Shown here in pieces: positions 1 through 64,000 of a stretch of 64,000 nt of DNA. This stretch comes from Thiospirochaeta perfilievii (GTDB taxonomy: Bacteria > Spirochaetota > Spirochaetia > DSM-2461). Within the stretch, counting starts at the first letter, position 1; each line of letters opens with the position of its first letter. The DNA is taken from the NCBI RefSeq assembly GCF_008329945.1, contig NZ_CP035807.1, forward strand, positions 62,001 to 126,000, in the 5' to 3' direction. The notes beneath the pieces were generated by a model. That model saw only the letters and a list, made by a program, of their open reading frames with translations, had not been told where the DNA came from and ran no database searches. Made by a program: the position numbers and the translations under genes.

Positions 1-114
1 ATAGAATAGAGATGGGTCAGAAAACCATAGTGGAGGTTTTGAACTACTTGTATTTGTAGTTACACATGAATTTAAAATTAGTAGAATTGTTATTAACTTT
101 ATATATTTTTTCAT
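1..114 (-). CDS. Lipoprotein, N-terminal fragment, LPP20-like (cut by window edge)
   Basis: The first 38 residues of a lipoprotein run off the left edge. They begin MKKYIKLITILLIL and reach a lipobox-like NSC, so Cys17 would be lipidated after signal peptidase II cleavage. A short polar linker with PPLWFSDP follows; a Pro-x-Trp...Pro motif just after the signal is typical of LPP20-type lipoproteins. The ATG overlaps the TGA of the preceding gene (ATGA), so it is the last visible gene of the LpoB-like/COG3014-like operon. LPP20 assignment is inference from very little sequence; the coding and lipoprotein call is firmer. Confidence 0.6.
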   Translation of the reverse strand, partial: MKKYIKLITILLILNSCVTTNTSSSKPPLWFSDPSLFY

Positions 115-1478
115 CTCTTCCTCATTAATGTAGATTCAAATAGATTTAAACTACCTGTCTTGATATTTTGGTTATTAAAACTCTCTTCAAATATTTCAAT
201 AAAGTTAGAGTTATAATATACAACTGAAATGTCGTGGAAACCAGGCTCTACTAATATCTCTAACCCTCTAACCTTAGAAGGTAGGTAACGGGAGCTACGT
301 AGGTCTGAATTCTCTGTTACTTGCATAAAGATATCACCTAGTAAACCACTTAGAAGTCCAAAACCCTCACCGTAATTTTCAGTAATTGTATCCTCAGATA
401 TTTCAGATATAACTGCCTTAGAAATTGCTCTTAAAATTGTTTTCCCAACAATAACTGGTTGTTTTACTTTAAATGTCTCAATAGCAATATTATCTATATT
501 TTCAATTAGGTCTAAATACCCATAACTTATCCCATCAACAAAAACTTCTACATAGGATACTGGATCATATAAGCTTTCTAAACGGGGAAATTGTAGTTTA
601 AGGGAAAGATCACTAGTAACTCCACTATGTCTTATTGAGTGAAATCCAAGATAACTACTATTACTACCTAAACTAAGATAACCACCAGAACCATAAATAG
701 CTAGGGTATCTGCTACCTTTTCAGGAGAATAACCACTAAATGAGAGAACATTAATAATTGCCATATCACTACTCTCTGTAGGTAGAGATGGTAAATTAAA
801 GTTATATATTGACTCTTGATAGTTAAATGCCTTTATTAAATACTCTCTCTCAATTCTCGAATCATCATCTAACCCCGTTAACCTATAGGCAATGATACCA
901 AGATATCTAGCTAAAACATCGTTATGAAAATTAAAATCAGCTGTTGGTATATCAACATCTTCACTACTATTAAGCTCTTCTAAAACCCCTTTATACCTAT
1001 TTTCGAGGTTATCTAGTTTAAGGTTAACCTTTCTGACTTCTACAAGAGCAGACTCGAACTCTTTTAAGTGAAAATAGTTTAGTGCCTTGAAAATATTTAT
1101 ATATATATCTTCATAATCCTCACCAGAGTATGGTAGAGCGTTATCGTTTAAAACATTTGATAATATTCCCTTAGAAATACTTTTTGTAAATAGATCTTCA
1201 ATTGAGTTTTCAGCTAGAGTAAGGGAGTCATTACTTTTACGATACTCCCCTGCTAACCGATATAGAATACCCTCTTCAATATAGTATAAAACACGATCTT
1301 TCTCAGAATAAACTCTTTCTTTAGTCTGTAAAAACTCATCTAAAGCCTTCTGGTTTTCACCAATACTTAATTGATAATCAACTTCTCTATAATGGGTTTT
1401 GTTTGTATACAGAGAAGTACAGGATGAAAAAAGAAGTATCAAAAACCAAAACAGTAAAAGTTTGGCCTTCTTTACCAT
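111..1478 (-). CDS. COG3014-like TPR-type lipoprotein
   Basis: A 455-residue secreted lipoprotein with a signal peptide and lipobox LFSSC near residue 20. The first third is helical and TPR-like (tetratricopeptide; residues about 35-160). The C-terminal half carries the pattern I associate with COG3014: a disordered linker, then a D-R-S-x-x-Y-L-P-S motif and a 'VEPGFHDISVVYY' beta segment near residues 405-425. The ATG overlaps the end of the LpoB-like gene by 7 bases and has a GGTGGAG ribosome site, so the two are coupled. In proteobacteria I recall this family beside LpoB-like and LPP20 lipoproteins, and the same trio appears here. An envelope or peptidoglycan-associated role is inferred, and the molecular function is unknown. 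Confidence 0.7.
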   Translation of the reverse strand: MVKKAKLLLFWFLILLFSSCTSLYTNKTHYREVDYQLSIGENQKALDEFLQTKERVYSEKDRVLYYIEEGILYRLAGEYRKSNDSLTLAENSIEDLFTKSISKGILSNVLNDNALPYSGEDYEDIYINIFKALNYFHLKEFESALVEVRKVNLKLDNLENRYKGVLEELNSSEDVDIPTADFNFHNDVLARYLGIIAYRLTGLDDDSRIEREYLIKAFNYQESIYNFNLPSLPTESSDMAIINVLSFSGYSPEKVADTLAIYGSGGYLSLGSNSSYLGFHSIRHSGVTSDLSLKLQFPRLESLYDPVSYVEVFVDGISYGYLDLIENIDNIAIETFKVKQPVIVGKTILRAISKAVISEISEDTITENYGEGFGLLSGLLGDIFMQVTENSDLRSSRYLPSKVRGLEILVEPGFHDISVVYYNSNFIEIFEESFNNQNIKTGSLNLFESTLMRKR

Positions 1479-2068
1479 TTAACTCCACCTAACTGAATAA
1501 CTTTTTTATGTTTTTTTGAACCTATCCAAAGTTTAGTATTAGTCTCTAAATCAATTAATTCTAAATCGACCTGATAATATACAACTCTTGTTTTATCTAC
1601 TTGATCTGTTATTGTAACTAAGTTGCCTATTAACATAATATCAGCCCCTGTCTCTTGGGCTAATCTTTTAGTAGACTCAAGGGATGAGTTTGATTGCTGG
1701 TCTTCTTTCTCATTTCGAATCTCTTCCCTTTCGTAACTTGAAGCAACTAGAGTAAATTTTCCACTATTAACAAGTTCTCTTTCGATATCTTTTACAAAAG
1801 ATGTAATATTTATATGTTCAGAACTTCTATTTCGAATTGTTCCTACTATAAGAACAGGGGTTTTACCATACCTATCAACTAAATTTGATGTTATTGGTCT
1901 GTTAAGTAAGTCATTAATCATAGATTCAGATATTAATCTTGAATCTGTATCATTCCATCTACCACTTAAATCAGTATCAATATCTGAATCGATTCTTGTA
2001 ACTCTATTTGTTGTTTGGCAACCTAGTAGTAGAAATATAGAAAATAATAAGGTTATAATTTTGTTCAT
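1472..2068 (-). CDS. LpoB-like lipoprotein (penicillin-binding protein activator family)
   Basis: A 198-residue lipoprotein with signal peptide MNKIITLLFSIFLLLGC and Cys17 as the lipidation site. The mature part has the features of the LpoB/COG3417 fold: a 'PVLIVGTIRNRSSEHINITSF' strand region (about residues 70-90), 'LVNSGKFTLVAS' (about 97-108), an ETGAD...IGNL segment, and a closing 'YQVDLELIDLETNTKLW' strand pair. In enterobacteria LpoB reaches through the peptidoglycan to stimulate PBP1b; whether this homologue does so is not shown. It has a GGAG ribosome site and is the first gene of the operon with the COG3014-like and LPP20-like lipoproteins. Family assignment is good, exact function inferred. 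Confidence 0.75.
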   Translation of the reverse strand: MNKIITLLFSIFLLLGCQTTNRVTRIDSDIDTDLSGRWNDTDSRLISESMINDLLNRPITSNLVDRYGKTPVLIVGTIRNRSSEHINITSFVKDIERELVNSGKFTLVASSYEREEIRNEKEDQQSNSSLESTKRLAQETGADIMLIGNLVTITDQVDKTRVVYYQVDLELIDLETNTKLWIGSKKHKKVIQLGGVKW

Positions 2069-2139
2069 TTATAGTAACTCCTAAAAATATATTATCTTAT
2101 ATTTAAAACAATTTCTATTAGAAAAAGTGTTACTAAAAT

Positions 2140-2436
2140 TTAAAAATAACTCTCTGATTTGCTACCTCTTACCCAAATAACAATAAATAATAGGGATAAA
2201 AGAATACCAGGGATTGTAAATATTATGTTTTTTACTAATAAAGAGTTATGGGTTATTAAATTTAAAGGGAAAAACATTGCTAAGGTACCACCTAGAAAAG
2301 TTCCAAATGATGATATGATAAAAATAAGAATTAAGTTTATCTTTCTTGCACTCTTGTTTGTTATATATATTATAGCTGTAATTGATACAGCTACAATAAA
2401 ATTGATTAATAAAATTTGTAAGGATAGCAATTCCAC
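2140..2436 (-). CDS. Small three-helix membrane protein
   Basis: A roughly 98-residue hydrophobic protein with about three membrane helices and a glycine-rich turn, SSFGTFLGG, between the second and third. This faintly recalls the GlsB/YeaQ/YmgE (transglycosylase-associated) family, but I would not assign it. I chose the GTG at 2436 because GGAG lies 8 bases before it. An in-frame ATG at 2472 inside the upstream lipoprotein gene would add 12 polar residues and lacks a ribosome site. It follows the lipoprotein gene closely and is probably co-transcribed with it. Confidence 0.5.
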   Translation of the reverse strand: MELLSLQILLINFIVAVSITAIIYITNKSARKINLILIFIISSFGTFLGGTLAMFFPLNLITHNSLLVKNIIFTIPGILLSLLFIVIWVRGSKSESYF

Positions 2437-2452
2437 CTGTGGGTCTCCATTA

Positions 2453-3070
2453 TTAGTTAGTTTGAATTTCAAAAGTATTTATATATTTTGGTAAACTCTC
2501 TATAGATTGTATTGTTCCATTACTAAAACTCTTTCCTATATTTATTACACAAAACTCTATAAAAACAGTTGATAAAGAATCATCTTCAAACTCATCTAAG
2601 TATTTACTACCATTATCATCGTCATAATTACCTATAAAATGAGGATAATCTTTATCGTTAAATCTTAACTTGTAAATAATACCATCACTTTTACTAATAC
2701 ACAACAAATTTTCATCACTGCTAAAAAGTATATCAAAGGTACCTTCAAGACCTAAATCTAACTCAGTACTATTAACTAAATCATTCAAATTATGAATAGT
2801 TGTTTCAATAAAACCAAGACTTTCAACATAGGCTTCAGAGTTACTAGATACATCGGATATTGTTAAATCTGTAAATTTACTACTACTACTATCTTTATTC
2901 TTTAAATAATATCTTGAGTACAAAATAAAGCTTGAAGTATCAGGCCAACTATCTAAATCAATTCTGAAGGTACTACCACTAATAATAGCACCTCCAAGAT
3001 AACTGTATGTAGGAATACCACAACTTGTAATGAAAATAAAAATGATAATAAAAAAAGTTTTTTTTATCAT
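2453..3070 (-). CDS. Lipoprotein of unknown function
   Basis: A 205-residue protein with a short signal peptide ending in the lipobox FITSC (Cys17). The mature part is acidic and rich in Ser and Asp, with alternating hydrophobic patches suggesting a beta-rich fold; no known domain is recognised. It starts two bases after the stop of the membrane-anchored TPR gene, so it is probably translated from the same message. Nothing else in the sequence points to a role. Confidence 0.6.
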   Translation of the reverse strand: MIKKTFFIIIFIFITSCGIPTYSYLGGAIISGSTFRIDLDSWPDTSSFILYSRYYLKNKDSSSSKFTDLTISDVSSNSEAYVESLGFIETTIHNLNDLVNSTELDLGLEGTFDILFSSDENLLCISKSDGIIYKLRFNDKDYPHFIGNYDDDNGSKYLDEFEDDSLSTVFIEFCVINIGKSFSNGTIQSIESLPKYINTFEIQTN

Positions 3071-3072
3071 CC

Positions 3073-3744
3073 CTATTTAATTGTTAACAACCTTGTTTTA
3101 GCTAGATTAGAAAGATTGTAACTCTGGTACTCAGCTACTAAAAGTTCATAGTTCTCAATTGCTTTAGTTAGGTCTCCCTTAGATTCAAAAAGTCTACCTA
3201 GATTAAAAATAGCCTCTGGAACATCTGGAGAAAGGTCAGCACTCTCTAAATCATTACTCTTGTATGTCTTAACTAAGTTTGTAAGAACTTCAATAGCTTG
3301 ATCAACATTTCCTAACTCTTCATTACACATAGCAGCATTAAACATATATACAGATGCGGCCATATCCTTTGGGAAGTTAACGTATGCTTTAGTATAATAC
3401 TCTAAGGCTTTCTCAAAATTCTTTTCATCAAAGAAATATGATGCTAATCTAGAATAAGCTATTACTTCCGCCTTTGTACCTTTATACTCTTCTATAAGCT
3501 TATTACCATAGGATACAAAAGCTTCTTTATCTCCATTGCTATTTAAAACTTCATCGTACATATTGTCTAACTCAGTTGTTGAATTAATCATCTCATTTAT
3601 TTTATTTTGTGAAACTGTTGAGTAAACTCCAAATGCTATAATTAATACTACAGCTACAGATAAGACAGTTAATAAAATCTTTTTATTATTAGACAAGAAG
3701 TCTGATATTATCTGGTTACTATTTTTTTTTGTTGTTTCTTTCAT
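3073..3744 (-). CDS. Membrane-anchored TPR (tetratricopeptide) protein, YfgM-like layout
   Basis: A 223-residue protein with a short basic cytoplasmic tail, one membrane helix at about residues 23-43 and an outward-facing TPR domain. Repeats can be seen at 'AEVIAYSRLASYFFDEKNF', 'KALEYYTKAYVNFPKDM', 'NAAMCNEELGNVDQAIEVL' and 'AIFNLGRLFESKGDLTKAI'. This is the layout of YfgM-type ancillary proteins, which act beside the translocon or in envelope assembly; here the role is only inferred. It sits directly downstream of the sigma-54 activator gene and upstream of a lipoprotein gene, all on the same strand. Confidence 0.75.
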   Translation of the reverse strand: MKETTKKNSNQIISDFLSNNKKILLTVLSVAVVLIIAFGVYSTVSQNKINEMINSTTELDNMYDEVLNSNGDKEAFVSYGNKLIEEYKGTKAEVIAYSRLASYFFDEKNFEKALEYYTKAYVNFPKDMAASVYMFNAAMCNEELGNVDQAIEVLTNLVKTYKSNDLESADLSPDVPEAIFNLGRLFESKGDLTKAIENYELLVAEYQSYNLSNLAKTRLLTIK

Positions 3745-3759
3745 AAAGTAAAAATCCTC

Positions 3760-4674
3760 TCATTCGTTATATAATTCTTTTATTAGTCTTGAAAGATAAG
3801 TTCTTTGTATGCCTAATATTTTTGAACTCTTAGTTATATTCCAAAAGTTACTATCAAGTACTTCTTTTATGTACTCTTTTTTAAAGTTCTTAATAGCTTC
3901 TTTTAAAGTATTCTTGGATATATTAACGTTATTATCCGAAGAAAGCAATAAATATTCTGAAGTAATTTCTTTCTTATCTGTTAGGGTAATTGCCCTCTCA
4001 ATGCAATTTTTAAGTTCCCTTATATTACCAGGCCAATTATAGGCTAATAACTTAGATAAACTCTCTCTACTTAGAGTTCTATTTTTTCCATTTACACAAA
4101 ACTCATTTAATAAATCATGAGCTATTTCTGGTAGAAACTCTTTTCTTTCCCTTAAAGGAGGAATGTCTAGGGAGAGTACATTAAGTCTGTAAAACAGATC
4201 TTTCCGAAGAAGACCACCATCTAATAGTTCATTGACATCTCTATTGGTAACTCCAATTATTCTACAATTAACTTTAACAGTTCTATTACTACCTAGTGGT
4301 GTAATTACACCCCTTTCTATAGCAGATAGAAGTTTTCCCTGTATATGTAGGGGAATCTCTCCTATCTCATCTAATATCAAAGTAGTATTACTAGCTAAGT
4401 CGAACTTACCCTTATAATCTTCCTCTGAATCAGTAAATGCTCCCTTTATTGAACCAAAGAGTTCTTTTTCTAGAAGATCCTCAGGGAATGCTCCTATATT
4501 TATTGTTACAGGAGGATTGTCTCTACCCTTAGATAATATATGTATAAAATTTGCAACAACTTCTTTACCAACGCCAGTCTCTCCAGTAATTAAGAGGTTT
4601 GCACTAGATCTAGCTATATTTTCTAGCTGTTCACATAAACATTCAGGTAAGTAAAGTTTACAACTCTCATCCAT
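3760..4674 (-). CDS. Sigma-54-dependent activator without receiver domain (AAA+ plus Fis HTH)
   Basis: A 304-residue bacterial enhancer-binding protein. It has almost nothing before the AAA+ domain: Walker A GETGVGKE at residues 30-37, Walker B TLILDEIGEI near 98-107, and the arginine-finger region FYRLNVLSLDIPPLRERKE near 165-185. A Fis-type helix-turn-helix is at about 262-300 ('ITKSSKILGIQRTYLSRLIK'). The sigma-54 contact loop reads GAFTDS instead of GAFTGA. There is no receiver, GAF or PAS domain, so activity must be set by another protein or by expression. It lies just after the cmk-rpsA terminator and before the TPR membrane protein, a possible partner. Family is certain; target genes are unknown. 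Confidence 0.9.
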   Translation of the reverse strand: MDESCKLYLPECLCEQLENIARSSANLLITGETGVGKEVVANFIHILSKGRDNPPVTINIGAFPEDLLEKELFGSIKGAFTDSEEDYKGKFDLASNTTLILDEIGEIPLHIQGKLLSAIERGVITPLGSNRTVKVNCRIIGVTNRDVNELLDGGLLRKDLFYRLNVLSLDIPPLRERKEFLPEIAHDLLNEFCVNGKNRTLSRESLSKLLAYNWPGNIRELKNCIERAITLTDKKEITSEYLLLSSDNNVNISKNTLKEAIKNFKKEYIKEVLDSNFWNITKSSKILGIQRTYLSRLIKELYNE

Positions 4675-4690
4675 GGGTAATTAAAATCCT

Positions 4691-4722
4691 CAAAAAAAAA
4701 AGAGAGACAAAGTCTCTCTTTT
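4691..4722 (-). terminator. Rho-independent terminator of the scpA-cmk/rpsA operon
   Basis: On the minus strand an AGAGAGAC stem pairs with GTCTCTCT across a three-base loop (paired bases 4701-4708 with 4712-4719, plus A-T pairs outside). A run of about ten T follows, 20-50 bases after the cmk/rpsA stop codon. Confidence 0.85.
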
Positions 4723-4738
4723 AAAAGCTTTAAAATGG

Positions 4739-7078
4739 TTATTTTAATAAGTCACCTAAAGTATATGTACCATCATCCTGTGTTTCACCATCAAGATATT
4801 TAGAAATTTCTTTTCTCTCTTCATGCATTGTAACTTCTCTTACAGATAAAGATACTTTCTGTTTAAAGATGTTTACATCTGTTACAGCAGCTTTTAGTTT
4901 ATCACCTTTATTAACAGCTTCTAAAGCGTCTTCATAACTAACTTCTTTTGATGTAGCAAGGTTAGATTTATGAATTAATCCTTCAATATTATTTCCTAAT
5001 GAAACAAACACACCAAACTCAGCTTTATTAGTTACTTCACCTTCAATTATTGAACCTATTGGGTGATTATTTGCAAAATCTTCCCATGGGTTATTGTGTA
5101 GTTGCTTAACACCAAGTCTAATTCTTCTAGAATCAGCATCAATACCAACAATACAACACTCCATTTTTTCCCCAACAGTAAATACTGCAGAAGGTTTAGG
5201 TGTTTTGTTATCCCAAGTTAAATCCTCAACATGTAAGAATCCATCAATACCCTCTTCAACTTCAAGGAAAGCTCCAGCATTTGTAACTTTTTTAACTTCA
5301 AGTTCATGCTTCTCTCCACAAGGATATCTATCAATAATATCATCCCAAGGATTAGGTAAAACATGTTTAACACCTAAGGATATTCGACCCTCTTCAACAT
5401 CAAAGTCAAGAATCATAGCATCAACAGGATCACCAATAGAGAATAACTCTTTAGGATGTTTAACTCTCTTAACCCATGATAATTCAGAGATATGAGCTAA
5501 ACCTTCAACACCTGGAACTATTTCAATGAAAGCACCAAAGTCTGTAAGTTTTGTAACTTTACCACTAATAACATCACCAGGATGGAACTTATCTTGAAAA
5601 GTAACCCAAGGATCTTCAGTAAAGTGTTTTAAAGATAGATTTATTCTTTTTTCAGCTTCATCTAATCTAATAATTTTTAGTTCAACTTCATCATTTTTCT
5701 TAACAAAATCTTTTGGTCTAGAAACATGTCCCCAACTCATATCATTGATATGTAGAAGACCATCAAAACCACCAAGGTCAATAAATGCTCCAAAGGAAGT
5801 AAAACTTTTTACTTTACCTTTAACAATATCTCCCTCTTTTTTAGTTTCAAAAAACTCTTTTCTATTAGCTTCCATTCTCTCTTCTAAAAGTTTTCTTCTA
5901 GAAACAACAACATTAGCTTTCTTTTCACCATATAATTTCTCTAAAGAGAAATCTGATTCAATACCGATATATTTTTCTGGCTTATCTACTTTTACTATAT
6001 CTGCTTTAGATATTGGCATAAAAGCAATAACATCACCACCTAAATCAACCTCAAATCCACCTTTAATAGATTTAACAATCGTACCCTTAACAGGAGTGCC
6101 ATCATTGAATGCATTTTTAAGTTCCTTCCAAACGACTTTTAAATCCGCTTTTTTCTTAGAAACTACAAGTTCGCCATGTCGTCCTTCTTTCTTTACAATA
6201 ACAACTGATACAATATCACCTAATTCAGGTGTTTTACCCGCAAACTCATTTAATGGTATTCTTCCTTCGGATTTATACCCTACATCAATAAAAACGTGAT
6301 CTGAATCTATGTGTATTACTTGTCCATCGACAAGTTGTCCCTCTTCCATAGTATCTAGGGCTTTAAGGTACTCCTCTTGTAGATTTGTTTGATCCGCTTT
6401 AGCATCCATTTCTGTCATAACCTGTTCTATTCTCCCGGTTCCAATTAATTCATTTATCTTAGTAAATACTTTCGCACAAACTCCACCTATCGTCAAGTAT
6501 GTTGTGTCAATATATTCTGCAGAGTTTGAAATTTTTAAACTTCCAACACCTTTATTCCTATCAATTTCATCTCTTTCTAAAATTGACTGGGTTATTTCTT
6601 CCAGACTTAAGTCGCTTAAACCTTGATCAAATCTACGTTTAGCTCTTACTTTAGCATCTGCATCAAAATAAAATTTTGCTTCTGCATCTGGGAAAACAAC
6701 TGTTGTTATATCTCTACCCTCAATAACTAGGTCAAGGGTATCTCCAATTTTCCTGATCATGTTATTAACAATATTCCTAATCTCAACAATTGAAGATATC
6801 TTCCCTACTAACTTATCAACATCTGAACTGTGTAATTCATCATCAATATTTACATTATTTACGAAAAAATTTTCATTTTTTATTTCTACTTTTAAACTCT
6901 TAGCAAGAGCTATTATTTTTACATCATCATCAGGATCAATACTCTCTTCAATAACCTTAAATGTTATTGCTCTATAAAAATTCCCACTATTAAGATGAAA
7001 ATAGTTGAGTTCTTTTGCTATCATCTCAGCTATTGAACTCTTCCCAACTCCTGCTGGTCCATCTATTGCAACTACCAC
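4739..7078 (-). CDS. cmk-rpsA: Cytidylate kinase fused to 30S ribosomal protein S1
   Basis: A 779-residue bifunctional protein. Residues 1 to about 215 are cytidylate kinase, phosphorylating CMP/dCMP with ATP: P-loop GPAGVGKSS near residues 7-15, EGRDITTVVFPDA near 120-132 and the RAKRR lid segment. Six S1 RNA-binding domains follow at about 247-312, 328-402, 416-486, 501-573, 588-659 and 675-748, the full set for a ribosomal S1. The reading frame is continuous through the junction. The start is GTG at 7078, overlapping the rluB stop (TAGTG). Met221, just before the S1 part, has GGGAG 13 bases upstream and could give free S1. I recall the same fusion in Treponema pallidum. A strong terminator follows. 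Confidence 0.95.
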   Translation of the reverse strand: MVVAIDGPAGVGKSSIAEMIAKELNYFHLNSGNFYRAITFKVIEESIDPDDDVKIIALAKSLKVEIKNENFFVNNVNIDDELHSSDVDKLVGKISSIVEIRNIVNNMIRKIGDTLDLVIEGRDITTVVFPDAEAKFYFDADAKVRAKRRFDQGLSDLSLEEITQSILERDEIDRNKGVGSLKISNSAEYIDTTYLTIGGVCAKVFTKINELIGTGRIEQVMTEMDAKADQTNLQEEYLKALDTMEEGQLVDGQVIHIDSDHVFIDVGYKSEGRIPLNEFAGKTPELGDIVSVVIVKKEGRHGELVVSKKKADLKVVWKELKNAFNDGTPVKGTIVKSIKGGFEVDLGGDVIAFMPISKADIVKVDKPEKYIGIESDFSLEKLYGEKKANVVVSRRKLLEERMEANRKEFFETKKEGDIVKGKVKSFTSFGAFIDLGGFDGLLHINDMSWGHVSRPKDFVKKNDEVELKIIRLDEAEKRINLSLKHFTEDPWVTFQDKFHPGDVISGKVTKLTDFGAFIEIVPGVEGLAHISELSWVKRVKHPKELFSIGDPVDAMILDFDVEEGRISLGVKHVLPNPWDDIIDRYPCGEKHELEVKKVTNAGAFLEVEEGIDGFLHVEDLTWDNKTPKPSAVFTVGEKMECCIVGIDADSRRIRLGVKQLHNNPWEDFANNHPIGSIIEGEVTNKAEFGVFVSLGNNIEGLIHKSNLATSKEVSYEDALEAVNKGDKLKAAVTDVNIFKQKVSLSVREVTMHEERKEISKYLDGETQDDGTYTLGDLLK

Positions 7079-8238
7079 TACCTTCTATCCTTCTTTTTAA
7101 AATCTTTTTTACCAGAGATATCCCTTGAGGAACTATTCTTAAAAGTTTTTCCATCCCTAGGCTTTTTTGTATAGGGATTTTTAGAGTCTTCTCTTCTATT
7201 TAAACCTCTACTATCTGAAGTTCTTTTTTGATAAGGTTTTTTAGAATTTTCATCTTTATTAAAACTTCTACTATCCGATGACCTCTTTTGATAAGGTTTT
7301 TTAGAATTTTCATCTTTTCTATAATCCCTAGAGTCAGCCCTATCAAGACTTCTCTTACCTGATGATTTTTTTGGAGCTCTCTTTTTTGGTGCTCTTTTTA
7401 CTATAATCTCTTCTTTTACACCGTTTTCAATATCTTTTTTATCCTGAATGGATTTTAGTTGCTTTTCAACAGTTTTAACATGACTAATGCTTTTCTTTTT
7501 TAAAGGTGTATTAGACTCACCCTTCTCATCAGCGTCTTTTATTAGACTTTTAACTTCTCTTTCTGTTAATTTTCTAAAATGCCCAGAGTGTATACCTTTA
7601 AGCTCAACACTACCAATTCTAATCCTGTGAACTTTTTTAACAGATACATTTCTTGATAAAAAGACTTTACGCAGTTCCCTGTTTTTACCCTCTTCTAAAA
7701 TAATATGAACACAACGAGTACCTTTAAACTCATAATCCTTCATTTTAAATCTTTCACCTAGAACATAGATACCCTTTTTAAACTCTTCCATAAGTTCCAT
7801 TGGTATCTCATCTTTTGTTGTAACTACATACTCTTTCTCGATATGGGTAGAGGGATGGGTCATTTTCTTTGAAAAATCCCCATCATTGGTAAAAAATATT
7901 AGACCTGAAGTTAGGTAATCCAATCGTCCAACATAGAATAATCTATGTTTTATAACAGGTGTTAATAGGTCTATTGCAAGAGGTCTATCGTCCGGATCTG
8001 TAGTTGAACATAAAAACTTACTAGGTTTATGTAGGGCTATATAGATCTTCTCTTTTGCAAGTCCAATCTTTCTGCCATCGTACATAACAACATCACCCTC
8101 TTCTACTTTTGAACCAGGTGTTATGATAACTTTTCCATTAACAGATACTCTCCCTTGGGAAATGATCTCTTCGCATTTTCTTCTTGATGCTATCCCGCAC
8201 TTGGCTAGATAGACTTGTAATCTTAATTGATCAGGCAT
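7078..8238 (-). CDS. rluB: RluB/RsuA-family pseudouridine synthase with basic repeat tail
   Basis: A 386-residue RNA pseudouridine synthase. An S4 RNA-binding domain occupies residues 1-60 (LRLQVYLAKCGIASRRKCEE). The RsuA/RluB catalytic domain follows to about 235, with the active-site motif GRLDYLTSGLIFFTNDGD (catalytic Asp in GRLD) and the ELRKVF/VHRIRIG signature. The last 150 residues are a Lys/Arg/Ser-rich disordered tail containing 20-residue repeats; such tails usually add non-specific RNA affinity. Placement between scpB and cmk matches the usual scpA-scpB-rluB order and favours RluB (23S rRNA) over RsuA. The ATG overlaps the scpB stop by 8 bases. Confidence 0.9.
   Translation of the reverse strand: MPDQLRLQVYLAKCGIASRRKCEEIISQGRVSVNGKVIITPGSKVEEGDVVMYDGRKIGLAKEKIYIALHKPSKFLCSTTDPDDRPLAIDLLTPVIKHRLFYVGRLDYLTSGLIFFTNDGDFSKKMTHPSTHIEKEYVVTTKDEIPMELMEEFKKGIYVLGERFKMKDYEFKGTRCVHIILEEGKNRELRKVFLSRNVSVKKVHRIRIGSVELKGIHSGHFRKLTEREVKSLIKDADEKGESNTPLKKKSISHVKTVEKQLKSIQDKKDIENGVKEEIIVKRAPKKRAPKKSSGKRSLDRADSRDYRKDENSKKPYQKRSSDSRSFNKDENSKKPYQKRTSDSRGLNRREDSKNPYTKKPRDGKTFKNSSSRDISGKKDFKKKDRR
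7201..7320 (-). repeat. Two tandem 60-base units encoding a 20-residue basic repeat
   Basis: Bases 7201-7260 and 7261-7320 align with no gap, 51 of 60 identical by my count. In frame they encode DENSKKPYQKRSSDSRSFNK followed by DENSKKPYQKRTSDSRGLNR; a third, diverged unit (REDSKNPYTKK...) follows toward the C terminus. The frame-preserving period fits expansion of a disordered RNA-binding tail. Confidence 0.85.
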
Positions 8239-8761
8239 TTAATTCAAATTTTTCCTTATCTTCATCTTTTAATTTTGGTAGGTCAGAAATACTCTTGAGG
8301 TTGAATAGTTCTAGAAACTCTTTTGTAGTTCCAAACATTGGGGGTTTCCCAGGTATATCCTTCTTTCCAACAACTTTTATAAGTTTACGTTTTTGTAAAA
8401 GACGAATCATACCATCAGCTGATACTCCACGTAAAATATCAATTTCAGCTTTAGTCATAGGTTGAGAATAAGCAATAATAGAGAGAGTTTCAAGGGCTGC
8501 CTTACTTAATTTCTCGTCATATTTTTTCCCATAAACTGCTTTTAATACTTCCCAGCTCTCTTTAGAAGGGGTTAGTAATATTTTATCATCAACATTATAT
8601 AGGGATAACCCAGATGATTGATTACTATACCTCTCTTTTAAAGAGTTTAAAGAACTCTTAACATCTTCTATATTAATATCTATCTTCCTAGCTAACTCTT
8701 CTATAGATATGGGATCACTCTCTAAAAAAAGTGCTGCTTCTATCACTGCAACTGCATTCAT
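8231..8761 (-). CDS. scpB: Segregation and condensation protein B
   Basis: A 176-residue ScpB, the winged-helix kleisin-associated subunit of the SMC-ScpAB condensin that compacts and segregates the chromosome. Recognisable segments are the N-terminal 'AALFLESDPISIEELA', the central 'LSKAALETLSIIAYSQPMTKAEIDILRGV' region (about residues 90-120, the most conserved part of the family) and 'GKPPMFGTTKEFLELFNL' near 140-157. It begins two bases after the scpA stop and ends overlapping rluB, so the three are almost certainly one translation-coupled operon. Confidence 0.95.
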   Translation of the reverse strand: MNAVAVIEAALFLESDPISIEELARKIDINIEDVKSSLNSLKERYSNQSSGLSLYNVDDKILLTPSKESWEVLKAVYGKKYDEKLSKAALETLSIIAYSQPMTKAEIDILRGVSADGMIRLLQKRKLIKVVGKKDIPGKPPMFGTTKEFLELFNLKSISDLPKLKDEDKEKFELNA

Positions 8762-8763
8762 AA

Positions 8764-9474
8764 CTAATCTTCACCTCTTTTAAGTAGGATAGTCCCATAC
8801 TGTTTATTTTGAAAAACCAACAACACTCGATACTTGACAGAGTCTAAAATTGCTAAGAAAGCACAAACAAACTCTAGTAGAGAGTGTTCATTTATAATTA
8901 GATCTGTAAAATAAAACTCATCTTGTTTCGATAATAACTCATCAATAAGTGTCAACTTCTCATTTATTGTAACTTCTTCATCTAGATTAACTATCTTTTC
9001 CCTCTCATTCACTTTTTTTATAGATTTATATGTTGTAATTAAATCAGATATTTCAATCTCTTCAAAAACATCATCATTATACATTATCTGTCTTTTTGGT
9101 CTAATTAGATCCTCTGTAATAACTCGTTCCTCGAATCGACCCTTCATAAGTTCTGATATTTTTTTAAACTTTTGATAGTCGATTAATTTAGCTACTAGAT
9201 CCGTTCTTGGATCTTCAGCCTCCTCTTCAACATCAACCTCTACAGGAAGTAACATCCTAGATTTTATAAAGAGTAGAGTTGTTGCTAATAAGTAGAATTC
9301 TGAAAGATTTTCTAAGGATGTAGTTTTATTACTTTCTAGAATTTCTAAATATTGAATAGTTATCTCTGTAATTGGAATATCATATATATTTATTTCGCTT
9401 TTCCTAATTAAAAAAAGCAGTAAATCCAGAGGGCCTTGAAATTGATCTAGATTAAAAATTTCTTTTTGACTCAT
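8764..9474 (-). CDS. scpA: Segregation and condensation protein A (kleisin)
   Basis: A 236-residue ScpA kleisin bridging the SMC heads in bacterial condensin. The diagnostic N terminus 'FQGPLDLLLFLIRKSEINIYDIPI' is present (residues 12-35), followed by 'FYLLATTLLFIKSRMLLPV' and a C-terminal winged helix ending 'SLLEFVCAFLAILDSVKYR'. It is the first gene of scpA-scpB-rluB-cmk/rpsA. No Shine-Dalgarno sequence precedes the ATG. Instead a -35/-10 pair (see 9484-9512) ends 9 bases before it, so the message may be nearly leaderless. Confidence 0.95.
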   Translation of the reverse strand: MSQKEIFNLDQFQGPLDLLLFLIRKSEINIYDIPITEITIQYLEILESNKTTSLENLSEFYLLATTLLFIKSRMLLPVEVDVEEEAEDPRTDLVAKLIDYQKFKKISELMKGRFEERVITEDLIRPKRQIMYNDDVFEEIEISDLITTYKSIKKVNEREKIVNLDEEVTINEKLTLIDELLSKQDEFYFTDLIINEHSLLEFVCAFLAILDSVKYRVLLVFQNKQYGTILLKRGED

Positions 9475-9483
9475 ATTGTTTGG

Positions 9484-9512
9484 ATTTTACATCTATTTCC
9501 ATCTACATTCAA
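9484..9512 (-). promoter_or_regulatory. Candidate promoter of the scpA operon (near-leaderless)
   Basis: Reading the minus strand: TTGAAT, a 17-base spacer, TAAAAT, then 9 bases to the scpA ATG. The expected start of transcription is within about three bases of the start codon, and no ribosome-binding sequence is present. Confidence 0.45.
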
Positions 9513-9551
9513 TCGCTAGATTCCATCTTTGTAAAATAAAATGTTTGACCT

Positions 9552-9579
9552 GTTAAGAATAGGGTCTTAACATTATAAT
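9552..9579 (+). promoter_or_regulatory. Candidate EF-G-like gene promoter with a palindrome between the boxes
   Basis: A perfect TATAAT lies at 9574-9579. Just upstream is a 7-base inverted repeat, GTTAAGA (9552-9558) and TCTTAAC (9565-9571), separated by 6 bases. No good -35 box stands 17 bases upstream (TTGACC at 9545-9550 is 23 bases away), so the palindrome could be an activator or repressor site. Inference only. Confidence 0.35.
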
Positions 9580-9608
9580 AATTAGTAAGAAAAAATCGGG
9601 AGGAATAA

Positions 9609-11633
9609 ATGAGTTATGATTCTGCATCCTTAAGGAATGTAACAATTTGTGGACATGGTGATACTGGAAAAACATCTCTTTGTGAACAAATTTTATACAA
9701 TGCTGGTGTTATAAAAAAAGCTGAAAGTGTCGATACAGGTAGAACTGTAAATGACTTTACAGAAGAAGAGATAGAAAGAAAAATATCTATACATACTTCT
9801 ATTAGTAACGTTAACTGGAAAGATAAAAAAATAAACATTTTTGATACTCCCGGTATTTCGGACTTTACAGGTGAAGTAATATCTGCTTTTAGAGCAACAG
9901 AGTCTGCTGTAGTTCTCTTTGGTAGTCGATCAGGGGTTCAAATTGAAACAATAAAACTTTGGAGACAATTAGATAAAAGGAAGATGCCTAGAATAGCGTT
10001 TATTACTAAAATGGATAAAAAAAGAGCAGACTATTTTTCAGTAATAGAACAGATAAAAGAGTTTGGTGTTACCTGTATTCCTATAACAATTCCAATAGGT
10101 GAAGGAGATAACTATAAAGGGGTTATTAACCTATTAAATATGAAAGCTTATTTAAATAGCAACAATGGTGATGAGAATAAAGCTATTGATATTCCTGAAG
10201 AGTATATAACAATCTCAAATGAGTACCACAATAAAATGATAGAAGCCGCAGCTGAGGGTGATGATACATTAACTGAGAAGTTTTTTGAAAATGGTACTTT
10301 AGAGTTAGAAGATGTAAAACTTGGGTTAAGGGAGGGACTGTTTGAAAATAAATTCATCCCGGTATTCTGTGGATCTGTAGCCCAGAATTCAGGAATTACG
10401 CCGTTAATGGATTTTATAGCTATGGAGTCTCCATGTCCATTTAGAGTTGAAGAGCCATGTATAACTGGGGAAAAATCAACAATGATTACGCCTGATGGTG
10501 AGTTCTCTGGCATAATATTTAAAACTTCTATTGATCAATTTAGTGGAAAACTAAGTTATATAAAAAATATTACAGGAACCCTGACTCCTAACAGTGAGTA
10601 TTACAACTCTAGGGAAGAGAAGAAGATAAAAATTGGTAAAATATATACAACTGAAGGGAAGCGACTTATTGAGTGTAACTCTTTAACTGCAGGGGATATT
10701 GGGGTTATTACAAAACAAGATCTACTAAAGACAAACGATACCCTCTGTTCACAAAACCATATAATACATTTTAGACCACTACAACTTCCCCAACCTATAT
10801 ACTCCCTTGCTATAGAAGCAGAGAAAAAGAAGGATGAGGATAAACTATCGGAACTTCTACACAGAGAAGCAGAACAAGATAAAACTTTTAACGTTGAGTT
10901 TAATCCAGAAACAAAGGAGAGTGTAATCTCTGGAATGGGAGAGTTACATTTGGAAATAATATTAGAAAAAATTTATAAATCCTCTAATATTCATGTAATA
11001 AAAAAAGAGCCTAAGATACCATATAGGGAGGCTATTTTATCTGCAAGTAGTGGTGAATATACATATAAAAAACAGTCTGGAGGACATGGCCAATACGGGA
11101 AGTGTGAACTTAAAATCTATCCATTAAACAGAGGTGAAAATTTTGAATTTGTTAACTCAATAAAGGGTGGAGTGATTAGCAAGGGATATATGCAGGGTAT
11201 AGAAAAGGGTATAAAAGAGGCTATGGAAGAGGGCTTTTTAGCAGGATACCCGATTGTTGATGTAAAAGCTGAAGTTGTTGATGGAAAGGAACACGCTGTT
11301 GACTCATCAGAACTAGCATTTAAAATGGCTGCAAAGAACGCCTTTAAAGTAGCATTAGAGAGAGCAAAGGTAACTCTTTTAGAACCCTACCACAATCTAA
11401 CTGTTTTTATTCCTGAGAAGTATATAGGAGATGTCTTATCTGATTTATCATCTAAGAGGGCAAAGATACAGAATCAAGAGAGTATTGGAGGTGGAATACA
11501 ATCGATAATTGCCCAAGTACCCCAGGCTGAGGTGCTTAAGTATGCTATTGATTTAAAATCAATAACAAGTGGTACTGGTGCCTTTGAATTAGAGTTTAGT
11601 CACTATGAAAAGAGTAATAAGAGGTTAAACTAA
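9609..11633 (+). CDS. Elongation factor G-like GTPase (second EF-G, FusA2 type)
   Basis: A 674-residue translational GTPase with the full EF-G domain order. The G domain has GHGDTGKT at residues 15-22, DTPGISDF near 78-85 and a TKMD motif where EF-G normally has NKMD. Domain II, domain III/IV segments 'GMGELHLEIILEKI' and 'GGHGQYGKCELKIYP', and a C-terminal domain V ending 'SGTGAFELEFSHYEK' follow. The GHGDTGKTS P-loop and the length (true EF-G is about 690-700) place it in the EF-G-like group found beside canonical EF-G. It may act in translocation or ribosome recycling, or be a specialised paralogue; the sequence cannot decide. It is monocistronic, with GGGAGG before the ATG and its own terminator. 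Confidence 0.85.
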   Translation: MSYDSASLRNVTICGHGDTGKTSLCEQILYNAGVIKKAESVDTGRTVNDFTEEEIERKISIHTSISNVNWKDKKINIFDTPGISDFTGEVISAFRATESAVVLFGSRSGVQIETIKLWRQLDKRKMPRIAFITKMDKKRADYFSVIEQIKEFGVTCIPITIPIGEGDNYKGVINLLNMKAYLNSNNGDENKAIDIPEEYITISNEYHNKMIEAAAEGDDTLTEKFFENGTLELEDVKLGLREGLFENKFIPVFCGSVAQNSGITPLMDFIAMESPCPFRVEEPCITGEKSTMITPDGEFSGIIFKTSIDQFSGKLSYIKNITGTLTPNSEYYNSREEKKIKIGKIYTTEGKRLIECNSLTAGDIGVITKQDLLKTNDTLCSQNHIIHFRPLQLPQPIYSLAIEAEKKKDEDKLSELLHREAEQDKTFNVEFNPETKESVISGMGELHLEIILEKIYKSSNIHVIKKEPKIPYREAILSASSGEYTYKKQSGGHGQYGKCELKIYPLNRGENFEFVNSIKGGVISKGYMQGIEKGIKEAMEEGFLAGYPIVDVKAEVVDGKEHAVDSSELAFKMAAKNAFKVALERAKVTLLEPYHNLTVFIPEKYIGDVLSDLSSKRAKIQNQESIGGGIQSIIAQVPQAEVLKYAIDLKSITSGTGAFELEFSHYEKSNKRLN

Positions 11634-11643
11634 TTTAATATTT

Positions 11644-11669
11644 ATGGAGGATATTATTCCTCCATTTTT
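11644..11669 (+). terminator. Rho-independent terminator after the EF-G-like gene
   Basis: An 8-base stem (11644-11651 ATGGAGGA with 11658-11665 TCCTCCAT) and 6-base loop, followed by TTTTT, ten bases after the stop codon. Confidence 0.8.
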
Positions 11670-11684
11670 ATAATTATTTACTTT

Positions 11685-12077
11685 TTAGCCCGCAAAACCA
11701 CCCTTTGCCATCTCTCCAATTAGTTTTGCGGCATCACCCATTATAGTTTGTGTTGAAAGTAGTTCACCTGCTTCAATTATCATAGATATTACAACTTCTT
11801 TGTCCCCAGGTGCTACTACTAAGTAACTAAATGTCACACCAGGAAATGTCTCACTTAAAACTAATAACTCCCCTTTAACATCCTCCTCCTCAGTAAGAAA
11901 CAGAAAGACAAATCCATCATCCACAGGTTTAAAGGATACGGATTCTAGCTCAGCTTCTACACCTATACAGTCAAAACCAAAGATATCATTCTCTGTTTCA
12001 ACTGCAGACATAAACTCGTCAGCCTCCTCCTCCGATGAAAACTTCACCCCTAAAAGATTTATTAATATATCACTCAA
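11685..12077 (-). CDS. Small acidic protein of unknown function
   Basis: A 130-residue soluble acidic protein: 'ILINLLGVKFSSEEEADEFM' at the N terminus, alternating strand-like segments in the middle ('DGFVFLFLTEEEDVKGELLVL') and a helical, Ala/Gly-rich C terminus. No domain is recognised. I place the start at TTG 12077, which overlaps the dinG stop codon and has GAGGGAG 7 bases upstream. A longer frame back to 12131 lies entirely inside dinG and has no ribosome site. Coupling to dinG suggests joint expression but not function. Confidence 0.55.
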   Translation of the reverse strand: MSDILINLLGVKFSSEEEADEFMSAVETENDIFGFDCIGVEAELESVSFKPVDDGFVFLFLTEEEDVKGELLVLSETFPGVTFSYLVVAPGDKEVVISMIIEAGELLSTQTIMGDAAKLIGEMAKGGFAG

Positions 12078-14511
12078 AATGTTCTCCCTCTTCAAAAAAC
12101 AGTTCAGAATACTCCAATGTACTATTCCCATTATCCGCTACAAATCTGCATTGGGGTAATGAATTTAAAAAAATTGGGCCGTACTGCTTTTTTACACATC
12201 TAGAATCTAAAATAAAAACCATTCCCCAGTCACTTTTCCTTCTCATCAACCTACCAAAGCCCTGTTTTAATCTGGTAACTGCATCAGGGATTGATAACTC
12301 CATAAAAGGGTTTCCATTTCTCTGTTTACACCTATCCATCCTGGCTTTAATAATAGGGTCTGTGGGAACTCTAAATGGTAACTTTGTAATTATTACAACC
12401 TTTAGAGTTTCTCCAGGGGAATCAACACCTTCCCAAAAGGATTCTGTAGCAAAAAGTACACTAGAGATATCGGTTTTAAAACTGTTTAGCAGACGACTTC
12501 TATCATCATCACCCTGCCTATATACGGTTACTCCTAACCCTTCAAAAAATAATTTAAGACTATCATAAACCTCTTTTAATAACATATAGGAAGTAAAAAG
12601 TATTAAAGCACTACCATTTGTTATAGTAACTATTTTTTTTATATAATCCTGTAGATATTCTAAATAACCATTCTCGTTTGGTAAAGGAATATCAGTAGGG
12701 ACTCCTAAAAATACTCTTTTATGATACTCAAACGGAGAGTCATAGACCCTCTCTATGAATCTATCCTCTACTACATATTGTAAACCAACTCTATTTTTCC
12801 AGAATTTAAAATTATTATTAACAGTAAGAGTTGCTGAAGTACAGATTACAGAAGAGTATGGTTCAAAAACTGCCTTGTTCATTAGCTTAGAGATATCAAT
12901 AGGGGTTATAGAGTAATTAACAAAGAAGTCTCCCTTAGATGTTTTACTTTTATCCACCCAAAAAATCTCATCATTGTAGTCTATATAGCTTCTAAATTTT
13001 TCAAAAAAAGTGGCATAGGATTCTAACCTTGATTTCAAACGTGCTGTTTCAATATAAGCATCTAAATCATGAAACTCTTCATCTACCGATTTAAGAGCAG
13101 TAGCCAACTCAGAAGTAAGGGATAGTATGGATTTTTGTAAATTTAATGCTGGATTTAATATACCAAATATAAGCGAGTCTTTAGGTTCACCCTCTATATG
13201 TAAACTACTCCCTCCAGTAAAATCTAAACATAACTGATCTAAAGTATCAGCTTTATCCTTAATCTCATCTATTATAGGGACAACATCAGATAGTTTTGCA
13301 GCCTCATCTATATACTTATCTAGTTTAACAAGGGAACCGTATCTTTTCCCCATTTTTTTTCCAAGAAGTCTATTTAAATACTTAATAAGTGAGTACTTAT
13401 TATATCTTTCTGAGAAAAAGCTAGTAGCACTATCCTCTATATTATGAGCTTCATCAAAAATTATTTTATAAAATGGAGGTAATACAGCGCTACCTTCAAA
13501 CCCAGCCCCGTCTAGTCTCATTGCTAGATCCGCAAATAAAAGATGGTGGTTGACAACTATTATACCTGCAGTGGAAGCCTCTTTTCTAGCCTTCATAGAG
13601 AAGCATTTATTAAAATGGGAACATTTTATCCCTGTGCATGTCTCAGCATCACTATTTATTGAGTTCCAAATATCCCTTTCAGGCATAAATGTTAGATCAC
13701 TTAAGCTTCCTGTCTTTGTTACTTTAGTCCACTCTTTTATCTGGTTTAACTGATGATCCTCATCCCTAAAAAGAGAATCATCTTCTAAAGCAGAGTAGAG
13801 TCTCTTATGACAGAGATAGTTTCCTCTACCCTTTACTAATACAGTTTTTAAATTACTACCTAATATTTTTTTTGCTAGGGGGATATCTTTCTCTACTAGT
13901 TGTTGTTGTAGATTTATAGTTCCTGTAGAGATAACAATTCTATCTTTATTAACTTCTGCCCATTTAATTGCAGGAATTAAGTATGCAAAGGATTTCCCTA
14001 CCCCTGTTCCCGCCTCTGCTGCTAAAACACAGTCATGATTAAGAGCATATGTAATATCATTTAGAAGCCTAGATTGAGACTCTCTATATTCGTAGTTAAC
14101 GTCTAATTTACTTAAAGGACCATCAGGTTCTAAAATATTAGTTAAATCATCTAATAACTCCCTATCCTTTAAAATAATAGGTTCAACAACTACATATACT
14201 TTTTCAACATCGTTATCAATAATATAAAAACCTATTCCATCGTTACCTAACATTGAAGCTACATTTAAGTCTGGACTTGAGGGTTTTAGCCCCCCTGAGG
14301 GATGATTATGTATAACAACATCTCCCTTCATCATATGAGGGAAAATAGCTGGAACAGAGTTTTCATCTCCCCTTGCTCCAACTTCAATTAGAGAGATTAT
14401 CCCATCTTCATCAATTTTTCCTAGAAATAGGACCTCATTCCCCTGGGCATCTAAAATTGTCACTCTCATTATATCTATAACTGTATTTGTAAATTTATCT
14501 ATGGTATTCAC
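12070..14511 (-). CDS. dinG: DinG-family DNA helicase with N-terminal RadC-like JAMM domain
   Basis: An 813-residue fusion. Residues 1 to about 120 match a RadC/JAMM (MPN) metal-binding fold: Glu26 in GNEV, then H68-N-H70-P-S-G, with S78 and D81 in the exact H-x-H-x7-S-x2-D spacing. From about 140 onward it is an XPD/DinG superfamily 2 helicase: Walker A AGTGVGKS (K173), four cysteines at 234, 292, 297 and 303 that would hold a 4Fe-4S cluster, DEAH at 353-356 and motif VI QGFGRLMRR near the end. DinG unwinds 5'-tailed DNA, R-loops and D-loops. Many DinG proteins carry an exonuclease domain in this position instead. The start is GTG without a ribosome site, preceded by a leaderless-type promoter. 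Confidence 0.9.
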   Translation of the reverse strand: MNTIDKFTNTVIDIMRVTILDAQGNEVLFLGKIDEDGIISLIEVGARGDENSVPAIFPHMMKGDVVIHNHPSGGLKPSSPDLNVASMLGNDGIGFYIIDNDVEKVYVVVEPIILKDRELLDDLTNILEPDGPLSKLDVNYEYRESQSRLLNDITYALNHDCVLAAEAGTGVGKSFAYLIPAIKWAEVNKDRIVISTGTINLQQQLVEKDIPLAKKILGSNLKTVLVKGRGNYLCHKRLYSALEDDSLFRDEDHQLNQIKEWTKVTKTGSLSDLTFMPERDIWNSINSDAETCTGIKCSHFNKCFSMKARKEASTAGIIVVNHHLLFADLAMRLDGAGFEGSAVLPPFYKIIFDEAHNIEDSATSFFSERYNKYSLIKYLNRLLGKKMGKRYGSLVKLDKYIDEAAKLSDVVPIIDEIKDKADTLDQLCLDFTGGSSLHIEGEPKDSLIFGILNPALNLQKSILSLTSELATALKSVDEEFHDLDAYIETARLKSRLESYATFFEKFRSYIDYNDEIFWVDKSKTSKGDFFVNYSITPIDISKLMNKAVFEPYSSVICTSATLTVNNNFKFWKNRVGLQYVVEDRFIERVYDSPFEYHKRVFLGVPTDIPLPNENGYLEYLQDYIKKIVTITNGSALILFTSYMLLKEVYDSLKLFFEGLGVTVYRQGDDDRSRLLNSFKTDISSVLFATESFWEGVDSPGETLKVVIITKLPFRVPTDPIIKARMDRCKQRNGNPFMELSIPDAVTRLKQGFGRLMRRKSDWGMVFILDSRCVKKQYGPIFLNSLPQCRFVADNGNSTLEYSELFFEEGEHFE

Positions 14512-14517
14512 AAGAAG

Positions 14518-14546
14518 ATGATATCTAATCTAGGATTAAATGTATA
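14518..14546 (-). promoter_or_regulatory. Candidate leaderless promoter of the dinG gene
   Basis: Reading the minus strand: TATACA, 17 bases, TATCAT, then 6 bases to the GTG start at 14511. It overlaps the 3' end of the upstream lipoprotein gene. No Shine-Dalgarno sequence is present before the GTG. Confidence 0.35.
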
Positions 14547-15283
14547 TGTTTTTTACTCCACTCCTCAGTAAATCCAACAACAAAAACCATTTCCCCACTG
14601 CTATTTGTAGTCTCTATCTTGAATTTCCCACTACCCCATGCCTCATCATCTCCAACTTCTAATGGATTAAATAAGTTACCGGTATCCATGTCAAATATAT
14701 CATTCTGAGCTAAAGTAGGACCAGAAACCCAGTAGATAGTATACTTATAGATTTTAAAAGTAGCATCAGGAATATTTGATGAGACTTGAAAAGTTAGATC
14801 AACAGGGTCTAAAACTGAAGTCTCATCAGTAGATATTTCCACTGAGAATGTTTCGTATTCTAACCCCTCAAAAACAATATCCGTTACTCTATTTAAATAT
14901 ACACATGGTGTACTTGAGAATACTCCATCAGTTGAGATTGAAAACCCTGTAGAATTATTAATATCCCCCTCATCTAATATGTAGGTTAATTGATTATTTG
15001 AACTTATTGTAAAATCCAAAAACTTATACTCAGCCCCTGTTAAAAGTGAAAGGTTAATTGCATAAGTACCTCCACTTTCTACTAATGGTATATCTACAGC
15101 ATTAAGATACTCCTCTCCATCTTTTGTCAGAGTATAACTAACTGTAGGTGTATCTAAACCGGATATAAAGACCCTAGAAACATCTGATATAGTTATGTAA
15201 CTATCTACAAGTTCATTACGAGTCTCCACATTACACCCTAATACAATTAAAATAATAAATGTGTAAAATACTCTATTTTTCAT
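14525..15283 (-). CDS. Lipoprotein of unknown function, beta-rich
   Basis: A 252-residue lipoprotein: MKNRVFYTFIILIVLGC ends in a lipobox with Cys17. The mature part is almost entirely strand-like, with many Thr/Ser/Val alternations, suggesting one or two beta-sandwich domains; no family is recognised. I use the ATG at 15283 because GAAGGAG stands 6 bases before it; an in-frame ATG at 15301 would include the ribosome site in the protein. It lies 13 bases before dinG on the same strand. Confidence 0.6.
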   Translation of the reverse strand: MKNRVFYTFIILIVLGCNVETRNELVDSYITISDVSRVFISGLDTPTVSYTLTKDGEEYLNAVDIPLVESGGTYAINLSLLTGAEYKFLDFTISSNNQLTYILDEGDINNSTGFSISTDGVFSSTPCVYLNRVTDIVFEGLEYETFSVEISTDETSVLDPVDLTFQVSSNIPDATFKIYKYTIYWVSGPTLAQNDIFDMDTGNLFNPLEVGDDEAWGSGKFKIETTNSSGEMVFVVGFTEEWSKKHIHLILD

Positions 15284-15352
15284 ATAAACTCCTTCTTGCA
15301 TTTTATAATATTTATTTTTTTATTGATTCAAAACCAAATCTAAATCGGATTA

Positions 15353-15381
15353 TTGACAAAAGATATTTTAAAATGTAATTA
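15353..15381 (+). promoter_or_regulatory. Candidate asd-lysC promoter
   Basis: A consensus -35 box TTGACA (15353-15358) is followed after 17 bases by TAATTA (15376-15381), a poor -10 box. The 44 bases from there to the asd ATG include a GGAG ribosome site. There is no room for a lysine riboswitch. Confidence 0.35.
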
Positions 15382-15425
15382 TTACTAATAAATTCTTGGG
15401 AAAAGAATCTTATTTGGAGTTAAAT

Positions 15426-16463
15426 ATGGAAAAAATACCTGTTGCTATTTTAGGAGCTACTGGAACAGTTGGACAAAAATTTATCTATCTACTAGAGAAT
15501 CATCCAACCTTTGAAATTATTGAATTAGTTGCATCACCAAGATCCGCAGGAAACAGATATGTTGATGCATGTAACTGGAAACAGGATAGTCCAGTTAATG
15601 AGAAAATTGGTAACCTTGTTGTCAAAACAATAGATGACAGACTAGAGAGTAAAATTCTTTTTTCCGGTATGGATGCAAGTATTGCAGGGGAAGCTGAAAC
15701 AAACTATGCAAATTTGGGACATATTGTTATTAGTAACTCTAAAAACCACAGAATGGATAAGGATGTACCGTTAATAATTCCAGAAGTAAATCCAGATCAT
15801 TTTGATTTAGTTAAATCACAACCATATAAGGGTGGTATTATTACTAATTCCAACTGCTCGTCGATGTTTATAGCCATGGTTTTAGCACCTTTATATAAAA
15901 AGCTTGGTATAGAGTGGGTTCAAGTTTCCACTATGCAAGCTATTAGTGGCGCAGGATACCCTGGAGTATCTGCAATGGATATTTTAGGAAATATTGTTCC
16001 ATTTATTGGTGGAGAAGAGGATAAAGTAGAGACTGAGTCCCAAAAAATATTAGGAAAACTAGTTAATAATCAGATAGAGGATGCGGAGTTTGTAATTTCT
16101 GCCCACTGTAATAGAGTACCTGTTTTTGATGGTCACACAGAAAATTTAACTATTAAGTTTAAAAAAGAGACTACTGTAGAAGAAGTAAAGGATATTTTAT
16201 CTAACTTTAAAGGTATTCCACAGGAGAAAAATCTACCATTCGCACCTAAAAACCCAATTAAAGTTTTTGAGGAGAACGATCGCCCTCAACCAGCTAGGGA
16301 TGCCCTATTTGATAAGGGAATGGTTACATCTGTTGGTCGGATTAGAGTAGACTCTATTGGTGATATAAAAATGACTATTATGGGACACAATACAATTAGG
16401 GGTGCTGCTGGAGCAGCAATCCTAAATGCAGAAACATATGTAGCTCTAGGTTACCTAGATTAA
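15426..16463 (+). CDS. asd: Aspartate-semialdehyde dehydrogenase
   Basis: A 345-residue enzyme that reduces aspartyl-4-phosphate to aspartate semialdehyde with NADPH, for lysine/diaminopimelate, threonine and methionine synthesis. The N-terminal GATGTVGQKF nucleotide-binding loop, catalytic NSNCSS near residue 140 and 'AISGAGYPGVSAMDI' are visible; the pattern fits the archaeal/fungal-type Asd subgroup rather than the E. coli type. The ATG at 15426 has GGAG 7 bases upstream, so I reject the upstream in-frame TTG at 15396. Its stop overlaps the lysC start (TAATG), so both are translated together. Confidence 0.93.
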   Translation: MEKIPVAILGATGTVGQKFIYLLENHPTFEIIELVASPRSAGNRYVDACNWKQDSPVNEKIGNLVVKTIDDRLESKILFSGMDASIAGEAETNYANLGHIVISNSKNHRMDKDVPLIIPEVNPDHFDLVKSQPYKGGIITNSNCSSMFIAMVLAPLYKKLGIEWVQVSTMQAISGAGYPGVSAMDILGNIVPFIGGEEDKVETESQKILGKLVNNQIEDAEFVISAHCNRVPVFDGHTENLTIKFKKETTVEEVKDILSNFKGIPQEKNLPFAPKNPIKVFEENDRPQPARDALFDKGMVTSVGRIRVDSIGDIKMTIMGHNTIRGAAGAAILNAETYVALGYLD

Positions 16464-17797
16464 TGATAGTTTTAAAATTTGGGGGTACTTCTGTAGGAAG
16501 TGCTCCTATGATTGATAACGCTATTGATATTACAGTAGATCAAATAAATAAATCCCCTGTTATAGTATCATCTGCTATGTCTAAGGTTACAAATTGGATT
16601 TTAGAGATGATAGATTACGCAAAAGTTAGTGATACTTCAAGGTGTTTTGAGATTTTTAATACTCTTAAAAAGAAACACTTAGATACATGTAACAGTTTTT
16701 TAACTAAAGATAACCTTAACAATGCTGTTGATAAACTGGACTTTTTATTTGATGAGATTGATTCTCTATTAAATAGTTTAATAATGTTAAAAGAGTGCTC
16801 TCCTAGAACTAAGGACACACTACTCTCCTTTGGAGAGAGACTTTCAACAACAATTATCTATTATAGATGTTTAGAACGAGGTATTAATACTGAACTTCTT
16901 GACTCAAGGGATTTTATCAAAACAGATAATAATTTTAATTCTGCACAGATAATTTTAGAAGAGTGTAATGCTCTTATTCCTAAATATATATTACCAGAAC
17001 CTAATAAAATAGTTATTAGCCAGGGTTTTATTAGTTCAACATTAGACGGGGCAACATCAACCCTAGGTCGTGGTGGGTCTGATTATACATCAACAATTAT
17101 TGGTTCAGCATTAAATGCTACTGAGGTTCAGATATGGACTGATGTTACAGGAATAAAAACCAGTGATCCTAGAATAATTAGTGGAACAAAAACAATTGAG
17201 CATTTAACATATACCGAAGCTGCTGAGCTGGCATATTTTGGAGCCAAGGTTGTTCATCCGGCAACAATTCAACCAGCTGTGAAAAAATCTATCCCTGTAT
17301 GGGTTAGAAATACAAACGATAGACACTCATCTGGTACTAAGATAACAGAGAGTGTATTTGAAACTGGCTTAAAAGCCATCTCTGGTAAAAAAGAGGTGAC
17401 AGTTGTAAATATTACATCATCTAAAATGTTAAATGCCTATGGTTTTTTAAGAAGATTATTTTCAGTTTTTGAAAAATATCAAACTCCTGTAGATCTTATA
17501 TCCACATCTGAAGTATCAGTTACAATTACAATTGAGGATAAAAAGAATTTAGATTCTATTGTAGATGAACTATGTCAACTAGGAAAGGTTAAAGTTGAAG
17601 AGGATAAAAGTATAATCTGTTTAGTAGGACAGGAGTTATGGAAGGATTCTCTATTTATATCAAGAGTATTTTCAGTATTAAAAGATACTCCAATAAGGAT
17701 GATATCCCTTGGTTCAAGTGATACAAATCTATCATTTGTTGTACCTGGTAAGGCTACAGATTCAACAATTCAACTACTACATAATGAATTTTTTTAA
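16463..17797 (+). CDS. lysC: Aspartate kinase
   Basis: A 444-residue monofunctional aspartate kinase, making aspartyl-4-phosphate from aspartate and ATP, the step before Asd. The N-terminal KFGGTSVGSA motif (residues 5-14), 'LSFGERLST' near 120 and 'TLGRGGSDYTS' near 200-210 form the kinase domain. Two ACT-type regulatory domains fill the last 140 residues, so feedback inhibition by an end-product amino acid is likely. It starts within the asd stop codon. Its own TAA overlaps, out of frame, the stop codon of the convergent VIT gene. Confidence 0.95.
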   Translation: MIVLKFGGTSVGSAPMIDNAIDITVDQINKSPVIVSSAMSKVTNWILEMIDYAKVSDTSRCFEIFNTLKKKHLDTCNSFLTKDNLNNAVDKLDFLFDEIDSLLNSLIMLKECSPRTKDTLLSFGERLSTTIIYYRCLERGINTELLDSRDFIKTDNNFNSAQIILEECNALIPKYILPEPNKIVISQGFISSTLDGATSTLGRGGSDYTSTIIGSALNATEVQIWTDVTGIKTSDPRIISGTKTIEHLTYTEAAELAYFGAKVVHPATIQPAVKKSIPVWVRNTNDRHSSGTKITESVFETGLKAISGKKEVTVVNITSSKMLNAYGFLRRLFSVFEKYQTPVDLISTSEVSVTITIEDKKNLDSIVDELCQLGKVKVEEDKSIICLVGQELWKDSLFISRVFSVLKDTPIRMISLGSSDTNLSFVVPGKATDSTIQLLHNEFF

Positions 17798-18501
17798 TAG
17801 GGTATAAATATCCCAATAACATAGGCTACAGAGAAGGCAAAAAAACCAACTGCTAACATCTCTAAACCTGACTTTATCCAGTTAACACCTGTAACAAATC
17901 TTTTTAATGCTCCAGCTAAAAAGAGGCCACCAACTGTTACACTAGTTGAAATTTTAAATAACAACATACTGTCTAGATCTAATTTTACAAGTAGAAGGTA
18001 TGGTAGTGTTGGGAAACATGCTCCCATAATAAAAGCTATAAAGATGATAATCGATGATTTAAGTTCAACACTATGATCAAGTTCTGTGACACCTAACTCG
18101 TCAATAACCATCTCTCGAACCCATTGTTCTTTATTTTTAACTAGCTCATTAACTACATCATCTAATAGTTTTCCTGTAAAACCCTTAGCTTGATAGATTT
18201 TTCTTAGCTCTTCTTTCTCGATATCAGGACATAATTCTATCTCCAGACTCTCTTGTTCTACCTCATGATTAAAATAGTCTGCTTCACTTTTACTACTAAT
18301 AAACTCTCCAGCAGCCATACTAAGGGCCCCTGCTATTGTAGCGGCAATAAGTGTAATTAGTATTGTTTTTGAATCCTGCCCCGCCCCTGCAAGTCCTGCA
18401 AGTAGGGCAAAAATACTTACTACTCCATCATTCATTCCAAATGTAATTTGTCTTATTAGTTCTCCACCTTGAAGATGGAACTTATCTGTATATGTCTTCA
18501 A
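17794..18501 (-). CDS. VIT1/CCC1-family metal (iron/manganese) transporter
   Basis: A 235-residue membrane protein with the VIT/CCC1 pattern: an amphipathic N terminus, 'GMNDGVVSIFALLAGLAGAG' leading into helix 1, 'GALSMAAGEFISSKSEADYF' at helix 2, a hydrophilic Glu-rich metal-binding stretch (about residues 75-130) and three further helices at the C terminus. Members export Fe2+ or Mn2+ from the cytosol. The start overlaps the stop of the rubrerythrin gene (ATGA), so the pair probably works together, with the ferritin-like protein sensing or buffering iron. Confidence 0.88.
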   Translation of the reverse strand: MKTYTDKFHLQGGELIRQITFGMNDGVVSIFALLAGLAGAGQDSKTILITLIAATIAGALSMAAGEFISSKSEADYFNHEVEQESLEIELCPDIEKEELRKIYQAKGFTGKLLDDVVNELVKNKEQWVREMVIDELGVTELDHSVELKSSIIIFIAFIMGACFPTLPYLLLVKLDLDSMLLFKISTSVTVGGLFLAGALKRFVTGVNWIKSGLEMLAVGFFAFSVAYVIGIFIPY

Positions 18502-19061
18502 TTTTCATCCTCATAAATACTTTTGAAAAAGATATCATCGTGTCCACATACATCACAAACCTTTTGTGAGTTTTTATTAACAACTATATTTCCACAAACT
18601 TGACAAATAGAGATGGAATGTAATTTTATATCATTACCTTTTTTTAAGGACTTAAAAGCTTTTTTCAAGAGTTTGGCATGCTCTTTTTCAACGTTTTTTG
18701 CCCACATCATTGAAAGTTTAGCAACCTTTCCATACTGGGTATTAATATCTTTTTTAATACTTTTAATTAGTCTAGGATATAACTCTTTGTTCTCTCTAAC
18801 TTCCCCTGTTAGGGCTGTATTTAAGTTTTCAAGGGTAGTTCCTATACTCTGGTTTTTACTCTTTTCAGGAATAAATTCCTCATCTAACGCACTGAAGTGA
18901 TTTTTTATATGAATCTTCTCAGCCATAACAAGAGCCTCAAAAAGAAGTGCTATATTATGTAGATTTTCTTTTTTAGCCTGTTCGAAAAACTGTTTGTAAA
19001 GAGCAACGGCATCATTTTCACCTTTTATTAGTGTTCTAAGAGCCTCTTTTACACTGTTCAC
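18498..19061 (-). CDS. Rubrerythrin (ferritin-like di-iron protein with rubredoxin tail)
   Basis: A 187-residue protein with an N-terminal four-helix ferritin-like domain. Carboxylate/histidine ligands appear in 'ALVMAEKIHIKNHFSAL' and 'MWAKNVEKEHAKLL'. The C-terminal rubredoxin-type zinc/iron knot has Cys pairs CQVC and CDVC (about residues 153-176). Rubrerythrins reduce peroxide in anaerobes, a good fit for a spirochaete. The start is GTG with GGAG 8 bases upstream. It is fused by overlap to the VIT transporter gene, the split equivalent of the single-chain ferritin-like/VIT protein MbfA. Confidence 0.85.
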   Translation of the reverse strand: MNSVKEALRTLIKGENDAVALYKQFFEQAKKENLHNIALLFEALVMAEKIHIKNHFSALDEEFIPEKSKNQSIGTTLENLNTALTGEVRENKELYPRLIKSIKKDINTQYGKVAKLSMMWAKNVEKEHAKLLKKAFKSLKKGNDIKLHSISICQVCGNIVVNKNSQKVCDVCGHDDIFFKSIYEDEN

Positions 19062-19078
19062 AATATTACTCCGATCTA

Positions 19079-19546
19079 TTATTTATTTTCAACTAAACTA
19101 TATTGTACTTCAAAAACGCCATAATCCATCTTAAATGGAATAGCTAATATAGGAGCCTCTTTTGGCCATTGTAAAATATGATTTTCACCTTGAATTGTTA
19201 TTGGAACCGAGTGAGTAAACTCATTTTTAGAGATTTTACTTAATACATTTCCAGTTATATTATTAACTACTTCTCCAATCATATCATTTATTAAATTCCA
19301 TCGAACTGAAATCTCCGGACTATCTACTCTTGATTTCTCAAGAAGCTTTGATGCTGATGTTTGAAGTAGTCTTATTGAAACAACACCTTCGTAGTCTCCA
19401 ACAACTCCTACTACTCCAGAAATATCCCACTTGTGGTTTTTATTATCAACAGTATATATCTCTTCTTCCATAATTTCTGTACTAAATAATTTCTGAAATA
19501 TATTTTTTGTAACTTCTATAAAACTCTCGTTTATTTTGCTATACAT
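19079..19546 (-). CDS. cheX: CheX-type protein (CheY-P phosphatase family), copy 2
   Basis: A 155-residue protein of the CheX/FliY/CheC phosphatase fold. The signature E-x-x-N helix is 'DMIGEVVNNITGNVL' near residues 85-100, with an alternating beta sheet before ('GVVGVVGDYEGVVSIRL') and after ('VPITIQGENHIL'). CheX removes phosphate from CheY-P and is the main CheY-P phosphatase in spirochaetes. It starts 13 bases after the paralogue at 19560, with AAGGAAGG as ribosome site. Both keep the Glu and Asn needed for activity. Confidence 0.8.
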   Translation of the reverse strand: MYSKINESFIEVTKNIFQKLFSTEIMEEEIYTVDNKNHKWDISGVVGVVGDYEGVVSIRLLQTSASKLLEKSRVDSPEISVRWNLINDMIGEVVNNITGNVLSKISKNEFTHSVPITIQGENHILQWPKEAPILAIPFKMDYGVFEVQYSLVENK

Positions 19547-19559
19547 AACATAACCTTCC

Positions 19560-20024
19560 TTAGGATGTAATACTTATTTGAATCTCAAAATCACCCATTT
19601 CTGACGAAAAAGGAATTCCTATTTTGGGTGAATTGCTAGGCCACGATATAGTATGATTATCTCCTTGTATTACAATTGGAGGAGTTATATCTAACTTATT
19701 GGCTTTTAATAGTGGCAAAGCATTTCCTGAAATAACATTAGCAATCTCAGCGACTAAACCTCTTTTCATTTCACTACACTCTTCTTCATTATCGTAGTCC
19801 ATACCTGTTTGGTTTAACAATTTTAATGCTAAATCCTGTGTTAACCTAATTACTAAAATACCTTCTATGTCGCCTACTATTCCAATAATACCAGATATAC
19901 TCCATTGATGAGTTAGTTGCTGCTTAACTAAAAAAGGTTTCCCTAATACGGGCTGAACGTTAAACATCTGTGTAAAAGTGGTAATAGTAGTTTTAAGAAA
20001 AGGGTTAATTATTGTACTATCCAT
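19560..20024 (-). CDS. cheX: CheX-type protein (CheY-P phosphatase family), copy 1
   Basis: A 154-residue paralogue of the gene at 19079. It shares the same layout: 'IIGIVGDIEGILVIRL', the signature helix 'LVAEIANVISGNALPLL' (E-x-x-N retained) and 'PIVIQGDNHTI'. I start it at ATG 20024. That makes it the same length as its neighbour and aligns the two N termini, and a promoter ends 6 bases before this ATG. A TTG 24 bases further upstream has no ribosome site either. First gene of a likely cheX-cheX-rubrerythrin-VIT transcript. Confidence 0.78.
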   Translation of the reverse strand: MDSTIINPFLKTTITTFTQMFNVQPVLGKPFLVKQQLTHQWSISGIIGIVGDIEGILVIRLTQDLALKLLNQTGMDYDNEEECSEMKRGLVAEIANVISGNALPLLKANKLDITPPIVIQGDNHTISWPSNSPKIGIPFSSEMGDFEIQISITS

Positions 20025-20030
20025 GTTAAT

Positions 20031-20059
20031 ATTATTACTTAAAAACAATAAATAATCAA
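20031..20059 (-). promoter_or_regulatory. Candidate leaderless promoter of the cheX pair
   Basis: Reading the minus strand: TTGATT, 17 bases, AATAAT, then 6 bases to the ATG at 20024. No Shine-Dalgarno sequence lies in between. The geometry also supports the chosen start codon. Confidence 0.5.
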
Positions 20060-20142
20060 ATACAATTATATCTTTTAAAACCCTAGAAAAAATTTTTTGT
20101 ATAATTTATGATTACAACTTCAAATATATATTGAGAGGTACA

Positions 20143-21663
20143 ATGATTAAAACAAAACTTTTAAGTGATTATAAAACAGAAATATTATCTGGTCTAACAG
20201 TATCATTAGCACTTGTTCCGGAAGCTATCGCTTTTGCATTTGTTGCAGATTTAGATCCTTTAGTTGGTCTATATGCTGCTTTTATAATTGGATTAATTAC
20301 ATCAATTTTTGGTGGACGACCTGGAATGATCTCTGGAGCAACAGGGGCCCTTGCAGTTGTAATGGCTGAACTCTTTTTAGAACATCCTAGTGCTAAAGAT
20401 TATCTTTTTATAATGGTTATTATAATGGGATGTTTTCAAATTCTTTTTGGATTATTAAAATTAGGGAAATTAGTAAGACTAATACCTGAGCCTGTTATGT
20501 TTGGTTTTGTAAATGGTTTAGCGATTGTAATATTTAAGGCACAATTTAGTTCCTTTAAAATCAAAGAGACAGGAGAGTTTCTACCTAAGGAGCAACTAAT
20601 TATAATGGGGGCTCTTATTATTATAGTTATGTTAATAATTCAAATTCTTCCTAAACTAACCAGGGCAGTCCCACCAGCTCTAGCTGCAATAGTTGTTACA
20701 ACTCTTATTGTAATATTTTTTAAATTAGATACAAAAACTGTTGGTGATGTGGCCTCTGTTTCAGGTGGATTCCCTATTCCTCATCTACCCAAAATTCCAA
20801 ATAATATGGAAATGTGGGGATTAATAACTAAAACAGCCCTAGTATTAGCATCTGTTGGTCTAATTGAGTCTCTTATGACACTTACTTTAATTGATGAAAG
20901 AACAAAAACTAGAGGTAAGAGTAATAAAGAGTCTATAGCACAGGGTTTAGCTAATGTTATAACGGGTCTATTTGGCGGAATGGGTGGTTGCGCTATGATT
21001 GGACAAAGCATGATAAATATAGAGTCTGGTGGTAGAAAAAGAGCTTCTGGTATATCGGCTTCCCTATTTTTATTAAGTTTTATAATTTTTGGATCATCTA
21101 TTATTGAGCAGATACCTGTAGCGTCCCTAGTTGGTGTAATGTTTATGGTTGTTATTGGAACATTTGAATGGGAGACTTTTAATGTATTAAAAAAAATACC
21201 AAAATCCGATGCTCTAGTAATTCTTGTTGTGACTATTGTTACAGTTCTTACCGACCTTGCCGTGGCTGTTTTTGTAGGGATAATAATTTCTGCATTGGTT
21301 TTTGCATGGGAAAGTGCTAAAAAAATTGGAGTTAAATCCTTTATAAGAGAAGATGGAGCCTTAGAATATGATCTACATGGAGCTATATTTTTTGCATCTA
21401 CAACTGCTTTTAAAAGACTGTTTGATTTTAGTGTAAAGGAAGATGAAATTTATATAGATTTTAAAAATGCTAGGGTTTTTGATCACTCTGCGATTGAGTC
21501 TATAAACTGGTTAACTGAAGAGTATAAAAGTATAGGCAAAAAGCTTCACCTACTACACTTATCCTATGACTGTGTTAAGCTTTTAAAGAATGCAGCAGGA
21601 ATGATAGAGGTTAATGTTGTTGAAGATCCTGAGTATAAGGTTTCTGATGACGAATTAGCATAA
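20143..21663 (+). CDS. SulP-family anion transporter with STAS domain
   Basis: A 506-residue SulP/SLC26-type permease. The first 380 residues hold the usual 10-14 membrane helices, with 'SLALVPEAIAFAFVADLDPLVGLYAAFI' near the N terminus, 'GGRPGMISGATGALAVVMAEL' and 'GGMGGCAMIGQSMINIESGGR' (the GQS-type signature). A STAS domain occupies the C terminus (about 400-500, 'IYIDFKNARVFDHSAIESINWL'). Members move sulfate, bicarbonate or other anions; the substrate here is not evident. I start at ATG 20143 (AGAGGT 4 bases before) rather than the TTG at 20131. A bidirectional terminator follows. Confidence 0.9.
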   Translation: MIKTKLLSDYKTEILSGLTVSLALVPEAIAFAFVADLDPLVGLYAAFIIGLITSIFGGRPGMISGATGALAVVMAELFLEHPSAKDYLFIMVIIMGCFQILFGLLKLGKLVRLIPEPVMFGFVNGLAIVIFKAQFSSFKIKETGEFLPKEQLIIMGALIIIVMLIIQILPKLTRAVPPALAAIVVTTLIVIFFKLDTKTVGDVASVSGGFPIPHLPKIPNNMEMWGLITKTALVLASVGLIESLMTLTLIDERTKTRGKSNKESIAQGLANVITGLFGGMGGCAMIGQSMINIESGGRKRASGISASLFLLSFIIFGSSIIEQIPVASLVGVMFMVVIGTFEWETFNVLKKIPKSDALVILVVTIVTVLTDLAVAVFVGIIISALVFAWESAKKIGVKSFIREDGALEYDLHGAIFFASTTAFKRLFDFSVKEDEIYIDFKNARVFDHSAIESINWLTEEYKSIGKKLHLLHLSYDCVKLLKNAAGMIEVNVVEDPEYKVSDDELA

Positions 21664-21680
21664 ATTATAAATGATAATAA

Positions 21681-21716
21681 AAAAGGCTATTACAATTATT
21701 GTAATAGCCTTTTTTT
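21681..21716. terminator. Bidirectional terminator between sulP and phosphohexomutase genes
   Basis: A near-perfect inverted repeat (21681-21696 with 21698-21713) has an A-run on the left and a T-run on the right. It serves the plus-strand SulP gene strongly, and its right flank contains the stop codon of the convergent phosphomutase gene. Confidence 0.85.
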
Positions 21717-23452
21717 TATTTTAAATATTTTTGTAGTGTATTTTCAATGGCCTTTACTTTAGCATCAACAACAGATTTTGCGCTATTTAAATCTAATCCA
21801 CTCTCTGAGCAGCATGATGCATAAAACTTAATTTTAGGCTCTGTACCTGAAGGTCTTGCAGTAACAATGCTACCCTCTTCTAAAATAAACTGTAAAACAT
21901 TAGATGAAGGTAGATCTATATCTTTTTTAACCTCACCTGTATCCATATTCTTTGTTGTACTATTTTTTAGATCAATAAATGATTTAACTTTAATTCCACC
22001 TAACTCCTTAGGTGTCTGGTTTCGTAATAGAGTCATCAAATCATCCATTATTTGAGCCCCTGAAATCCCTTTAAAGTATTTAGAAATTAGAGTCTCTTTG
22101 TAATATCCAAATTTTTCATAAATTTCATTTAGATGTTCTAGTACGGTTTTGCCTCTATTTAAGTTCCAAAGTGCCATTTCTGCAGCCATAGTTGCGGCAG
22201 ATAATGCATCCTTATCCCGAACAGATGTTTCAATAAGAAAACCATAACTCTCTTCTCCACCAAAGACATAGTTAAAGCTACCACTCTCTTCAAACTCTTT
22301 CATTTTAGCTCCAATATATTTAAAGCCTGTTAAAACTTTAAAACAAGTAGCACCGTAACTCTCTGCTACTTTTACTTGTAGATTAGAGGTAACAATAGTA
22401 TTTATAAATGCTGGGTTGTTAGGAAGAGTTCCTAACTCTTTTTTGGTTCTAAAAATGTAATCTGCTAATAGAGCTCCTAACTGATTTCCTGTAATTAATA
22501 CATAATCATCCCCATCTGGTACTGCGATACCAATTCTATCTGCATCAGGGTCTGTTCCTATTACAAGGTTTGCTCTCTCTTTCTTAGCTAAATCTAGGGC
22601 TAAAGCCATAGCTGATGCTTCTTCAGGGTTAGGAAATGGAACTGTTGGAAAATTTCCATCTGGATCTCTTTGTTCCTTAACTGTTGTTATTGGTAGGCCT
22701 AATCTATTAAATAGTGTTTCAATTGCAAATGTTCCTGTACCATGCAGAGGTGTAAAAACAACTTTAAGATCCTTAGCCTTCTCTTTTATTAACTCTGGTC
22801 TTAAAGACTCATTTTGTACCATTTCAAAGTATGGTTCATCAATCTCTTTATCGATCATTATTAATAGACCCTGTTTAATAGCATCTTCTTTTGTAATTGT
22901 TTTTATATCAGTTGTAACCTTGTTAACTTCTTCAATGATTCCTGTATCATGGGGAGGGGTAACTTGGGCACCATCGTCCCAATATACTTTATACCCATTA
23001 TACTCTGAAGGATTATGACTTGCTGTTACCACAATCCCTGTAGTTGTCTTTAAAGCTCTAACAGCATACGACAGCTCTGGAGTTGCTCTTAAAGATGTAA
23101 AAAGATAGGTTTTTATTCCATTTGCACATAAAACAAGAGCCGCTTCTAGACTAAAAAGATCAGAGTAGTTTCTAGAGTCATAGGCTATAACAGCACTCTT
23201 CTCTCCCTCTACACTTTTTACAACATAATTTGCTAAACCCTGGGTAGCTTTTTTTACAGTAAATGGATTCATTCTATTATATCCACCACCTATTACTCCA
23301 CGTAAACCACCAGTACCAAAGGATAAATCCTTATAAAATCTCTCTTTTAACTCATCTTCATTATTGGTATCTAATAACTCCTGTACTTCAGATTTAAAAA
23401 AAGAGTGTTTTTCTAATACTAAATACTCCAAAGCTTTATCTTTAATGTCCAT
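21716..23452 (-). CDS. Phosphoglucomutase/phosphomannomutase family enzyme
   Basis: A 578-residue alpha-D-phosphohexomutase. The catalytic phosphoserine loop TASHNPSEYNGYK (near residues 145-157), the metal loop GTDPDADRIG (near 300-309), the sugar-specificity loop GGEESYG (near 400) and the phosphate-binding RPSGTEPKIKFY close to the C terminus are all present. Length and motif order fit the phospho-sugar mutase group that interconverts glucose 1- and 6-phosphate. It has an AAGGAG ribosome site. Confidence 0.92.
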   Translation of the reverse strand: MDIKDKALEYLVLEKHSFFKSEVQELLDTNNEDELKERFYKDLSFGTGGLRGVIGGGYNRMNPFTVKKATQGLANYVVKSVEGEKSAVIAYDSRNYSDLFSLEAALVLCANGIKTYLFTSLRATPELSYAVRALKTTTGIVVTASHNPSEYNGYKVYWDDGAQVTPPHDTGIIEEVNKVTTDIKTITKEDAIKQGLLIMIDKEIDEPYFEMVQNESLRPELIKEKAKDLKVVFTPLHGTGTFAIETLFNRLGLPITTVKEQRDPDGNFPTVPFPNPEEASAMALALDLAKKERANLVIGTDPDADRIGIAVPDGDDYVLITGNQLGALLADYIFRTKKELGTLPNNPAFINTIVTSNLQVKVAESYGATCFKVLTGFKYIGAKMKEFEESGSFNYVFGGEESYGFLIETSVRDKDALSAATMAAEMALWNLNRGKTVLEHLNEIYEKFGYYKETLISKYFKGISGAQIMDDLMTLLRNQTPKELGGIKVKSFIDLKNSTTKNMDTGEVKKDIDLPSSNVLQFILEEGSIVTARPSGTEPKIKFYASCCSESGLDLNSAKSVVDAKVKAIENTLQKYLK

Positions 23453-23507
23453 TGTCTCTCCTTAACATTAATCCTAAAATAATTTTATGATTAATCTAAC
23501 TAATTTA

Positions 23508-24797
23508 TCAACTACTATAAAATTCAGTTAATAGTTTAGTCATATAATAGTGATCTAACACCCCACAAGTCTCTCTTATACTGTGCATAGCTAACATAGG
23601 GTTTCCAATATCAACGGTTTCTATACCAAGATTAGCCGAGGACATAGGGCCTATAGTACTTCCTGATGGGATATCTGACCTATTAACCATTTTTTGATAA
23701 GGGATATCGTTTTTTTCACACATAGAGATAAACATAGAGCTACTATTTGCTGTTGTTGCATATCTAAAATTTGAACTGATTTTCAATACTGGGCCACAAT
23801 TTAGTTTTGGTGCATAAAAAGAGTCATGTTTCTCACTAAAGTTAGGGTGTTGAGCATGGGCTCCATCTGCACTTATTAAAAAACTATTATATCTAGATCT
23901 TAAATTGTCTTCAAATGAACCACCTAAAGAGTATACTATACGATCTAGTGTAGATGATAAAAAGTTTGAGTCAGCCCCTTGCATGGTTCTACTTCCAACC
24001 TCTTCATTATCAAAAAACACACCAACCTTTGTACTTATGTTACTTTTAGACTCTTTTAATCCACATAGAATTGAGTGACACATTGCTAAATTATCAAGTT
24101 TCCCTACGGAGATAAAATCATTAGACAAACCATTAACAGACCCTGGTTGATTATCATATAAAAAAAGGTTCATATCTAAGATATCATCTTTATTAATGTT
24201 AAATTCCTTAGAAAGAACATCCTTTAAAGTAATTTTATCATCGGTGATATCTGTAGTTAAAAGAGCAGATAAATGGTTCTGTTTATTATACTCAAACCCC
24301 TTATTAACATCCCTATTTAGGTGTATTGCAAGGTTTGGAATTATAGCAATTGGTCTTTTAAAATCTACAAGTTGAGTAATAAAACCACTTCCCTCTTTAA
24401 CTGTAACTCTACCTGCTATTGATAACTCTCTATCTAACCAAGTACTATTAATACCTCCACCATAGGCCTCAACATTAATTCGTACACATCCTGCTGATAT
24501 ATTTAAAGAGTCATTTTTAATCATTAGTAGTGGGCTATCTGTATGGGCACCTACTAATTTAAAACCTGATTCCCAAGGATAATCCTCCCCTATTTCAAAT
24601 GCGATTATAGAGCTTAAGTTTCTCTCTATAAAAAACTTTCCTTTAAGCTTCAAACTCCATCTATCTCCCTCAAAGAGTTGCGTATAACCACTATTTAGAA
24701 GTTCGTCTTTAATCTGTTTTGATGCAAAAAATGATACTGGAGAGTTATCTATAAAGTTAACAAGATCATGGGCTAATTCTGAAGACTCTTTTACCAC
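23508..24797 (-). CDS. M18-family aminopeptidase
   Basis: A 429-residue zinc aminopeptidase of the M18 (aspartyl aminopeptidase/ApeB) family. Metal and catalytic motifs are GAHTDSP (near residue 80), DNEEVGS (near 265) and ADGAHAQHPN (near 310), with the closing 'MHSIRETCG' segment. The family removes N-terminal acidic or neutral residues from peptides in the cytosol. It starts at GTG 24797 inside the stop of the Bax-inhibitor-like gene (TAGTG), the same type of junction as rluB/cmk. Confidence 0.9.
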   Translation of the reverse strand: MVKESSELAHDLVNFIDNSPVSFFASKQIKDELLNSGYTQLFEGDRWSLKLKGKFFIERNLSSIIAFEIGEDYPWESGFKLVGAHTDSPLLMIKNDSLNISAGCVRINVEAYGGGINSTWLDRELSIAGRVTVKEGSGFITQLVDFKRPIAIIPNLAIHLNRDVNKGFEYNKQNHLSALLTTDITDDKITLKDVLSKEFNINKDDILDMNLFLYDNQPGSVNGLSNDFISVGKLDNLAMCHSILCGLKESKSNISTKVGVFFDNEEVGSRTMQGADSNFLSSTLDRIVYSLGGSFEDNLRSRYNSFLISADGAHAQHPNFSEKHDSFYAPKLNCGPVLKISSNFRYATTANSSSMFISMCEKNDIPYQKMVNRSDIPSGSTIGPMSSANLGIETVDIGNPMLAMHSIRETCGVLDHYYMTKLLTEFYSS

Positions 24798-25492
24798 TAT
24801 CTTCTCCTACCTAAAAATCTAAGTAGAAATAAAAATAGATTAATAAAATCTAAATACAGGTTTAATGCACCAATAATTGATACTTTCATAGCCATATCTC
24901 CACCTTCAGAACCTATTTCACGGCTTATTTTTGTGAATTTTTGTACATCATAAGCTGTTAATCCGGTAAATAAAACTACACCTGCTATGGAAATTATATA
25001 GTTTAAACCACTGCTTCTTATAAAAAAGTTTACAAGAGTTGCTATTACAACTCCAATTAGTCCCATAAACAAGTATGTCCCCATTTTTGTTAGATCTTTT
25101 TTTGTAGTAGATCCATAAAGAGCCATTGTTCCAAATAGAGCTGCAGTTATAAAAAACGTATTTGCGATTGATGAGTAGGTATATGCTAAAAATATAGAAC
25201 TTAGGGTTACACCATTAATTGCTGAGTATAATAAAAAAAGTAAAATACCTGTGGTTGCTTTAAACTTCATAATATTTCTACTTATAATAAAAACAAGGGC
25301 AATTTCACCTATTAATAGGGGAAACATCATTCCGCTTCTAATAACTTGTACTACTAGACCACTTGTATATAAACCATTGGCAACAAAACCGGTTAATGCT
25401 AAACCAGCAGCCATCCATAAAAAAATATTTTTTATAACACTAGATTCATTAACTGCAGAACTCTCAAATCCATATGTATATTTTTCATTCAT
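24797..25492 (-). CDS. Bax inhibitor-1/YccA-family membrane protein
   Basis: A 231-residue protein with seven membrane helices and the BI-1/YccA pattern: an N-terminal cytosolic stretch, 'VIKNIFLWMAAGLALTGFVA' at helix 1, 'TGLTAYDVQKF' near residue 180 and a C-terminal 'NLYLDFINLFLFLLRFLG'. Prokaryotic members are pH-sensitive calcium-leak channels or interact with FtsH; role here inferred from family. AAGGAG precedes the ATG. Confidence 0.9.
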   Translation of the reverse strand: MNEKYTYGFESSAVNESSVIKNIFLWMAAGLALTGFVANGLYTSGLVVQVIRSGMMFPLLIGEIALVFIISRNIMKFKATTGILLFLLYSAINGVTLSSIFLAYTYSSIANTFFITAALFGTMALYGSTTKKDLTKMGTYLFMGLIGVVIATLVNFFIRSSGLNYIISIAGVVLFTGLTAYDVQKFTKISREIGSEGGDMAMKVSIIGALNLYLDFINLFLFLLRFLGRRR

Positions 25493-25621
25493 AAATATTA
25501 TCTCCTTAATATTAATATAACTCTAACAAAAGATTGGGACAATAAATAATCAATTAATAATTTGTAATATATTGATTCTTTTTAAGATTCATGTTTCTAT
25601 TAATAAGAACAAGGAGACAAT

Positions 25622-26584
25622 ATGAAAAAATTTATAACACTGATAACCTTATTATTTACTGTTTTTATGTTTAGCTGTAAAGAAGAGTCAACTAACTTAA
25701 AAATAGGTATATCAAAGATTGTAGCTCACCCAGCTTTAGATGCTATTGAACAGGGAATAATTGATACAATAAAAAAGGATTTTCCAAACGCAGAGTTTGA
25801 CCTTCAAAATGCCAACGGGGATATGGGGACAGCAACTCAAATAGCTAACAAATTTAAGATGGATAAGGTAGACCTTGCAATAGGTATTGCTACTCCAACC
25901 GCAATGGCCTTAGTTGGAGTTTTAGAGGATATTCCTGTTGTTTATTCAGCTGTAACAGACCCTGTATCAGCAGGTATCGTAAGCTCATTAGATAAAGGAG
26001 AGATAGGTGTTGCCGGTGTCTCTGACATGACTCCTGTAGCTTCACAGATAGAACTTTTAAATAAAATTACTCCAATAAAAAGATTAGGACATATATACAA
26101 CTCCGGAGAGGCAAATGGTGTTTCCCTAAAAGATATGGCAAAAAAATATTGTGAAGAGAGAGGTATTGAGTTTGTAGAAGCTGTTGTTACAAATACATCA
26201 GAAGTTAAACAAGCGGCCCTATCTATTATGGGTAAAGTAGATGGACTATACCTAAGTAATGACAATACAATTTTTGCAGCACTACCTGCAATTTTAGAGT
26301 TAGCAAATGAGAATAGAGTTCCTGTTATGACAGCAGATCCCCAGTCAGCACTAGATGGCGATGTATTTGCGGCTATGGGTTTTGATCAATACAAACTTGG
26401 TGTTGCCTCAGGTAAAGTTGCAGTTGAAGTACTTAATGGTAAAGATACAACAGATATGCCAACAGTATTTTTAACTAATACATCGGACTTAAATTTTATT
26501 TTAAACCTAGATGTTGCAAAAAAAATAGGTATTACTATTCCTAAAAATATTATAGAATTAGCAACTACAGTTATAGGAGAGTAA
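25622..26584 (+). CDS. ABC transporter substrate-binding lipoprotein, TrpX-like
   Basis: A 320-residue lipoprotein (lipobox MFSC, Cys about 19) of the COG2984 periplasmic-binding family. 'KIGISKIVAHPALDAIEQGI' opens the first lobe, and 'VDLAIGIATPTAMALVG', 'IPVVYSAVTDPVSAGIV' and 'DGLYLSNDNTIFAALPAIL' are typical family segments. Characterised relatives bind tryptophan or tyrosine (TrpX), but purine-like ligands are possible. Its stop overlaps the permease start (TAATG). AAGGAG precedes the ATG. Confidence 0.88.
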   Translation: MKKFITLITLLFTVFMFSCKEESTNLKIGISKIVAHPALDAIEQGIIDTIKKDFPNAEFDLQNANGDMGTATQIANKFKMDKVDLAIGIATPTAMALVGVLEDIPVVYSAVTDPVSAGIVSSLDKGEIGVAGVSDMTPVASQIELLNKITPIKRLGHIYNSGEANGVSLKDMAKKYCEERGIEFVEAVVTNTSEVKQAALSIMGKVDGLYLSNDNTIFAALPAILELANENRVPVMTADPQSALDGDVFAAMGFDQYKLGVASGKVAVEVLNGKDTTDMPTVFLTNTSDLNFILNLDVAKKIGITIPKNIIELATTVIGE

Positions 26585-27462
26585 TGATGTTAGAGGGAAT
26601 TTTTGTTGAAGGATTAATTTACGGACTTTTAGCATTAGGTGTATTTATTACATTTAGAGTACTTGACTTTCCAGACCTTACAGTTGATGGGTCATTTCCA
26701 CTAGGTGCTGCAGTAATGGCAAAGTCCCTTCTTACAGGAATCCCTCTACCAATAGCATTTTTATTAGCATTTATATCCGGGGGGTTAGCAGGTTTAACTA
26801 CAGCTTTAATACATAATAAGTTAAAAGTCCCTAGCCTTTTAGCAAGTATTTTAACAATGATAATGCTCTACTCAATTAATATGCGAATAATGAAGGCTCC
26901 ATTTATATCCTTAAATAGAGTACCTACACTTTTAACTAAATTTGTAGAACTAAATAAAAATTTTATAGACAATCGATCTATATCATATTTAATACTTTTC
27001 TTAATAATTATAATAATAACAATACTGCTACTTAATCAGTTTTTTCACACTGATATGGGGTTAACCCTAGGAGCCCTTGGGGATAATGAGCAGATGATAA
27101 TAAACCAAGGAATGAACCCAGAACATCTTAAGATTATCGGTCTATCCCTATCTAATGGGTTAGTAGCCATTGCAGGGGGATTTATAGCTCAATACCAGAA
27201 GTTTGCCGATATAAATATGGGAATTGGTGTTGTAATAATTGGTCTTGCATCAGTAATGATCGGGGAATTAATTTTAAAGAGTAACAAGATTTTAATACTT
27301 CTTTTAAGGGTAGTTATTGGAGCTACTATTTATAGAGGAATACTATTTTTATCAAGACCACTATTAGTCTACCCAACTGACCATAAACTCTTTACTGGCA
27401 TTCTAATTATAGTGATTCTAACTGTGACAAAGTTTAGAAAAAAAGGAGCGGAGAATGGTTAA
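26584..27462 (+). CDS. ABC transporter permease, TrpY-like
   Basis: A 292-residue inner-membrane permease with about eight helices, of the branched-chain amino acid permease-like group paired with COG2984 proteins (COG4120). 'FRVLDFPDLTVDGSFPLGAAV' near residues 25-45 and 'GLTLGALGDNEQMIINQGMNP' near 160-180 (the coupling loop) are the recognisable segments. It overlaps the binding-protein gene by one base and the ATPase gene by eight. Confidence 0.9.
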   Translation: MMLEGIFVEGLIYGLLALGVFITFRVLDFPDLTVDGSFPLGAAVMAKSLLTGIPLPIAFLLAFISGGLAGLTTALIHNKLKVPSLLASILTMIMLYSINMRIMKAPFISLNRVPTLLTKFVELNKNFIDNRSISYLILFLIIIIITILLLNQFFHTDMGLTLGALGDNEQMIINQGMNPEHLKIIGLSLSNGLVAIAGGFIAQYQKFADINMGIGVVIIGLASVMIGELILKSNKILILLLRVVIGATIYRGILFLSRPLLVYPTDHKLFTGILIIVILTVTKFRKKGAENG

Positions 27463-28246
27463 ACTAACAGATTTAAATAAGGTATTTTTTAAAGATACTG
27501 TCAATGAAAACCATGTATTAAAGGGTATCAATCTAGAGATAAAAAAAGGTGACTTTATAACTATAATTGGTAGTAATGGTGCTGGGAAATCGACTCTTTT
27601 TAATCTAATTTCTGGGAATTTAGAGTGTTCTAGTGGAACAGTACATCTAAAGAACAAGGATATTACAAAAATAAAGGAACATAAAAGAGCTAAGTATATA
27701 GGTAGAATATTCCAAAATCCACTACTTGGTACAGCTGGTAATATGAGCCTGGAAGACAACATGATAATAACTGGTTCAAAGGGCTTTAAAGGGCTTAAAA
27801 TATCCTTAAACAACAAAAAAAGAGAACAATTTAAGACTGTACTTAGAGAACTAGATATGGGCCTTGAATATCGATTAAAGGATAATGTAGGGCTTTTATC
27901 TGGAGGTCAAAGACAGGCTCTTACTCTACTTATGATGGTTTTAAGCAGACCTGAACTTGTGTTACTAGATGAACATACCGCTGCACTTGATCCAAGAAAT
28001 GCTGAAAAGGTTTTAAACCTTACAGATAATCTATTTAAAAAGTACGATCTAACAGGTATGATGATAACCCATAATATGGAACACGCTATTAAATATGGAA
28101 ATCGTCTATTAATGATGGATAAGGGAGAGATTATACTAGATGTTTCCGGTAAAGAGAAGGATGAGTTAACAGTTAATTCCTTGGTTCAAAAGTTCCATGA
28201 TATAAGATCTGAAAATTACATAAATGACGAGACACTTTTAAGCTAA
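27455..28246 (+). CDS. ABC transporter ATP-binding protein, TrpZ-like
   Basis: A 263-residue ATPase: Walker A GSNGAGKST (near residues 38-46), Q-loop 'GRIFQNPLLG', signature LSGGQRQ (near 149), Walker B LVLLDEHTAALDP and the switch His in 'MMITHNM'. COG1101-type subunits pair with the two upstream genes to form a complete importer. The coding region ends 40 bases before the transglycosylase gene. Confidence 0.93.
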   Translation: MVKLTDLNKVFFKDTVNENHVLKGINLEIKKGDFITIIGSNGAGKSTLFNLISGNLECSSGTVHLKNKDITKIKEHKRAKYIGRIFQNPLLGTAGNMSLEDNMIITGSKGFKGLKISLNNKKREQFKTVLRELDMGLEYRLKDNVGLLSGGQRQALTLLMMVLSRPELVLLDEHTAALDPRNAEKVLNLTDNLFKKYDLTGMMITHNMEHAIKYGNRLLMMDKGEIILDVSGKEKDELTVNSLVQKFHDIRSENYINDETLLS

Positions 28247-28250
28247 TTGA

Positions 28251-28279
28251 TTTATAAAGCTTAGATAAAAGTCGATAAT
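28251..28279 (+). promoter_or_regulatory. Candidate leaderless promoter of the mltD-like gene
   Basis: TTTATA (28251-28256), a 17-base spacer, GATAAT (28274-28279), then 6 bases to the ATG at 28286. No ribosome-binding sequence lies before that ATG. Confidence 0.4.
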
Positions 28280-28285
28280 TATTTT

Positions 28286-29878
28286 ATGAAGAGAATTATC
28301 TATTTAAGCTTAATTATATTTTTTTTATATTCCTGTAGAACAACAGATAAAAAGCCCATCAATAAAGATGTCTATAATTTAGAAACTGATCAAGTTTTTT
28401 TACCCCTGCAGGAGAGTCTAGAAAGTGAAGATAACCCTACTAAAGAGGAAGATTTAGTTACTGAAGAGAGTATAAGAGTTTACGATCTTACAGTTCTAAA
28501 GGGTGGTTCTTACCCAAAAATAAAAAACGATACTCCATTTACTCCTATAGAACTTGAAATATTACAAAATGAGAGTGGTATAGAGATAGTAGCGACTAAT
28601 GAAATAGCCCACTATTTTAAATACTTTCTAAGAGATAAAAAAGAGTTAATAAATAAATGGATAATCAATTCTGAAAAATATATACCCGAAATACGAGAGC
28701 TATTTATTAGTAATGGACTACCTGTTGAGTTAATTTATCTACCCTTTCTAGAGAGTGGCTATAATACAAATGCCTATTCAAGGGCTGGAGCTGGAGGGAT
28801 TTGGCAGTTTATGCCAGCTACTGCTAGAAGTTACGGTCTTGCTGTGAATTGGTGGACAGATGAGAGAAGAAGTCCATTCTTAACTACTCCTTATGCTATA
28901 AAACACCTAAAAAGGCTCTATAGTATATTTGGAGATTGGTATTTAACGTTAGCCGCTTACAATGCTGGGGAAGGTAGAATATCTAGAGCAATGGAAAAAT
29001 CTTCATCTAATGATTACGAATCTCTAATCAGAAGTAAAACCCTATCAAATGAGACGATTAAATATGTTCCCCAGTTTATTGCAATTGTTAAGATAATGAA
29101 AAATTTGGAACAGTTAGGTCTTAAGCCTATAAACTGGAATATTGAGAGTAATTACACAAAGACAACAATACCAGGAGGTGTGGATTTAGTAGAGTTTTCT
29201 AACTCAATAGATCTGAAATGGAGTGATTTTATAAATTTAAATCCATCTTTTAGAAGGAAAGTTAGTGATCCCAATAGGGATTCCACTGTTTTAATTCCAA
29301 ATAAATATTATGAAAAAGCTGATCAATACTTATCTACAGTAAACCCAATTACTAGTAATAAACTACACTATTACACTGTTAAAAGTGGTGATTCTTGGTG
29401 GTTTTTATCAAAACTTACAAGTACCAACATTTTAACCCTTAAACGATTAAACAACATTAATTCAAATAATTTGAAAATTGGACAACGCCTACTACTCCCC
29501 AAAACAGAACTAGTTACCACACAGTCTAATCAGTACAAAAAAAGTAACAATAAACTACAAGTACACACTGTAAGAAGTGGCGATACAATATCCAGTATTT
29601 CTATATATTACAATATTAAACTCAACTCACTATATAAGGAGAATAATTTAAACTCCTACTCTATCTTACATATAGGTCAAAAAATAAAACTTCCCGGTTA
29701 TGAGTTAGAGGAACAGAAGAAATCTTTAGACTCAGATAAGTATTATACAGTTAAAAGTGGAGACTCAATCTGGTTAATTGCCCAAAAAACAAAAATACCT
29801 TACAAAAAATTATTGGAGATTAACAAACTAAATAGTAAAAGCAAGTTAAGTATTGGGGATCGGATATTACTTTATTAA
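28286..29878 (+). CDS. mltD: MltD-like lytic transglycosylase lipoprotein with three LysM domains
   Basis: A 530-residue lipoprotein (lipobox LYSC, Cys17). A Ser/Glu-rich linker is followed by a lytic transglycosylase domain at about 115-260. The catalytic Glu156 lies in LPFLESGYN, then come 'AGAGGIWQFMPATARSYGL' and 'LTLAAYNAGEGRI'. Three LysM peptidoglycan-binding modules follow at about 361-405, 425-470 and 486-529, each beginning YTVKSGDS or HTVRSGDT. It would cut the glycan strand between MurNAc and GlcNAc to form the 1,6-anhydro product. A promoter of its own sits in the 40-base gap after the ABC operon. Confidence 0.93.
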   Translation: MKRIIYLSLIIFFLYSCRTTDKKPINKDVYNLETDQVFLPLQESLESEDNPTKEEDLVTEESIRVYDLTVLKGGSYPKIKNDTPFTPIELEILQNESGIEIVATNEIAHYFKYFLRDKKELINKWIINSEKYIPEIRELFISNGLPVELIYLPFLESGYNTNAYSRAGAGGIWQFMPATARSYGLAVNWWTDERRSPFLTTPYAIKHLKRLYSIFGDWYLTLAAYNAGEGRISRAMEKSSSNDYESLIRSKTLSNETIKYVPQFIAIVKIMKNLEQLGLKPINWNIESNYTKTTIPGGVDLVEFSNSIDLKWSDFINLNPSFRRKVSDPNRDSTVLIPNKYYEKADQYLSTVNPITSNKLHYYTVKSGDSWWFLSKLTSTNILTLKRLNNINSNNLKIGQRLLLPKTELVTTQSNQYKKSNNKLQVHTVRSGDTISSISIYYNIKLNSLYKENNLNSYSILHIGQKIKLPGYELEEQKKSLDSDKYYTVKSGDSIWLIAQKTKIPYKKLLEINKLNSKSKLSIGDRILLY

Positions 29879-29924
29879 ATAATTAAATTGTTATATTATT
29901 CCCCAAGTAAAAGGAGGTATTTTT

Positions 29925-30371
29925 ATGAAAAATGTTGTTATTGCTAATGATCATGGAGCAATTGAATTAAAAGATAGAGTTGTAAAACACCTAGTTTCAT
30001 TAGGTTATACAGTTAATGATTTAGGTGTAAAAATGGATGAAGCTGCAGACTACCCTGATAAGGCTGTTGAGGCTTGTAATGAGTACTTAAATGGACAGTA
30101 TGAGTTTGGAATAGTATGCTGTGGTACAGGCATTGGTATTTCCATTGCGGCTAATAAAGTACCAGGGATTAGATGTGCATTAGTTCACAATAATTATACT
30201 GCTGAAATGGCTAAAAATCACAATAATGCAAACTTTTTATCCTTTGGTGGTCGAATAGATTATGCAGACTCAATTGAAGATATGCTTAATACATTTATCA
30301 ATACTGATTTTGGTGGTGATAGGCATCAAAGACGTATAAATAAAATAATGGATGTCGATAAATTAAAATAA
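29925..30371 (+). CDS. rpiB: Ribose-5-phosphate isomerase B
   Basis: A 148-residue RpiB interconverting ribose 5-phosphate and ribulose 5-phosphate. The family motifs are all there: ANDHGAIELK at the N terminus (Asp/His), 'DYPDKAVEAC', the catalytic Cys loop GIVCCGTGIGISIAANK (near residues 63-79) and 'NNANFLSFGGR'. The length is normal. AAGGAGG precedes the ATG and a strong terminator follows. Confidence 0.95.
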   Translation: MKNVVIANDHGAIELKDRVVKHLVSLGYTVNDLGVKMDEAADYPDKAVEACNEYLNGQYEFGIVCCGTGIGISIAANKVPGIRCALVHNNYTAEMAKNHNNANFLSFGGRIDYADSIEDMLNTFINTDFGGDRHQRRINKIMDVDKLK

Positions 30372-30390
30372 TTTAAATATTATAAAAGAT

Positions 30391-30417
30391 AAAACCTCTC
30401 AAAAGAGAGGTTTTTTT
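30391..30417. terminator. Bidirectional terminator between rpiB and flaA
   Basis: A 10-base stem AAAACCTCTC/GAGAGGTTTT (30391-30400 with 30405-30414), loop AAAA, and seven T on the plus side and four or more on the minus side. It lies 20 bases from each convergent stop codon. Confidence 0.88.
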
Positions 30418-30436
30418 ATGAATTATATAATGAAGA

Positions 30437-31465
30437 CTACTCAGCTGGAGTTTGTTCATCAGGTGTAGCTGTTGCTTCAGTAAGAGGGATTTGCTCTCTC
30501 TTATCAACGGCACTACCTAGCTGATCCATTTTCTTTTGTTCAAGATACTCAAGGATTTGTGAATTACCAAGAGTTCTAAGTTCATTATTTCTTCTTGCCT
30601 CTTCTCTATTTGCAAGAATACCCCATACAGCTTCATCATCAATATCAGATTCAATATCGTCTCTAATAGCCTTATCAAACGTTACATCAATGTTTTTAAA
30701 GTAGGATACAAAATCTCCACCTTTGTGATTAGCTGATTTCTTAACTAATAGACCTTTAAAAATCAAACTATTTGATGTTACAGGATATATAGGAGCTGTA
30801 TTTAACTCTCTATATTTAACTTCTGTAATGTAGTTTGGATTATTCCATGTAAGTGTTCTCCAACCATTAAAGTTTAAGTCTCCAACTGGAACATACTTTT
30901 CATTTCCATCAGAATCTGAAAAAACTAAAATTAGTTTATGTGGGAAATTTCTACCATAAACATTAACAGAAATACTTTTTATAGCCCCAACATTTTTTAA
31001 TACACCATAGTTATTAAATTTATTACCACTTCTAATCCCTTGTTCTAACTCTTCATCTGAAGGCATATACGCAGGAATATCGAAAGGAGGTTTTACAAGA
31101 GCATTGGATTCAAAGCTTTCAGGAAAATGCACCCTTACACCCATAACTTGTTCACCAGCAAATCTCTTTGCTGTCTCTTTTACGATAACAGATTGTGTGA
31201 AAGATAATCTATCATTTGTTACACTTTGTGCTGATTTGTTTAAAACAACATCCCAACTCTCAACAAATAGTGACTCTTTCATCTGAGCTTTTTCATCATC
31301 GGCATACGTTGTTCCTGCGACACTACTATAATCTATAATTGTAGCAGTATTCAGACCATCTTGATCAGCAGTTAAGTCAGCGAAATCAATAATAGTAGCA
31401 GTTTCAGCAAAAACTGTAGTTGTTAATAATAAGGTGAACCCTAGTAGAGCTAATAACCTTTTCAT
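30437..31465 (-). CDS. flaA: Flagellar filament outer-layer protein FlaA
   Basis: A 342-residue periplasmic flagellar sheath protein. The signal peptide MKRLLALLGFTLLLTTTVFA would be cut after about residue 20. The mature protein has the spirochaetal FlaA pattern: 'GVRVHFPESFESNALVKPPF', 'KFNNYGVLKNVGAIKSISVN', 'FNGWRTLTWNNPNYI' and 'LVKKSANHKGGDFVSYFKNI'. FlaA coats the FlaB core of the endoflagellum. The charged C-terminal 70 residues (Glu/Arg-rich, then Pro/Thr) look like a disordered tail. It has an AAAAGGAG ribosome site, its own strong promoter, and a terminator after it. Confidence 0.93.
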   Translation of the reverse strand: MKRLLALLGFTLLLTTTVFAETATIIDFADLTADQDGLNTATIIDYSSVAGTTYADDEKAQMKESLFVESWDVVLNKSAQSVTNDRLSFTQSVIVKETAKRFAGEQVMGVRVHFPESFESNALVKPPFDIPAYMPSDEELEQGIRSGNKFNNYGVLKNVGAIKSISVNVYGRNFPHKLILVFSDSDGNEKYVPVGDLNFNGWRTLTWNNPNYITEVKYRELNTAPIYPVTSNSLIFKGLLVKKSANHKGGDFVSYFKNIDVTFDKAIRDDIESDIDDEAVWGILANREEARRNNELRTLGNSQILEYLEQKKMDQLGSAVDKREQIPLTEATATPDEQTPAE

Positions 31466-31525
31466 GCAGTACTCCTTTTGTCTTTATCTCTTTTATCTCT
31501 AAAAAAAAACTTATTTATATTGAAA

Positions 31526-31553
31526 ATTATACTAAGGATGGAACGTTTGTCAA
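31526..31553 (-). promoter_or_regulatory. Near-consensus sigma-70 promoter of flaA
   Basis: Reading the minus strand: TTGACA, a 16-base spacer, TATAAT, both boxes perfect matches. About 60 bases of leader follow, with an A/T-rich tract (TTTTTTTTT) and AAAAGGAG before the ATG. Nothing resembling a sigma-28 box is seen, so flaA is probably expressed constitutively at high level. Confidence 0.85.
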
Positions 31554-31562
31554 CAATAATTA

Positions 31563-32060
31563 TTATTTTTTCTCATCTAAGTCACCTGTAGGCAACTGAC
31601 TTAAACTAGGTCCAGCCCCTAACAAATTACCATCCACAGTTATAATTACCTCATTGATACTAGAAATATTTCTTAATAAATTCTTTTTAATAAGATTAAT
31701 AGCATCTTCTAATACTATACCACTATTTTCAGTATAAGTAACAGTACTTAGAGGTAAATCTAAATAAGCAGTTTTTCTATTTATATAAAATTTATTATAT
31801 TTATATCCATAATTAAAAATCTTTTTATTAAAAACCGACATTGGACCTAGAAATAACTCATCTAAGATCATTTTAGCCTGATTTAACTTATCTCCATTTA
31901 GACGGATATATCTATCCTCGTATACAATTTTATCCTCTAATTCATAATTAAACATAAATGAAATCTTTGTATATCTATTTTGATTAATTAAAAACAGGGT
32001 TAAACTTAATACAAAACATGTGCCTAAAATAACTGTTGATATTATGTTTTTTCTACTCAT
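31563..32060 (-). CDS. GerMN-domain membrane-anchored protein
   Basis: A 165-residue protein with one N-terminal membrane helix (about residues 7-25) and an outward GerMN domain. The domain shows the 'QAKMILDELFLGP' motif, 'TAYLDLPLSTVTY' and a C-terminal 'INEVIITVDGNLLG'. The family is best known from Firmicute GerM, a peptidoglycan-associated protein, and commonly sits beside cell-wall amidases, as here. It starts 5 bases after the amidase stop and is the last gene before flaA on this strand. Confidence 0.75.
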   Translation of the reverse strand: MSRKNIISTVILGTCFVLSLTLFLINQNRYTKISFMFNYELEDKIVYEDRYIRLNGDKLNQAKMILDELFLGPMSVFNKKIFNYGYKYNKFYINRKTAYLDLPLSTVTYTENSGIVLEDAINLIKKNLLRNISSINEVIITVDGNLLGAGPSLSQLPTGDLDEKK

Positions 32061-32065
32061 TAATA

Positions 32066-33118
32066 CTACCTTATATTTTTTTCATAGGATGAAATAAAAT
32101 CTACTATCCCATTATAGATTCCATCTGCTACTTTCTGCAAGTATGCTGGATCTGATAATCTCTTACCCTCTACTTCATTAGTGACAAAACCAACTTCTAT
32201 TAAAACTGATGCCATTCTTGCATTACGGACCACAAACCATATCTCTTCCTTAAGCCCTCTATTATCACTTACATCGTTAAGGTTTGCATCAAGCCCATCT
32301 AGTATCGATTTAGCAAGCTCCTGACCCTCTAGGGAGTACTCATCCTCTTTTAAAGCATTTACAATTGTTGTTAACTTCTCATTATTGTTAATATTACTAT
32401 CTAAGACATTTCGTCTATAACCCTTAGGTAGATACCACACCTCAAAACCCTGGGCTTTTTTATTTAAAGATGCATTAGCGTGTATTGATATGTAGATAAC
32501 AGCCTCTTTTTTACCAATATCAATATCATTAGCAAGCTCTACACGCTCCTCTAAAGTTAGAAATGTATCATCATTTCTAGTCATTAAAATTTTCTTTTGC
32601 AGTAGATTTTTTCTTAACTTATCCACAACAATGTTAGAGATAGATAGAACAACATCTTTCTCTTTAATATTAAAGTTATCATGATCTCCTATTGCACCCG
32701 AGTCCCGACCACCGTGACCTGGATCGATAATAATTACAGGAATATTATATAAATTCTCATCATTTACTATCTCTTCATGTTTTAAATCTACTTTTAAAAT
32801 TCTATATAACAGTGCTGCAGTATCATTATTTATATATAAATCACCATCTTTATATTTAAAACCTACCCCTGTAATTACTCTATTATTATCAACTACAATA
32901 GAGGAACTTGAAACCATAAAGGATATCGTAGTCTCATTTTTAATAAGAAGACCTCGACTTCTGTAGGGATTCCATCTTACTTCAGCATCACTTTTTTCTA
33001 AAAAATCTCGTAATGATATAGTGTTACTAAAAATTCCAAAGGGTAAGATAAATATTAGTAGTAATAATCTATATTTCCAGTGAATCAAGATAGTATAAAA
33101 CTCCTTGTAATGACCCAT
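32066..33118 (-). CDS. N-acetylmuramoyl-L-alanine amidase (AmiC/Amidase_3 type)
   Basis: A 350-residue exported amidase that cuts the MurNAc-L-Ala bond. Zinc and catalytic residues are visible: His in IIDPGHGGRDSG, Glu in NIKEKDVVL, His in ISIHANAS and the catalytic Glu in LIEVGFVTN. An N-terminal region of about 110 residues (AMIN-like or copper-amine-oxidase-like beta domain) precedes it. The ATG at 33118 lies inside the upstream ATP-grasp gene and lacks a ribosome site. TTG at 33088, with AAGGAG 12 bases before, would give a cleaner signal peptide, so the true start is uncertain. Confidence 0.85.
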   Translation of the reverse strand: MGHYKEFYTILIHWKYRLLLLIFILPFGIFSNTISLRDFLEKSDAEVRWNPYRSRGLLIKNETTISFMVSSSSIVVDNNRVITGVGFKYKDGDLYINNDTAALLYRILKVDLKHEEIVNDENLYNIPVIIIDPGHGGRDSGAIGDHDNFNIKEKDVVLSISNIVVDKLRKNLLQKKILMTRNDDTFLTLEERVELANDIDIGKKEAVIYISIHANASLNKKAQGFEVWYLPKGYRRNVLDSNINNNEKLTTIVNALKEDEYSLEGQELAKSILDGLDANLNDVSDNRGLKEEIWFVVRNARMASVLIEVGFVTNEVEGKRLSDPAYLQKVADGIYNGIVDFISSYEKNIR

Positions 33119-34583
33119 TTATTAATGATAGATAAAAATCATATCCACAGCTGCTATCATCTATAAACTCAACGTTATAATATTCGGACAACTTCTTTAT
33201 TACACTATTTACAGTTCTATATTGTCTATCTTTTTTTCTTGATTTAAGAATTTTATCAATTTTTTTAACGTATATAGTTTTCCCATCTATCTCAACATCT
33301 TCGTCAAGACCTTTTAGAAGTTCTACTTCAAAGTCGTAGGCAGTTGTAGAATCTAGTTGATGGTTGAACAGGAATTTGTCTGTCTCCCACTTATTTGGTT
33401 CTAATCTAATTAGGATATCACTTACAGCCTGTTCTGCAGCCTTAATAGCTCCCTTTCTATCTTTACTTCTAGAGATAATATTACCACACTTCTCCACATT
33501 ATTAATTGGAAAATTAACTTTGTCTCCAACTTCAACATTTATATAAGTATTCATAATATCTTTACTATTTTTTTTAGGTTGTTCTATGGACTTAATATAA
33601 CCTGGTATTGAAATAACAGATCTCTCCGATGAAAACATACTAAGATTATCACCCTCTAAGATTGTTACATCCTGACCTAAAGATAGTTGAATACCACCTT
33701 TTATTAGATCAATCCCACTAGAGTATGGAAATGTCCACCCAGACATATATCCACCAGAGAGCCTGGCTGCTATCTCTCCTATTACAGGACCATTTTCACT
33801 TAGTTTCATATCACCTTTAGCACATCCATAATCTATACCCAGAGATTTTATACCCTTTGAAAAAACCTCTATTATACTCTTTTTATCCTCTTCGCTAATA
33901 TTAGTAGGAATGTTATGTCCCATCTCAACAAAGTATGGAGGAAACTCTATTATCCTATCGGCAAAACCTAAAATATGAACTTCACCATTGATTATTAGAG
34001 CATCAAGGCTAAATTCAGGTCCATCAATATACTCCTCTATAATTGCCCTAGAGGTTCTAGAGAACTTAATTGCATTAAAAACATTATCTTTAAGTTCATT
34101 AATACTGTTTACTCTAACTACTCCCCTAGCCCCCATACTATCAACAGGTTTTACTACTAATGGAAAAGACAGCCCCTTAATTGACATCTCAATATCCATA
34201 TCAGATGAGTACTCTACATAGGATGGAGATGGTATATTAGACTCCTTAAAGCAACTTCTCATTCTAATTTTATCTGTAGCATTAAGTGCACTTTGATATT
34301 TAATCCCAGGTAGGGATAAATTCTCTGTAATCCAAGCAACTGATGATGAAAAGTCTGTTCCTACTGTAAAAACACCATTTAACCCGTGTTTTTCGTGAAA
34401 TTTAGTGGCAACCTCAAGTAACCCATTTTTATCTTTGATATCAATTGGATAAAAAACATCACAGTAATTTTTACCTATAGCATCTGGGTTTCCATCTGCG
34501 CATAAAACAAATAGCCCCATCTCTTTTGCTTTTTTTAAAGCAGGAATCTGCATAATTCCTGCGCCTAATATTAATATGTTCAT
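33069..34583 (-). CDS. ATP-grasp ligase in the glycan operon
   Basis: A 504-residue protein with a pre-ATP-grasp Rossmann domain (MNILILGAGIMQIPALKKA) and an ATP-grasp domain at about 110-310: 'FPLVVKPVDSMGARGVVRV', 'IIEEYIDGPEFSLDALII' and the metal-binding 'GPVIGEIAARLSGGYMSG'. A further 190-residue C-terminal region is unassigned. ATP-grasp enzymes join a carboxylate to an amine or similar nucleophile via an acyl phosphate. Substrate unknown; within this operon I infer acylation or peptide-like modification of a sugar. The ATG overlaps the preceding stop (ATGA). An in-frame TTG 21 bases upstream is less likely. Confidence 0.8.
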   Translation of the reverse strand: MNILILGAGIMQIPALKKAKEMGLFVLCADGNPDAIGKNYCDVFYPIDIKDKNGLLEVATKFHEKHGLNGVFTVGTDFSSSVAWITENLSLPGIKYQSALNATDKIRMRSCFKESNIPSPSYVEYSSDMDIEMSIKGLSFPLVVKPVDSMGARGVVRVNSINELKDNVFNAIKFSRTSRAIIEEYIDGPEFSLDALIINGEVHILGFADRIIEFPPYFVEMGHNIPTNISEEDKKSIIEVFSKGIKSLGIDYGCAKGDMKLSENGPVIGEIAARLSGGYMSGWTFPYSSGIDLIKGGIQLSLGQDVTILEGDNLSMFSSERSVISIPGYIKSIEQPKKNSKDIMNTYINVEVGDKVNFPINNVEKCGNIISRSKDRKGAIKAAEQAVSDILIRLEPNKWETDKFLFNHQLDSTTAYDFEVELLKGLDEDVEIDGKTIYVKKIDKILKSRKKDRQYRTVNSVIKKLSEYYNVEFIDDSSCGYDFYLSLINGSLQGVLYYLDSLEI

Positions 34584-36256
34584 ATAGTTGTTTCCTTTAT
34601 ACAATATATTTCAAACGTATCTCCAAGTTTGAAAACATGACTGATGATCATAAAGAGTCTGTGTAGAAACTTACCCTTTACATATCGTCCAAATCTATTT
34701 GGGTGATGTCCAGTCATCTTGACTTTATATACTTTAAAACCGTACTCTTTCAATACTTTTTTAGCACTTTTAGGGGACCATATAGTAAAATGATCATCAG
34801 GACTATTTTTTAAAAAATTGTTATGACTTTTCTTTGAGCTAATACCTGCAGAGTTAGGAGTAGAAAATGCGAATACACCACCTGAATTTAATAAGTTATT
34901 AACCTGGGTTAAAACATCGTCAATATTTTTAAAGTGTTCAATTACATACCACATAGTTATACAGTCAAAACTACTATTAAAATCAAGGGGTTTAGAGAGG
35001 GGGAATGGGGAGTTTATAGCCTTAAGATCAAGCTCATTATTAATATAATCTACAGCATCCTTTGAGACATCTAACCCATAGGGGGTTAACCCCTTACTCT
35101 CAGCAGCCTTTAAAAAAGGACCATAGGCACAACCTATATCTAACAGGGTGCTTTCTGTTTTTACTTTTTTTAAAATATTATTTATTCTACCAAGGCCAAG
35201 GTTTGATATATGATCAAAATCTTCTAAATATGTTTTACCATACTGCTCTTTATAATCCTCAAAAAAGTAGTTATTTGAGTAAGTAACATCCTTTTGATGT
35301 GCAGCCATATAATCCACCGAACAGTGAAAACAGTGGTAATATGTTCTATTCTTAAACCTTTGAATAGAAGAGTTATTCTTCCTACCACAAATTGGACAGC
35401 CTAAGCTAGAGACCTCTAGATTATAAATAAAGTCTGTTAAACTCTCTTTTATACCAAACTCAATATTATTAAAAAGTTTTTTTGCCTTTTTATAATTTAT
35501 ATTAAACTTGTTATCAAGGGTGTAAAATCCAGCCTTATTACTTAAATCCTGATGATACTGGGTAGGATTGACTAAGGCTACTGGCACACCCTCAGCAGCT
35601 GCCTCGTAGGCTGTTAAACCGAAGGATGTAATAACTAGGTCGTAGTTAGAGAAAATATTTTTTAAATTACTAAGATTCTCTATCTTATTAACCCCAAAAT
35701 CCTTTTTAGTAAAAAGTGGCCCAATTACAGTTGTAACACTGTACTTATCCTTTAATGCATCTACTGCTTTTCTAGTTAGTTGATAGGGGTCCTGTCCCCC
35801 AAAGGAGATAAGAATGTTTTTTAACTCCCTATCTATTGGTTCTTTTATATTTAAATCTAATAGACCAATATTGTTATAATTAGGTCTAGAATCTAATAGG
35901 TTTGGAAGAATATCAATAGTATAAGGGATAAGCTTTCTAGAATCTCCCCCCTCATCGATTGCAACAATAGGAGCTACATTCTTAAGTTTATCATAAAGAT
36001 ATCTATCACTCTCCCTATTATCTAAAACTATTAAATCGATATTATCCGGTATAGTTTTAATTTCACTAAGGGGAAAAACCCTCTCTGAATCAATATCAAA
36101 CTTGTTAGAAATCTCTTTAACAAATTTTGGATTACGATGAATCACATAGACTTTAAATCTTACATCTGAAAAAAAAGGTAATAACCTTTTTATATGTCCT
36201 GTCCCAGCTTTAGGTCCTAAATGTGGATAGAGGACAACTGTTCTTCTTTCAGCCAC
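34580..36256 (-). CDS. PseG-like nucleotide-sugar domain fused to zinc-ribbon methyltransferase
   Basis: A 558-residue two-enzyme fusion. Residues 1 to about 275 resemble PseG/GT-B proteins: an N-terminal 'GPKAGTGHIKRLLPF' loop, 'DLIVLDNRESD', 'ILISFGGQDP' (148-156) and the nucleotide-binding 'TSFGLTAYEAAAEGVPVAL' (210-228). A zinc ribbon with Cys287, 290, 309 and 312 connects to a class I SAM methyltransferase (about 370-510, 'LLDIGCAYGPFLKAAESKG'). PseG removes UDP during pseudaminic acid synthesis, and sugar methyltransferases often carry such a ribbon. The combination points to a methylated nonulosonate-like or other nucleotide sugar; substrate inferred only. The start is GTG, inside the preceding gene. 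Confidence 0.78.
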   Translation of the reverse strand: MAERRTVVLYPHLGPKAGTGHIKRLLPFFSDVRFKVYVIHRNPKFVKEISNKFDIDSERVFPLSEIKTIPDNIDLIVLDNRESDRYLYDKLKNVAPIVAIDEGGDSRKLIPYTIDILPNLLDSRPNYNNIGLLDLNIKEPIDRELKNILISFGGQDPYQLTRKAVDALKDKYSVTTVIGPLFTKKDFGVNKIENLSNLKNIFSNYDLVITSFGLTAYEAAAEGVPVALVNPTQYHQDLSNKAGFYTLDNKFNINYKKAKKLFNNIEFGIKESLTDFIYNLEVSSLGCPICGRKNNSSIQRFKNRTYYHCFHCSVDYMAAHQKDVTYSNNYFFEDYKEQYGKTYLEDFDHISNLGLGRINNILKKVKTESTLLDIGCAYGPFLKAAESKGLTPYGLDVSKDAVDYINNELDLKAINSPFPLSKPLDFNSSFDCITMWYVIEHFKNIDDVLTQVNNLLNSGGVFAFSTPNSAGISSKKSHNNFLKNSPDDHFTIWSPKSAKKVLKEYGFKVYKVKMTGHHPNRFGRYVKGKFLHRLFMIISHVFKLGDTFEIYCIKETTI

Positions 36257-36903
36257 TTAACTACTCTCTCTATTGGAATAATTTCACCATGATACAACTC
36301 ATGAAATAACTTTACAATCCTATTGTAATCATCTGATGTATCAATTGTAACAGAACTACCAGGTAATAAATACTTCTGTGGAGAGTTTCCTTGAAAAACC
36401 TTATAGATATTTTTATTATTATAAATATATGGAGTTACATGCTCCCTATCATATTTCGAAGATGTTTTACTGTGAGCATCAATTAATACATTAGAATTAA
36501 TAACTTCAACTCCTGTTCCTAATGGATTATTCAAAAAACCAGAGTAGTCATTACCCTCTTTATTATGTTTATCGATTAATATATTAGCAAGCTCATATGA
36601 AACAAGTGGGTTATCCCCTGTTGCTCTAACTACCTGAGTCAAGGCGTAATAATTTATTGCTTGGACAAATCTATCTAAGACATTATCTTTATCCCCTATA
36701 AAAATATCATATCCCTGTTTTACTGCTAGAGGTTTAAGATCCTTAAATGAGTCCTCTGTGGTTACTAAAACATACTTATTAGCAGTTATTTTTTTAGCAG
36801 CTTTCATAGCATGCTCTATTACTGTTAAGTTCTCTATCTTTAGTAGAGCTTTTTTAGGTAGTCTTGTAGAATCTAAGCGAACTTGTAGCAGTACTCCCCT
36901 CAT
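36217..36903 (-). CDS. SpsF-like cytidylyltransferase
   Basis: A 228-residue nucleotidyltransferase of the SpsF/CMP-sugar synthetase group (COG1861). The N-terminal signature 'QVRLDSTRLPKKALLKI', 'DVFIG/IFIGDKDNVLDRFVQAI' near 70, 'VVRATGDNPLVSYELANIL' near 95 (Asp metal site) and 'YDREHVTPYIYNN' near 150 are visible. Such enzymes activate an acidic sugar with CTP. The frame overlaps the previous glycosyltransferase gene by ATGA and the PseG-like gene by 40 bases, so these genes are coupled. Confidence 0.82.
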   Translation of the reverse strand: MRGVLLQVRLDSTRLPKKALLKIENLTVIEHAMKAAKKITANKYVLVTTEDSFKDLKPLAVKQGYDIFIGDKDNVLDRFVQAINYYALTQVVRATGDNPLVSYELANILIDKHNKEGNDYSGFLNNPLGTGVEVINSNVLIDAHSKTSSKYDREHVTPYIYNNKNIYKVFQGNSPQKYLLPGSSVTIDTSDDYNRIVKLFHELYHGEIIPIERVVKWLKEEQLSSIHI

Positions 36904-37865
36904 AATTCATCCCAATTTGTTGTTAGATCAGGGGCACTGATTTTAAATCGAAACTTATTTATTTTCACCCACTTTCTAACGGACAAAAATATTTTAATAG
37001 CATCAAATATAGAGCTTCCGGATTTATCATAAAAGTTAAAAAATCGCTTAAGAGGGAGATATCCTATATCGTTTTTAATTTTTATAGAGAGGTTTTTTAA
37101 ACTGTATAATCTATAATACTTATCAGGTGTTATATCCTCAATCTCTCCACCATTTGAATTTAAATATATTAAAAATGATGGATGAACCTTAATACTCTCC
37201 CCCCACATATTTGCCCTTAAACCAAAATCCAACTTCTGCCAATAGTTATTTTTTAGATCGATATCAAACCCACCTAACTGGATAAATTTAGTTTTATTAT
37301 ATAGACCTACATACATATAAGGATATAGAGTTCTTGAATTTTTATTATCAACTAAGGATATAACTTTTAGTTGCTCCTTATTAAAAAGAGGAGTCATTAG
37401 TGTTGGAATAACATCTTTCTTGTTATCCTTTATAATTGGGGTTGTACAAATTCTCTGCTCTTCTAGAATCTTCTCAAAAAGCCTATAGGATATATCCTTA
37501 GAGCTAATATTCATATCATCCCATATTACAAGAACTAACTCACTTAAACTCTCAGAGATTCCAATATTAACCATCTCTCCAACCGAGACTTCATCTTTTA
37601 AAATTAAAAACCTAAGCTCATCATTCTCTGAGCTCTCTTTCTCCAAGTCAAAGTGACTCTTAGCTCCTACTTGAATTGAGATAATTTCATGGATACCTAA
37701 TTTTTTAAGCTCCCCATATAACTCCTTTCGGTAGGGCCTTCCACCTCTACTTAATAATAGTGCTGCAATGGTGTTTACAGACTCCTTCTTTTCCATCTGC
37801 TTTTTATTGCCAATTACCGTATAACTAGTATTAACTCTGTTAAAAGTTGAATGTATAGTACTCAT
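36900..37865 (-). CDS. Divergent GT-A type glycosyltransferase
   Basis: A 321-residue protein with a family-2-like glycosyltransferase region: 'IAALLLSRGGRPYRKELYGEL' (first strand and helix), 'ELVLVIWDDMNISSKDI' (acidic DxD-like metal site), 'GLYNKTKFIQLGGFDIDL' and a Trp/Leu-rich acceptor region. It lacks membrane helices. I start at ATG 37865 (TAGGAAA 8 bases before), which overlaps the spiro-SPASM-like gene by 26 bases; an upstream in-frame GTG at 37895 has no ribosome site. Sugar and acceptor are unknown. Confidence 0.65.
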   Translation of the reverse strand: MSTIHSTFNRVNTSYTVIGNKKQMEKKESVNTIAALLLSRGGRPYRKELYGELKKLGIHEIISIQVGAKSHFDLEKESSENDELRFLILKDEVSVGEMVNIGISESLSELVLVIWDDMNISSKDISYRLFEKILEEQRICTTPIIKDNKKDVIPTLMTPLFNKEQLKVISLVDNKNSRTLYPYMYVGLYNKTKFIQLGGFDIDLKNNYWQKLDFGLRANMWGESIKVHPSFLIYLNSNGGEIEDITPDKYYRLYSLKNLSIKIKNDIGYLPLKRFFNFYDKSGSSIFDAIKIFLSVRKWVKINKFRFKISAPDLTTNWDEL

Positions 37866-39297
37866 CGCATTTCCTACAAAATTCAGAATATTCACAATTT
37901 ATATGATCGTTATAATATTCTCTTTTTTTATCTATTATATTATCTATATCCCCATTAATAATTGACCCTAAGGGAGTTGAGTTATTTATATCATTAAAAC
38001 ATAACAGAACATCACCTGAGGTATTGATATGAAGATCTCTTTTTAAGTGCCAACATGGGAATCTTTTAAGTGGAGATAGATCTGCAACTTTTAATTCAGG
38101 TAGTGTTTTATTATAATCTGAGTATTTCTGTATTATAATATGTTCTGTGAACTCCTGCCAATACCTATAAAAGGGTTCCATATCAACTTCATTTAATTTC
38201 ATTCTTGTGGCTTGAACCCAAACTCTATTTCCCACTGACTGTATCATTTTTTTAGCAAAATCGTAGGCTTCTAACTGTCCTTCACCCCGTAATTCTCTAT
38301 ATAAAGTAGGGTCTAAAGCGTCTAATAAAATTATTAAATGAACCCTAGAATTAGCCTCTAAACAACAGATTAAATCATCACTCCAGCCTATTCCACTTGT
38401 TTCAATATATAGGTCAAAACTATACTTATTTGTTATAAGCTCAACTATTTTAAGAAGATCTTTATGTTTTGTAGGTTCACTCTCTGGGGTAAACGCAACT
38501 GTTACATCATCTGAATATTTTTTTATTTTATCTAAAATAGTATCAATATTTTCCAGGCTTATATCCTGTGGCCCTCCGCTTCTTTTAGGTAGATAGGATA
38601 TATCTTGTACCTGTCCTTTAGTTATTTCCATTGTTATATAACTTGGTTCCTGCATTAATATAATTGGATTATTTTGAAGTATTTTAATTACTGATTTAGA
38701 ATCAACTCCACCTAAATCATATATACGTTTTAATTGATTAAAGTTTCTTTTACTGTCTGAAGTTAATGAGACTCTTAACAATCTTAGATCAGTTTCCGAT
38801 ATCTTTGTCTCTAATTCAAAAGAGTTTATATCTTTTTTGATTATATTAAAGATACTCTCCCTTGTTATATCGACCTTTGAATCCTTAGTTAAAATTTTTA
38901 AGGCACTAAAAATATTTGTATCTAAAATCTCTGGAGTTAAACCGTAGGGATATCCGTCTGCAAAGGTATACTCAGAATAAAATTCTATATGGTCGTTAAA
39001 CATCTCTTTTGATAATTGGCTATCTAAAAGAGGACAGTCTCCATAAAAGTAAAATAGGTTATCGTACTTATTTGAATATGTATAAAATACATCTATTAAG
39101 CTCTCTTCATTCCATGTCTCTTTTATAATACCATTCTCTATATCACTATGTGGTTTTGATAGTAAAAACACTATTTTTTCCACATTTGGTAAACTACTTG
39201 AATAATCTAAAATGTTTTGAAGTTGAGTTTTACCATTAAATTCCTCTTCAAAGTAACTAGATATATCTATTAAGTTAATAATTGCAATATTCTTCAT
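37840..39297 (-). CDS. Spiro-SPASM-like protein with degenerate radical-SAM site
   Basis: A 485-residue three-part protein. Residues 1 to about 170 resemble a cytidylyltransferase fold ('FYGDCPLLDSQLSKEMF', 'FADGYPYGLTPEIL') but lack the R-x-x-STRLP substrate loop. Residues 210-400 align with a radical-SAM barrel: 'PSYITMEITKGQ' replaces the segment that should carry CxxxCxxC, so there is no cluster site, while the 'FTPESEPTKHKDLL' GGEP-like strand remains. A SPASM-type tail keeps Cys415, 433, 468, 474 and 477. I recall a spirochaete-restricted family annotated spiro-SPASM with this layout. It is the first gene of the glycan operon; function unknown, possibly structural or regulatory. Confidence 0.75.
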   Translation of the reverse strand: MKNIAIINLIDISSYFEEEFNGKTQLQNILDYSSSLPNVEKIVFLLSKPHSDIENGIIKETWNEESLIDVFYTYSNKYDNLFYFYGDCPLLDSQLSKEMFNDHIEFYSEYTFADGYPYGLTPEILDTNIFSALKILTKDSKVDITRESIFNIIKKDINSFELETKISETDLRLLRVSLTSDSKRNFNQLKRIYDLGGVDSKSVIKILQNNPIILMQEPSYITMEITKGQVQDISYLPKRSGGPQDISLENIDTILDKIKKYSDDVTVAFTPESEPTKHKDLLKIVELITNKYSFDLYIETSGIGWSDDLICCLEANSRVHLIILLDALDPTLYRELRGEGQLEAYDFAKKMIQSVGNRVWVQATRMKLNEVDMEPFYRYWQEFTEHIIIQKYSDYNKTLPELKVADLSPLKRFPCWHLKRDLHINTSGDVLLCFNDINNSTPLGSIINGDIDNIIDKKREYYNDHINCEYSEFCRKCDEYYTFNF

Positions 39298-39327
39298 ACT
39301 AAAAACATCGACAAAAATATAATTTTA

Positions 39328-39356
39328 TTGACCTATTTCAAATATTAAAAAATAAT
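39328..39356 (+). promoter_or_regulatory. Candidate leaderless promoter of the secreted protein-xseAB operon
   Basis: TTGACC (39328-39333), 17 bases, AATAAT (39351-39356), then 6 bases to the ATG at 39363. The predicted transcription start falls on the A of the ATG, and no Shine-Dalgarno sequence is present. Confidence 0.6.
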
Positions 39357-39362
39357 ACTTAT

Positions 39363-39848
39363 ATGAGATACTATCTTTTTCTAACTATTTTAATAGTCAT
39401 AATTAATCCACTATTCACCCAATCTGATTATTCTTTAAAAAAAGTTATTCAATCTACAACTTTTAAATACTTTGAAGATACTGAGGGTGATTTTGTAATT
39501 AATTACAAAACAAGAACAGGCAGAGATCAGAAGGTTATAATAAGAAATGATACAAATACATTTCAGCAGGTAAATATTAGGGAGATACTCTCTATAGCTA
39601 AGATATTTAAAAGTAAACCTATTTCTGAGAACCTATCTAACTACCTACTTATCGATAACTACTCTACAAAGTACATAGGTAATTGGGCTATTCATAAAAA
39701 GGATGATATTATGACAATAATTTTTATTGTTAAACTTCCCTATAATAGTGGTATCGAGTTAATAGAAGCTGCTATTATTGAGTCTGCAGAAGCTGCTGAT
39801 GCCCTAGAAAAAGCCCTAGAAGATGAGATTGAAAATAGTAAAAATTAG
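39363..39848 (+). CDS. Small secreted protein, possibly YbjN-like
   Basis: A 161-residue protein with a signal peptide (MRYYLFLTILIVIINPLFTQS, likely cleavage near residue 20). The remainder is mixed alpha/beta: two strand pairs ('FVINYKTRTGRDQKVII', 'WAIHKKDDIMTIIFIVKL') and a long acidic C-terminal helix. The strand-then-helix pattern recalls YbjN/CesT-like folds; the match is weak and the function unknown. It precedes xseA by 15 bases. Confidence 0.6.
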   Translation: MRYYLFLTILIVIINPLFTQSDYSLKKVIQSTTFKYFEDTEGDFVINYKTRTGRDQKVIIRNDTNTFQQVNIREILSIAKIFKSKPISENLSNYLLIDNYSTKYIGNWAIHKKDDIMTIIFIVKLPYNSGIELIEAAIIESAEAADALEKALEDEIENSKN

Positions 39849-39857
39849 TGATATTTT
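39829..39857 (+). promoter_or_regulatory. Candidate leaderless promoter of xseA
   Basis: TTGAAA (39829-39834), 17 bases, TATTTT (39852-39857), then 6 bases to the xseA ATG at 39864. It overlaps the end of the preceding gene. No ribosome site precedes xseA. The -10 box is weak. Confidence 0.35.
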
Positions 39858-39863
39858 ACATAT

Positions 39864-41057
39864 ATGGAATTAGAAAATCACTTATTTACAGTTAGCGAGT
39901 TGAATCAAATAATTAAAGATGTATTAGAGAGTTCTTTCTATTCAATTCAATTAGAGGGTGAAATTTCCAATTTCAGACCAGCTTCAAGTGGTCATTGGTA
40001 TTTTAGCTTAAAAGATAGTAGTTCAAATATCTCTGTAGTTATGTTTAAAAACAGCTCCTATGCTGTGGACTTTACCCCAAAGGATGGGATGAAGGTTAAG
40101 GTTACTGGAAAGTTATCCCTATATAGCCAAAGAGGGACATACCAAATTATATGCAGTAAAATGACCCAATTTGGAGAAGGACAACTCCTTTTAATGTTAG
40201 AGGAGAGAAAGAGAAAATTAGCCTCTTTAGGGCTTTTTGATCCATCAATAAAAAAACCCCTACCTAGGTATCCCAATAGAATAGGGATTATAACATCCCA
40301 CACTGGTGCTGCACTCCAGGATATTTTAAGGGTTCTACACAGAAGACACTGCTTATCTAATATTTTAGTTCTACCTACAAGTGTTCAAGGTGTAGGAGCT
40401 GAAAAAACAATAGTTAAACAGTTAAAAAAAGCTAATAAAGATAGATTATGTGACTTAATAATACTATCTAGAGGAGGTGGAAGTGTTGAAGATTTACTAC
40501 CCTTCTCTGAGGAGAGTGTTGTTAAGGAGATTTATAGATCTAATATACCTATTATAACAGGCATTGGACATGAGATTGACACAACATTAAGTGATTATGC
40601 TGCTGATGTTAGAGCTTCTACACCTTCAGCTGCTGGTGAAATTGCAACAGAGGGAGCAGAACAACTATATAATAGTGTTTTTAACTTAAAAATTAGCCTA
40701 CATCAATCTATTAAGGTTAAGATCTCAAATATTAGGAGTAAAATTCAGATATTTGATAGGGATAGTGTAAAAAGGGTTCTAAACTCAAAGATTGAGAGTA
40801 GTATTATCTCTATTGATTATTTAAAAAAAGATATGTTAAATGGGATTACAACAAATATTAGCAGGGGAAAAAACAGCATAACTCAGTATATAAATACGAT
40901 TGAAGCCCTATCACCATTTAAGTTATTTGAAAAAGGATACTCCTGGGTAACAAAAGATAATAGGTCTATATTAAACCAAAAGATTAACCCTGGGGATACA
41001 TTAGAAGTGAAGTATAAATTAGGAACTATAAAAACAACAGTAAAGGAAAACAGATGA
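39864..41057 (+). CDS. xseA: Exodeoxyribonuclease VII large subunit
   Basis: A 397-residue XseA, somewhat shorter than the E. coli protein of about 456. The N-terminal OB-fold ('IQLEGEISNFRPASSGHWYFSLKD') and the catalytic core with 'RIGIITSHTGAALQDIL', 'VQGVGAEKTIVKQL', 'LIILSRGGGSVEDLLPFSEE' and 'GIGHEIDTTLSDYAADVRASTPSAAGE' are present. A coiled-coil segment (about 265-350) that binds XseB is shorter than usual. The enzyme degrades single-stranded DNA from both ends. It overlaps xseB by ATGA. Confidence 0.95.
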   Translation: MELENHLFTVSELNQIIKDVLESSFYSIQLEGEISNFRPASSGHWYFSLKDSSSNISVVMFKNSSYAVDFTPKDGMKVKVTGKLSLYSQRGTYQIICSKMTQFGEGQLLLMLEERKRKLASLGLFDPSIKKPLPRYPNRIGIITSHTGAALQDILRVLHRRHCLSNILVLPTSVQGVGAEKTIVKQLKKANKDRLCDLIILSRGGGSVEDLLPFSEESVVKEIYRSNIPIITGIGHEIDTTLSDYAADVRASTPSAAGEIATEGAEQLYNSVFNLKISLHQSIKVKISNIRSKIQIFDRDSVKRVLNSKIESSIISIDYLKKDMLNGITTNISRGKNSITQYINTIEALSPFKLFEKGYSWVTKDNRSILNQKINPGDTLEVKYKLGTIKTTVKENR

Positions 41058-41260
41058 AATTTGAGGAAAAGTTAAATAGACTTGAAGAGATATCAAAAAT
41101 AATGAGAGAAGAGAGTCTAGGATTAGATGAATCTATACAGTCCTATGAAGAGGGAATGAAGATAGCCTTAGAACTAGAAAAAGAGCTTACAATATTTGAA
41201 AAAAGAGTTCAGATTTTAACAGAAACTCCAGAAGGGGATCAAATAGAAGATTTTAAATAG
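41054..41260 (+). CDS. xseB: Exodeoxyribonuclease VII small subunit
   Basis: A 68-residue XseB, a helical hairpin whose multiple copies bind the coiled coil of XseA. 'FEEKLNRLEEISKIMREESLGLDESIQSYEEGM' is the typical family sequence; the length is normal. The ATG overlaps the xseA stop, ensuring coupled synthesis. The 3' end overlaps the convergent DUF192 gene by 22 bases. Confidence 0.95.
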   Translation: MKFEEKLNRLEEISKIMREESLGLDESIQSYEEGMKIALELEKELTIFEKRVQILTETPEGDQIEDFK

Positions 41261-41697
41261 TTATAAAGAGTCTCTAGTTCAACCCTATCTCCTACTTTTA
41301 TTCCATTATCCTTAAAATAGCCCTCATTAACCTCTAAAGCGTATAATATAGAGCTCCTTTTTGATTGAATAGGCTCAGTGGAGAGGGGTTTCATACTATA
41401 TATCTCTAGGATAACTCCCTTTTTATCTATATATGCAATAGAGAGGGGTATTAGAGTGTTTTTCATCCAAAAGGAGACTGCTCTCTCCTTATCAAAAACA
41501 AAAATCATTCCGTTATTTTTCCCTAAACTATCCCTATTCATTAAGCCTTGGGCTCTTTTAGTATCTGTGGCTGCAATTTCAACCTGTAAAATTTTTGAAT
41601 TAATTTTAAGATCAATAGAATCTTCAACAGACTCCCTACTACAGGAGTAAAATAGTGTTAAAAATATTAGAAAAGATAAAACTCTTTTAAAATTCAT
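41239..41697 (-). CDS. DUF192-family lipoprotein
   Basis: A 152-residue lipoprotein (signal MNFKRVLSFLIFLTLFYSC, Cys about 19) with the small beta-barrel DUF192 domain: 'VEIAATDTKRAQGLMNRDSL', 'NNGMIFVFDKERAVSFWMKNTLIPLSIAYID' and 'ALEVNEGYFKDNGIKVGDRV'. The family is widespread in exported proteins; its biochemical role is not settled. Its 5' end overlaps the frameshifted gene upstream by 11 bases. Confidence 0.85.
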   Translation of the reverse strand: MNFKRVLSFLIFLTLFYSCSRESVEDSIDLKINSKILQVEIAATDTKRAQGLMNRDSLGKNNGMIFVFDKERAVSFWMKNTLIPLSIAYIDKKGVILEIYSMKPLSTEPIQSKRSSILYALEVNEGYFKDNGIKVGDRVELETLYNYLKSSI

Positions 41698-42216
41698 TGA
41701 TAAAATCCTCTCTTAGTCTTTCTTGAATCGCTTTTTCTGTAGTATCACTCTCTAATATTTCATTAAACTCAACTAAAGATACATACTTAATTGTTAATGG
41801 TTTTTCTAGTGTAATTTTAACTCTATCATCCTGCCAGGTAACGACCTTGGGATTAAGGGATGTATGTTTACCATACTTATCTGTAAATGTGGTATAAATT
41901 GTGTGGTAATCTATTTTCTTTGTATCTAGAATAAGGGTGATTGTATATAAAACATCTTTATAAAACTGGAAATAGCCATTGTCTATATATACACTTCCCT
42001 TAGACTCAATTATCGACCTATTATCGGTTAATAACATGCTCACATCAGGGTCACCTCTATAGTCAAAGTAACCATTTTTCTCTAAAAGGCTCTTTGTCTC
42101 ATCTAATGTTAAACCTACTACAATATCCTGAAACCCTAGTGGTAGGGGGAGATTTCTACTTGAGCATATAACTTAATTGATATAATTAAAAATAGTATAA
42201 GATTCTGTTTCTTCAT
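41687..42216 (-). pseudogene. Secreted protein gene interrupted by a frameshift at a run of five C
   Basis: Two frames together make one exported protein. The first, from ATG 42216 (AGGAA upstream), encodes signal peptide MKKQNLILFLIISIKLYAQ and meets a stop at 42136-42138. The second frame begins right there and continues for about 150 residues ('GFQDIVVGLTLDETKSLLEK', 'MLLTDNRSIIESKGSVYIDN') to 41687. Adding one C to the C5 run (42145-42149 on the plus strand, GGGGG) would join them as ...EISPLPLGFQD. It could be a real inactivation, phase variation, programmed -1 slippage or a sequence error. The protein family is not recognised. An internal start alone (42043) would lack export. Confidence 0.7.
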
Positions 42217-42277
42217 TAATTTAATTCCTATATAATGTATAATATCGTAATAATATATTAAATTTTAAGGAGAAACC

Positions 42278-43792
42278 ATGAAAAAAAATCTAATTTTTAC
42301 TTTATTACTACTTAGCCTTTCATCTTTATTTTCAGAGGATAACCTATTTTATATAAGTGATGAGAGTATATACAGGACATCGTTAAATGAAGCCCAGTAT
42401 AATGAGAGTAAATATTATACAGAAGGGACTGCTTTTACCCAGGGTTTAGAAATTTATTCAAATACAGAAAACGTCTATATTTATTTTAACGGGAAAAAAA
42501 GCCTGGCATCAAATATTTCTTACAACAGTCTACCTAGTGGAACCTATAGTCTCCAGATTAAAAAGAGTGGTTATAAATCCATATACTTATTAGTAGATAT
42601 AATTGATGGTAAACGTACGATTATTAATGTAACTCTAGCTAGAGAGTACGGGTTTTTAAGGGTAAATGTCGATGAACCTAATAGTGTAATATATCTAAAC
42701 AATATTAAATTTGATAATAACAACCCAATACCTACAGGTTCTTATAGTTTAAAAGTTAAGAGTTTTGGTTATGAAGAGTTTAAAACTAATATTCTAATTA
42801 TTGACAACTATACAAAGATAATTGACGTAAACCTTGAAAAGGCTCCATTTAAACTTACTAGTATAAAAACTAATAAAGATTATTTTAATCCTAATGCATA
42901 TGAAGGTTTCTCATCCATTAATTTTTATATTAGTGTTAATGGCCCTGGGAATGGGAACCTCATAATATATAATGTTGATAATGAGATTATACATACTAGG
43001 AGTTTAAATTTTACTAATTGGACAACAAAAGTTAATTTTAATGGTGGGGATGTTAATAACTTGTTAGATGGTTTTTACACTGTGAAAGTAGAAACAGAAG
43101 ATCAGGAAGTTTCAACTAATTTTAATGTAGATTCTACACTAATAAATCGAAACATAGGAATATATAATGGGTTTTCAGGTCTTTTAAACTGTCCAACAGC
43201 TGAAATAAATAGTAAACCAATACTCTATAACTCCATAGGACTTGGGTATAATGTTGGAAGCTCTACACTCTCCCTACCTATTTTCCTCTCAATTACAAAA
43301 TCGGATAGTTTACAGTTTCATGGTGGTTTAGAGATTGATCTAAATACTGTTAATTCAGAAAGTGATGTAAATCTATCCCTAGGACTGCTATATAGTTATA
43401 AGTTAAGTAGTTCTAGAATTGGATTAAATTTAAACTACAACTTTGAGTCTAACCAGAGTGATGAAGTATATAATTATGGAAACTCATTAATAATTAATAC
43501 ACCTATAACCCTTAATAGAGATAGTATCTATTTTTCTATAACTCCAGAATATCATTATAATTTTAATGGTTTTGATAGTGTAAACCTTTCAGGTGGAGTA
43601 CATTTTGATAACCAGAAGAGTAGAAGTGGAATATCGGTAAAAGTTAATAATATACTAGATAGAATTGACTATAACTATGGGATAGAACATACAATTTTAC
43701 TAAAGAATAGCCAAAGCTATTTAGGATTATCCCTATTAAGTGATGATGATTTTAATATCTCTTTTCTACTATCCCTTTCTAATCTCTACTAA
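42278..43792 (+). CDS. PEGA-domain protein with C-terminal beta-barrel-like region
   Basis: A 504-residue exported protein (signal MKKNLIFTLLLLSLSSLFS). Residues about 55-125 and 128-195 are two PEGA repeats ('YNSLPSGTYSLQIKKSGYK', 'NPIPTGSYSLKVKSFGYEE'). A beta-sandwich segment follows (about 200-285), and the last 200 residues alternate polar and apolar residues and end in a hydrophobic residue plus aromatic Tyr, as in outer-membrane barrels. It probably presents PEGA domains on the periplasmic or surface side. AAGGAG precedes the ATG. Its stop codon overlaps that of the convergent zinc-ribbon gene. Confidence 0.7.
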   Translation: MKKNLIFTLLLLSLSSLFSEDNLFYISDESIYRTSLNEAQYNESKYYTEGTAFTQGLEIYSNTENVYIYFNGKKSLASNISYNSLPSGTYSLQIKKSGYKSIYLLVDIIDGKRTIINVTLAREYGFLRVNVDEPNSVIYLNNIKFDNNNPIPTGSYSLKVKSFGYEEFKTNILIIDNYTKIIDVNLEKAPFKLTSIKTNKDYFNPNAYEGFSSINFYISVNGPGNGNLIIYNVDNEIIHTRSLNFTNWTTKVNFNGGDVNNLLDGFYTVKVETEDQEVSTNFNVDSTLINRNIGIYNGFSGLLNCPTAEINSKPILYNSIGLGYNVGSSTLSLPIFLSITKSDSLQFHGGLEIDLNTVNSESDVNLSLGLLYSYKLSSSRIGLNLNYNFESNQSDEVYNYGNSLIINTPITLNRDSIYFSITPEYHYNFNGFDSVNLSGGVHFDNQKSRSGISVKVNNILDRIDYNYGIEHTILLKNSQSYLGLSLLSDDDFNISFLLSLSNLY

Positions 43793-44052
43793 AACTTAGA
43801 TAGTAAAAAAATAAGAGTAAATATAAGTGTAAAAAAGAGGCTTAAAAAGATTCTAAATGTGAATCTTTTTTTCCTCTTATTCACCCTTTTTAAGTAGCCA
43901 CACTTTGGACAACCATCCTCAAAATCTAGAGAGTTACCTATAAATTTACACTTTGGACATAAGACAGAACTAAACTCACTATTACAGTTTGAACAATAAT
44001 CCTGATTTAAAGGAACTTCTGCCCCACACTTCTGACAATAAAAAGTCCTCAT
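43789..44052 (-). CDS. Double zinc-ribbon, single-helix membrane protein
   Basis: An 87-residue protein with two Cys4 knuckles: CQKC...CSNC (residues about 6-23) and CPKC...CPKC (about 32-51), then a basic stretch KRKKR and one C-terminal membrane helix. The ribbons face the cytoplasm by the positive-inside rule. The start overlaps the stop of the SpoIIE-domain gene (TAATG), so it is made with that protein. Function unknown; protein or RNA contact is typical of such ribbons. Confidence 0.75.
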   Translation of the reverse strand: MRTFYCQKCGAEVPLNQDYCSNCNSEFSSVLCPKCKFIGNSLDFEDGCPKCGYLKRVNKRKKRFTFRIFLSLFFTLIFTLIFLLSKF

Positions 44053-47000
44053 TACTTCTTCTTTATTGCTAAGATTGTTAGGTCGTCGTATTGGTCATCC
44101 TCTTTTATATGGGAGAAAAAATCGTGTTGGGCATTCTCCCCCTTATCAACCTTAAACTTATAATAAGATGAGTATTGTTCAAAATGCTGCATTAAAAAGT
44201 TATTTACAACCTTATCAATTTTTATTGTATCCTCTTTATTGGCACTAGGGTCAGGATTTAATCTAAATACTTTCTCCACAGCAATTAGTCCAAGCACAGC
44301 GTCTTTAACCTCTCCTTTTAGTGTACTAAAGTTAAAATCAAAATTAGCCTCAGGTTGTGGATAGTGATACTTCTTAAGGGAGTAATTAGTTTTATGTATA
44401 ACAGAGTGTAGTATCTCATTTATTCTAGGGACTCCTAACTCTTCAAACTCTTCATTAACTGCATGGGTATCATGTAACTCCCCCTCTTTAAGTCCTGGAT
44501 GAGTACAAACTATCTCATTATACTTTTCATCTCTAAATAGATGTTTAGACTCCTCAACACCATCTGTAAATAGGAATAAGATGTCATTTTTCCCCAGGGT
44601 TGTTGTCTCAACTTTATACCCTCCCTGCATCTCTAACATGTCAGAGGAGAAGATACCAGCTGCTGGAACCTCGTGGAGAACCATAGTCTCCATCTCATGT
44701 TTTTTAGCTCTATAGATATGAACAAGATTATCCCCAGCATTACACATATAACACTTCCCTGTTTTAGTATTTAATATAACAACTATAAAGGCAGCAAAAC
44801 GTCCTTTAAAACCCCTCTCTTCTAATAGATCATTCATTGAGTATACTAGTTCATCTATTTTATACCCCTGTTCCCTAACGGACCATTTTCTAAAATAAGA
44901 TAAAAAGATGGTCGCTACTTCTACCATAATAAGGGAGGCAGGAACACCCTTTCCTGCAATATCACACTTGATCATAGCAAAGTGATCTTCATCTATCTGT
45001 CTATAGTCAAAGTAGTCACCAGAAACACCCTTAGCACCTTCATAATATCCAAAAACAGATATCTCTTTGTTATCAAACTGTCCTGTTGTTAACTTACCCT
45101 CTCCATTAGGGTTAAGCTCTAGGGGGATGAACATCTTCTGAATCTCTTTACCCATGGTTACGTCTTTAGACATAGCAGCAGCCTTAACTAACCCCTCTGT
45201 CATCTGATTAACAGTTGATGCAAGGGTGAATAACTCATCCTTGGATTTAACTACAATCTCATGATTTTTTAATTCTGATTTATCCTCTGTATCACGGATC
45301 ATCTGAACCCCTGCTACAAGTTTTTTAATTGGATTTATCATAAATGTAGCTAAAAATAGAGCCCCTATTATTCCGATTAAAATTGCTACAATTGCTGTAA
45401 TACCCACCCGAATAATAAGATTGTTTATAGAGTTCAAAATCTCCATATTAATTGTCTCTGTTGATACTTCAAGTCTAACTAGACCTTTGTAAAATGTATC
45501 AACCCCTGTTTCATTATATAAAATGGGTTTATAAAAAACGTAGGATGATTGATCCTGAACAGTCTCATAATTAACTATTGGAACTACTCCTGTATTTGAT
45601 GACATTAGTGATAGGGCATCACTTATTTGTGTATTAAGAGTATTAATGATCTCAGAGAGCTCACTACCCCTAGCACCAGTTGCATTTATTCTCTCTGCAC
45701 TTAGCCGTATAAGCTCCTCTTTTTTATCTAATAGCTCTTTAGTACCCTTATCCTCAATATCCTTAATAAGTAGCTCTACCTCTTCTGATAGGGAGTCTCT
45801 ATACTGAGTTTGACCAATAACAATCTCCCTTGGATAACCAAGATCTGTAATAATTTTTCTAAGTTTAAGATCATCTTCTAAACTGTTATTTTCATTTAAA
45901 ATATAGTATCCAGCCTCTATACTATAGAGTTTTAATAGTAGTTGAAGCTCATCTTCCCTAATAATATCAGCAAAGTTATCGTTAAAACTTTTAATCTCAA
46001 TTCTATTTGGTAGTGGAACAAAATAGCCCGCTGTTTGTTGATCAGTATACGCCCATAATGCGTTTGTAACATTAGAGTCTGAAGATGATACACCTACAAT
46101 AGTCCCCCACATTACTTCTGGCATAGCCTCAGTAGTTGAAATTAGGTTATTTAAGTCTAGAACGGACTTTCTTTCAATATAATCCTTTGCACCTGAAACA
46201 AGGGAATTTAGTAGTATTTCTGTTCTACTAACTAAACCGTCTGTCAAGTTTTTCTTCTGGGTATCTATCATGAAATTTGCAAGTGGTAGACTGATTAAAA
46301 CGATTACCCCTATAATTAAACTGATTATTAGGGCTGTAAATTTAACCCTTAGTCCAAATCCTTTTTTCTTCATATCTCTAATCCTTAATATAACTTTTTC
46401 ATCTAAAAATGGGGTACCATTAACTAAAGCTTTAGCATCATGATAGAGTCTACTTCTCTCTCTATTTATAACACTTAGTTTAAATATTGAGAATAATAAC
46501 ATTATTAATGCTGAAACTATAATTAGGGTGAATATTAGAAATTCGAAGGAGACATTTACCCTTTTTTGACTTATAGTTTGCCACACCTCTTCATAACCCT
46601 TGGTAAAATCTCCAAACTTAACAGTTCCAGTGGATTCAACTCTTATTACAGGACCACTAAAATATGTTCCCCTAACAGGATGGATGATTCCAACTCTATA
46701 TGTTCCACCCTCTATATCGTCTAAGTTTGGTCCCTCAATTCTTCTATCTGTAACCACATTAAATACATTAGGGTCATTTTCAAACCTATAGTCCCATGGC
46801 TCAAGACCATCCCTATCTAAAATTACAACATCAACATCTCCATCAGCTTTAAAACCTCGCCCATGAATAGTTGTTACTAGTTCACCATTTGTATTTTGGC
46901 TATAGCTTATATAGGAGATGTAAGTTACCGGGATATACTTATTTAATCTAAAAATAAAGGCTTCAGGTCTACCTATATTACCTGCACTATCCAATGCCCT

Positions 47001-48851
47001 AACAGTTAGGGCATAAAACCCATTATCGAAGTTATTAAAAGAGACAGATTGAACATTAGTGAAATTATTAGATATTTTAACCCTGTTTATATTAAAGTTA
47101 TTACTATCGTAGTTTGTACCAAGATAGGTTATAACATTAGAAAAGCCTACAACATCATCATCAAAAGTATCCCATTTTATTAACTCACTATTTGATAATA
47201 AAAATCCGTTTTCATCGGTTTTAGGCTCTGGGAAATAGACCTTATCAGGGGGAGTTTTGTCATATATATATCTATACGTTGATAAATCCGATAGGTTTCC
47301 TGCATTATCCTCAGCATAAATTGAGAAGATATACTCTCCATCTTCTGTGGCTTCTAGGAAACTAGATATTTCAACATTTGATAAGACTCTATTTTGGACT
47401 AGAACTTCCCCTTCACTATTTTCCCATGAGTAATAGAACCCCTTAATACCAGAGGAGTCATTAGGTTTACTCCATCTAAATCTAACATTTGTTTTGTTAT
47501 CCCTCTTTTTATAGGATGATGAGATTATAGGTGCATCAACATCCCTATCCGGATTTAATGCCTGTATTCTAGACCTTGTACTGTTATAACTCTCTCTATT
47601 TATAGTTTGATCTTCCCAATAGACACGTAAGGAGTCCTTAAACTGAACAAAATCCCCAAATATAGAGAAGTAGTTTCTATCATCACTTACTATTTTTTCT
47701 ATCCACAAACCTGATTGTTTATCCGGTATTGCCATAACTATATCATTAGAACCTAGCTGATTATCAAACCATAGAAGATAAAATTCCTCATTAAACTCAA
47801 AACCCCTTGGTCTACTACAACTTCTAGTACCACTTGTAACCTTTTCACTATTTATTAGGGTGTATCCATCACTATCTTTGGTTAGATAACTAAAATAAAT
47901 CTTAGAAGCCTCATACCCATAACTTCTTTCCCATGTAAGACCTATCTGATTCTCCCTAATAACAAAGGATGGTCTTTGGTTATCAAAGGCACTAAAAGCC
48001 TGATTCCCAGAACCAGTTATAAACTCATCACTTCCTGTTAATAGTTTATCCTCACCCCAACTATCTTCATCTAGTTGTTTACTTTTAATAAATAGTTGGA
48101 AGTTATTATCCTCATTTGTTGATGTTACAACAGATTGATATACAACTAACTCTTCATTATTATAGTATTTGTATATAGGTAGACCACTTTGGTCAGAATT
48201 TCTATTTATAAATTCCCTATTTAAACTCCAATTTTCACCATCTTCACTTGTCCTTGAAAAGATAGATATGGCTCCAGACTCTAATGATATCTCACTATTA
48301 TCCTCTTGAACCTCTGTTGTTAATACTTTTAATTGGGATACAAATAGGATATATCCTAGCTCACCATCAATACCCCTAAAATAGATAGATGGGGATAAAA
48401 CAGCCCTATCATAATCTAGTGTGGTTAACTCTTCTAAATTTAGACTTCCTGACTTAAGATAGAAGATAGTTAGCCTATTAAAGGATGATTTACTACCAGA
48501 TGATGAGACTAAAATTAAGTTTCCTTCCCTATCACTATCTATACTATAATATTTAGGTGGGGTTATACCATAAAACTCAACAGGGGCTACACTGTGTTTT
48601 ACTTCCTCCCATAGATAACCGTCACTACTTCTTCTAATTACTAAATTTGAGACTCCTCCATCATTACCAGGAAAGTAATTAATCTCCTGCCACGCACTAT
48701 AGAGATAGTTATCACTAGACTTAAAACTGGAGAAGAGGGAGATTCCTTCACTTATAACCTCCTTCTCAGCCCAAAAAAGAGTTTGTGGAAAGATAACTGA
48801 GCTTAAAAGAATAAAAATTGAGATTAGGAATAATCTAGAATAACTCTTCAT
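44052..48851 (-). CDS. Giant membrane sensor with SpoIIE-type PP2C phosphatase output
   Basis: A 1599-residue signalling protein. After a signal peptide come about 740 periplasmic residues rich in sialidase-like (Ser/Asp-x-Asp-G) and Ig/Fn3-like segments ('SSYKKRDNKTNVRFRWSKPNDSSG', split here as WSKPND and GIKGFYYSW). Membrane helices lie near 767-790 and 840-860. A second outward sensor region follows to a helix near 1147-1170, then a HAMP linker. The PP2C/SpoIIE phosphatase (about 1255-1599) has metal Asp residues in GVSGDYFD, KCDIAGKGVPASL, FLFTDGVEES and YDDLTILAI. It contains an insertion of about 100 residues before the last motif. It would dephosphorylate a STAS-type anti-anti-sigma factor; none is encoded nearby. 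Confidence 0.85.
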   Translation of the reverse strand: MKSYSRLFLISIFILLSSVIFPQTLFWAEKEVISEGISLFSSFKSSDNYLYSAWQEINYFPGNDGGVSNLVIRRSSDGYLWEEVKHSVAPVEFYGITPPKYYSIDSDREGNLILVSSSGSKSSFNRLTIFYLKSGSLNLEELTTLDYDRAVLSPSIYFRGIDGELGYILFVSQLKVLTTEVQEDNSEISLESGAISIFSRTSEDGENWSLNREFINRNSDQSGLPIYKYYNNEELVVYQSVVTSTNEDNNFQLFIKSKQLDEDSWGEDKLLTGSDEFITGSGNQAFSAFDNQRPSFVIRENQIGLTWERSYGYEASKIYFSYLTKDSDGYTLINSEKVTSGTRSCSRPRGFEFNEEFYLLWFDNQLGSNDIVMAIPDKQSGLWIEKIVSDDRNYFSIFGDFVQFKDSLRVYWEDQTINRESYNSTRSRIQALNPDRDVDAPIISSSYKKRDNKTNVRFRWSKPNDSSGIKGFYYSWENSEGEVLVQNRVLSNVEISSFLEATEDGEYIFSIYAEDNAGNLSDLSTYRYIYDKTPPDKVYFPEPKTDENGFLLSNSELIKWDTFDDDVVGFSNVITYLGTNYDSNNFNINRVKISNNFTNVQSVSFNNFDNGFYALTVRALDSAGNIGRPEAFIFRLNKYIPVTYISYISYSQNTNGELVTTIHGRGFKADGDVDVVILDRDGLEPWDYRFENDPNVFNVVTDRRIEGPNLDDIEGGTYRVGIIHPVRGTYFSGPVIRVESTGTVKFGDFTKGYEEVWQTISQKRVNVSFEFLIFTLIIVSALIMLLFSIFKLSVINRERSRLYHDAKALVNGTPFLDEKVILRIRDMKKKGFGLRVKFTALIISLIIGVIVLISLPLANFMIDTQKKNLTDGLVSRTEILLNSLVSGAKDYIERKSVLDLNNLISTTEAMPEVMWGTIVGVSSSDSNVTNALWAYTDQQTAGYFVPLPNRIEIKSFNDNFADIIREDELQLLLKLYSIEAGYYILNENNSLEDDLKLRKIITDLGYPREIVIGQTQYRDSLSEEVELLIKDIEDKGTKELLDKKEELIRLSAERINATGARGSELSEIINTLNTQISDALSLMSSNTGVVPIVNYETVQDQSSYVFYKPILYNETGVDTFYKGLVRLEVSTETINMEILNSINNLIIRVGITAIVAILIGIIGALFLATFMINPIKKLVAGVQMIRDTEDKSELKNHEIVVKSKDELFTLASTVNQMTEGLVKAAAMSKDVTMGKEIQKMFIPLELNPNGEGKLTTGQFDNKEISVFGYYEGAKGVSGDYFDYRQIDEDHFAMIKCDIAGKGVPASLIMVEVATIFLSYFRKWSVREQGYKIDELVYSMNDLLEERGFKGRFAAFIVVILNTKTGKCYMCNAGDNLVHIYRAKKHEMETMVLHEVPAAGIFSSDMLEMQGGYKVETTTLGKNDILFLFTDGVEESKHLFRDEKYNEIVCTHPGLKEGELHDTHAVNEEFEELGVPRINEILHSVIHKTNYSLKKYHYPQPEANFDFNFSTLKGEVKDAVLGLIAVEKVFRLNPDPSANKEDTIKIDKVVNNFLMQHFEQYSSYYKFKVDKGENAQHDFFSHIKEDDQYDDLTILAIKKK

Positions 48852-48853
48852 AT

Positions 48854-51800
48854 TTATATTGTAATTTCCACCTTAATCTTAATTTCGACTCTATTTATTA
48901 GTTCCTTTAACTTTGGATAATTTTTATTTTTATCATTAGCTCTTAATATAATTAAAATTTTGTCCCTAGCCTCGAAGTAGTTCCCCTCAATAAAATCTTT
49001 TTGTGCCTCTCTAAAGAGCCTATCCTCATTGGGAGCTAGTTGGAAGTTAGACTCCTCACCTAACATAACAAGGATATCATCAATTACAACTGGGATTTCC
49101 TGATTATTTGGGTTTAAACTTAGGGCTTTTTGTAAATCAGTTAATATTCCTCTTAATGAGTCGATATCTGTTTGATCAATACTTCTTAACTTATTCTGAG
49201 CATTTACAAAAATAGCATCACTCTCTCTAATATTAGATGTATCCACTGGGAGTCTTTTAAATCCTAGAGCAACTTCTGATAGATTAATAATCTGTTGAAC
49301 CTGATTCTTTTGATCATCTTCAGCAATTTTAAGAAGATCCTTAAATCTTGTATAGGACTCATTAATAATTTTACGTTTATCCTCAATATCGCTCTTCTCC
49401 CGATCTATTTGAGTTTTACTCTTACCAACTGTTGATGTGGGAGTATAAAATCTCTCTAGAAGGACTCTACGTCTACTACCTGAATATCTTGGATTTAATC
49501 TATATGCATCTCTAACTATCTCTTCATAGGCTAGTAATATTGCCTCTTCATTATTCGGTTCAATAAAGTTTACATTTTCAATAGCTTTTAAAACATTACT
49601 TCTATATCTATTAAAATCATTTCTAAATATTACTTTAAAGGATTCTGGGTCCTTAGATTTTAAGACTTGTAACTGTAAAAATCTGGCTCTCTCATTTAGT
49701 GGTCTTACTTCTAACACTTTTAGTAGATAACTATCCGCAACTGCAAAGGATTTTAGCTTATTCACCTTATTTTCTTCCTTTACACCCTCCCTATATGCAT
49801 TCTCTGCAAAACTTAAATATCCTGCTAAAATGCTGTATAGAGGCTCGGTAACACTTAAATAACGACCAGATTCAATAGCTAAGGCATCCCTAGTTAGTGC
49901 TAACCAGTATGGGATCTCAGGATGGGGTTCTGTATTTATCTCAGCCCACCTTAACTCAGCCTCTTTAAATAGATCCGATGCAGGAATATAGGCACCCTCT
50001 AAATACTGGGTTTTCCCAAGGGTGATTAATTGCCTTACATCCCTAATAACAATCCTTGCTTCCTCTTGTTTTATCTCATCATTTAGTCTATATAAAGATG
50101 GAATTAATTCATTAATTACATAACTATTGTTACTATAGCTAATAGCAGTTTCCGATATAGTTTTACCAGTCTCAATTAACTCCCTTGCAACGTTAAAGTC
50201 TTCTCTTTCAAAGGCGTTAAGGGCATTTTGGTAGGTTGTTACCCCTCTATTTTCAGACTCCTTTGAAAGTGTAATTTTATTTATGGCTTCATTTTTATAT
50301 CTATTTAGAAGGTCCCGATTAACTGTTGCTAACTCAAGGGATTTTAAAGCACTATCAAACCTGGAGCTAAAACCTTTGTTTTCAAAAATATAGCTCTTTT
50401 CATTCTCAAACTTACTTATAAAACCCTCTAGTTTTGTAATATATTGGGAGTATTCAAGTTCAATATTTTCTAAATTCTCTAGGGCGGTTTCAGGATTATA
50501 TGTTAAAAGCTCCCTCTCATCAGTATTGTTTATATCAAAAAAGACTTTAATATTTTGTGGACTATCTGTAGGTAATGCAGCCTTTCGTATTGCGTCCCCC
50601 ATAGCATCACTTCCATCAACTATTTCATCAGAATCAACTTCAAAAATATCAATAAAATTCTCTCTACTTAAGTTACTTACAAGTGTTATCTCCTGGTCTA
50701 TATATCTCTTTTCTAACTTTTCGATCTCTTTTTTAATATCTGCTATCCATAAAGGAGCTTTTTTATATTTTAATATTGTTCTTTTATTTATATTATCTTC
50801 TATTTTATTCCACTCACTAATTCTTGTTTTTGCAAGGATTAAATTTTCATTTATGTAGTTTCTATAAGTTGTATAATCCTCATTATCAAAACTCTCTAAA
50901 TCAATTTTCAGCTGGGTAATAGTTTTAAAAGAGTCTATAACCTGTAATCCTACCTGGGAGTCTCCATAATAACTATACTTATCAACAAGAATATCCCTAC
51001 CTGTTATATTTAAATTATCGTCAATATCTATAAAAATCTTCCAGAGTGAAGTTGTATCCCTTAAAGCCTTAAGGGATGATGAAATACTATTAAAAATAGG
51101 GGTAGATTCATCATATAAACCACTATCAAATTTATCTACAGCAATTTTATAGTCTGAATTAATTCTATTCTCAAGTTTGCTTACAATATCATTTATATAA
51201 CGGGGGAATAGAGAATTAATAATATACAATATTCCCTCTTCTTCCTGGGATCTACCGTCTAGGGTTAATGTGGCATATGTTATAAAGTTACTTTTAGAAC
51301 CCTCTATTGTTATTTTTGAAAAGAGTTCATTGTAATCAAAAAGCTTACTATTTATCTTAGTAAAATTGTCTATAATATCTGGGATTTCCTTAATAGATTC
51401 AAGGGTAGAAACAAGTCTTTCATTATTTATCTCCTCCTCTTCAATTAGAGTATTAACTATAGCCATATTATCCTGTAACAAGATAATATAATTTTTAAGA
51501 GACTCTACACTACTTTTAATTTGGTTAACTTCTAAATAGGAGCTATTTTTTAAGGTGTTATAATAACTATTTAGTGAAACATCCTCATCTATTACATTTA
51601 AATCAACATTTTCAATTGGGGATGTGGTTTCATTATCCTCCATTAAAAGATCAAACTCATCCCTATGAAAGTCTAAACATAACAGATATATATCTAATGC
51701 ATTATTATACTCTTCTACTTTAAGGAACTCTAAAGCCTGATCCATTAGGGTTTTAAACTTCTTCCTATTAACAACAAAAGTTGCTGCATCCCTAGCATTA

Positions 51801-52156
51801 CGCAGGAAGACTTTTGATAACTGATCAGGATTTGGGTTTAAATCCTTAATCTTATTAATTATAAGGTCACCCTTTTCAAAATCCTCTTCATCATATATGG
51901 CTGTTATAAGATCATCCATTAAAGTATTGATTTTTTCCCGTTCTACTCTAACTGTATCTAATAATTCTTGAACCTCATAAATAGATTTAGGATTCTCTAT
52001 AGAGTATGTAGTTAATAGTTTAATAGCCTCATCATATTTTTTCTCTTCTATTAGCTGTTTTGCAATATCAATATCGCTTATTTCACTACTACCTTTGGAA
52101 TAGACAAGAGTGGTAGAGAATAATATAATAAACAACATTATTATTATTTGCTTCAT
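48854..52156 (-). CDS. Large periplasmic helical/TPR repeat protein
   Basis: An 1100-residue exported protein (signal MKQIIIMLFIILFSTTLVYS). It is almost wholly helical: a TPR at 'AKQLIEEKKYDEAIKLL', long Glu/Lys/Asn-rich helices through the middle, and clear TPR-like units at 'ALNAFEREDFNVARELI', 'KTQYLEGAYIPASDLFKEAELRW' and 'AQKDFIEGNYFEARDKILIIL'. It ends two bases before the SpoIIE-domain gene and starts divergently from the UPF0164 gene. I infer a scaffold in the envelope, perhaps contacting the SpoIIE protein's outer domain; no enzyme motif is seen. Confidence 0.75.
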   Translation of the reverse strand: MKQIIIMLFIILFSTTLVYSKGSSEISDIDIAKQLIEEKKYDEAIKLLTTYSIENPKSIYEVQELLDTVRVEREKINTLMDDLITAIYDEEDFEKGDLIINKIKDLNPNPDQLSKVFLRNARDAATFVVNRKKFKTLMDQALEFLKVEEYNNALDIYLLCLDFHRDEFDLLMEDNETTSPIENVDLNVIDEDVSLNSYYNTLKNSSYLEVNQIKSSVESLKNYIILLQDNMAIVNTLIEEEEINNERLVSTLESIKEIPDIIDNFTKINSKLFDYNELFSKITIEGSKSNFITYATLTLDGRSQEEEGILYIINSLFPRYINDIVSKLENRINSDYKIAVDKFDSGLYDESTPIFNSISSSLKALRDTTSLWKIFIDIDDNLNITGRDILVDKYSYYGDSQVGLQVIDSFKTITQLKIDLESFDNEDYTTYRNYINENLILAKTRISEWNKIEDNINKRTILKYKKAPLWIADIKKEIEKLEKRYIDQEITLVSNLSRENFIDIFEVDSDEIVDGSDAMGDAIRKAALPTDSPQNIKVFFDINNTDERELLTYNPETALENLENIELEYSQYITKLEGFISKFENEKSYIFENKGFSSRFDSALKSLELATVNRDLLNRYKNEAINKITLSKESENRGVTTYQNALNAFEREDFNVARELIETGKTISETAISYSNNSYVINELIPSLYRLNDEIKQEEARIVIRDVRQLITLGKTQYLEGAYIPASDLFKEAELRWAEINTEPHPEIPYWLALTRDALAIESGRYLSVTEPLYSILAGYLSFAENAYREGVKEENKVNKLKSFAVADSYLLKVLEVRPLNERARFLQLQVLKSKDPESFKVIFRNDFNRYRSNVLKAIENVNFIEPNNEEAILLAYEEIVRDAYRLNPRYSGSRRRVLLERFYTPTSTVGKSKTQIDREKSDIEDKRKIINESYTRFKDLLKIAEDDQKNQVQQIINLSEVALGFKRLPVDTSNIRESDAIFVNAQNKLRSIDQTDIDSLRGILTDLQKALSLNPNNQEIPVVIDDILVMLGEESNFQLAPNEDRLFREAQKDFIEGNYFEARDKILIILRANDKNKNYPKLKELINRVEIKIKVEITI

Positions 52157-52268
52157 CTATATTAGAACTCCTGCCAAAATTTGTTTTATAATATATACTA
52201 TAGGTGACGATAGAATCATTATATGTATTAACGGCAGATTGTGGAAGAGAATTTATTTTGGAGGATGT

Positions 52269-53618
52269 TTGAAGCGATATATTATATTATTAACCCTATT
52301 TTTCTTAACAAACACCCTTTTTTCCCAGGATGCCCTAGAGCTATACTCTAAGATTTACGATATTTTTGTAGACTCAAATGAGCAGAATGACAATAGTGGT
52401 TTAAACTCATTTCTTACTCTATATATTCCTCCAGGTGGCAAGTATGAAGGCATGGGTACAGCTTTTACTGGGGTATCAGACGATATAGGCTTTTTTAATG
52501 CAAATCCCTCTGTTAGTTCTAGATTAAACCTCTCTGAAGTATCATTTTTCCATAATGAGTTTATAGAAGATGTTGATATGGAGACTATTGCCTTTACAGG
52601 AAGATATAAAGATTTTGGTTATGGCTTTCAAGGAAAGTGGTTACATATAGGTTTTACAGCTGTAAATGAGTGGGCAGAGAGGGATAATAAGGGTATATAT
52701 TCTGAATTTATATTAAAAAATAATATCTCTTGGAATCTACTTAGAGGTTTTGATTTTTCAGGTATTTCCATTGGATTAAATACAAATATTGGTTATAGAA
52801 GTGTGCCTATGGTATACAACAATCTTAATGTTCAGGATCAATCATCCTTTGCACTATTTTTTGATTTAGGATTATTAACAGAGTTCAATTTATTTAAATT
52901 TTACTCCTCAAGAAGTAGGAATTTTTCAATAGGCCTATCATTTTTAAATATTGGAAGAGAGTTTATAGATGGACCAGACCCACTTCCATCATCTATAAAT
53001 ATTGGATTTGCCTACTCCCTTATTGAACCATTAACAATATCCTATGATCTTTCTTATAAGTTTAATTTACATAACTATCCATCAAAAGATGAGAATGGAG
53101 ACTTCTCCCCGGTAGTCTACGGTTTTAATGAAGGAGAGGGATTCTACCATGGGATAGGTTTTGATATTAGGATATTAGATATAGCCTCACTACATGGAGG
53201 TTTTTTATATAAACCAGATACACCAAGATTAACAATTGGTACAGAGATAAATTACAATAAATCTCCAGGGGAAGATGTTAATTTAGAGAAGGAGTATTTA
53301 GACTCTAAAAATGAGTTTATATTGGCAATTAACTACTCCCTAGACCTTATGCCAGAGACCCCTTTAAATAGAATAAGTGTTGAGTTAAAAATTAATTTAG
53401 GTGATTATCAAAGATTTGAAACAAGGGAGAAAATCCAAGAGTTATATGTTAAGGGCCTTCAAATTTATTCTAATGGTGAAATTGAAGAGGCTATAAAGAT
53501 CTGGGAGAAGTGTATTGAATTAGATAGTAAATTTGATCCTGCTATTAGAATGAAAAGTTTAGCAGAACAGTCTATAGAATTACAGGTTAAAATAAAAGAG
53601 AAGAGTTCAATAGAGTAA
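52269..53618 (+). CDS. UPF0164-family outer-membrane protein with C-terminal TPR
   Basis: A 449-residue exported protein resembling the UPF0164 proteins of Treponema, thought to form FadL-like outer-membrane barrels. The signal peptide is MKRYIILLTLFFLTNTLFSQ. The family hallmark 'GGKYEGMGTAFTGVSDDIGFFNANPS' lies near residues 57-82, then repeated amphipathic strands, and a single TPR at about 395-445 ('GLQIYSNGEIEEAIKIWEKC'). I start at TTG 52269 because GGAGGA lies 3 bases upstream and a signal peptide follows at once. The open frame back to 52110 has no such support and runs over the divergent gene's start. It probably belongs with the adjacent TPR/SpoIIE genes. Confidence 0.82.
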   Translation: MKRYIILLTLFFLTNTLFSQDALELYSKIYDIFVDSNEQNDNSGLNSFLTLYIPPGGKYEGMGTAFTGVSDDIGFFNANPSVSSRLNLSEVSFFHNEFIEDVDMETIAFTGRYKDFGYGFQGKWLHIGFTAVNEWAERDNKGIYSEFILKNNISWNLLRGFDFSGISIGLNTNIGYRSVPMVYNNLNVQDQSSFALFFDLGLLTEFNLFKFYSSRSRNFSIGLSFLNIGREFIDGPDPLPSSINIGFAYSLIEPLTISYDLSYKFNLHNYPSKDENGDFSPVVYGFNEGEGFYHGIGFDIRILDIASLHGGFLYKPDTPRLTIGTEINYNKSPGEDVNLEKEYLDSKNEFILAINYSLDLMPETPLNRISVELKINLGDYQRFETREKIQELYVKGLQIYSNGEIEEAIKIWEKCIELDSKFDPAIRMKSLAEQSIELQVKIKEKSSIE

Positions 53619-53619
53619 A

Positions 53620-54510
53620 CTACTGCATATTTACTAAAATTTCACTCTTATTAAAAAGTGTAGCGTAGGATTTACCAGACATTCCAAGAAAATCCTTAAC
53701 TTCGTAATTTGCCCCTGCACTTAATAGGTAGTTAGAGACTTCCACATCACCATGTCCTACAGCTAAAATTAAAGCAGTCTGACCATTTTTACTCTGGGTT
53801 TCTAGATCAGCCCCTTGGGCAACTAAAATCTTTATCGATTCTAAGTCACCAACAGATGCTGCATCCATTATTGGAGTATTGTGCCTATCTTCACTTATAG
53901 CGTTAATATCTGCACCTATCTCTATTAGATATTGAACAATATCTAAATGGTTTGTTCTAACAGCTAAGCAGAGCATAGGAACACCTTTAGAGTTCCGTGA
54001 TGAACTAGAGAAGCCTGCATCAATATATTTTTTTACTATCTCTAGTTGACCTGAAGAGATTGATTCCCCCATAGCGTCATTACTTAGGGCAAAACCAGTA
54101 TCTATTAAGTGTTTTCTAGCACTCTCTTTACGTTGAATAGAGCTAAAACTCTTATATTCATAATCAGCATAAATTTCAACACTTTCATATCCATGTCCAA
54201 AATTATACATTTTTAATAGGGTATCAGCAGAATCTATTCCCTCTGTTAAGTAGAAGTAGTGTCCTTTATTTGACCCTGATATGTATCCTAACATTCCAGT
54301 TAACCATCTATTATCAAAATTTTCTTTAGAGAGAATTACAAAGATATGGGAATATGAGTCTAAAACACTATATAGTGCTGCTAATTGATTTATACTCCAA
54401 TCTACATCTATCTTTGTAGCATCAATCTTTAGCCCCCTAGAGTTAAATATCTTAAATATTCTCTTAAGAACATATCTATCATTCTCAGGATACAAAATTA
54501 TACTATTCAA
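53620..54510 (-). CDS. Ankyrin-repeat protein with TIR-like N-terminal domain
   Basis: A 296-residue cytoplasmic protein. Residues 1 to about 110 form an alpha/beta domain: 'SIILYPENDRYVLKRIF', then 'SYSHIFVILSKENFDNRWL', a TIR-like 'hhLSxxxxxSxW' pattern. The position of the TIR catalytic Glu is occupied by Met/Leu (TGMLG), so NAD hydrolysis is unlikely. Ankyrin repeats occupy about 145-290 ('GVPMLCLAVRTNHLDIVQYL', 'NTPIMDAASVGDLESIKIL', 'QTALILAVGHGDVEVSNYLL'). The start is TTG with AGGTGGAAG upstream. It faces the UPF0164 gene tail to tail, one base apart. The TIR relationship is tentative; ankyrin is certain. Confidence 0.7.
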   Translation of the reverse strand: MNSIILYPENDRYVLKRIFKIFNSRGLKIDATKIDVDWSINQLAALYSVLDSYSHIFVILSKENFDNRWLTGMLGYISGSNKGHYFYLTEGIDSADTLLKMYNFGHGYESVEIYADYEYKSFSSIQRKESARKHLIDTGFALSNDAMGESISSGQLEIVKKYIDAGFSSSSRNSKGVPMLCLAVRTNHLDIVQYLIEIGADINAISEDRHNTPIMDAASVGDLESIKILVAQGADLETQSKNGQTALILAVGHGDVEVSNYLLSAGANYEVKDFLGMSGKSYATLFNKSEILVNMQ

Positions 54511-54533
54511 ACTTCCACCTATTTAGTAATTAC

Positions 54534-54562
54534 TTTAATAACATTATAAAAAAGATTATAGT
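54534..54562 (+). promoter_or_regulatory. Candidate leaderless promoter of the membrane protein-Nudix operon
   Basis: TTTAAT (54534-54539), 17 bases, TATAGT (54557-54562), then 5 bases to the ATG at 54568, with no Shine-Dalgarno sequence. The -35 box is weak. Confidence 0.35.
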
Positions 54563-54567
54563 ATGGT

Positions 54568-55812
54568 ATGAGTAAAAAATCAAACAATCCTGATGCTATA
54601 AAAAAATATACAAGGGATTTAAGAGATAAGTTTGAAGCAGAAGAAATTCTTTCATCAAAGGAGATAGAGAATCTTCAAAAAAAATACAACTTATCACTAG
54701 AGGATCTTTCTATAATTAAGAAGTTAGCAGATGATTCCTATATTAAGGCAAAGGAAAATTTTGAGTTAGGAGATTGGGATAACTCAATTAGTAACATTGA
54801 GGAGTCTATATATAAGTGCCCTTTAGAGATTGAGTATTTAGAACTCTACTTTAACATACTTCTTGAAAAAAATAAGTTACTTGGGGATGATAAAACAGAT
54901 AGTCAAAACATTGATTTAGTTTTAAAAAGAGTGGCTAATATAAGTAAATTACACTATTACAAATTAAAAAAGCAGACAAAGGAGAAGGTTAAATTTAATA
55001 AAAAAATTCTACTTTTTCTTATTATCCCTGTTGTTATTGTCCTATTTATACTATTTATATTATTTTCACCAACAAAAAAAGAGGATATTAAAACAGTTTT
55101 TAATAATAACTACCCAGAATTAAATCCAGATGAAGTAGTTACTGAAATAGATATAGTTCATCACAAATCAAAGTTACAGTTAGAAGTTATTAAATCAAAG
55201 CTAAGTGGAGATATAAACTCTTTCCTATATCAGCTGCAATTCTATGTTTTTTCAGAATTGGACAATATTACAGAAGTTAGTGGTCAAATAGAGATATACG
55301 ACAGAAGCAGTATGATTTTATACACTGAAGATTTTCACTCTCCAAAGGATACAAACTACTTCTTAAATGAGAAGATCCCTTTTTCCATAAATGTTAACTC
55401 CCATAGAAATATACCTAATATTAAAAGTGTAAAAATTAAAGTTGATAAAATTGTTAGTACAAAGGGAGTAGAGAGAGAGGTTGGGGAGGTTGTAGATATA
55501 ATTCTCCCTAATAATAGATTGTGGAAGTTAACACTAAATGAGACAGATTATAAAATTACTAAGGGTGTTGTTAATAACTACCTTACTATTGGACTTCTAT
55601 TAACTAACAGTGATAGTAGTAAAATAAACTATATAGATGGAAGTTTACAGTGGTTAGATGAGTATAACTTAGTAACAGAAGAGGTAGATATAATACTTAT
55701 TGACAACCAAGATATTCCCCTTGAAAGAAACAGTTCGAGATTAATAAAAAAAACAATTGAGATTAAAAATATAACATCCACTTACAGGGTTAAAATAGGA
55801 AATATAAAATGA
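54568..55812 (+). CDS. Single-pass membrane protein with large outer domain
   Basis: A 414-residue protein with a cytoplasmic N-terminal part (1-147), helical and TPR-like ('AKENFELGDWDNSISNIEES'). One membrane helix follows at about 149-170 (preceded by KKKTKEK-like basic residues), then a beta-rich outer domain of about 240 residues. No known family. It overlaps the Nudix gene (ATGA). The design recalls a scaffold linking a cytoplasmic partner to a periplasmic one. Confidence 0.6.
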   Translation: MSKKSNNPDAIKKYTRDLRDKFEAEEILSSKEIENLQKKYNLSLEDLSIIKKLADDSYIKAKENFELGDWDNSISNIEESIYKCPLEIEYLELYFNILLEKNKLLGDDKTDSQNIDLVLKRVANISKLHYYKLKKQTKEKVKFNKKILLFLIIPVVIVLFILFILFSPTKKEDIKTVFNNNYPELNPDEVVTEIDIVHHKSKLQLEVIKSKLSGDINSFLYQLQFYVFSELDNITEVSGQIEIYDRSSMILYTEDFHSPKDTNYFLNEKIPFSINVNSHRNIPNIKSVKIKVDKIVSTKGVEREVGEVVDIILPNNRLWKLTLNETDYKITKGVVNNYLTIGLLLTNSDSSKINYIDGSLQWLDEYNLVTEEVDIILIDNQDIPLERNSSRLIKKTIEIKNITSTYRVKIGNIK

Positions 55813-56306
55813 AAAAATATGATAAAAGAACTTTTGAGAAACATGCTGTAGTATCGTATATATTTAATAAGGATCAGGTTTTATTAATTAAAAAAAAGCG
55901 AGGTTTAGGCGCAGGAAAAATTAATGTCCCTGGGGGGCATATAGAAGATGGAGAGAGTGCCTATTGTGCGGCTATTAGAGAGACTATAGAAGAGGTATCT
56001 TTAGTAACTGATGAGCTTAAACTAATGGGTTACCTGTTTTTCAAGTTTACAGATGGATTGACTATGAAGGGGTATGTTTACAGAACAGATAATTTTCAAG
56101 GTGAACCTAAAGAGAGTGATGAGGCGGTACCATTTTGGATGGATATAGAACAAATCCCCTATGACAGGATGTGGGCTGATGATATTATTTGGTTACCACA
56201 GATGATAAATGGTAGATATTTTCGAGGTTATTTTGAATTTGATGGGGATATAATGATAAAAAGAGAGGTTGAGTTTTACGACAGTCTAAGTGAGTTTAAT
56301 CCATAG
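55809..56306 (+). CDS. MTH1-like Nudix hydrolase (8-oxo-dGTP diphosphatase family)
   Basis: A 165-residue Nudix protein closely patterned on human MTH1: 'LLIKKKRGLGAGKINVPGGHIEDGE', then 'YDRMWADDIIWLPQMINGRYFRGYF' in the C-terminal half, where MTH1 has MWPDDSYWFP and FHGYFKF. The Nudix box runs GHIEDGE...IRETIEEVSL (residues about 47-70). The catalytic R-E..EE core is intact, but the closing G is S and one hydrophobic position is T. It should sanitise oxidised purine nucleotides. It starts in the stop of the membrane protein gene. Confidence 0.88.
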   Translation: MKKYDKRTFEKHAVVSYIFNKDQVLLIKKKRGLGAGKINVPGGHIEDGESAYCAAIRETIEEVSLVTDELKLMGYLFFKFTDGLTMKGYVYRTDNFQGEPKESDEAVPFWMDIEQIPYDRMWADDIIWLPQMINGRYFRGYFEFDGDIMIKREVEFYDSLSEFNP

Positions 56307-56841
56307 TTTTAGATATTTTTTTTAACTCTCTATAGAGAGCATCAATATCAATATCACTACTGTTGTAAGCAACAATTTCTCCAATAGCTAACATAAACAC
56401 TCCTTCTAACTCTATTAGGCGATCATAAAACTGATTATCCCGAAGTGTCTCTATAACTATCTTATTTTTAAGTCTATTAACAAATGCAAGGGAATCTATA
56501 GCGTGTCTAAAATAGTAGTGTCCCTTATAAGCATCATAATAACCACTGTCTTGCCTAAGTACTAGATAAAAATCAAACCAGGAGTTTAAAATAGACTGGG
56601 ACATAATTGCAATCTCTTTTTCTATTTTTAACCTCTTATTTATCTCTTCTATAGTAGAATCATCACTTAAATTATACCTATTACGACTCTCTTTTAATAA
56701 TAAAAAACTACTCTCCTTATCTAAATAGGTTCTAGCACTTAATACAGTCTGCTGATCTAAAACAGGCTCTTCCTCCCAATTATCTACAGATTTACAACTG
56801 AATAATAAAATAAATAAAAATATAGAGACTAACTTCTTCAT
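56296..56841 (-). CDS. Lipoprotein of unknown function, helical
   Basis: A 181-residue lipoprotein (signal MKKLVSIFLFILLFSC, Cys16). The mature part is mostly helical and charged, with 'YYDAYKGHYYFRHAIDSLAFVNRL' in the middle. No family is recognised. The ATG follows a promoter by 5 bases and has no ribosome site. The 3' end overlaps the convergent Nudix gene by 11 bases. Confidence 0.6.
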   Translation of the reverse strand: MKKLVSIFLFILLFSCKSVDNWEEEPVLDQQTVLSARTYLDKESSFLLLKESRNRYNLSDDSTIEEINKRLKIEKEIAIMSQSILNSWFDFYLVLRQDSGYYDAYKGHYYFRHAIDSLAFVNRLKNKIVIETLRDNQFYDRLIELEGVFMLAIGEIVAYNSSDIDIDALYRELKKISKTMD

Positions 56842-56846
56842 AACTT

Positions 56847-56875
56847 ATTATACCTAGCAAAGCCATATATTACAA
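56847..56875 (-). promoter_or_regulatory. Candidate leaderless promoter of the 56.8-kb lipoprotein gene
   Basis: Reading the minus strand: TTGTAA, 17 bases, a perfect TATAAT, then 5 bases to the ATG. It covers the end of the upstream lipoprotein gene. No Shine-Dalgarno sequence. Confidence 0.55.
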
Positions 56876-57868
56876 ATCTTTTAAATAAATGGAGGATTTA
56901 GTTGAGTAGATAAGTAACCTATTTTGATATATATATGAGTTTAAAATGTCAATATCATCAACTATATTTTCACTTATAGGATTTCCATGTATGGAAAAAA
57001 CCTTAAATATATTTTTACCACTATTTTTTAAGTGAACAGTAATAGTAGATTCTGTATGAGTAACTATGTCAGTTGCATAATAACCTTCTAGATCCCCTAA
57101 TAGATTAAAACTCTTTATAATAATACCACTTTTATCAAATATATGGATTGAGTTTTTAAGTAGGACATAGAGGTAATTAGAGGTTGTATAAAGTTGGATA
57201 ACATCATTTTCAAAGTTATATATACTCTCTGTCTCTAAACTATCTATACTTGTTTTTAAAAGCTGATTATCTACTGTATAAAAAATACTCCTATTATATA
57301 GGGTTAGATGCTCTGGATATAGGTCCCCTAGATCTATAAGCCCCTGACTCTTTATTATTAAGTCACTGTCTAAGATATAGTAGTTACACTTATAGTTTTT
57401 GATATAGTTACTAGGATTTAACTTGTGACCTCTTAGGTAGATAGATCTACTATTATCCCCTATATTAAAAAGGGAACCAATACTATTTTTGTCCCTACTA
57501 AACTCATTTTTAGTAACTAAGTTTATATCATTAAAGGTCTCAATTGTAATAGTAGTTCCCCTACTCTCATACAGAAGATATGTATTGGGTTTTGACTCAA
57601 ACAATCTAATATAATCACTATTTACATCGACGTTCAGATACTTTTCCACAGGGTATATTCTTAGGATATCACCACTGCTTTTTATAAAACATAGTGTTAT
57701 TATATTGTTAAAGTCCTTTAAATTACTTAGAAATAGGATATTGTGATTATTATCCTCCAGCAAGTCAGAAACACCGTTAAAAAAGTTTAAACCATCAATT
57801 AGTTCAACTTGCTTTTTACAAGAGAATAAAATAGTTATCATAAAGAGTATTACCAGTTTGAACTTCAC
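56870..57868 (-). CDS. Lipoprotein, beta-propeller-like, unknown function
   Basis: A 332-residue lipoprotein (lipobox LFSC, Cys about 17). The mature protein is a long series of short strands with repeated Asn-Ile/Asp-Ser turns ('NHNILFLSNLKDFNNIITL', 'NYLYVLLKNSIHIFDKSG', 'TITVHLKNSGKNIFKVF'), as in beta-propellers; blade boundaries cannot be fixed by eye. The start is GTG with no ribosome site; TATCAT ends 6 bases before it, another possible leaderless start. Role unknown. Confidence 0.6.
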   Translation of the reverse strand: MKFKLVILFMITILFSCKKQVELIDGLNFFNGVSDLLEDNNHNILFLSNLKDFNNIITLCFIKSSGDILRIYPVEKYLNVDVNSDYIRLFESKPNTYLLYESRGTTITIETFNDINLVTKNEFSRDKNSIGSLFNIGDNSRSIYLRGHKLNPSNYIKNYKCNYYILDSDLIIKSQGLIDLGDLYPEHLTLYNRSIFYTVDNQLLKTSIDSLETESIYNFENDVIQLYTTSNYLYVLLKNSIHIFDKSGIIIKSFNLLGDLEGYYATDIVTHTESTITVHLKNSGKNIFKVFSIHGNPISENIVDDIDILNSYIYQNRLLIYSTKSSIYLKDL

Positions 57869-57910
57869 ATTTTTATGATATCATATAGATATGGTATTGA
57901 ATATAAACTT

Positions 57911-58210
57911 TTAGTTAGCTATATCTTCTTCCTCTTTCCAGGTGTTAATAATAGATACAATCTCATCCTCTAGTAGGTTTTGTTCTTTTAATAATGAAGT
58001 AAAGTAGATCTCTAACTCCTTTAAGGATATGTCATATAGTTTTGAAATCTTACTTGTTTCATCAACTAAAAAACCACTCTCTTCTAAACTGATAATAACC
58101 CCTCCACACTCCTTTTGGATTTTAAGGGCTTCTTCGAAGCTCTCTACAGGGGGGAAATAGACAATACCCTTGGATTTAAGCATACCCTTTGGATCATAAT
58201 CTCTTTTCAT
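57911..58210 (-). CDS. Small cytoplasmic protein of unknown function
   Basis: A 99-residue soluble protein with no signal: 'YDPKGMLKSKGIVYFPP' then 'EALKIQKECGGVIISLEESGF' and a helical acidic C terminus. No family is recognised. Its ATG overlaps the stop of the upstream membrane protein gene (ATGA), so the two are coupled. Confidence 0.6.
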   Translation of the reverse strand: MKRDYDPKGMLKSKGIVYFPPVESFEEALKIQKECGGVIISLEESGFLVDETSKISKLYDISLKELEIYFTSLLKEQNLLEDEIVSIINTWKEEEDIAN

Positions 58211-58761
58211 ATAAGAACTCCTTTAAACTCATTTTTATCTTTTAATTTTTTATTTACTAAATAAGTTAATGAAACAAAAAACAGTATAAAGAATGGTAGT
58301 TGAAACATAAGTAATGGGGGAATAAAAAAGCTTAAAGCAAGAATAAGAGCCATTATACCCTGAAAAATTGTAGTTTTTCCATAGATCTTTTTTTGAATAA
58401 AAAGTGATATTGAAAATAGAATTAAGCTTAAAGTTAAAAGTATGTTAGGTATTAAAATAAAGAGGAAAGAGATACTACTAATTGATATAGAACGATCTAA
58501 TAGCTCAACTATAACTAGTATAGGATAGGTAACTAAAAAAAAGATTGTAGATATTTTCAAAAAGATTCTCTCATTTAATAGGGAGTATTTTAAAAAACCG
58601 ATTACTAAACCAATAAAATACAAAACCATAAAGATATAGGGAAGTACAAATATTATTATTATTGATGATTTAGGACTATATAGTACAATCTCTTTTAAGA
58701 AAAAGGATAATATAAAAAGGATTCCAGATGTAAAGGAGTATTTGTATGACCATTTATCCAC
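58207..58761 (-). CDS. Integral membrane protein of unknown function
   Basis: A 184-residue, very hydrophobic protein with about six membrane helices and almost no soluble part; very rich in Ile, Leu, Phe and Ser. The start is GTG 58761, two bases after the OB-fold lipoprotein stop, with GGAG 11 bases upstream. No family is recognised; nothing suggests a transporter class. Confidence 0.65.
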   Translation of the reverse strand: MDKWSYKYSFTSGILFILSFFLKEIVLYSPKSSIIIIFVLPYIFMVLYFIGLVIGFLKYSLLNERIFLKISTIFFLVTYPILVIVELLDRSISISSISFLFILIPNILLTLSLILFSISLFIQKKIYGKTTIFQGIMALILALSFFIPPLLMFQLPFFILFFVSLTYLVNKKLKDKNEFKGVLI

Positions 58762-58763
58762 TG

Positions 58764-59204
58764 TTACTCTTGCTCCAATAAAAAGTATGTAGCATCAATT
58801 GCACTTAAAGCCTTAGATAGTGTCTCTCCAATAGATTTAGCATTTTTCTTTAATTTCTCTTCATCTAATTTAATGTTGTTTAGTAAAAAATTCTCAATAT
58901 TTGTAATTAAAACTTGGGTAGATTCTTGACTATTTTGGGCATCAAATCCAATAACCTTAGTTTTTATAGTAACTAGATCACCCTTAGTATGGGGTTTTAA
59001 AGTAAAAACTAAAATATTATCGCTCTTATCTACTATTTCAAAAAAGGTATAATCTGTAAAAGGTATTTTTACTAATTTAGAGACTTCACCTCTTACTGTT
59101 ACCACTTCTCCCACATACTTACTTGGATTACTCTTTAGACTTTCTATATTTGTAGTACATGAAAACAGTGATACCATTAATATTATTGTTATTATTTTTT
59201 TCAT
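58764..59204 (-). CDS. OB-fold lipoprotein
   Basis: A 146-residue lipoprotein (signal MKKIITIILMVSLFSC, Cys16). The mature part looks like a small OB-fold: 'NPSKYVGEVVTVRGEVSKLV', 'YTFFEIVDKSDNILVFTLKP', 'KGDLVTIKTKVIGFD', then a C-terminal helix. Similar domains occur in exported nucleic-acid- or ligand-binding proteins of unknown role. GGAGG precedes the ATG. First of the four small genes running to 56.9 kb. Confidence 0.65.
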   Translation of the reverse strand: MKKIITIILMVSLFSCTTNIESLKSNPSKYVGEVVTVRGEVSKLVKIPFTDYTFFEIVDKSDNILVFTLKPHTKGDLVTIKTKVIGFDAQNSQESTQVLITNIENFLLNNIKLDEEKLKKNAKSIGETLSKALSAIDATYFLLEQE

Positions 59205-59220
59205 AAAACCTCCAAAAGAA

Positions 59221-59243
59221 ATAGGCTTATTAAATAAGCCTAT
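59221..59243 (-). terminator. Terminator after carB
   Basis: A 10-base stem (59221-59230 ATAGGCTTAT with 59234-59243 ATAAGCCTAT) and 3-base loop, six bases after the carB stop. The T-tract on the minus side is imperfect (TTCTTTT). Confidence 0.7.
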
Positions 59244-59248
59244 TTTTA

Positions 59249-62200
59249 TTATAGTTTAATTTCCACATTCATAGAAGGGAGTGGCCTTACAACAATTTCA
59301 TTGTTAATAAGGTGTTCAATCCCGGCTACAGCAGCTTCAGCAGCACTAATTGTAGTTGTATATGGTACTTTTAATTTAACAGCCTCTGTTCTAATGTATG
59401 CATCATCAATTTCAGACTCACTACCCATAGGAGTATTTATTAGAAGGGAGATCTTTCCACTCGCTAAATAATCAACAGCGTGGGGATGTCCCTGTCTTAA
59501 TTTCTGAATTACCTCAGCTAAAATACCATTTTGATATAAAAAGTTAGCTGTACCCTTAGTTGCAGCTATGTTAAAACCTAAATCATCAAGTTTTTTAGCA
59601 ACTGGAAGAATTGACTCTTTATCCTTATCGTTTACAGAGATAAAAACTGTACCTGATGTTGGCAGTGTAGCACCAACAGATGCTTGGGCTTTACTAAATG
59701 CTTCCCCAAAACTATCACCTGTTCCAATAGCTTCCCCTGTTGATTTCATCTCTGGGCCTAATACAGGGTCTATCATATCGAATCGGTCAAAAGAGAATAC
59801 AGCCTCTTTTACAGCCCAACCACAAGTACACTTACCAATAGCTACACCAGAGTCACCTACTAACCCCTGCTCTTTTAAGCTAATACCCTGCCAAACACTT
59901 ACAGCAGCATCAACTAAGTTAATACTAGAAGCCTTAGATAGGAACGGAACTGTTCTACTCGCCCTAGGGTTAACCTCTATGAGGTATAAAACATCATTTT
60001 TAGCAGCAAATTGAATGTTTAAGAATCCTTTAACACCAATCTCTTGGGCTATTTTTACAGCTGCATCAACCATCTCCTGTTCTATTTTTGGATTAGCCTT
60101 ATATGGAGGGAATACACAAGCTGAGTCTCCAGAGTGAATACCTGCTGCTTCAATATGCTGCATAATTCCACCAACATATACACTCTCTCCGTCGGATACA
60201 GCATCTAGATCGTACTCAAAGGCATCTTCTAGGAACTGGTCAACTAAAACAGGTTTCTCTTCTGATATTTCAATACCCTTATTGATAAACTCTTCTAATT
60301 GCTCATCTGAGTAGGCTATAAACATACTTCTTCCACCAATAACAAATGATGGTCTTAAAAGTACAGGATATCCGATCTCTTTAGCGTACTTCTTAACAAG
60401 ATCGAAGTTTCCAGCCATTCTATTCTCTGGTTGTCTTAATCCTAATTTTCTAACTAAAGCTGCAAATAACCCTCTATCCTCTGTATCAAATATACCCTTA
60501 ACGTTAGTTCCTAGTATATTGGCACCGTGGGCCTCTAACTCCTTAGCCATATTTAGAGGAGTTTGCCCCCCTAGTTGTACAACTATATCCTTAACTCCCT
60601 CTTTATCCATTATAGATTTAACATACTCTGGTGTTAGTGGTTCCATATATAGTCTATCTGATATTTTAAAATCTGTAGAAACAGTCTCTGGGTTAGAGTT
60701 TACAATAATTGTTTTTCTACCCTTCTCTTTATAAGAGAGAGTACTCATTGTACAACAAGTATCAAACTCTAAACCTTGACCAATCCTATTTGGTCCAGAG
60801 GCTAAAATCATAACTGAGTTATCAGATAGTTGCCCCCCCTCATTGATCTCTCCATAGGTTGAGTAGAAAAATGGTGTTTTAGCTGTGAACTCTCCAGCAC
60901 AGGTATCTACAAAGTGGTAACTAGGAACAATTCCACTCTCTATTCTTGATTTTTCAACCTCTATCTTTGTTTTTTTAGATAAGAATGCAATTCTCTCATC
61001 GGACAAACCAGCTTTCTTAGCCTCCTCTAAAAGATCAAAGGTTAACTCTTCAGCTTCAATTCTATTCTCAAGATCTAATAGTTGGCACATCATAAATAGG
61101 AACCATCTATCATAACCTGTAATTTTATTTAATTCTGTTACAGCGTCAGGGCCCTTTTGTTTTAATACGGTGTATATTGCAAAGATTCTTCTTGGATGGG
61201 CAGATCTTAGGATTGTCTGTATTTCAGGATCAGTTAACCCCTCCATCTCTACTAGACCATCAAAACCAAACTCTGCTGCTCGTATAGCCTTATTAACAGC
61301 CTCTAATGCTGTTCTACCCAGGGCTAGAGACTCTCCAACACTCTTCATTTGAGTTCCAAGTGCCGAGTATGCTGTTGGGAATTTCTCCATTTCAAACCTT
61401 GGTACTTTTACAGCACAGTAGTCTAATGCAGGTTCAAAACAGGATGCTGTAACACCGGTAATCTCATTTAATACTTCATCTAATGTGTAACCTACAGCAA
61501 GTTTTGCTGAACATTTAGCTATAGGGAACCCTGTAGCCTTAGAAGCTAGGGCTGAGGATCTTGAAACCCTTGGATTCATCTCTATTACAATCATTCTATC
61601 TGAGTCTGGTTTAGTTGCAAATTGTACATTTGAACCACCACAGTCAACACCAACTTCCCGTAATATATCGATGGAACCAGTTCTCATTCTCTGGTACTCT
61701 TTATCGGATAGGGTTTGAGCTGGAGCTATAGTTATACTATCCCCTGTGTGAACTCCCATAGGATCTATATTTTCAATGGAGCAGACAATTATAGCGTTAT
61801 CATTTTTATCCCGCATAACTTCCATCTCATACTCTTTCCACCCTATTAGAGACTCCTCTACTAAAGCTGACCCAACAGGGGATTCTGCTATTGCCCTAGT
61901 CATAATTCTTTCTAACTCTTCTATGGAAAAAGCGATATTTCCACCCATACCACCTAGGGTATATGATGGTCTAATAACTAAAGGAAAACCGATCTCTTTT
62001 TGAAACTCTACAGCCTCTTTAACTGATGTAGCAACTATAGAGTATGGGGAGTCTAAACCAACCTTCTCTACAACTTTTTTAAACTCACCACGATCTTCAG
62101 CCTTTTGAATTGATTCTATTCCTGCTCCAATAATCTCTACACCATACTTTTTAAGGATTCCCTTATCATTTAAGTCTAAAGTTAGGTTTAAAGCAGTCTG

Positions 62201-62476
62201 TCCACCCATAGTTGATAAAATTGCATCTGGCCTCTCTTTTTTAATAATTGCTTCTACATACTCTGCTCTTAGTGGCTCTACGTATATTGCGTCTGCAATT
62301 CCTGGGGATGTCATAACTGTTGCAGGATTAGGGTTAACTAAAATTACATTATACCCCTCCTCCTTTAAAGCTGTAACAGCTTGAGTTCCTGAGTAGTCAA
62401 ACTCACAAGCTTGACCTATAACAATTGGTCCTGATCCTATAACTAATATTTTCTTTATTTCTGTTCGTGCTGGCAT
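59249..62476 (-). CDS. carB: Carbamoyl-phosphate synthase large subunit
   Basis: A 1075-residue CarB making carbamoyl phosphate from bicarbonate, glutamine-derived ammonia and two ATP. Both ATP-grasp halves are complete: '[22 protein letters not shown]' near the N terminus, '[10 protein letters not shown]' (carboxyphosphate half), '[13 protein letters not shown]' opening the second half, '[11 protein letters not shown]' (carbamate half), and a C-terminal allosteric domain ending '[16 protein letters not shown]'. Normal length. The start overlaps the carA stop by one base (TAATG). Feeds arginine and pyrimidine synthesis. Confidence 0.97.
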
Positions 62477-63627
62477 TATTTTAACCCCTTAATAAACGCA
62501 TCAAAAATCCACGCTGAGTCCTCTGGACCAGGTGCTGCTTCTGGGTGGAATTGACAAGACTGAATATTTAACTCTCTATTTACAATTCCTTCTATTGAAT
62601 TATCATTTGCATTAACTAGCCATACATCTACACCACTTGGTAGAGTATCACCATCCACTGCAAAACCGTGATTTTGTGATGTTACAAAAACTTTTTTTGT
62701 AAACTCATCCCTTACAGGATGGTTACATCCATGGTGTCCAAACTTCATTTTAAATGTTTTAGCACCTAGTGCTAAAGATACAATTTGATGACCTAAACAG
62801 ATTCCTGTTAACTGCACTTTACCAATTAAATCCTTAACAGTTTCTATCTGGTTAGTTAACATTGCCGGGTCTCCAGGACCGTTTGATAACATTACTAAGT
62901 CTGGATTAAATGATAAAATCTCTTTAGAAGTTGTAGAGGATGGTACAATTGTAACCTTACAGTCTCGTTTTACAAACTCTCTAACTATATTAGCTTTTAC
63001 ACCACAGTCATATAAGACTACATGTTTTTTACCCTTTGGATTCTCTATAACAACTTTATCTGTTCCTACCTCTTCAACTAAATTCCGACCAGCCATATCT
63101 GGAAACTGATCTAAGTAGGCTAAAATATTTTTAATCTCATTATCACTAAGTTTAGACCCATTTTCAGGTGTAACTATTACACCATTTAAACTACCTTCAT
63201 CCCTTAGTTTAAGTGTTAATGCCCTAGTATCTAAATCTGTGATACCAAACCTATTGTTGACCTTTAGAAAGTCAGAGAGAGACTCTCTTCCTGGACCTAT
63301 TGGGCCCTCATAATAGCTTCTTGCTATAAATCCACTAGGCTTAACCCCAGGTCTACAGCTGCTATCCTCTGGACCTATTTCTGACCACTCGTCTAAACAC
63401 CCATAATTACCTAGGTGTGGGTAGGTCATTAAAACTAACTGTCCAGTATATGAAGGGTCAGTTAATATTTCATGATACCCTGTCATCCCTGTATTAAATA
63501 CTACTTCACCAGCTGCTGAAGATATCTCACCTGGGATTAATTCTGTAGAAAGTGGTGTTTTGGCACCAAAACTCTTTCCTTTTAACACTGTACCGTCTTT
63601 TAGAACGAGAAAGCATATACTTAACAT
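62476..63627 (-). CDS. carA: Carbamoyl-phosphate synthase small subunit
   Basis: A 383-residue CarA, the glutaminase subunit passing ammonia to CarB. The N-terminal CarA domain ('[14 protein letters not shown]', '[21 protein letters not shown]', '[20 protein letters not shown]') is followed by a class I amidotransferase: nucleophile Cys in GICLGHQ, then [10 protein letters not shown], and His/Glu in [17 protein letters not shown] stands 5 bases before the ATG. A 28-base palindromic region lies upstream (63651-63678). Confidence 0.96.
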
Positions 63628-63650
63628 TTAGTCTCCTTAATATTTATACA

Positions 63651-63678
63651 GTTATTTTGCATATATATGCATCATAAC
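63651..63678 (-). promoter_or_regulatory. Palindromic candidate operator (ARG-box-like) before carA
   Basis: A perfect 14-base palindrome TGCATATATATGCA (63658-63671) is flanked symmetrically by GTTAT (63651-63655) and ATAAC (63674-63678). The core fits the pattern TGMATWWWWATKCA I recall for ArgR sites. It sits just upstream of a possible -10 box (TATAAA, minus strand, 63643-63648), overlapping where the -35 would be, so a bound repressor would block carAB transcription. The regulator's identity is inferred. Confidence 0.55.
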
Positions 63679-63690
63679 CTATTTTTATTT

Positions 63691-63716
63691 AAAAAAAAAC
63701 CACCTAAAGGTGGTTT
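63691..63716 (-). terminator. Rho-independent terminator of apt
   Basis: On the minus strand AAACCACC pairs with GGTGGTTT (63709-63716 with 63697-63704, loop of 4), followed by about nine T. It begins within the apt stop codon. Confidence 0.85.
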
Positions 63717-64000
63717 AATTAATTTTTTCGTTATGATAATCGATCAAAGTGGTAACTTCAATCCCCTTAAATTTTTCTTTAAAATTTAGAAACGGTAAAC
63801 CTATTACAGAAAAAATATCCGTAACATCAGCACCGGCCTCATGGAACATATGGGCTGCGGCTTGCAGGGTTCCCCCCGTAGCTAACAAATCATCTACTAA
63901 TAAAACCTTATCACCCTTATTAATATCAGACTTCTGTACTTCTATAACAGCTTCCCCATACTCAAGCTTATAAGATCTATTATATAGATCTCCAGGAAGC
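63715..64000 (-). CDS. apt: Adenine phosphoribosyltransferase, C-terminal part (cut by window edge)
   Basis: The last 94 residues of Apt, which converts adenine and PRPP to AMP. The 'SYKLEYGEAVIEVQ' strand and the PRPP-binding loop 'VLLVDDLLATGGTLQAA' are diagnostic; the C terminus 'DIFSVIGLPFL...IEVTTLIDYHN' is typical. The N-terminal half lies outside the window. Its terminator starts inside the stop codon and separates it from carAB. Confidence 0.93.
   Translation of the reverse strand, partial: LPGDLYNRSYKLEYGEAVIEVQKSDINKGDKVLLVDDLLATGGTLQAAAHMFHEAGADVTDIFSVIGLPFLNFKEKFKGIEVTTLIDYHNEKIN

Follow-up and report, generated by a model that had tools for sequence, protein, structure and literature searches.

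A compact run of eight minus-strand genes, at positions 30437-39297 of the 64,000-nt stretch of Thiospirochaeta perfilievii DNA analysed here (the window), is a real and widely conserved operon that probably makes an unusual acid sugar decorating spirochaete flagella. We consider it fairly likely that the middle and late steps in the making of a flagellin nonulosonate are carried by the operon, and its contribution reads as the part that comprises acylation, methylation and CMP-activation. This yields a compact candidate gene set for the flagellin sugar, conserved all the way from spirochaetes that live freely down to a genome of 1.14 Mb, proposes a specific reaction for the majority of its enzymes, and names concrete genes with which flagellar sugar modification can be tested. 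In the literature, we found no description of biosynthesis genes for the unusual acyl group of a flagellar sugar.

Gene order and conservation of the operon

Open reading frames were found at exactly the coordinates that an earlier note had given for this block, and domain searches bear out seven of its eight gene names. The block begins with a spiro-SPASM protein (37840..39297; TIGR04321, 465 bits, above the cut-off of 250) and a conserved spirochaete protein that is a possible glycosyltransferase (36900..37895, start probably 37865). These are followed by an SpsF-type cytidylyltransferase (36217..36903; PF02348, CTP_transf_3, 3.1e-29), a fusion of a PseG-like UDP-sugar hydrolase and a class I methyltransferase (34580..36256; profile match to PseG 3hbm, and Methyltransf_23 at 1.4e-23) and an ATP-grasp ligase (33069..34604, start probably 34583; PF13535, ATP-grasp_4, and PF18603, LAL_C2). 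The last three genes encode an N-acetylmuramoyl-L-alanine amidase (32066..33118; Amidase_3, PF01520, 2e-47), a GerMN-domain protein (31563..32060; PF10646, Germane, 2.6e-5) and the flagellar filament sheath protein FlaA (30437..31465; PF04620, 1.6e-71).

Measured on the longest open reading frames, successive genes from the first to the sixth overlap by 56, 4, 40, 25 and 50 nt, and several of these overlaps are smaller with starts backed by a ribosome-binding site (e.g., 4 nt for the ATP-grasp gene with its ATG at 34583). The amidase and GerMN genes lie 5 nt apart, and a gap of 97 nt separates GerMN from flaA. That gap holds a minus-strand promoter, TTGACA-16-TATAAT (31526..31553), which agrees with the sigma-70-type consensus at 12 of 12 positions and confirms the earlier proposal that flaA has its own promoter. 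An intrinsic terminator follows flaA on the same strand (30391..30414; 10-bp stem and T-rich tail).

The one name that is not established is the GT-A label of the second gene, for which neither Pfam nor NCBIfam gave a match in the window copy, nor Pfam for 20 homologues. Its best PDB profile match is a TarS-type glycosyltransferase, at a marginal E of 0.059, and a W-D/N-D/S motif stands out in the alignment. A single-sequence AF2 model of this protein (pLDDT 34) was set aside.

The conservation of the block, which the earlier note had proposed to check, was assessed in 39 fetched Spirochaetia loci, which were selected for holding a gene of the block, so that the counts are not frequencies, and several of which are cut by contig ends. 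The first four genes occur on the same strand and in the same order in 34 of the 39, which is more than chance would give; among these 34 loci the ATP-grasp gene is also present in 29, the amidase too in 28, and the arrangement continues through to flaA in 26. The gene xseA is the divergent neighbour at the head of the block in 22 of the 39 loci, and in nine SpsF, PseG and methyltransferase form a single protein. Two Treponema-type genomes carry the operon broken up into separate loci (spiro-SPASM, second gene and SpsF/PseG/methyltransferase; ATP-grasp; amidase-GerMN-flaA; NeuB) and no piece is lost, even in the 1.14-Mb genome, which is probably that of T. pallidum.

Candidate pathway partners and their co-occurrence

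The window holds no nonulosonate synthase, and the earlier note had concluded that any such pathway would need genes elsewhere. A NeuB-family synthase is indeed encoded elsewhere in the genome, at contig 1:2695977-2697056 (PF03102, 9.6e-64, at 2696286-2696972), with a score of 253 bits that is below the curated equivalog cut-off of 400. The genome thus does not lack a synthase, a lack that the earlier note had named as counting against its reading. A second PF03102 match was rejected as a nonulosonate synthase; this 628-aa protein reads as a fusion of DAHP synthase and prephenate dehydratase. Also outside the operon are four Maf/MptE-type glycosyltransferase genes, of which one encodes a Maf domain at the N-terminus, and an adjacent dehydratase-aminotransferase pair.

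Among 198 Spirochaetia genomes, counting strong matches only (an E-value limit removed weak paralogue matches, and not all of the genomes are complete), spiro-SPASM is found in 129, NeuB in 132, ATP-grasp in 126, Maf in 138 and FlaA in 154. All four of spiro-SPASM, NeuB, ATP-grasp and Maf are present in 120 genomes and none of them in 60, and Maf accompanies spiro-SPASM in 129 of 129 genomes and NeuB in 132 of 132. Outside one family (f5), Maf occurs in all 134 FlaA-positive genomes; the 20 small genomes of f5, which we infer to be a Borrelia-type family, encode FlaA but not one of the four components. Within two further families (f9 and f61), members lacking FlaA lack all four components and members with FlaA have them. 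This co-occurrence could in part be shared loss with flagella.

The dehydratase-aminotransferase pair was expected to follow the distribution of the operon within the class. At E 1e-80, a threshold that is too strict for distant homologues, this is not so for the aminotransferase: its close orthologues occur in 7 of the 198 genomes, two of them in a family (f12) that has this aminotransferase type yet lacks both FlaA and the sugar module. The dehydratase and aminotransferase steps are therefore not tied to the operon by these data. A pair with 30-38% identity exists in the T. pallidum-like genome. The earlier suggestion that the operon builds or decorates a nonulosonate-like sugar gains from these partners as far as a flagella-linked pathway of nonulosonate type is concerned, given NeuB, the four Mafs, the dehydratase-aminotransferase pair and the tight co-occurrence over 198 genomes.

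Predicted reactions and alternative readings

SpsF matches the cytidylyltransferase PDB 6oew (2e-20), and its motif QxRxxSxRLPxK is conserved. In the fusion protein, a PseG-like region (residues ~1-285) is joined by a CxxC zinc-ribbon-like linker to the methyltransferase (~300-558), and all 15 fusion homologues examined keep unchanged both GxGHxxR, with the catalytic His, and the glycine motif of the methyltransferase. The fusion profile matches the solved PseG 3hbm at E 1.1e-5; against the curated TIGR03590 equivalog the PseG half scores 34.8 bits, below the cut-off of 153.55. The methyltransferase profile matches sugar 3-C-methyltransferases (e.g., TcaB9) as well as O-methyltransferases.

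The ATP-grasp protein (511 aa) has a C-terminal extension of ~100 aa that is absent from aligned non-spirochaete homologues, and a domain search found no phosphoglycosyl-transferase domain in it. Its AF2 model has an overall mean pLDDT of 67, and the usable part (residues 6-403) most resembles 3vot, an L-amino acid ligase of B. licheniformis. A public genome scan recovered homologues at 30-35% identity from Bacteroidaceae, Eubacterium and Anaerococcus. The ATP-grasp gene follows a DegT aminotransferase gene in these loci, and in Firmicutes a 4,6-dehydratase gene as well. The Bacteroidaceae neighbourhood also includes a Bac_transf phosphoglycosyl-transferase and a hexapeptide-repeat protein, and the Anaerococcus genes run from 4,6-dehydratase through aminotransferase and ATP-grasp to phosphoglycosyl-transferase; such linkage is seen for the non-spirochaete homologues, not in this operon. 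The DegT aminotransferases beside them are 44-51% identical to that of this genome (49-51% in Bacteroidaceae). The ATP-grasp gene occupies, in these non-spirochaete loci, the place that an amine acyltransferase has in Pgl systems.

These neighbourhoods recall Neisseria PglB2, an ATP-grasp/phosphoglycosyl-transferase that makes the 4-glyceramido sugar GATDH and whose distinct domain is proposed to add a glyceryl instead of an acetyl group (PMC11130364, PMC6959607). The likeness lies in an ATP-grasp domain for which the proposed task is to load a trideoxy-sugar with a hydroxyacyl group at its 4-amine (PMC11130364, PMC6959607); PglB2 is fused to its phosphoglycosyl-transferase and serves a lipid-linked pathway, whereas the ATP-grasp protein here is free and stands with nonulosonate enzymes. 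By this analogy, a UDP-4-amino-sugar is the probable acceptor onto which the ATP-grasp ligase places an acyl group. The earlier note had cast the methyltransferase and the ATP-grasp ligase together as adding a methoxyacyl group; of this, the role of the ATP-grasp protein as an amide ligase on a sugar amine gains independent support from the neighbourhoods in other phyla.

Observed directly were the genes present, their order and motifs, and how far they are conserved and co-occur; we infer what each enzyme does, in which sequence the enzymes act, which acyl group is used and which protein is modified. The unlinked dehydratase and aminotransferase would provide a UDP-4-amino-sugar. The ATP-grasp ligase would convert a carboxylic acid to an acyl-phosphate and join it to the 4-amine, in place of the acetyltransferase PseH, and the methyltransferase half of the fusion may methylate the product, possibly at an acyl-group hydroxyl. 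UDP would then be removed by the PseG-like half, NeuB, encoded outside the operon, would add pyruvate, and SpsF would make the CMP-sugar. Maf enzymes would attach this sugar to flagellin in the cytoplasm; in Aeromonas, Maf-dependent glycosylation occurs there, before export (PMC4065374). Co-expression of the amidase, GerMN and FlaA may match sugar supply to the assembly of the periplasmic filament and its sheath.

The position of the amidase and GerMN between the sugar genes and flaA would also suit an operon that builds an envelope or peptidoglycan-linked glycan and is linked to flagella by this shared neighbourhood only, as would the presence of the aminotransferase type in f12 without FlaA or the module. 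We regard this as quite improbable, given that Maf occurs in every genome with spiro-SPASM or NeuB and in all FlaA-positive genomes outside f5, that the four components are absent together in 60 genomes, and that the Treponema-type genomes keep both the sugar genes and amidase-flaA though these are separated. Adjacency as inherited synteny without common function draws on the frequent retention of the xseA side as well (22 of 39 loci) but is very hard to reconcile with 4-nt overlaps, SpsF-PseG/methyltransferase fusions in nine loci and the keeping of every piece after the operon was split.

Alternatively, the operon may serve flagellin nonulosonate synthesis while its ATP-grasp and methyltransferase enzymes act otherwise, for example by amidination, amidation or C-methylation. 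ATP-grasp acceptors are many, the nearest solved enzymes are L-amino acid ligases, and the match of the methyltransferase to 3-C-methyltransferases such as TcaB9 fits as well; such chemistry is nonetheless unlikely, since the genes that surround ATP-grasp homologues in unrelated bacteria suggest a role at the 4-amino-sugar step.

The acylation, methylation and CMP-activation route that we favour shares a NeuB-family synthase, a cytidylyltransferase, a PseG-like hydrolase and Maf with the glycosylation of flagellin by pseudaminic or legionaminic acid in Campylobacter and Aeromonas (PseB-C-H-G-I-F and Maf). It differs from these in that the operon has no PseH and has instead an ATP-grasp ligase and a PseG-fused methyltransferase, that the genes are scattered, and that PseG and NeuB score well below equivalog cut-offs. 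The spore-coat sugar genes spsE-F-G of Bacillus are of the NeuB, SpsF and SpsG/PseG types. These three enzyme types are shared, but the SpsG counterpart described here has a methyltransferase domain attached, and its gene block is linked to flaA. The FlaB glycan of T. denticola is reportedly an N7-acylated nonulosonate with a methoxy-trihydroxyhexanoyl group. Making such an N-acylated, methoxy-bearing glycan would call for a methyltransferase together with an enzyme that ligates or transfers the acyl group. The glycan on T. denticola FlaBs is of 450.2 Da and is essential for filament assembly and motility (PMC9481697), and in Leptospira putative FlaB1 glycans lie at the core-sheath interface (PMC13144727).

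Repeated loss of the radical-SAM motif in spiro-SPASM

The N-terminal half of the spiro-SPASM protein, of which we found no mention in the literature searched, is related to SpsF (hhalign probability 96.9, E 1.6e-10), and in a profile search the nearest solved relative of its radical-SAM region is BtrN (E 3e-16), a radical SAM dehydrogenase that acts on an aminocyclitol. The window protein differs from BtrN-type enzymes by its extra SpsF-like domain and by missing the SAM-cluster cysteines: it lacks CX3CX2C and reads KGQVQDISYLP at that place. A RiPP-type role was set aside, because no precursor peptide was seen adjacent (small ORFs were not systematically searched) and the N-terminal domain is SpsF-like.

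The loss of CX3CX2C is new here and was missed by the earlier note. The motif is missing in 41 of 97 homologues, one of which (L047) is a spaced variant and was excluded from the tree counts. On a quick ML tree that left out the motif region, unordered parsimony gives 10 changes, and 16 losses are needed with regain disallowed; these numbers are approximate because some branches are weakly supported. Repeated loss of the radical-SAM site in an otherwise kept protein is in itself an unexpected pattern.

It is possible, though we hold it only tentatively, that a distinct nonulosonate pathway is common to flagellated spirochaetes: the ATP-grasp enzyme would load a hydroxy-acid onto the UDP-amino-sugar before PseG acts, and a scaffold-like spiro-SPASM would be a former radical SAM enzyme on nucleotide sugars that repeatedly lost its SAM cluster and kept its C-terminal metal site. 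If so, loss or retention of the cluster would set lineage differences in the flagellar sugar. All 97 homologues have the C-terminal SPASM cysteines C415, C433 and C474, and 96 of them also have C477.

Cysteines of the spiro-SPASM protein

Comparison of the spiro-SPASM protein (window 37840-39297) with its homologues in the fetched loci L046, L059, L068-L076, L108-L127 and L183-L212 showed that the CX3CX2C radical-SAM motif has been lost repeatedly in this operon-conserved protein, including the window copy, while the C-terminal cysteines are near-invariant.

The ATP-grasp ligase and the PseG/methyltransferase fusion

The ATP-grasp ligase carries a C-terminal extension of about 100 aa (window 33069-33400, minus strand), where model confidence is low; it is missing from the aligned Bacteroidaceae and Firmicutes homologues. 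A full-length PseG/methyltransferase fusion stands alone, without such an operon around it, at L062:9200-10918, in a genome from another class of the same phylum.

NeuB and Maf-type genes elsewhere in the genome

NeuB (L004:8974-10056) adjoins serS and has a phosphoglucomutase gene nearby, an arrangement also seen in relatives (L147, L148), and these surroundings possibly represent a conserved neighborhood. The source genome encodes four divergent Mafs. One of the Maf-type genes (contig 1, 56530-58089; L140:8531-10090) lies ~4 kb beyond the window's left edge and adjoins a gene for a 485-aa hypothetical protein, and a second site (L139:6066-8976) holds two different, mutually overlapping Maf-type genes.
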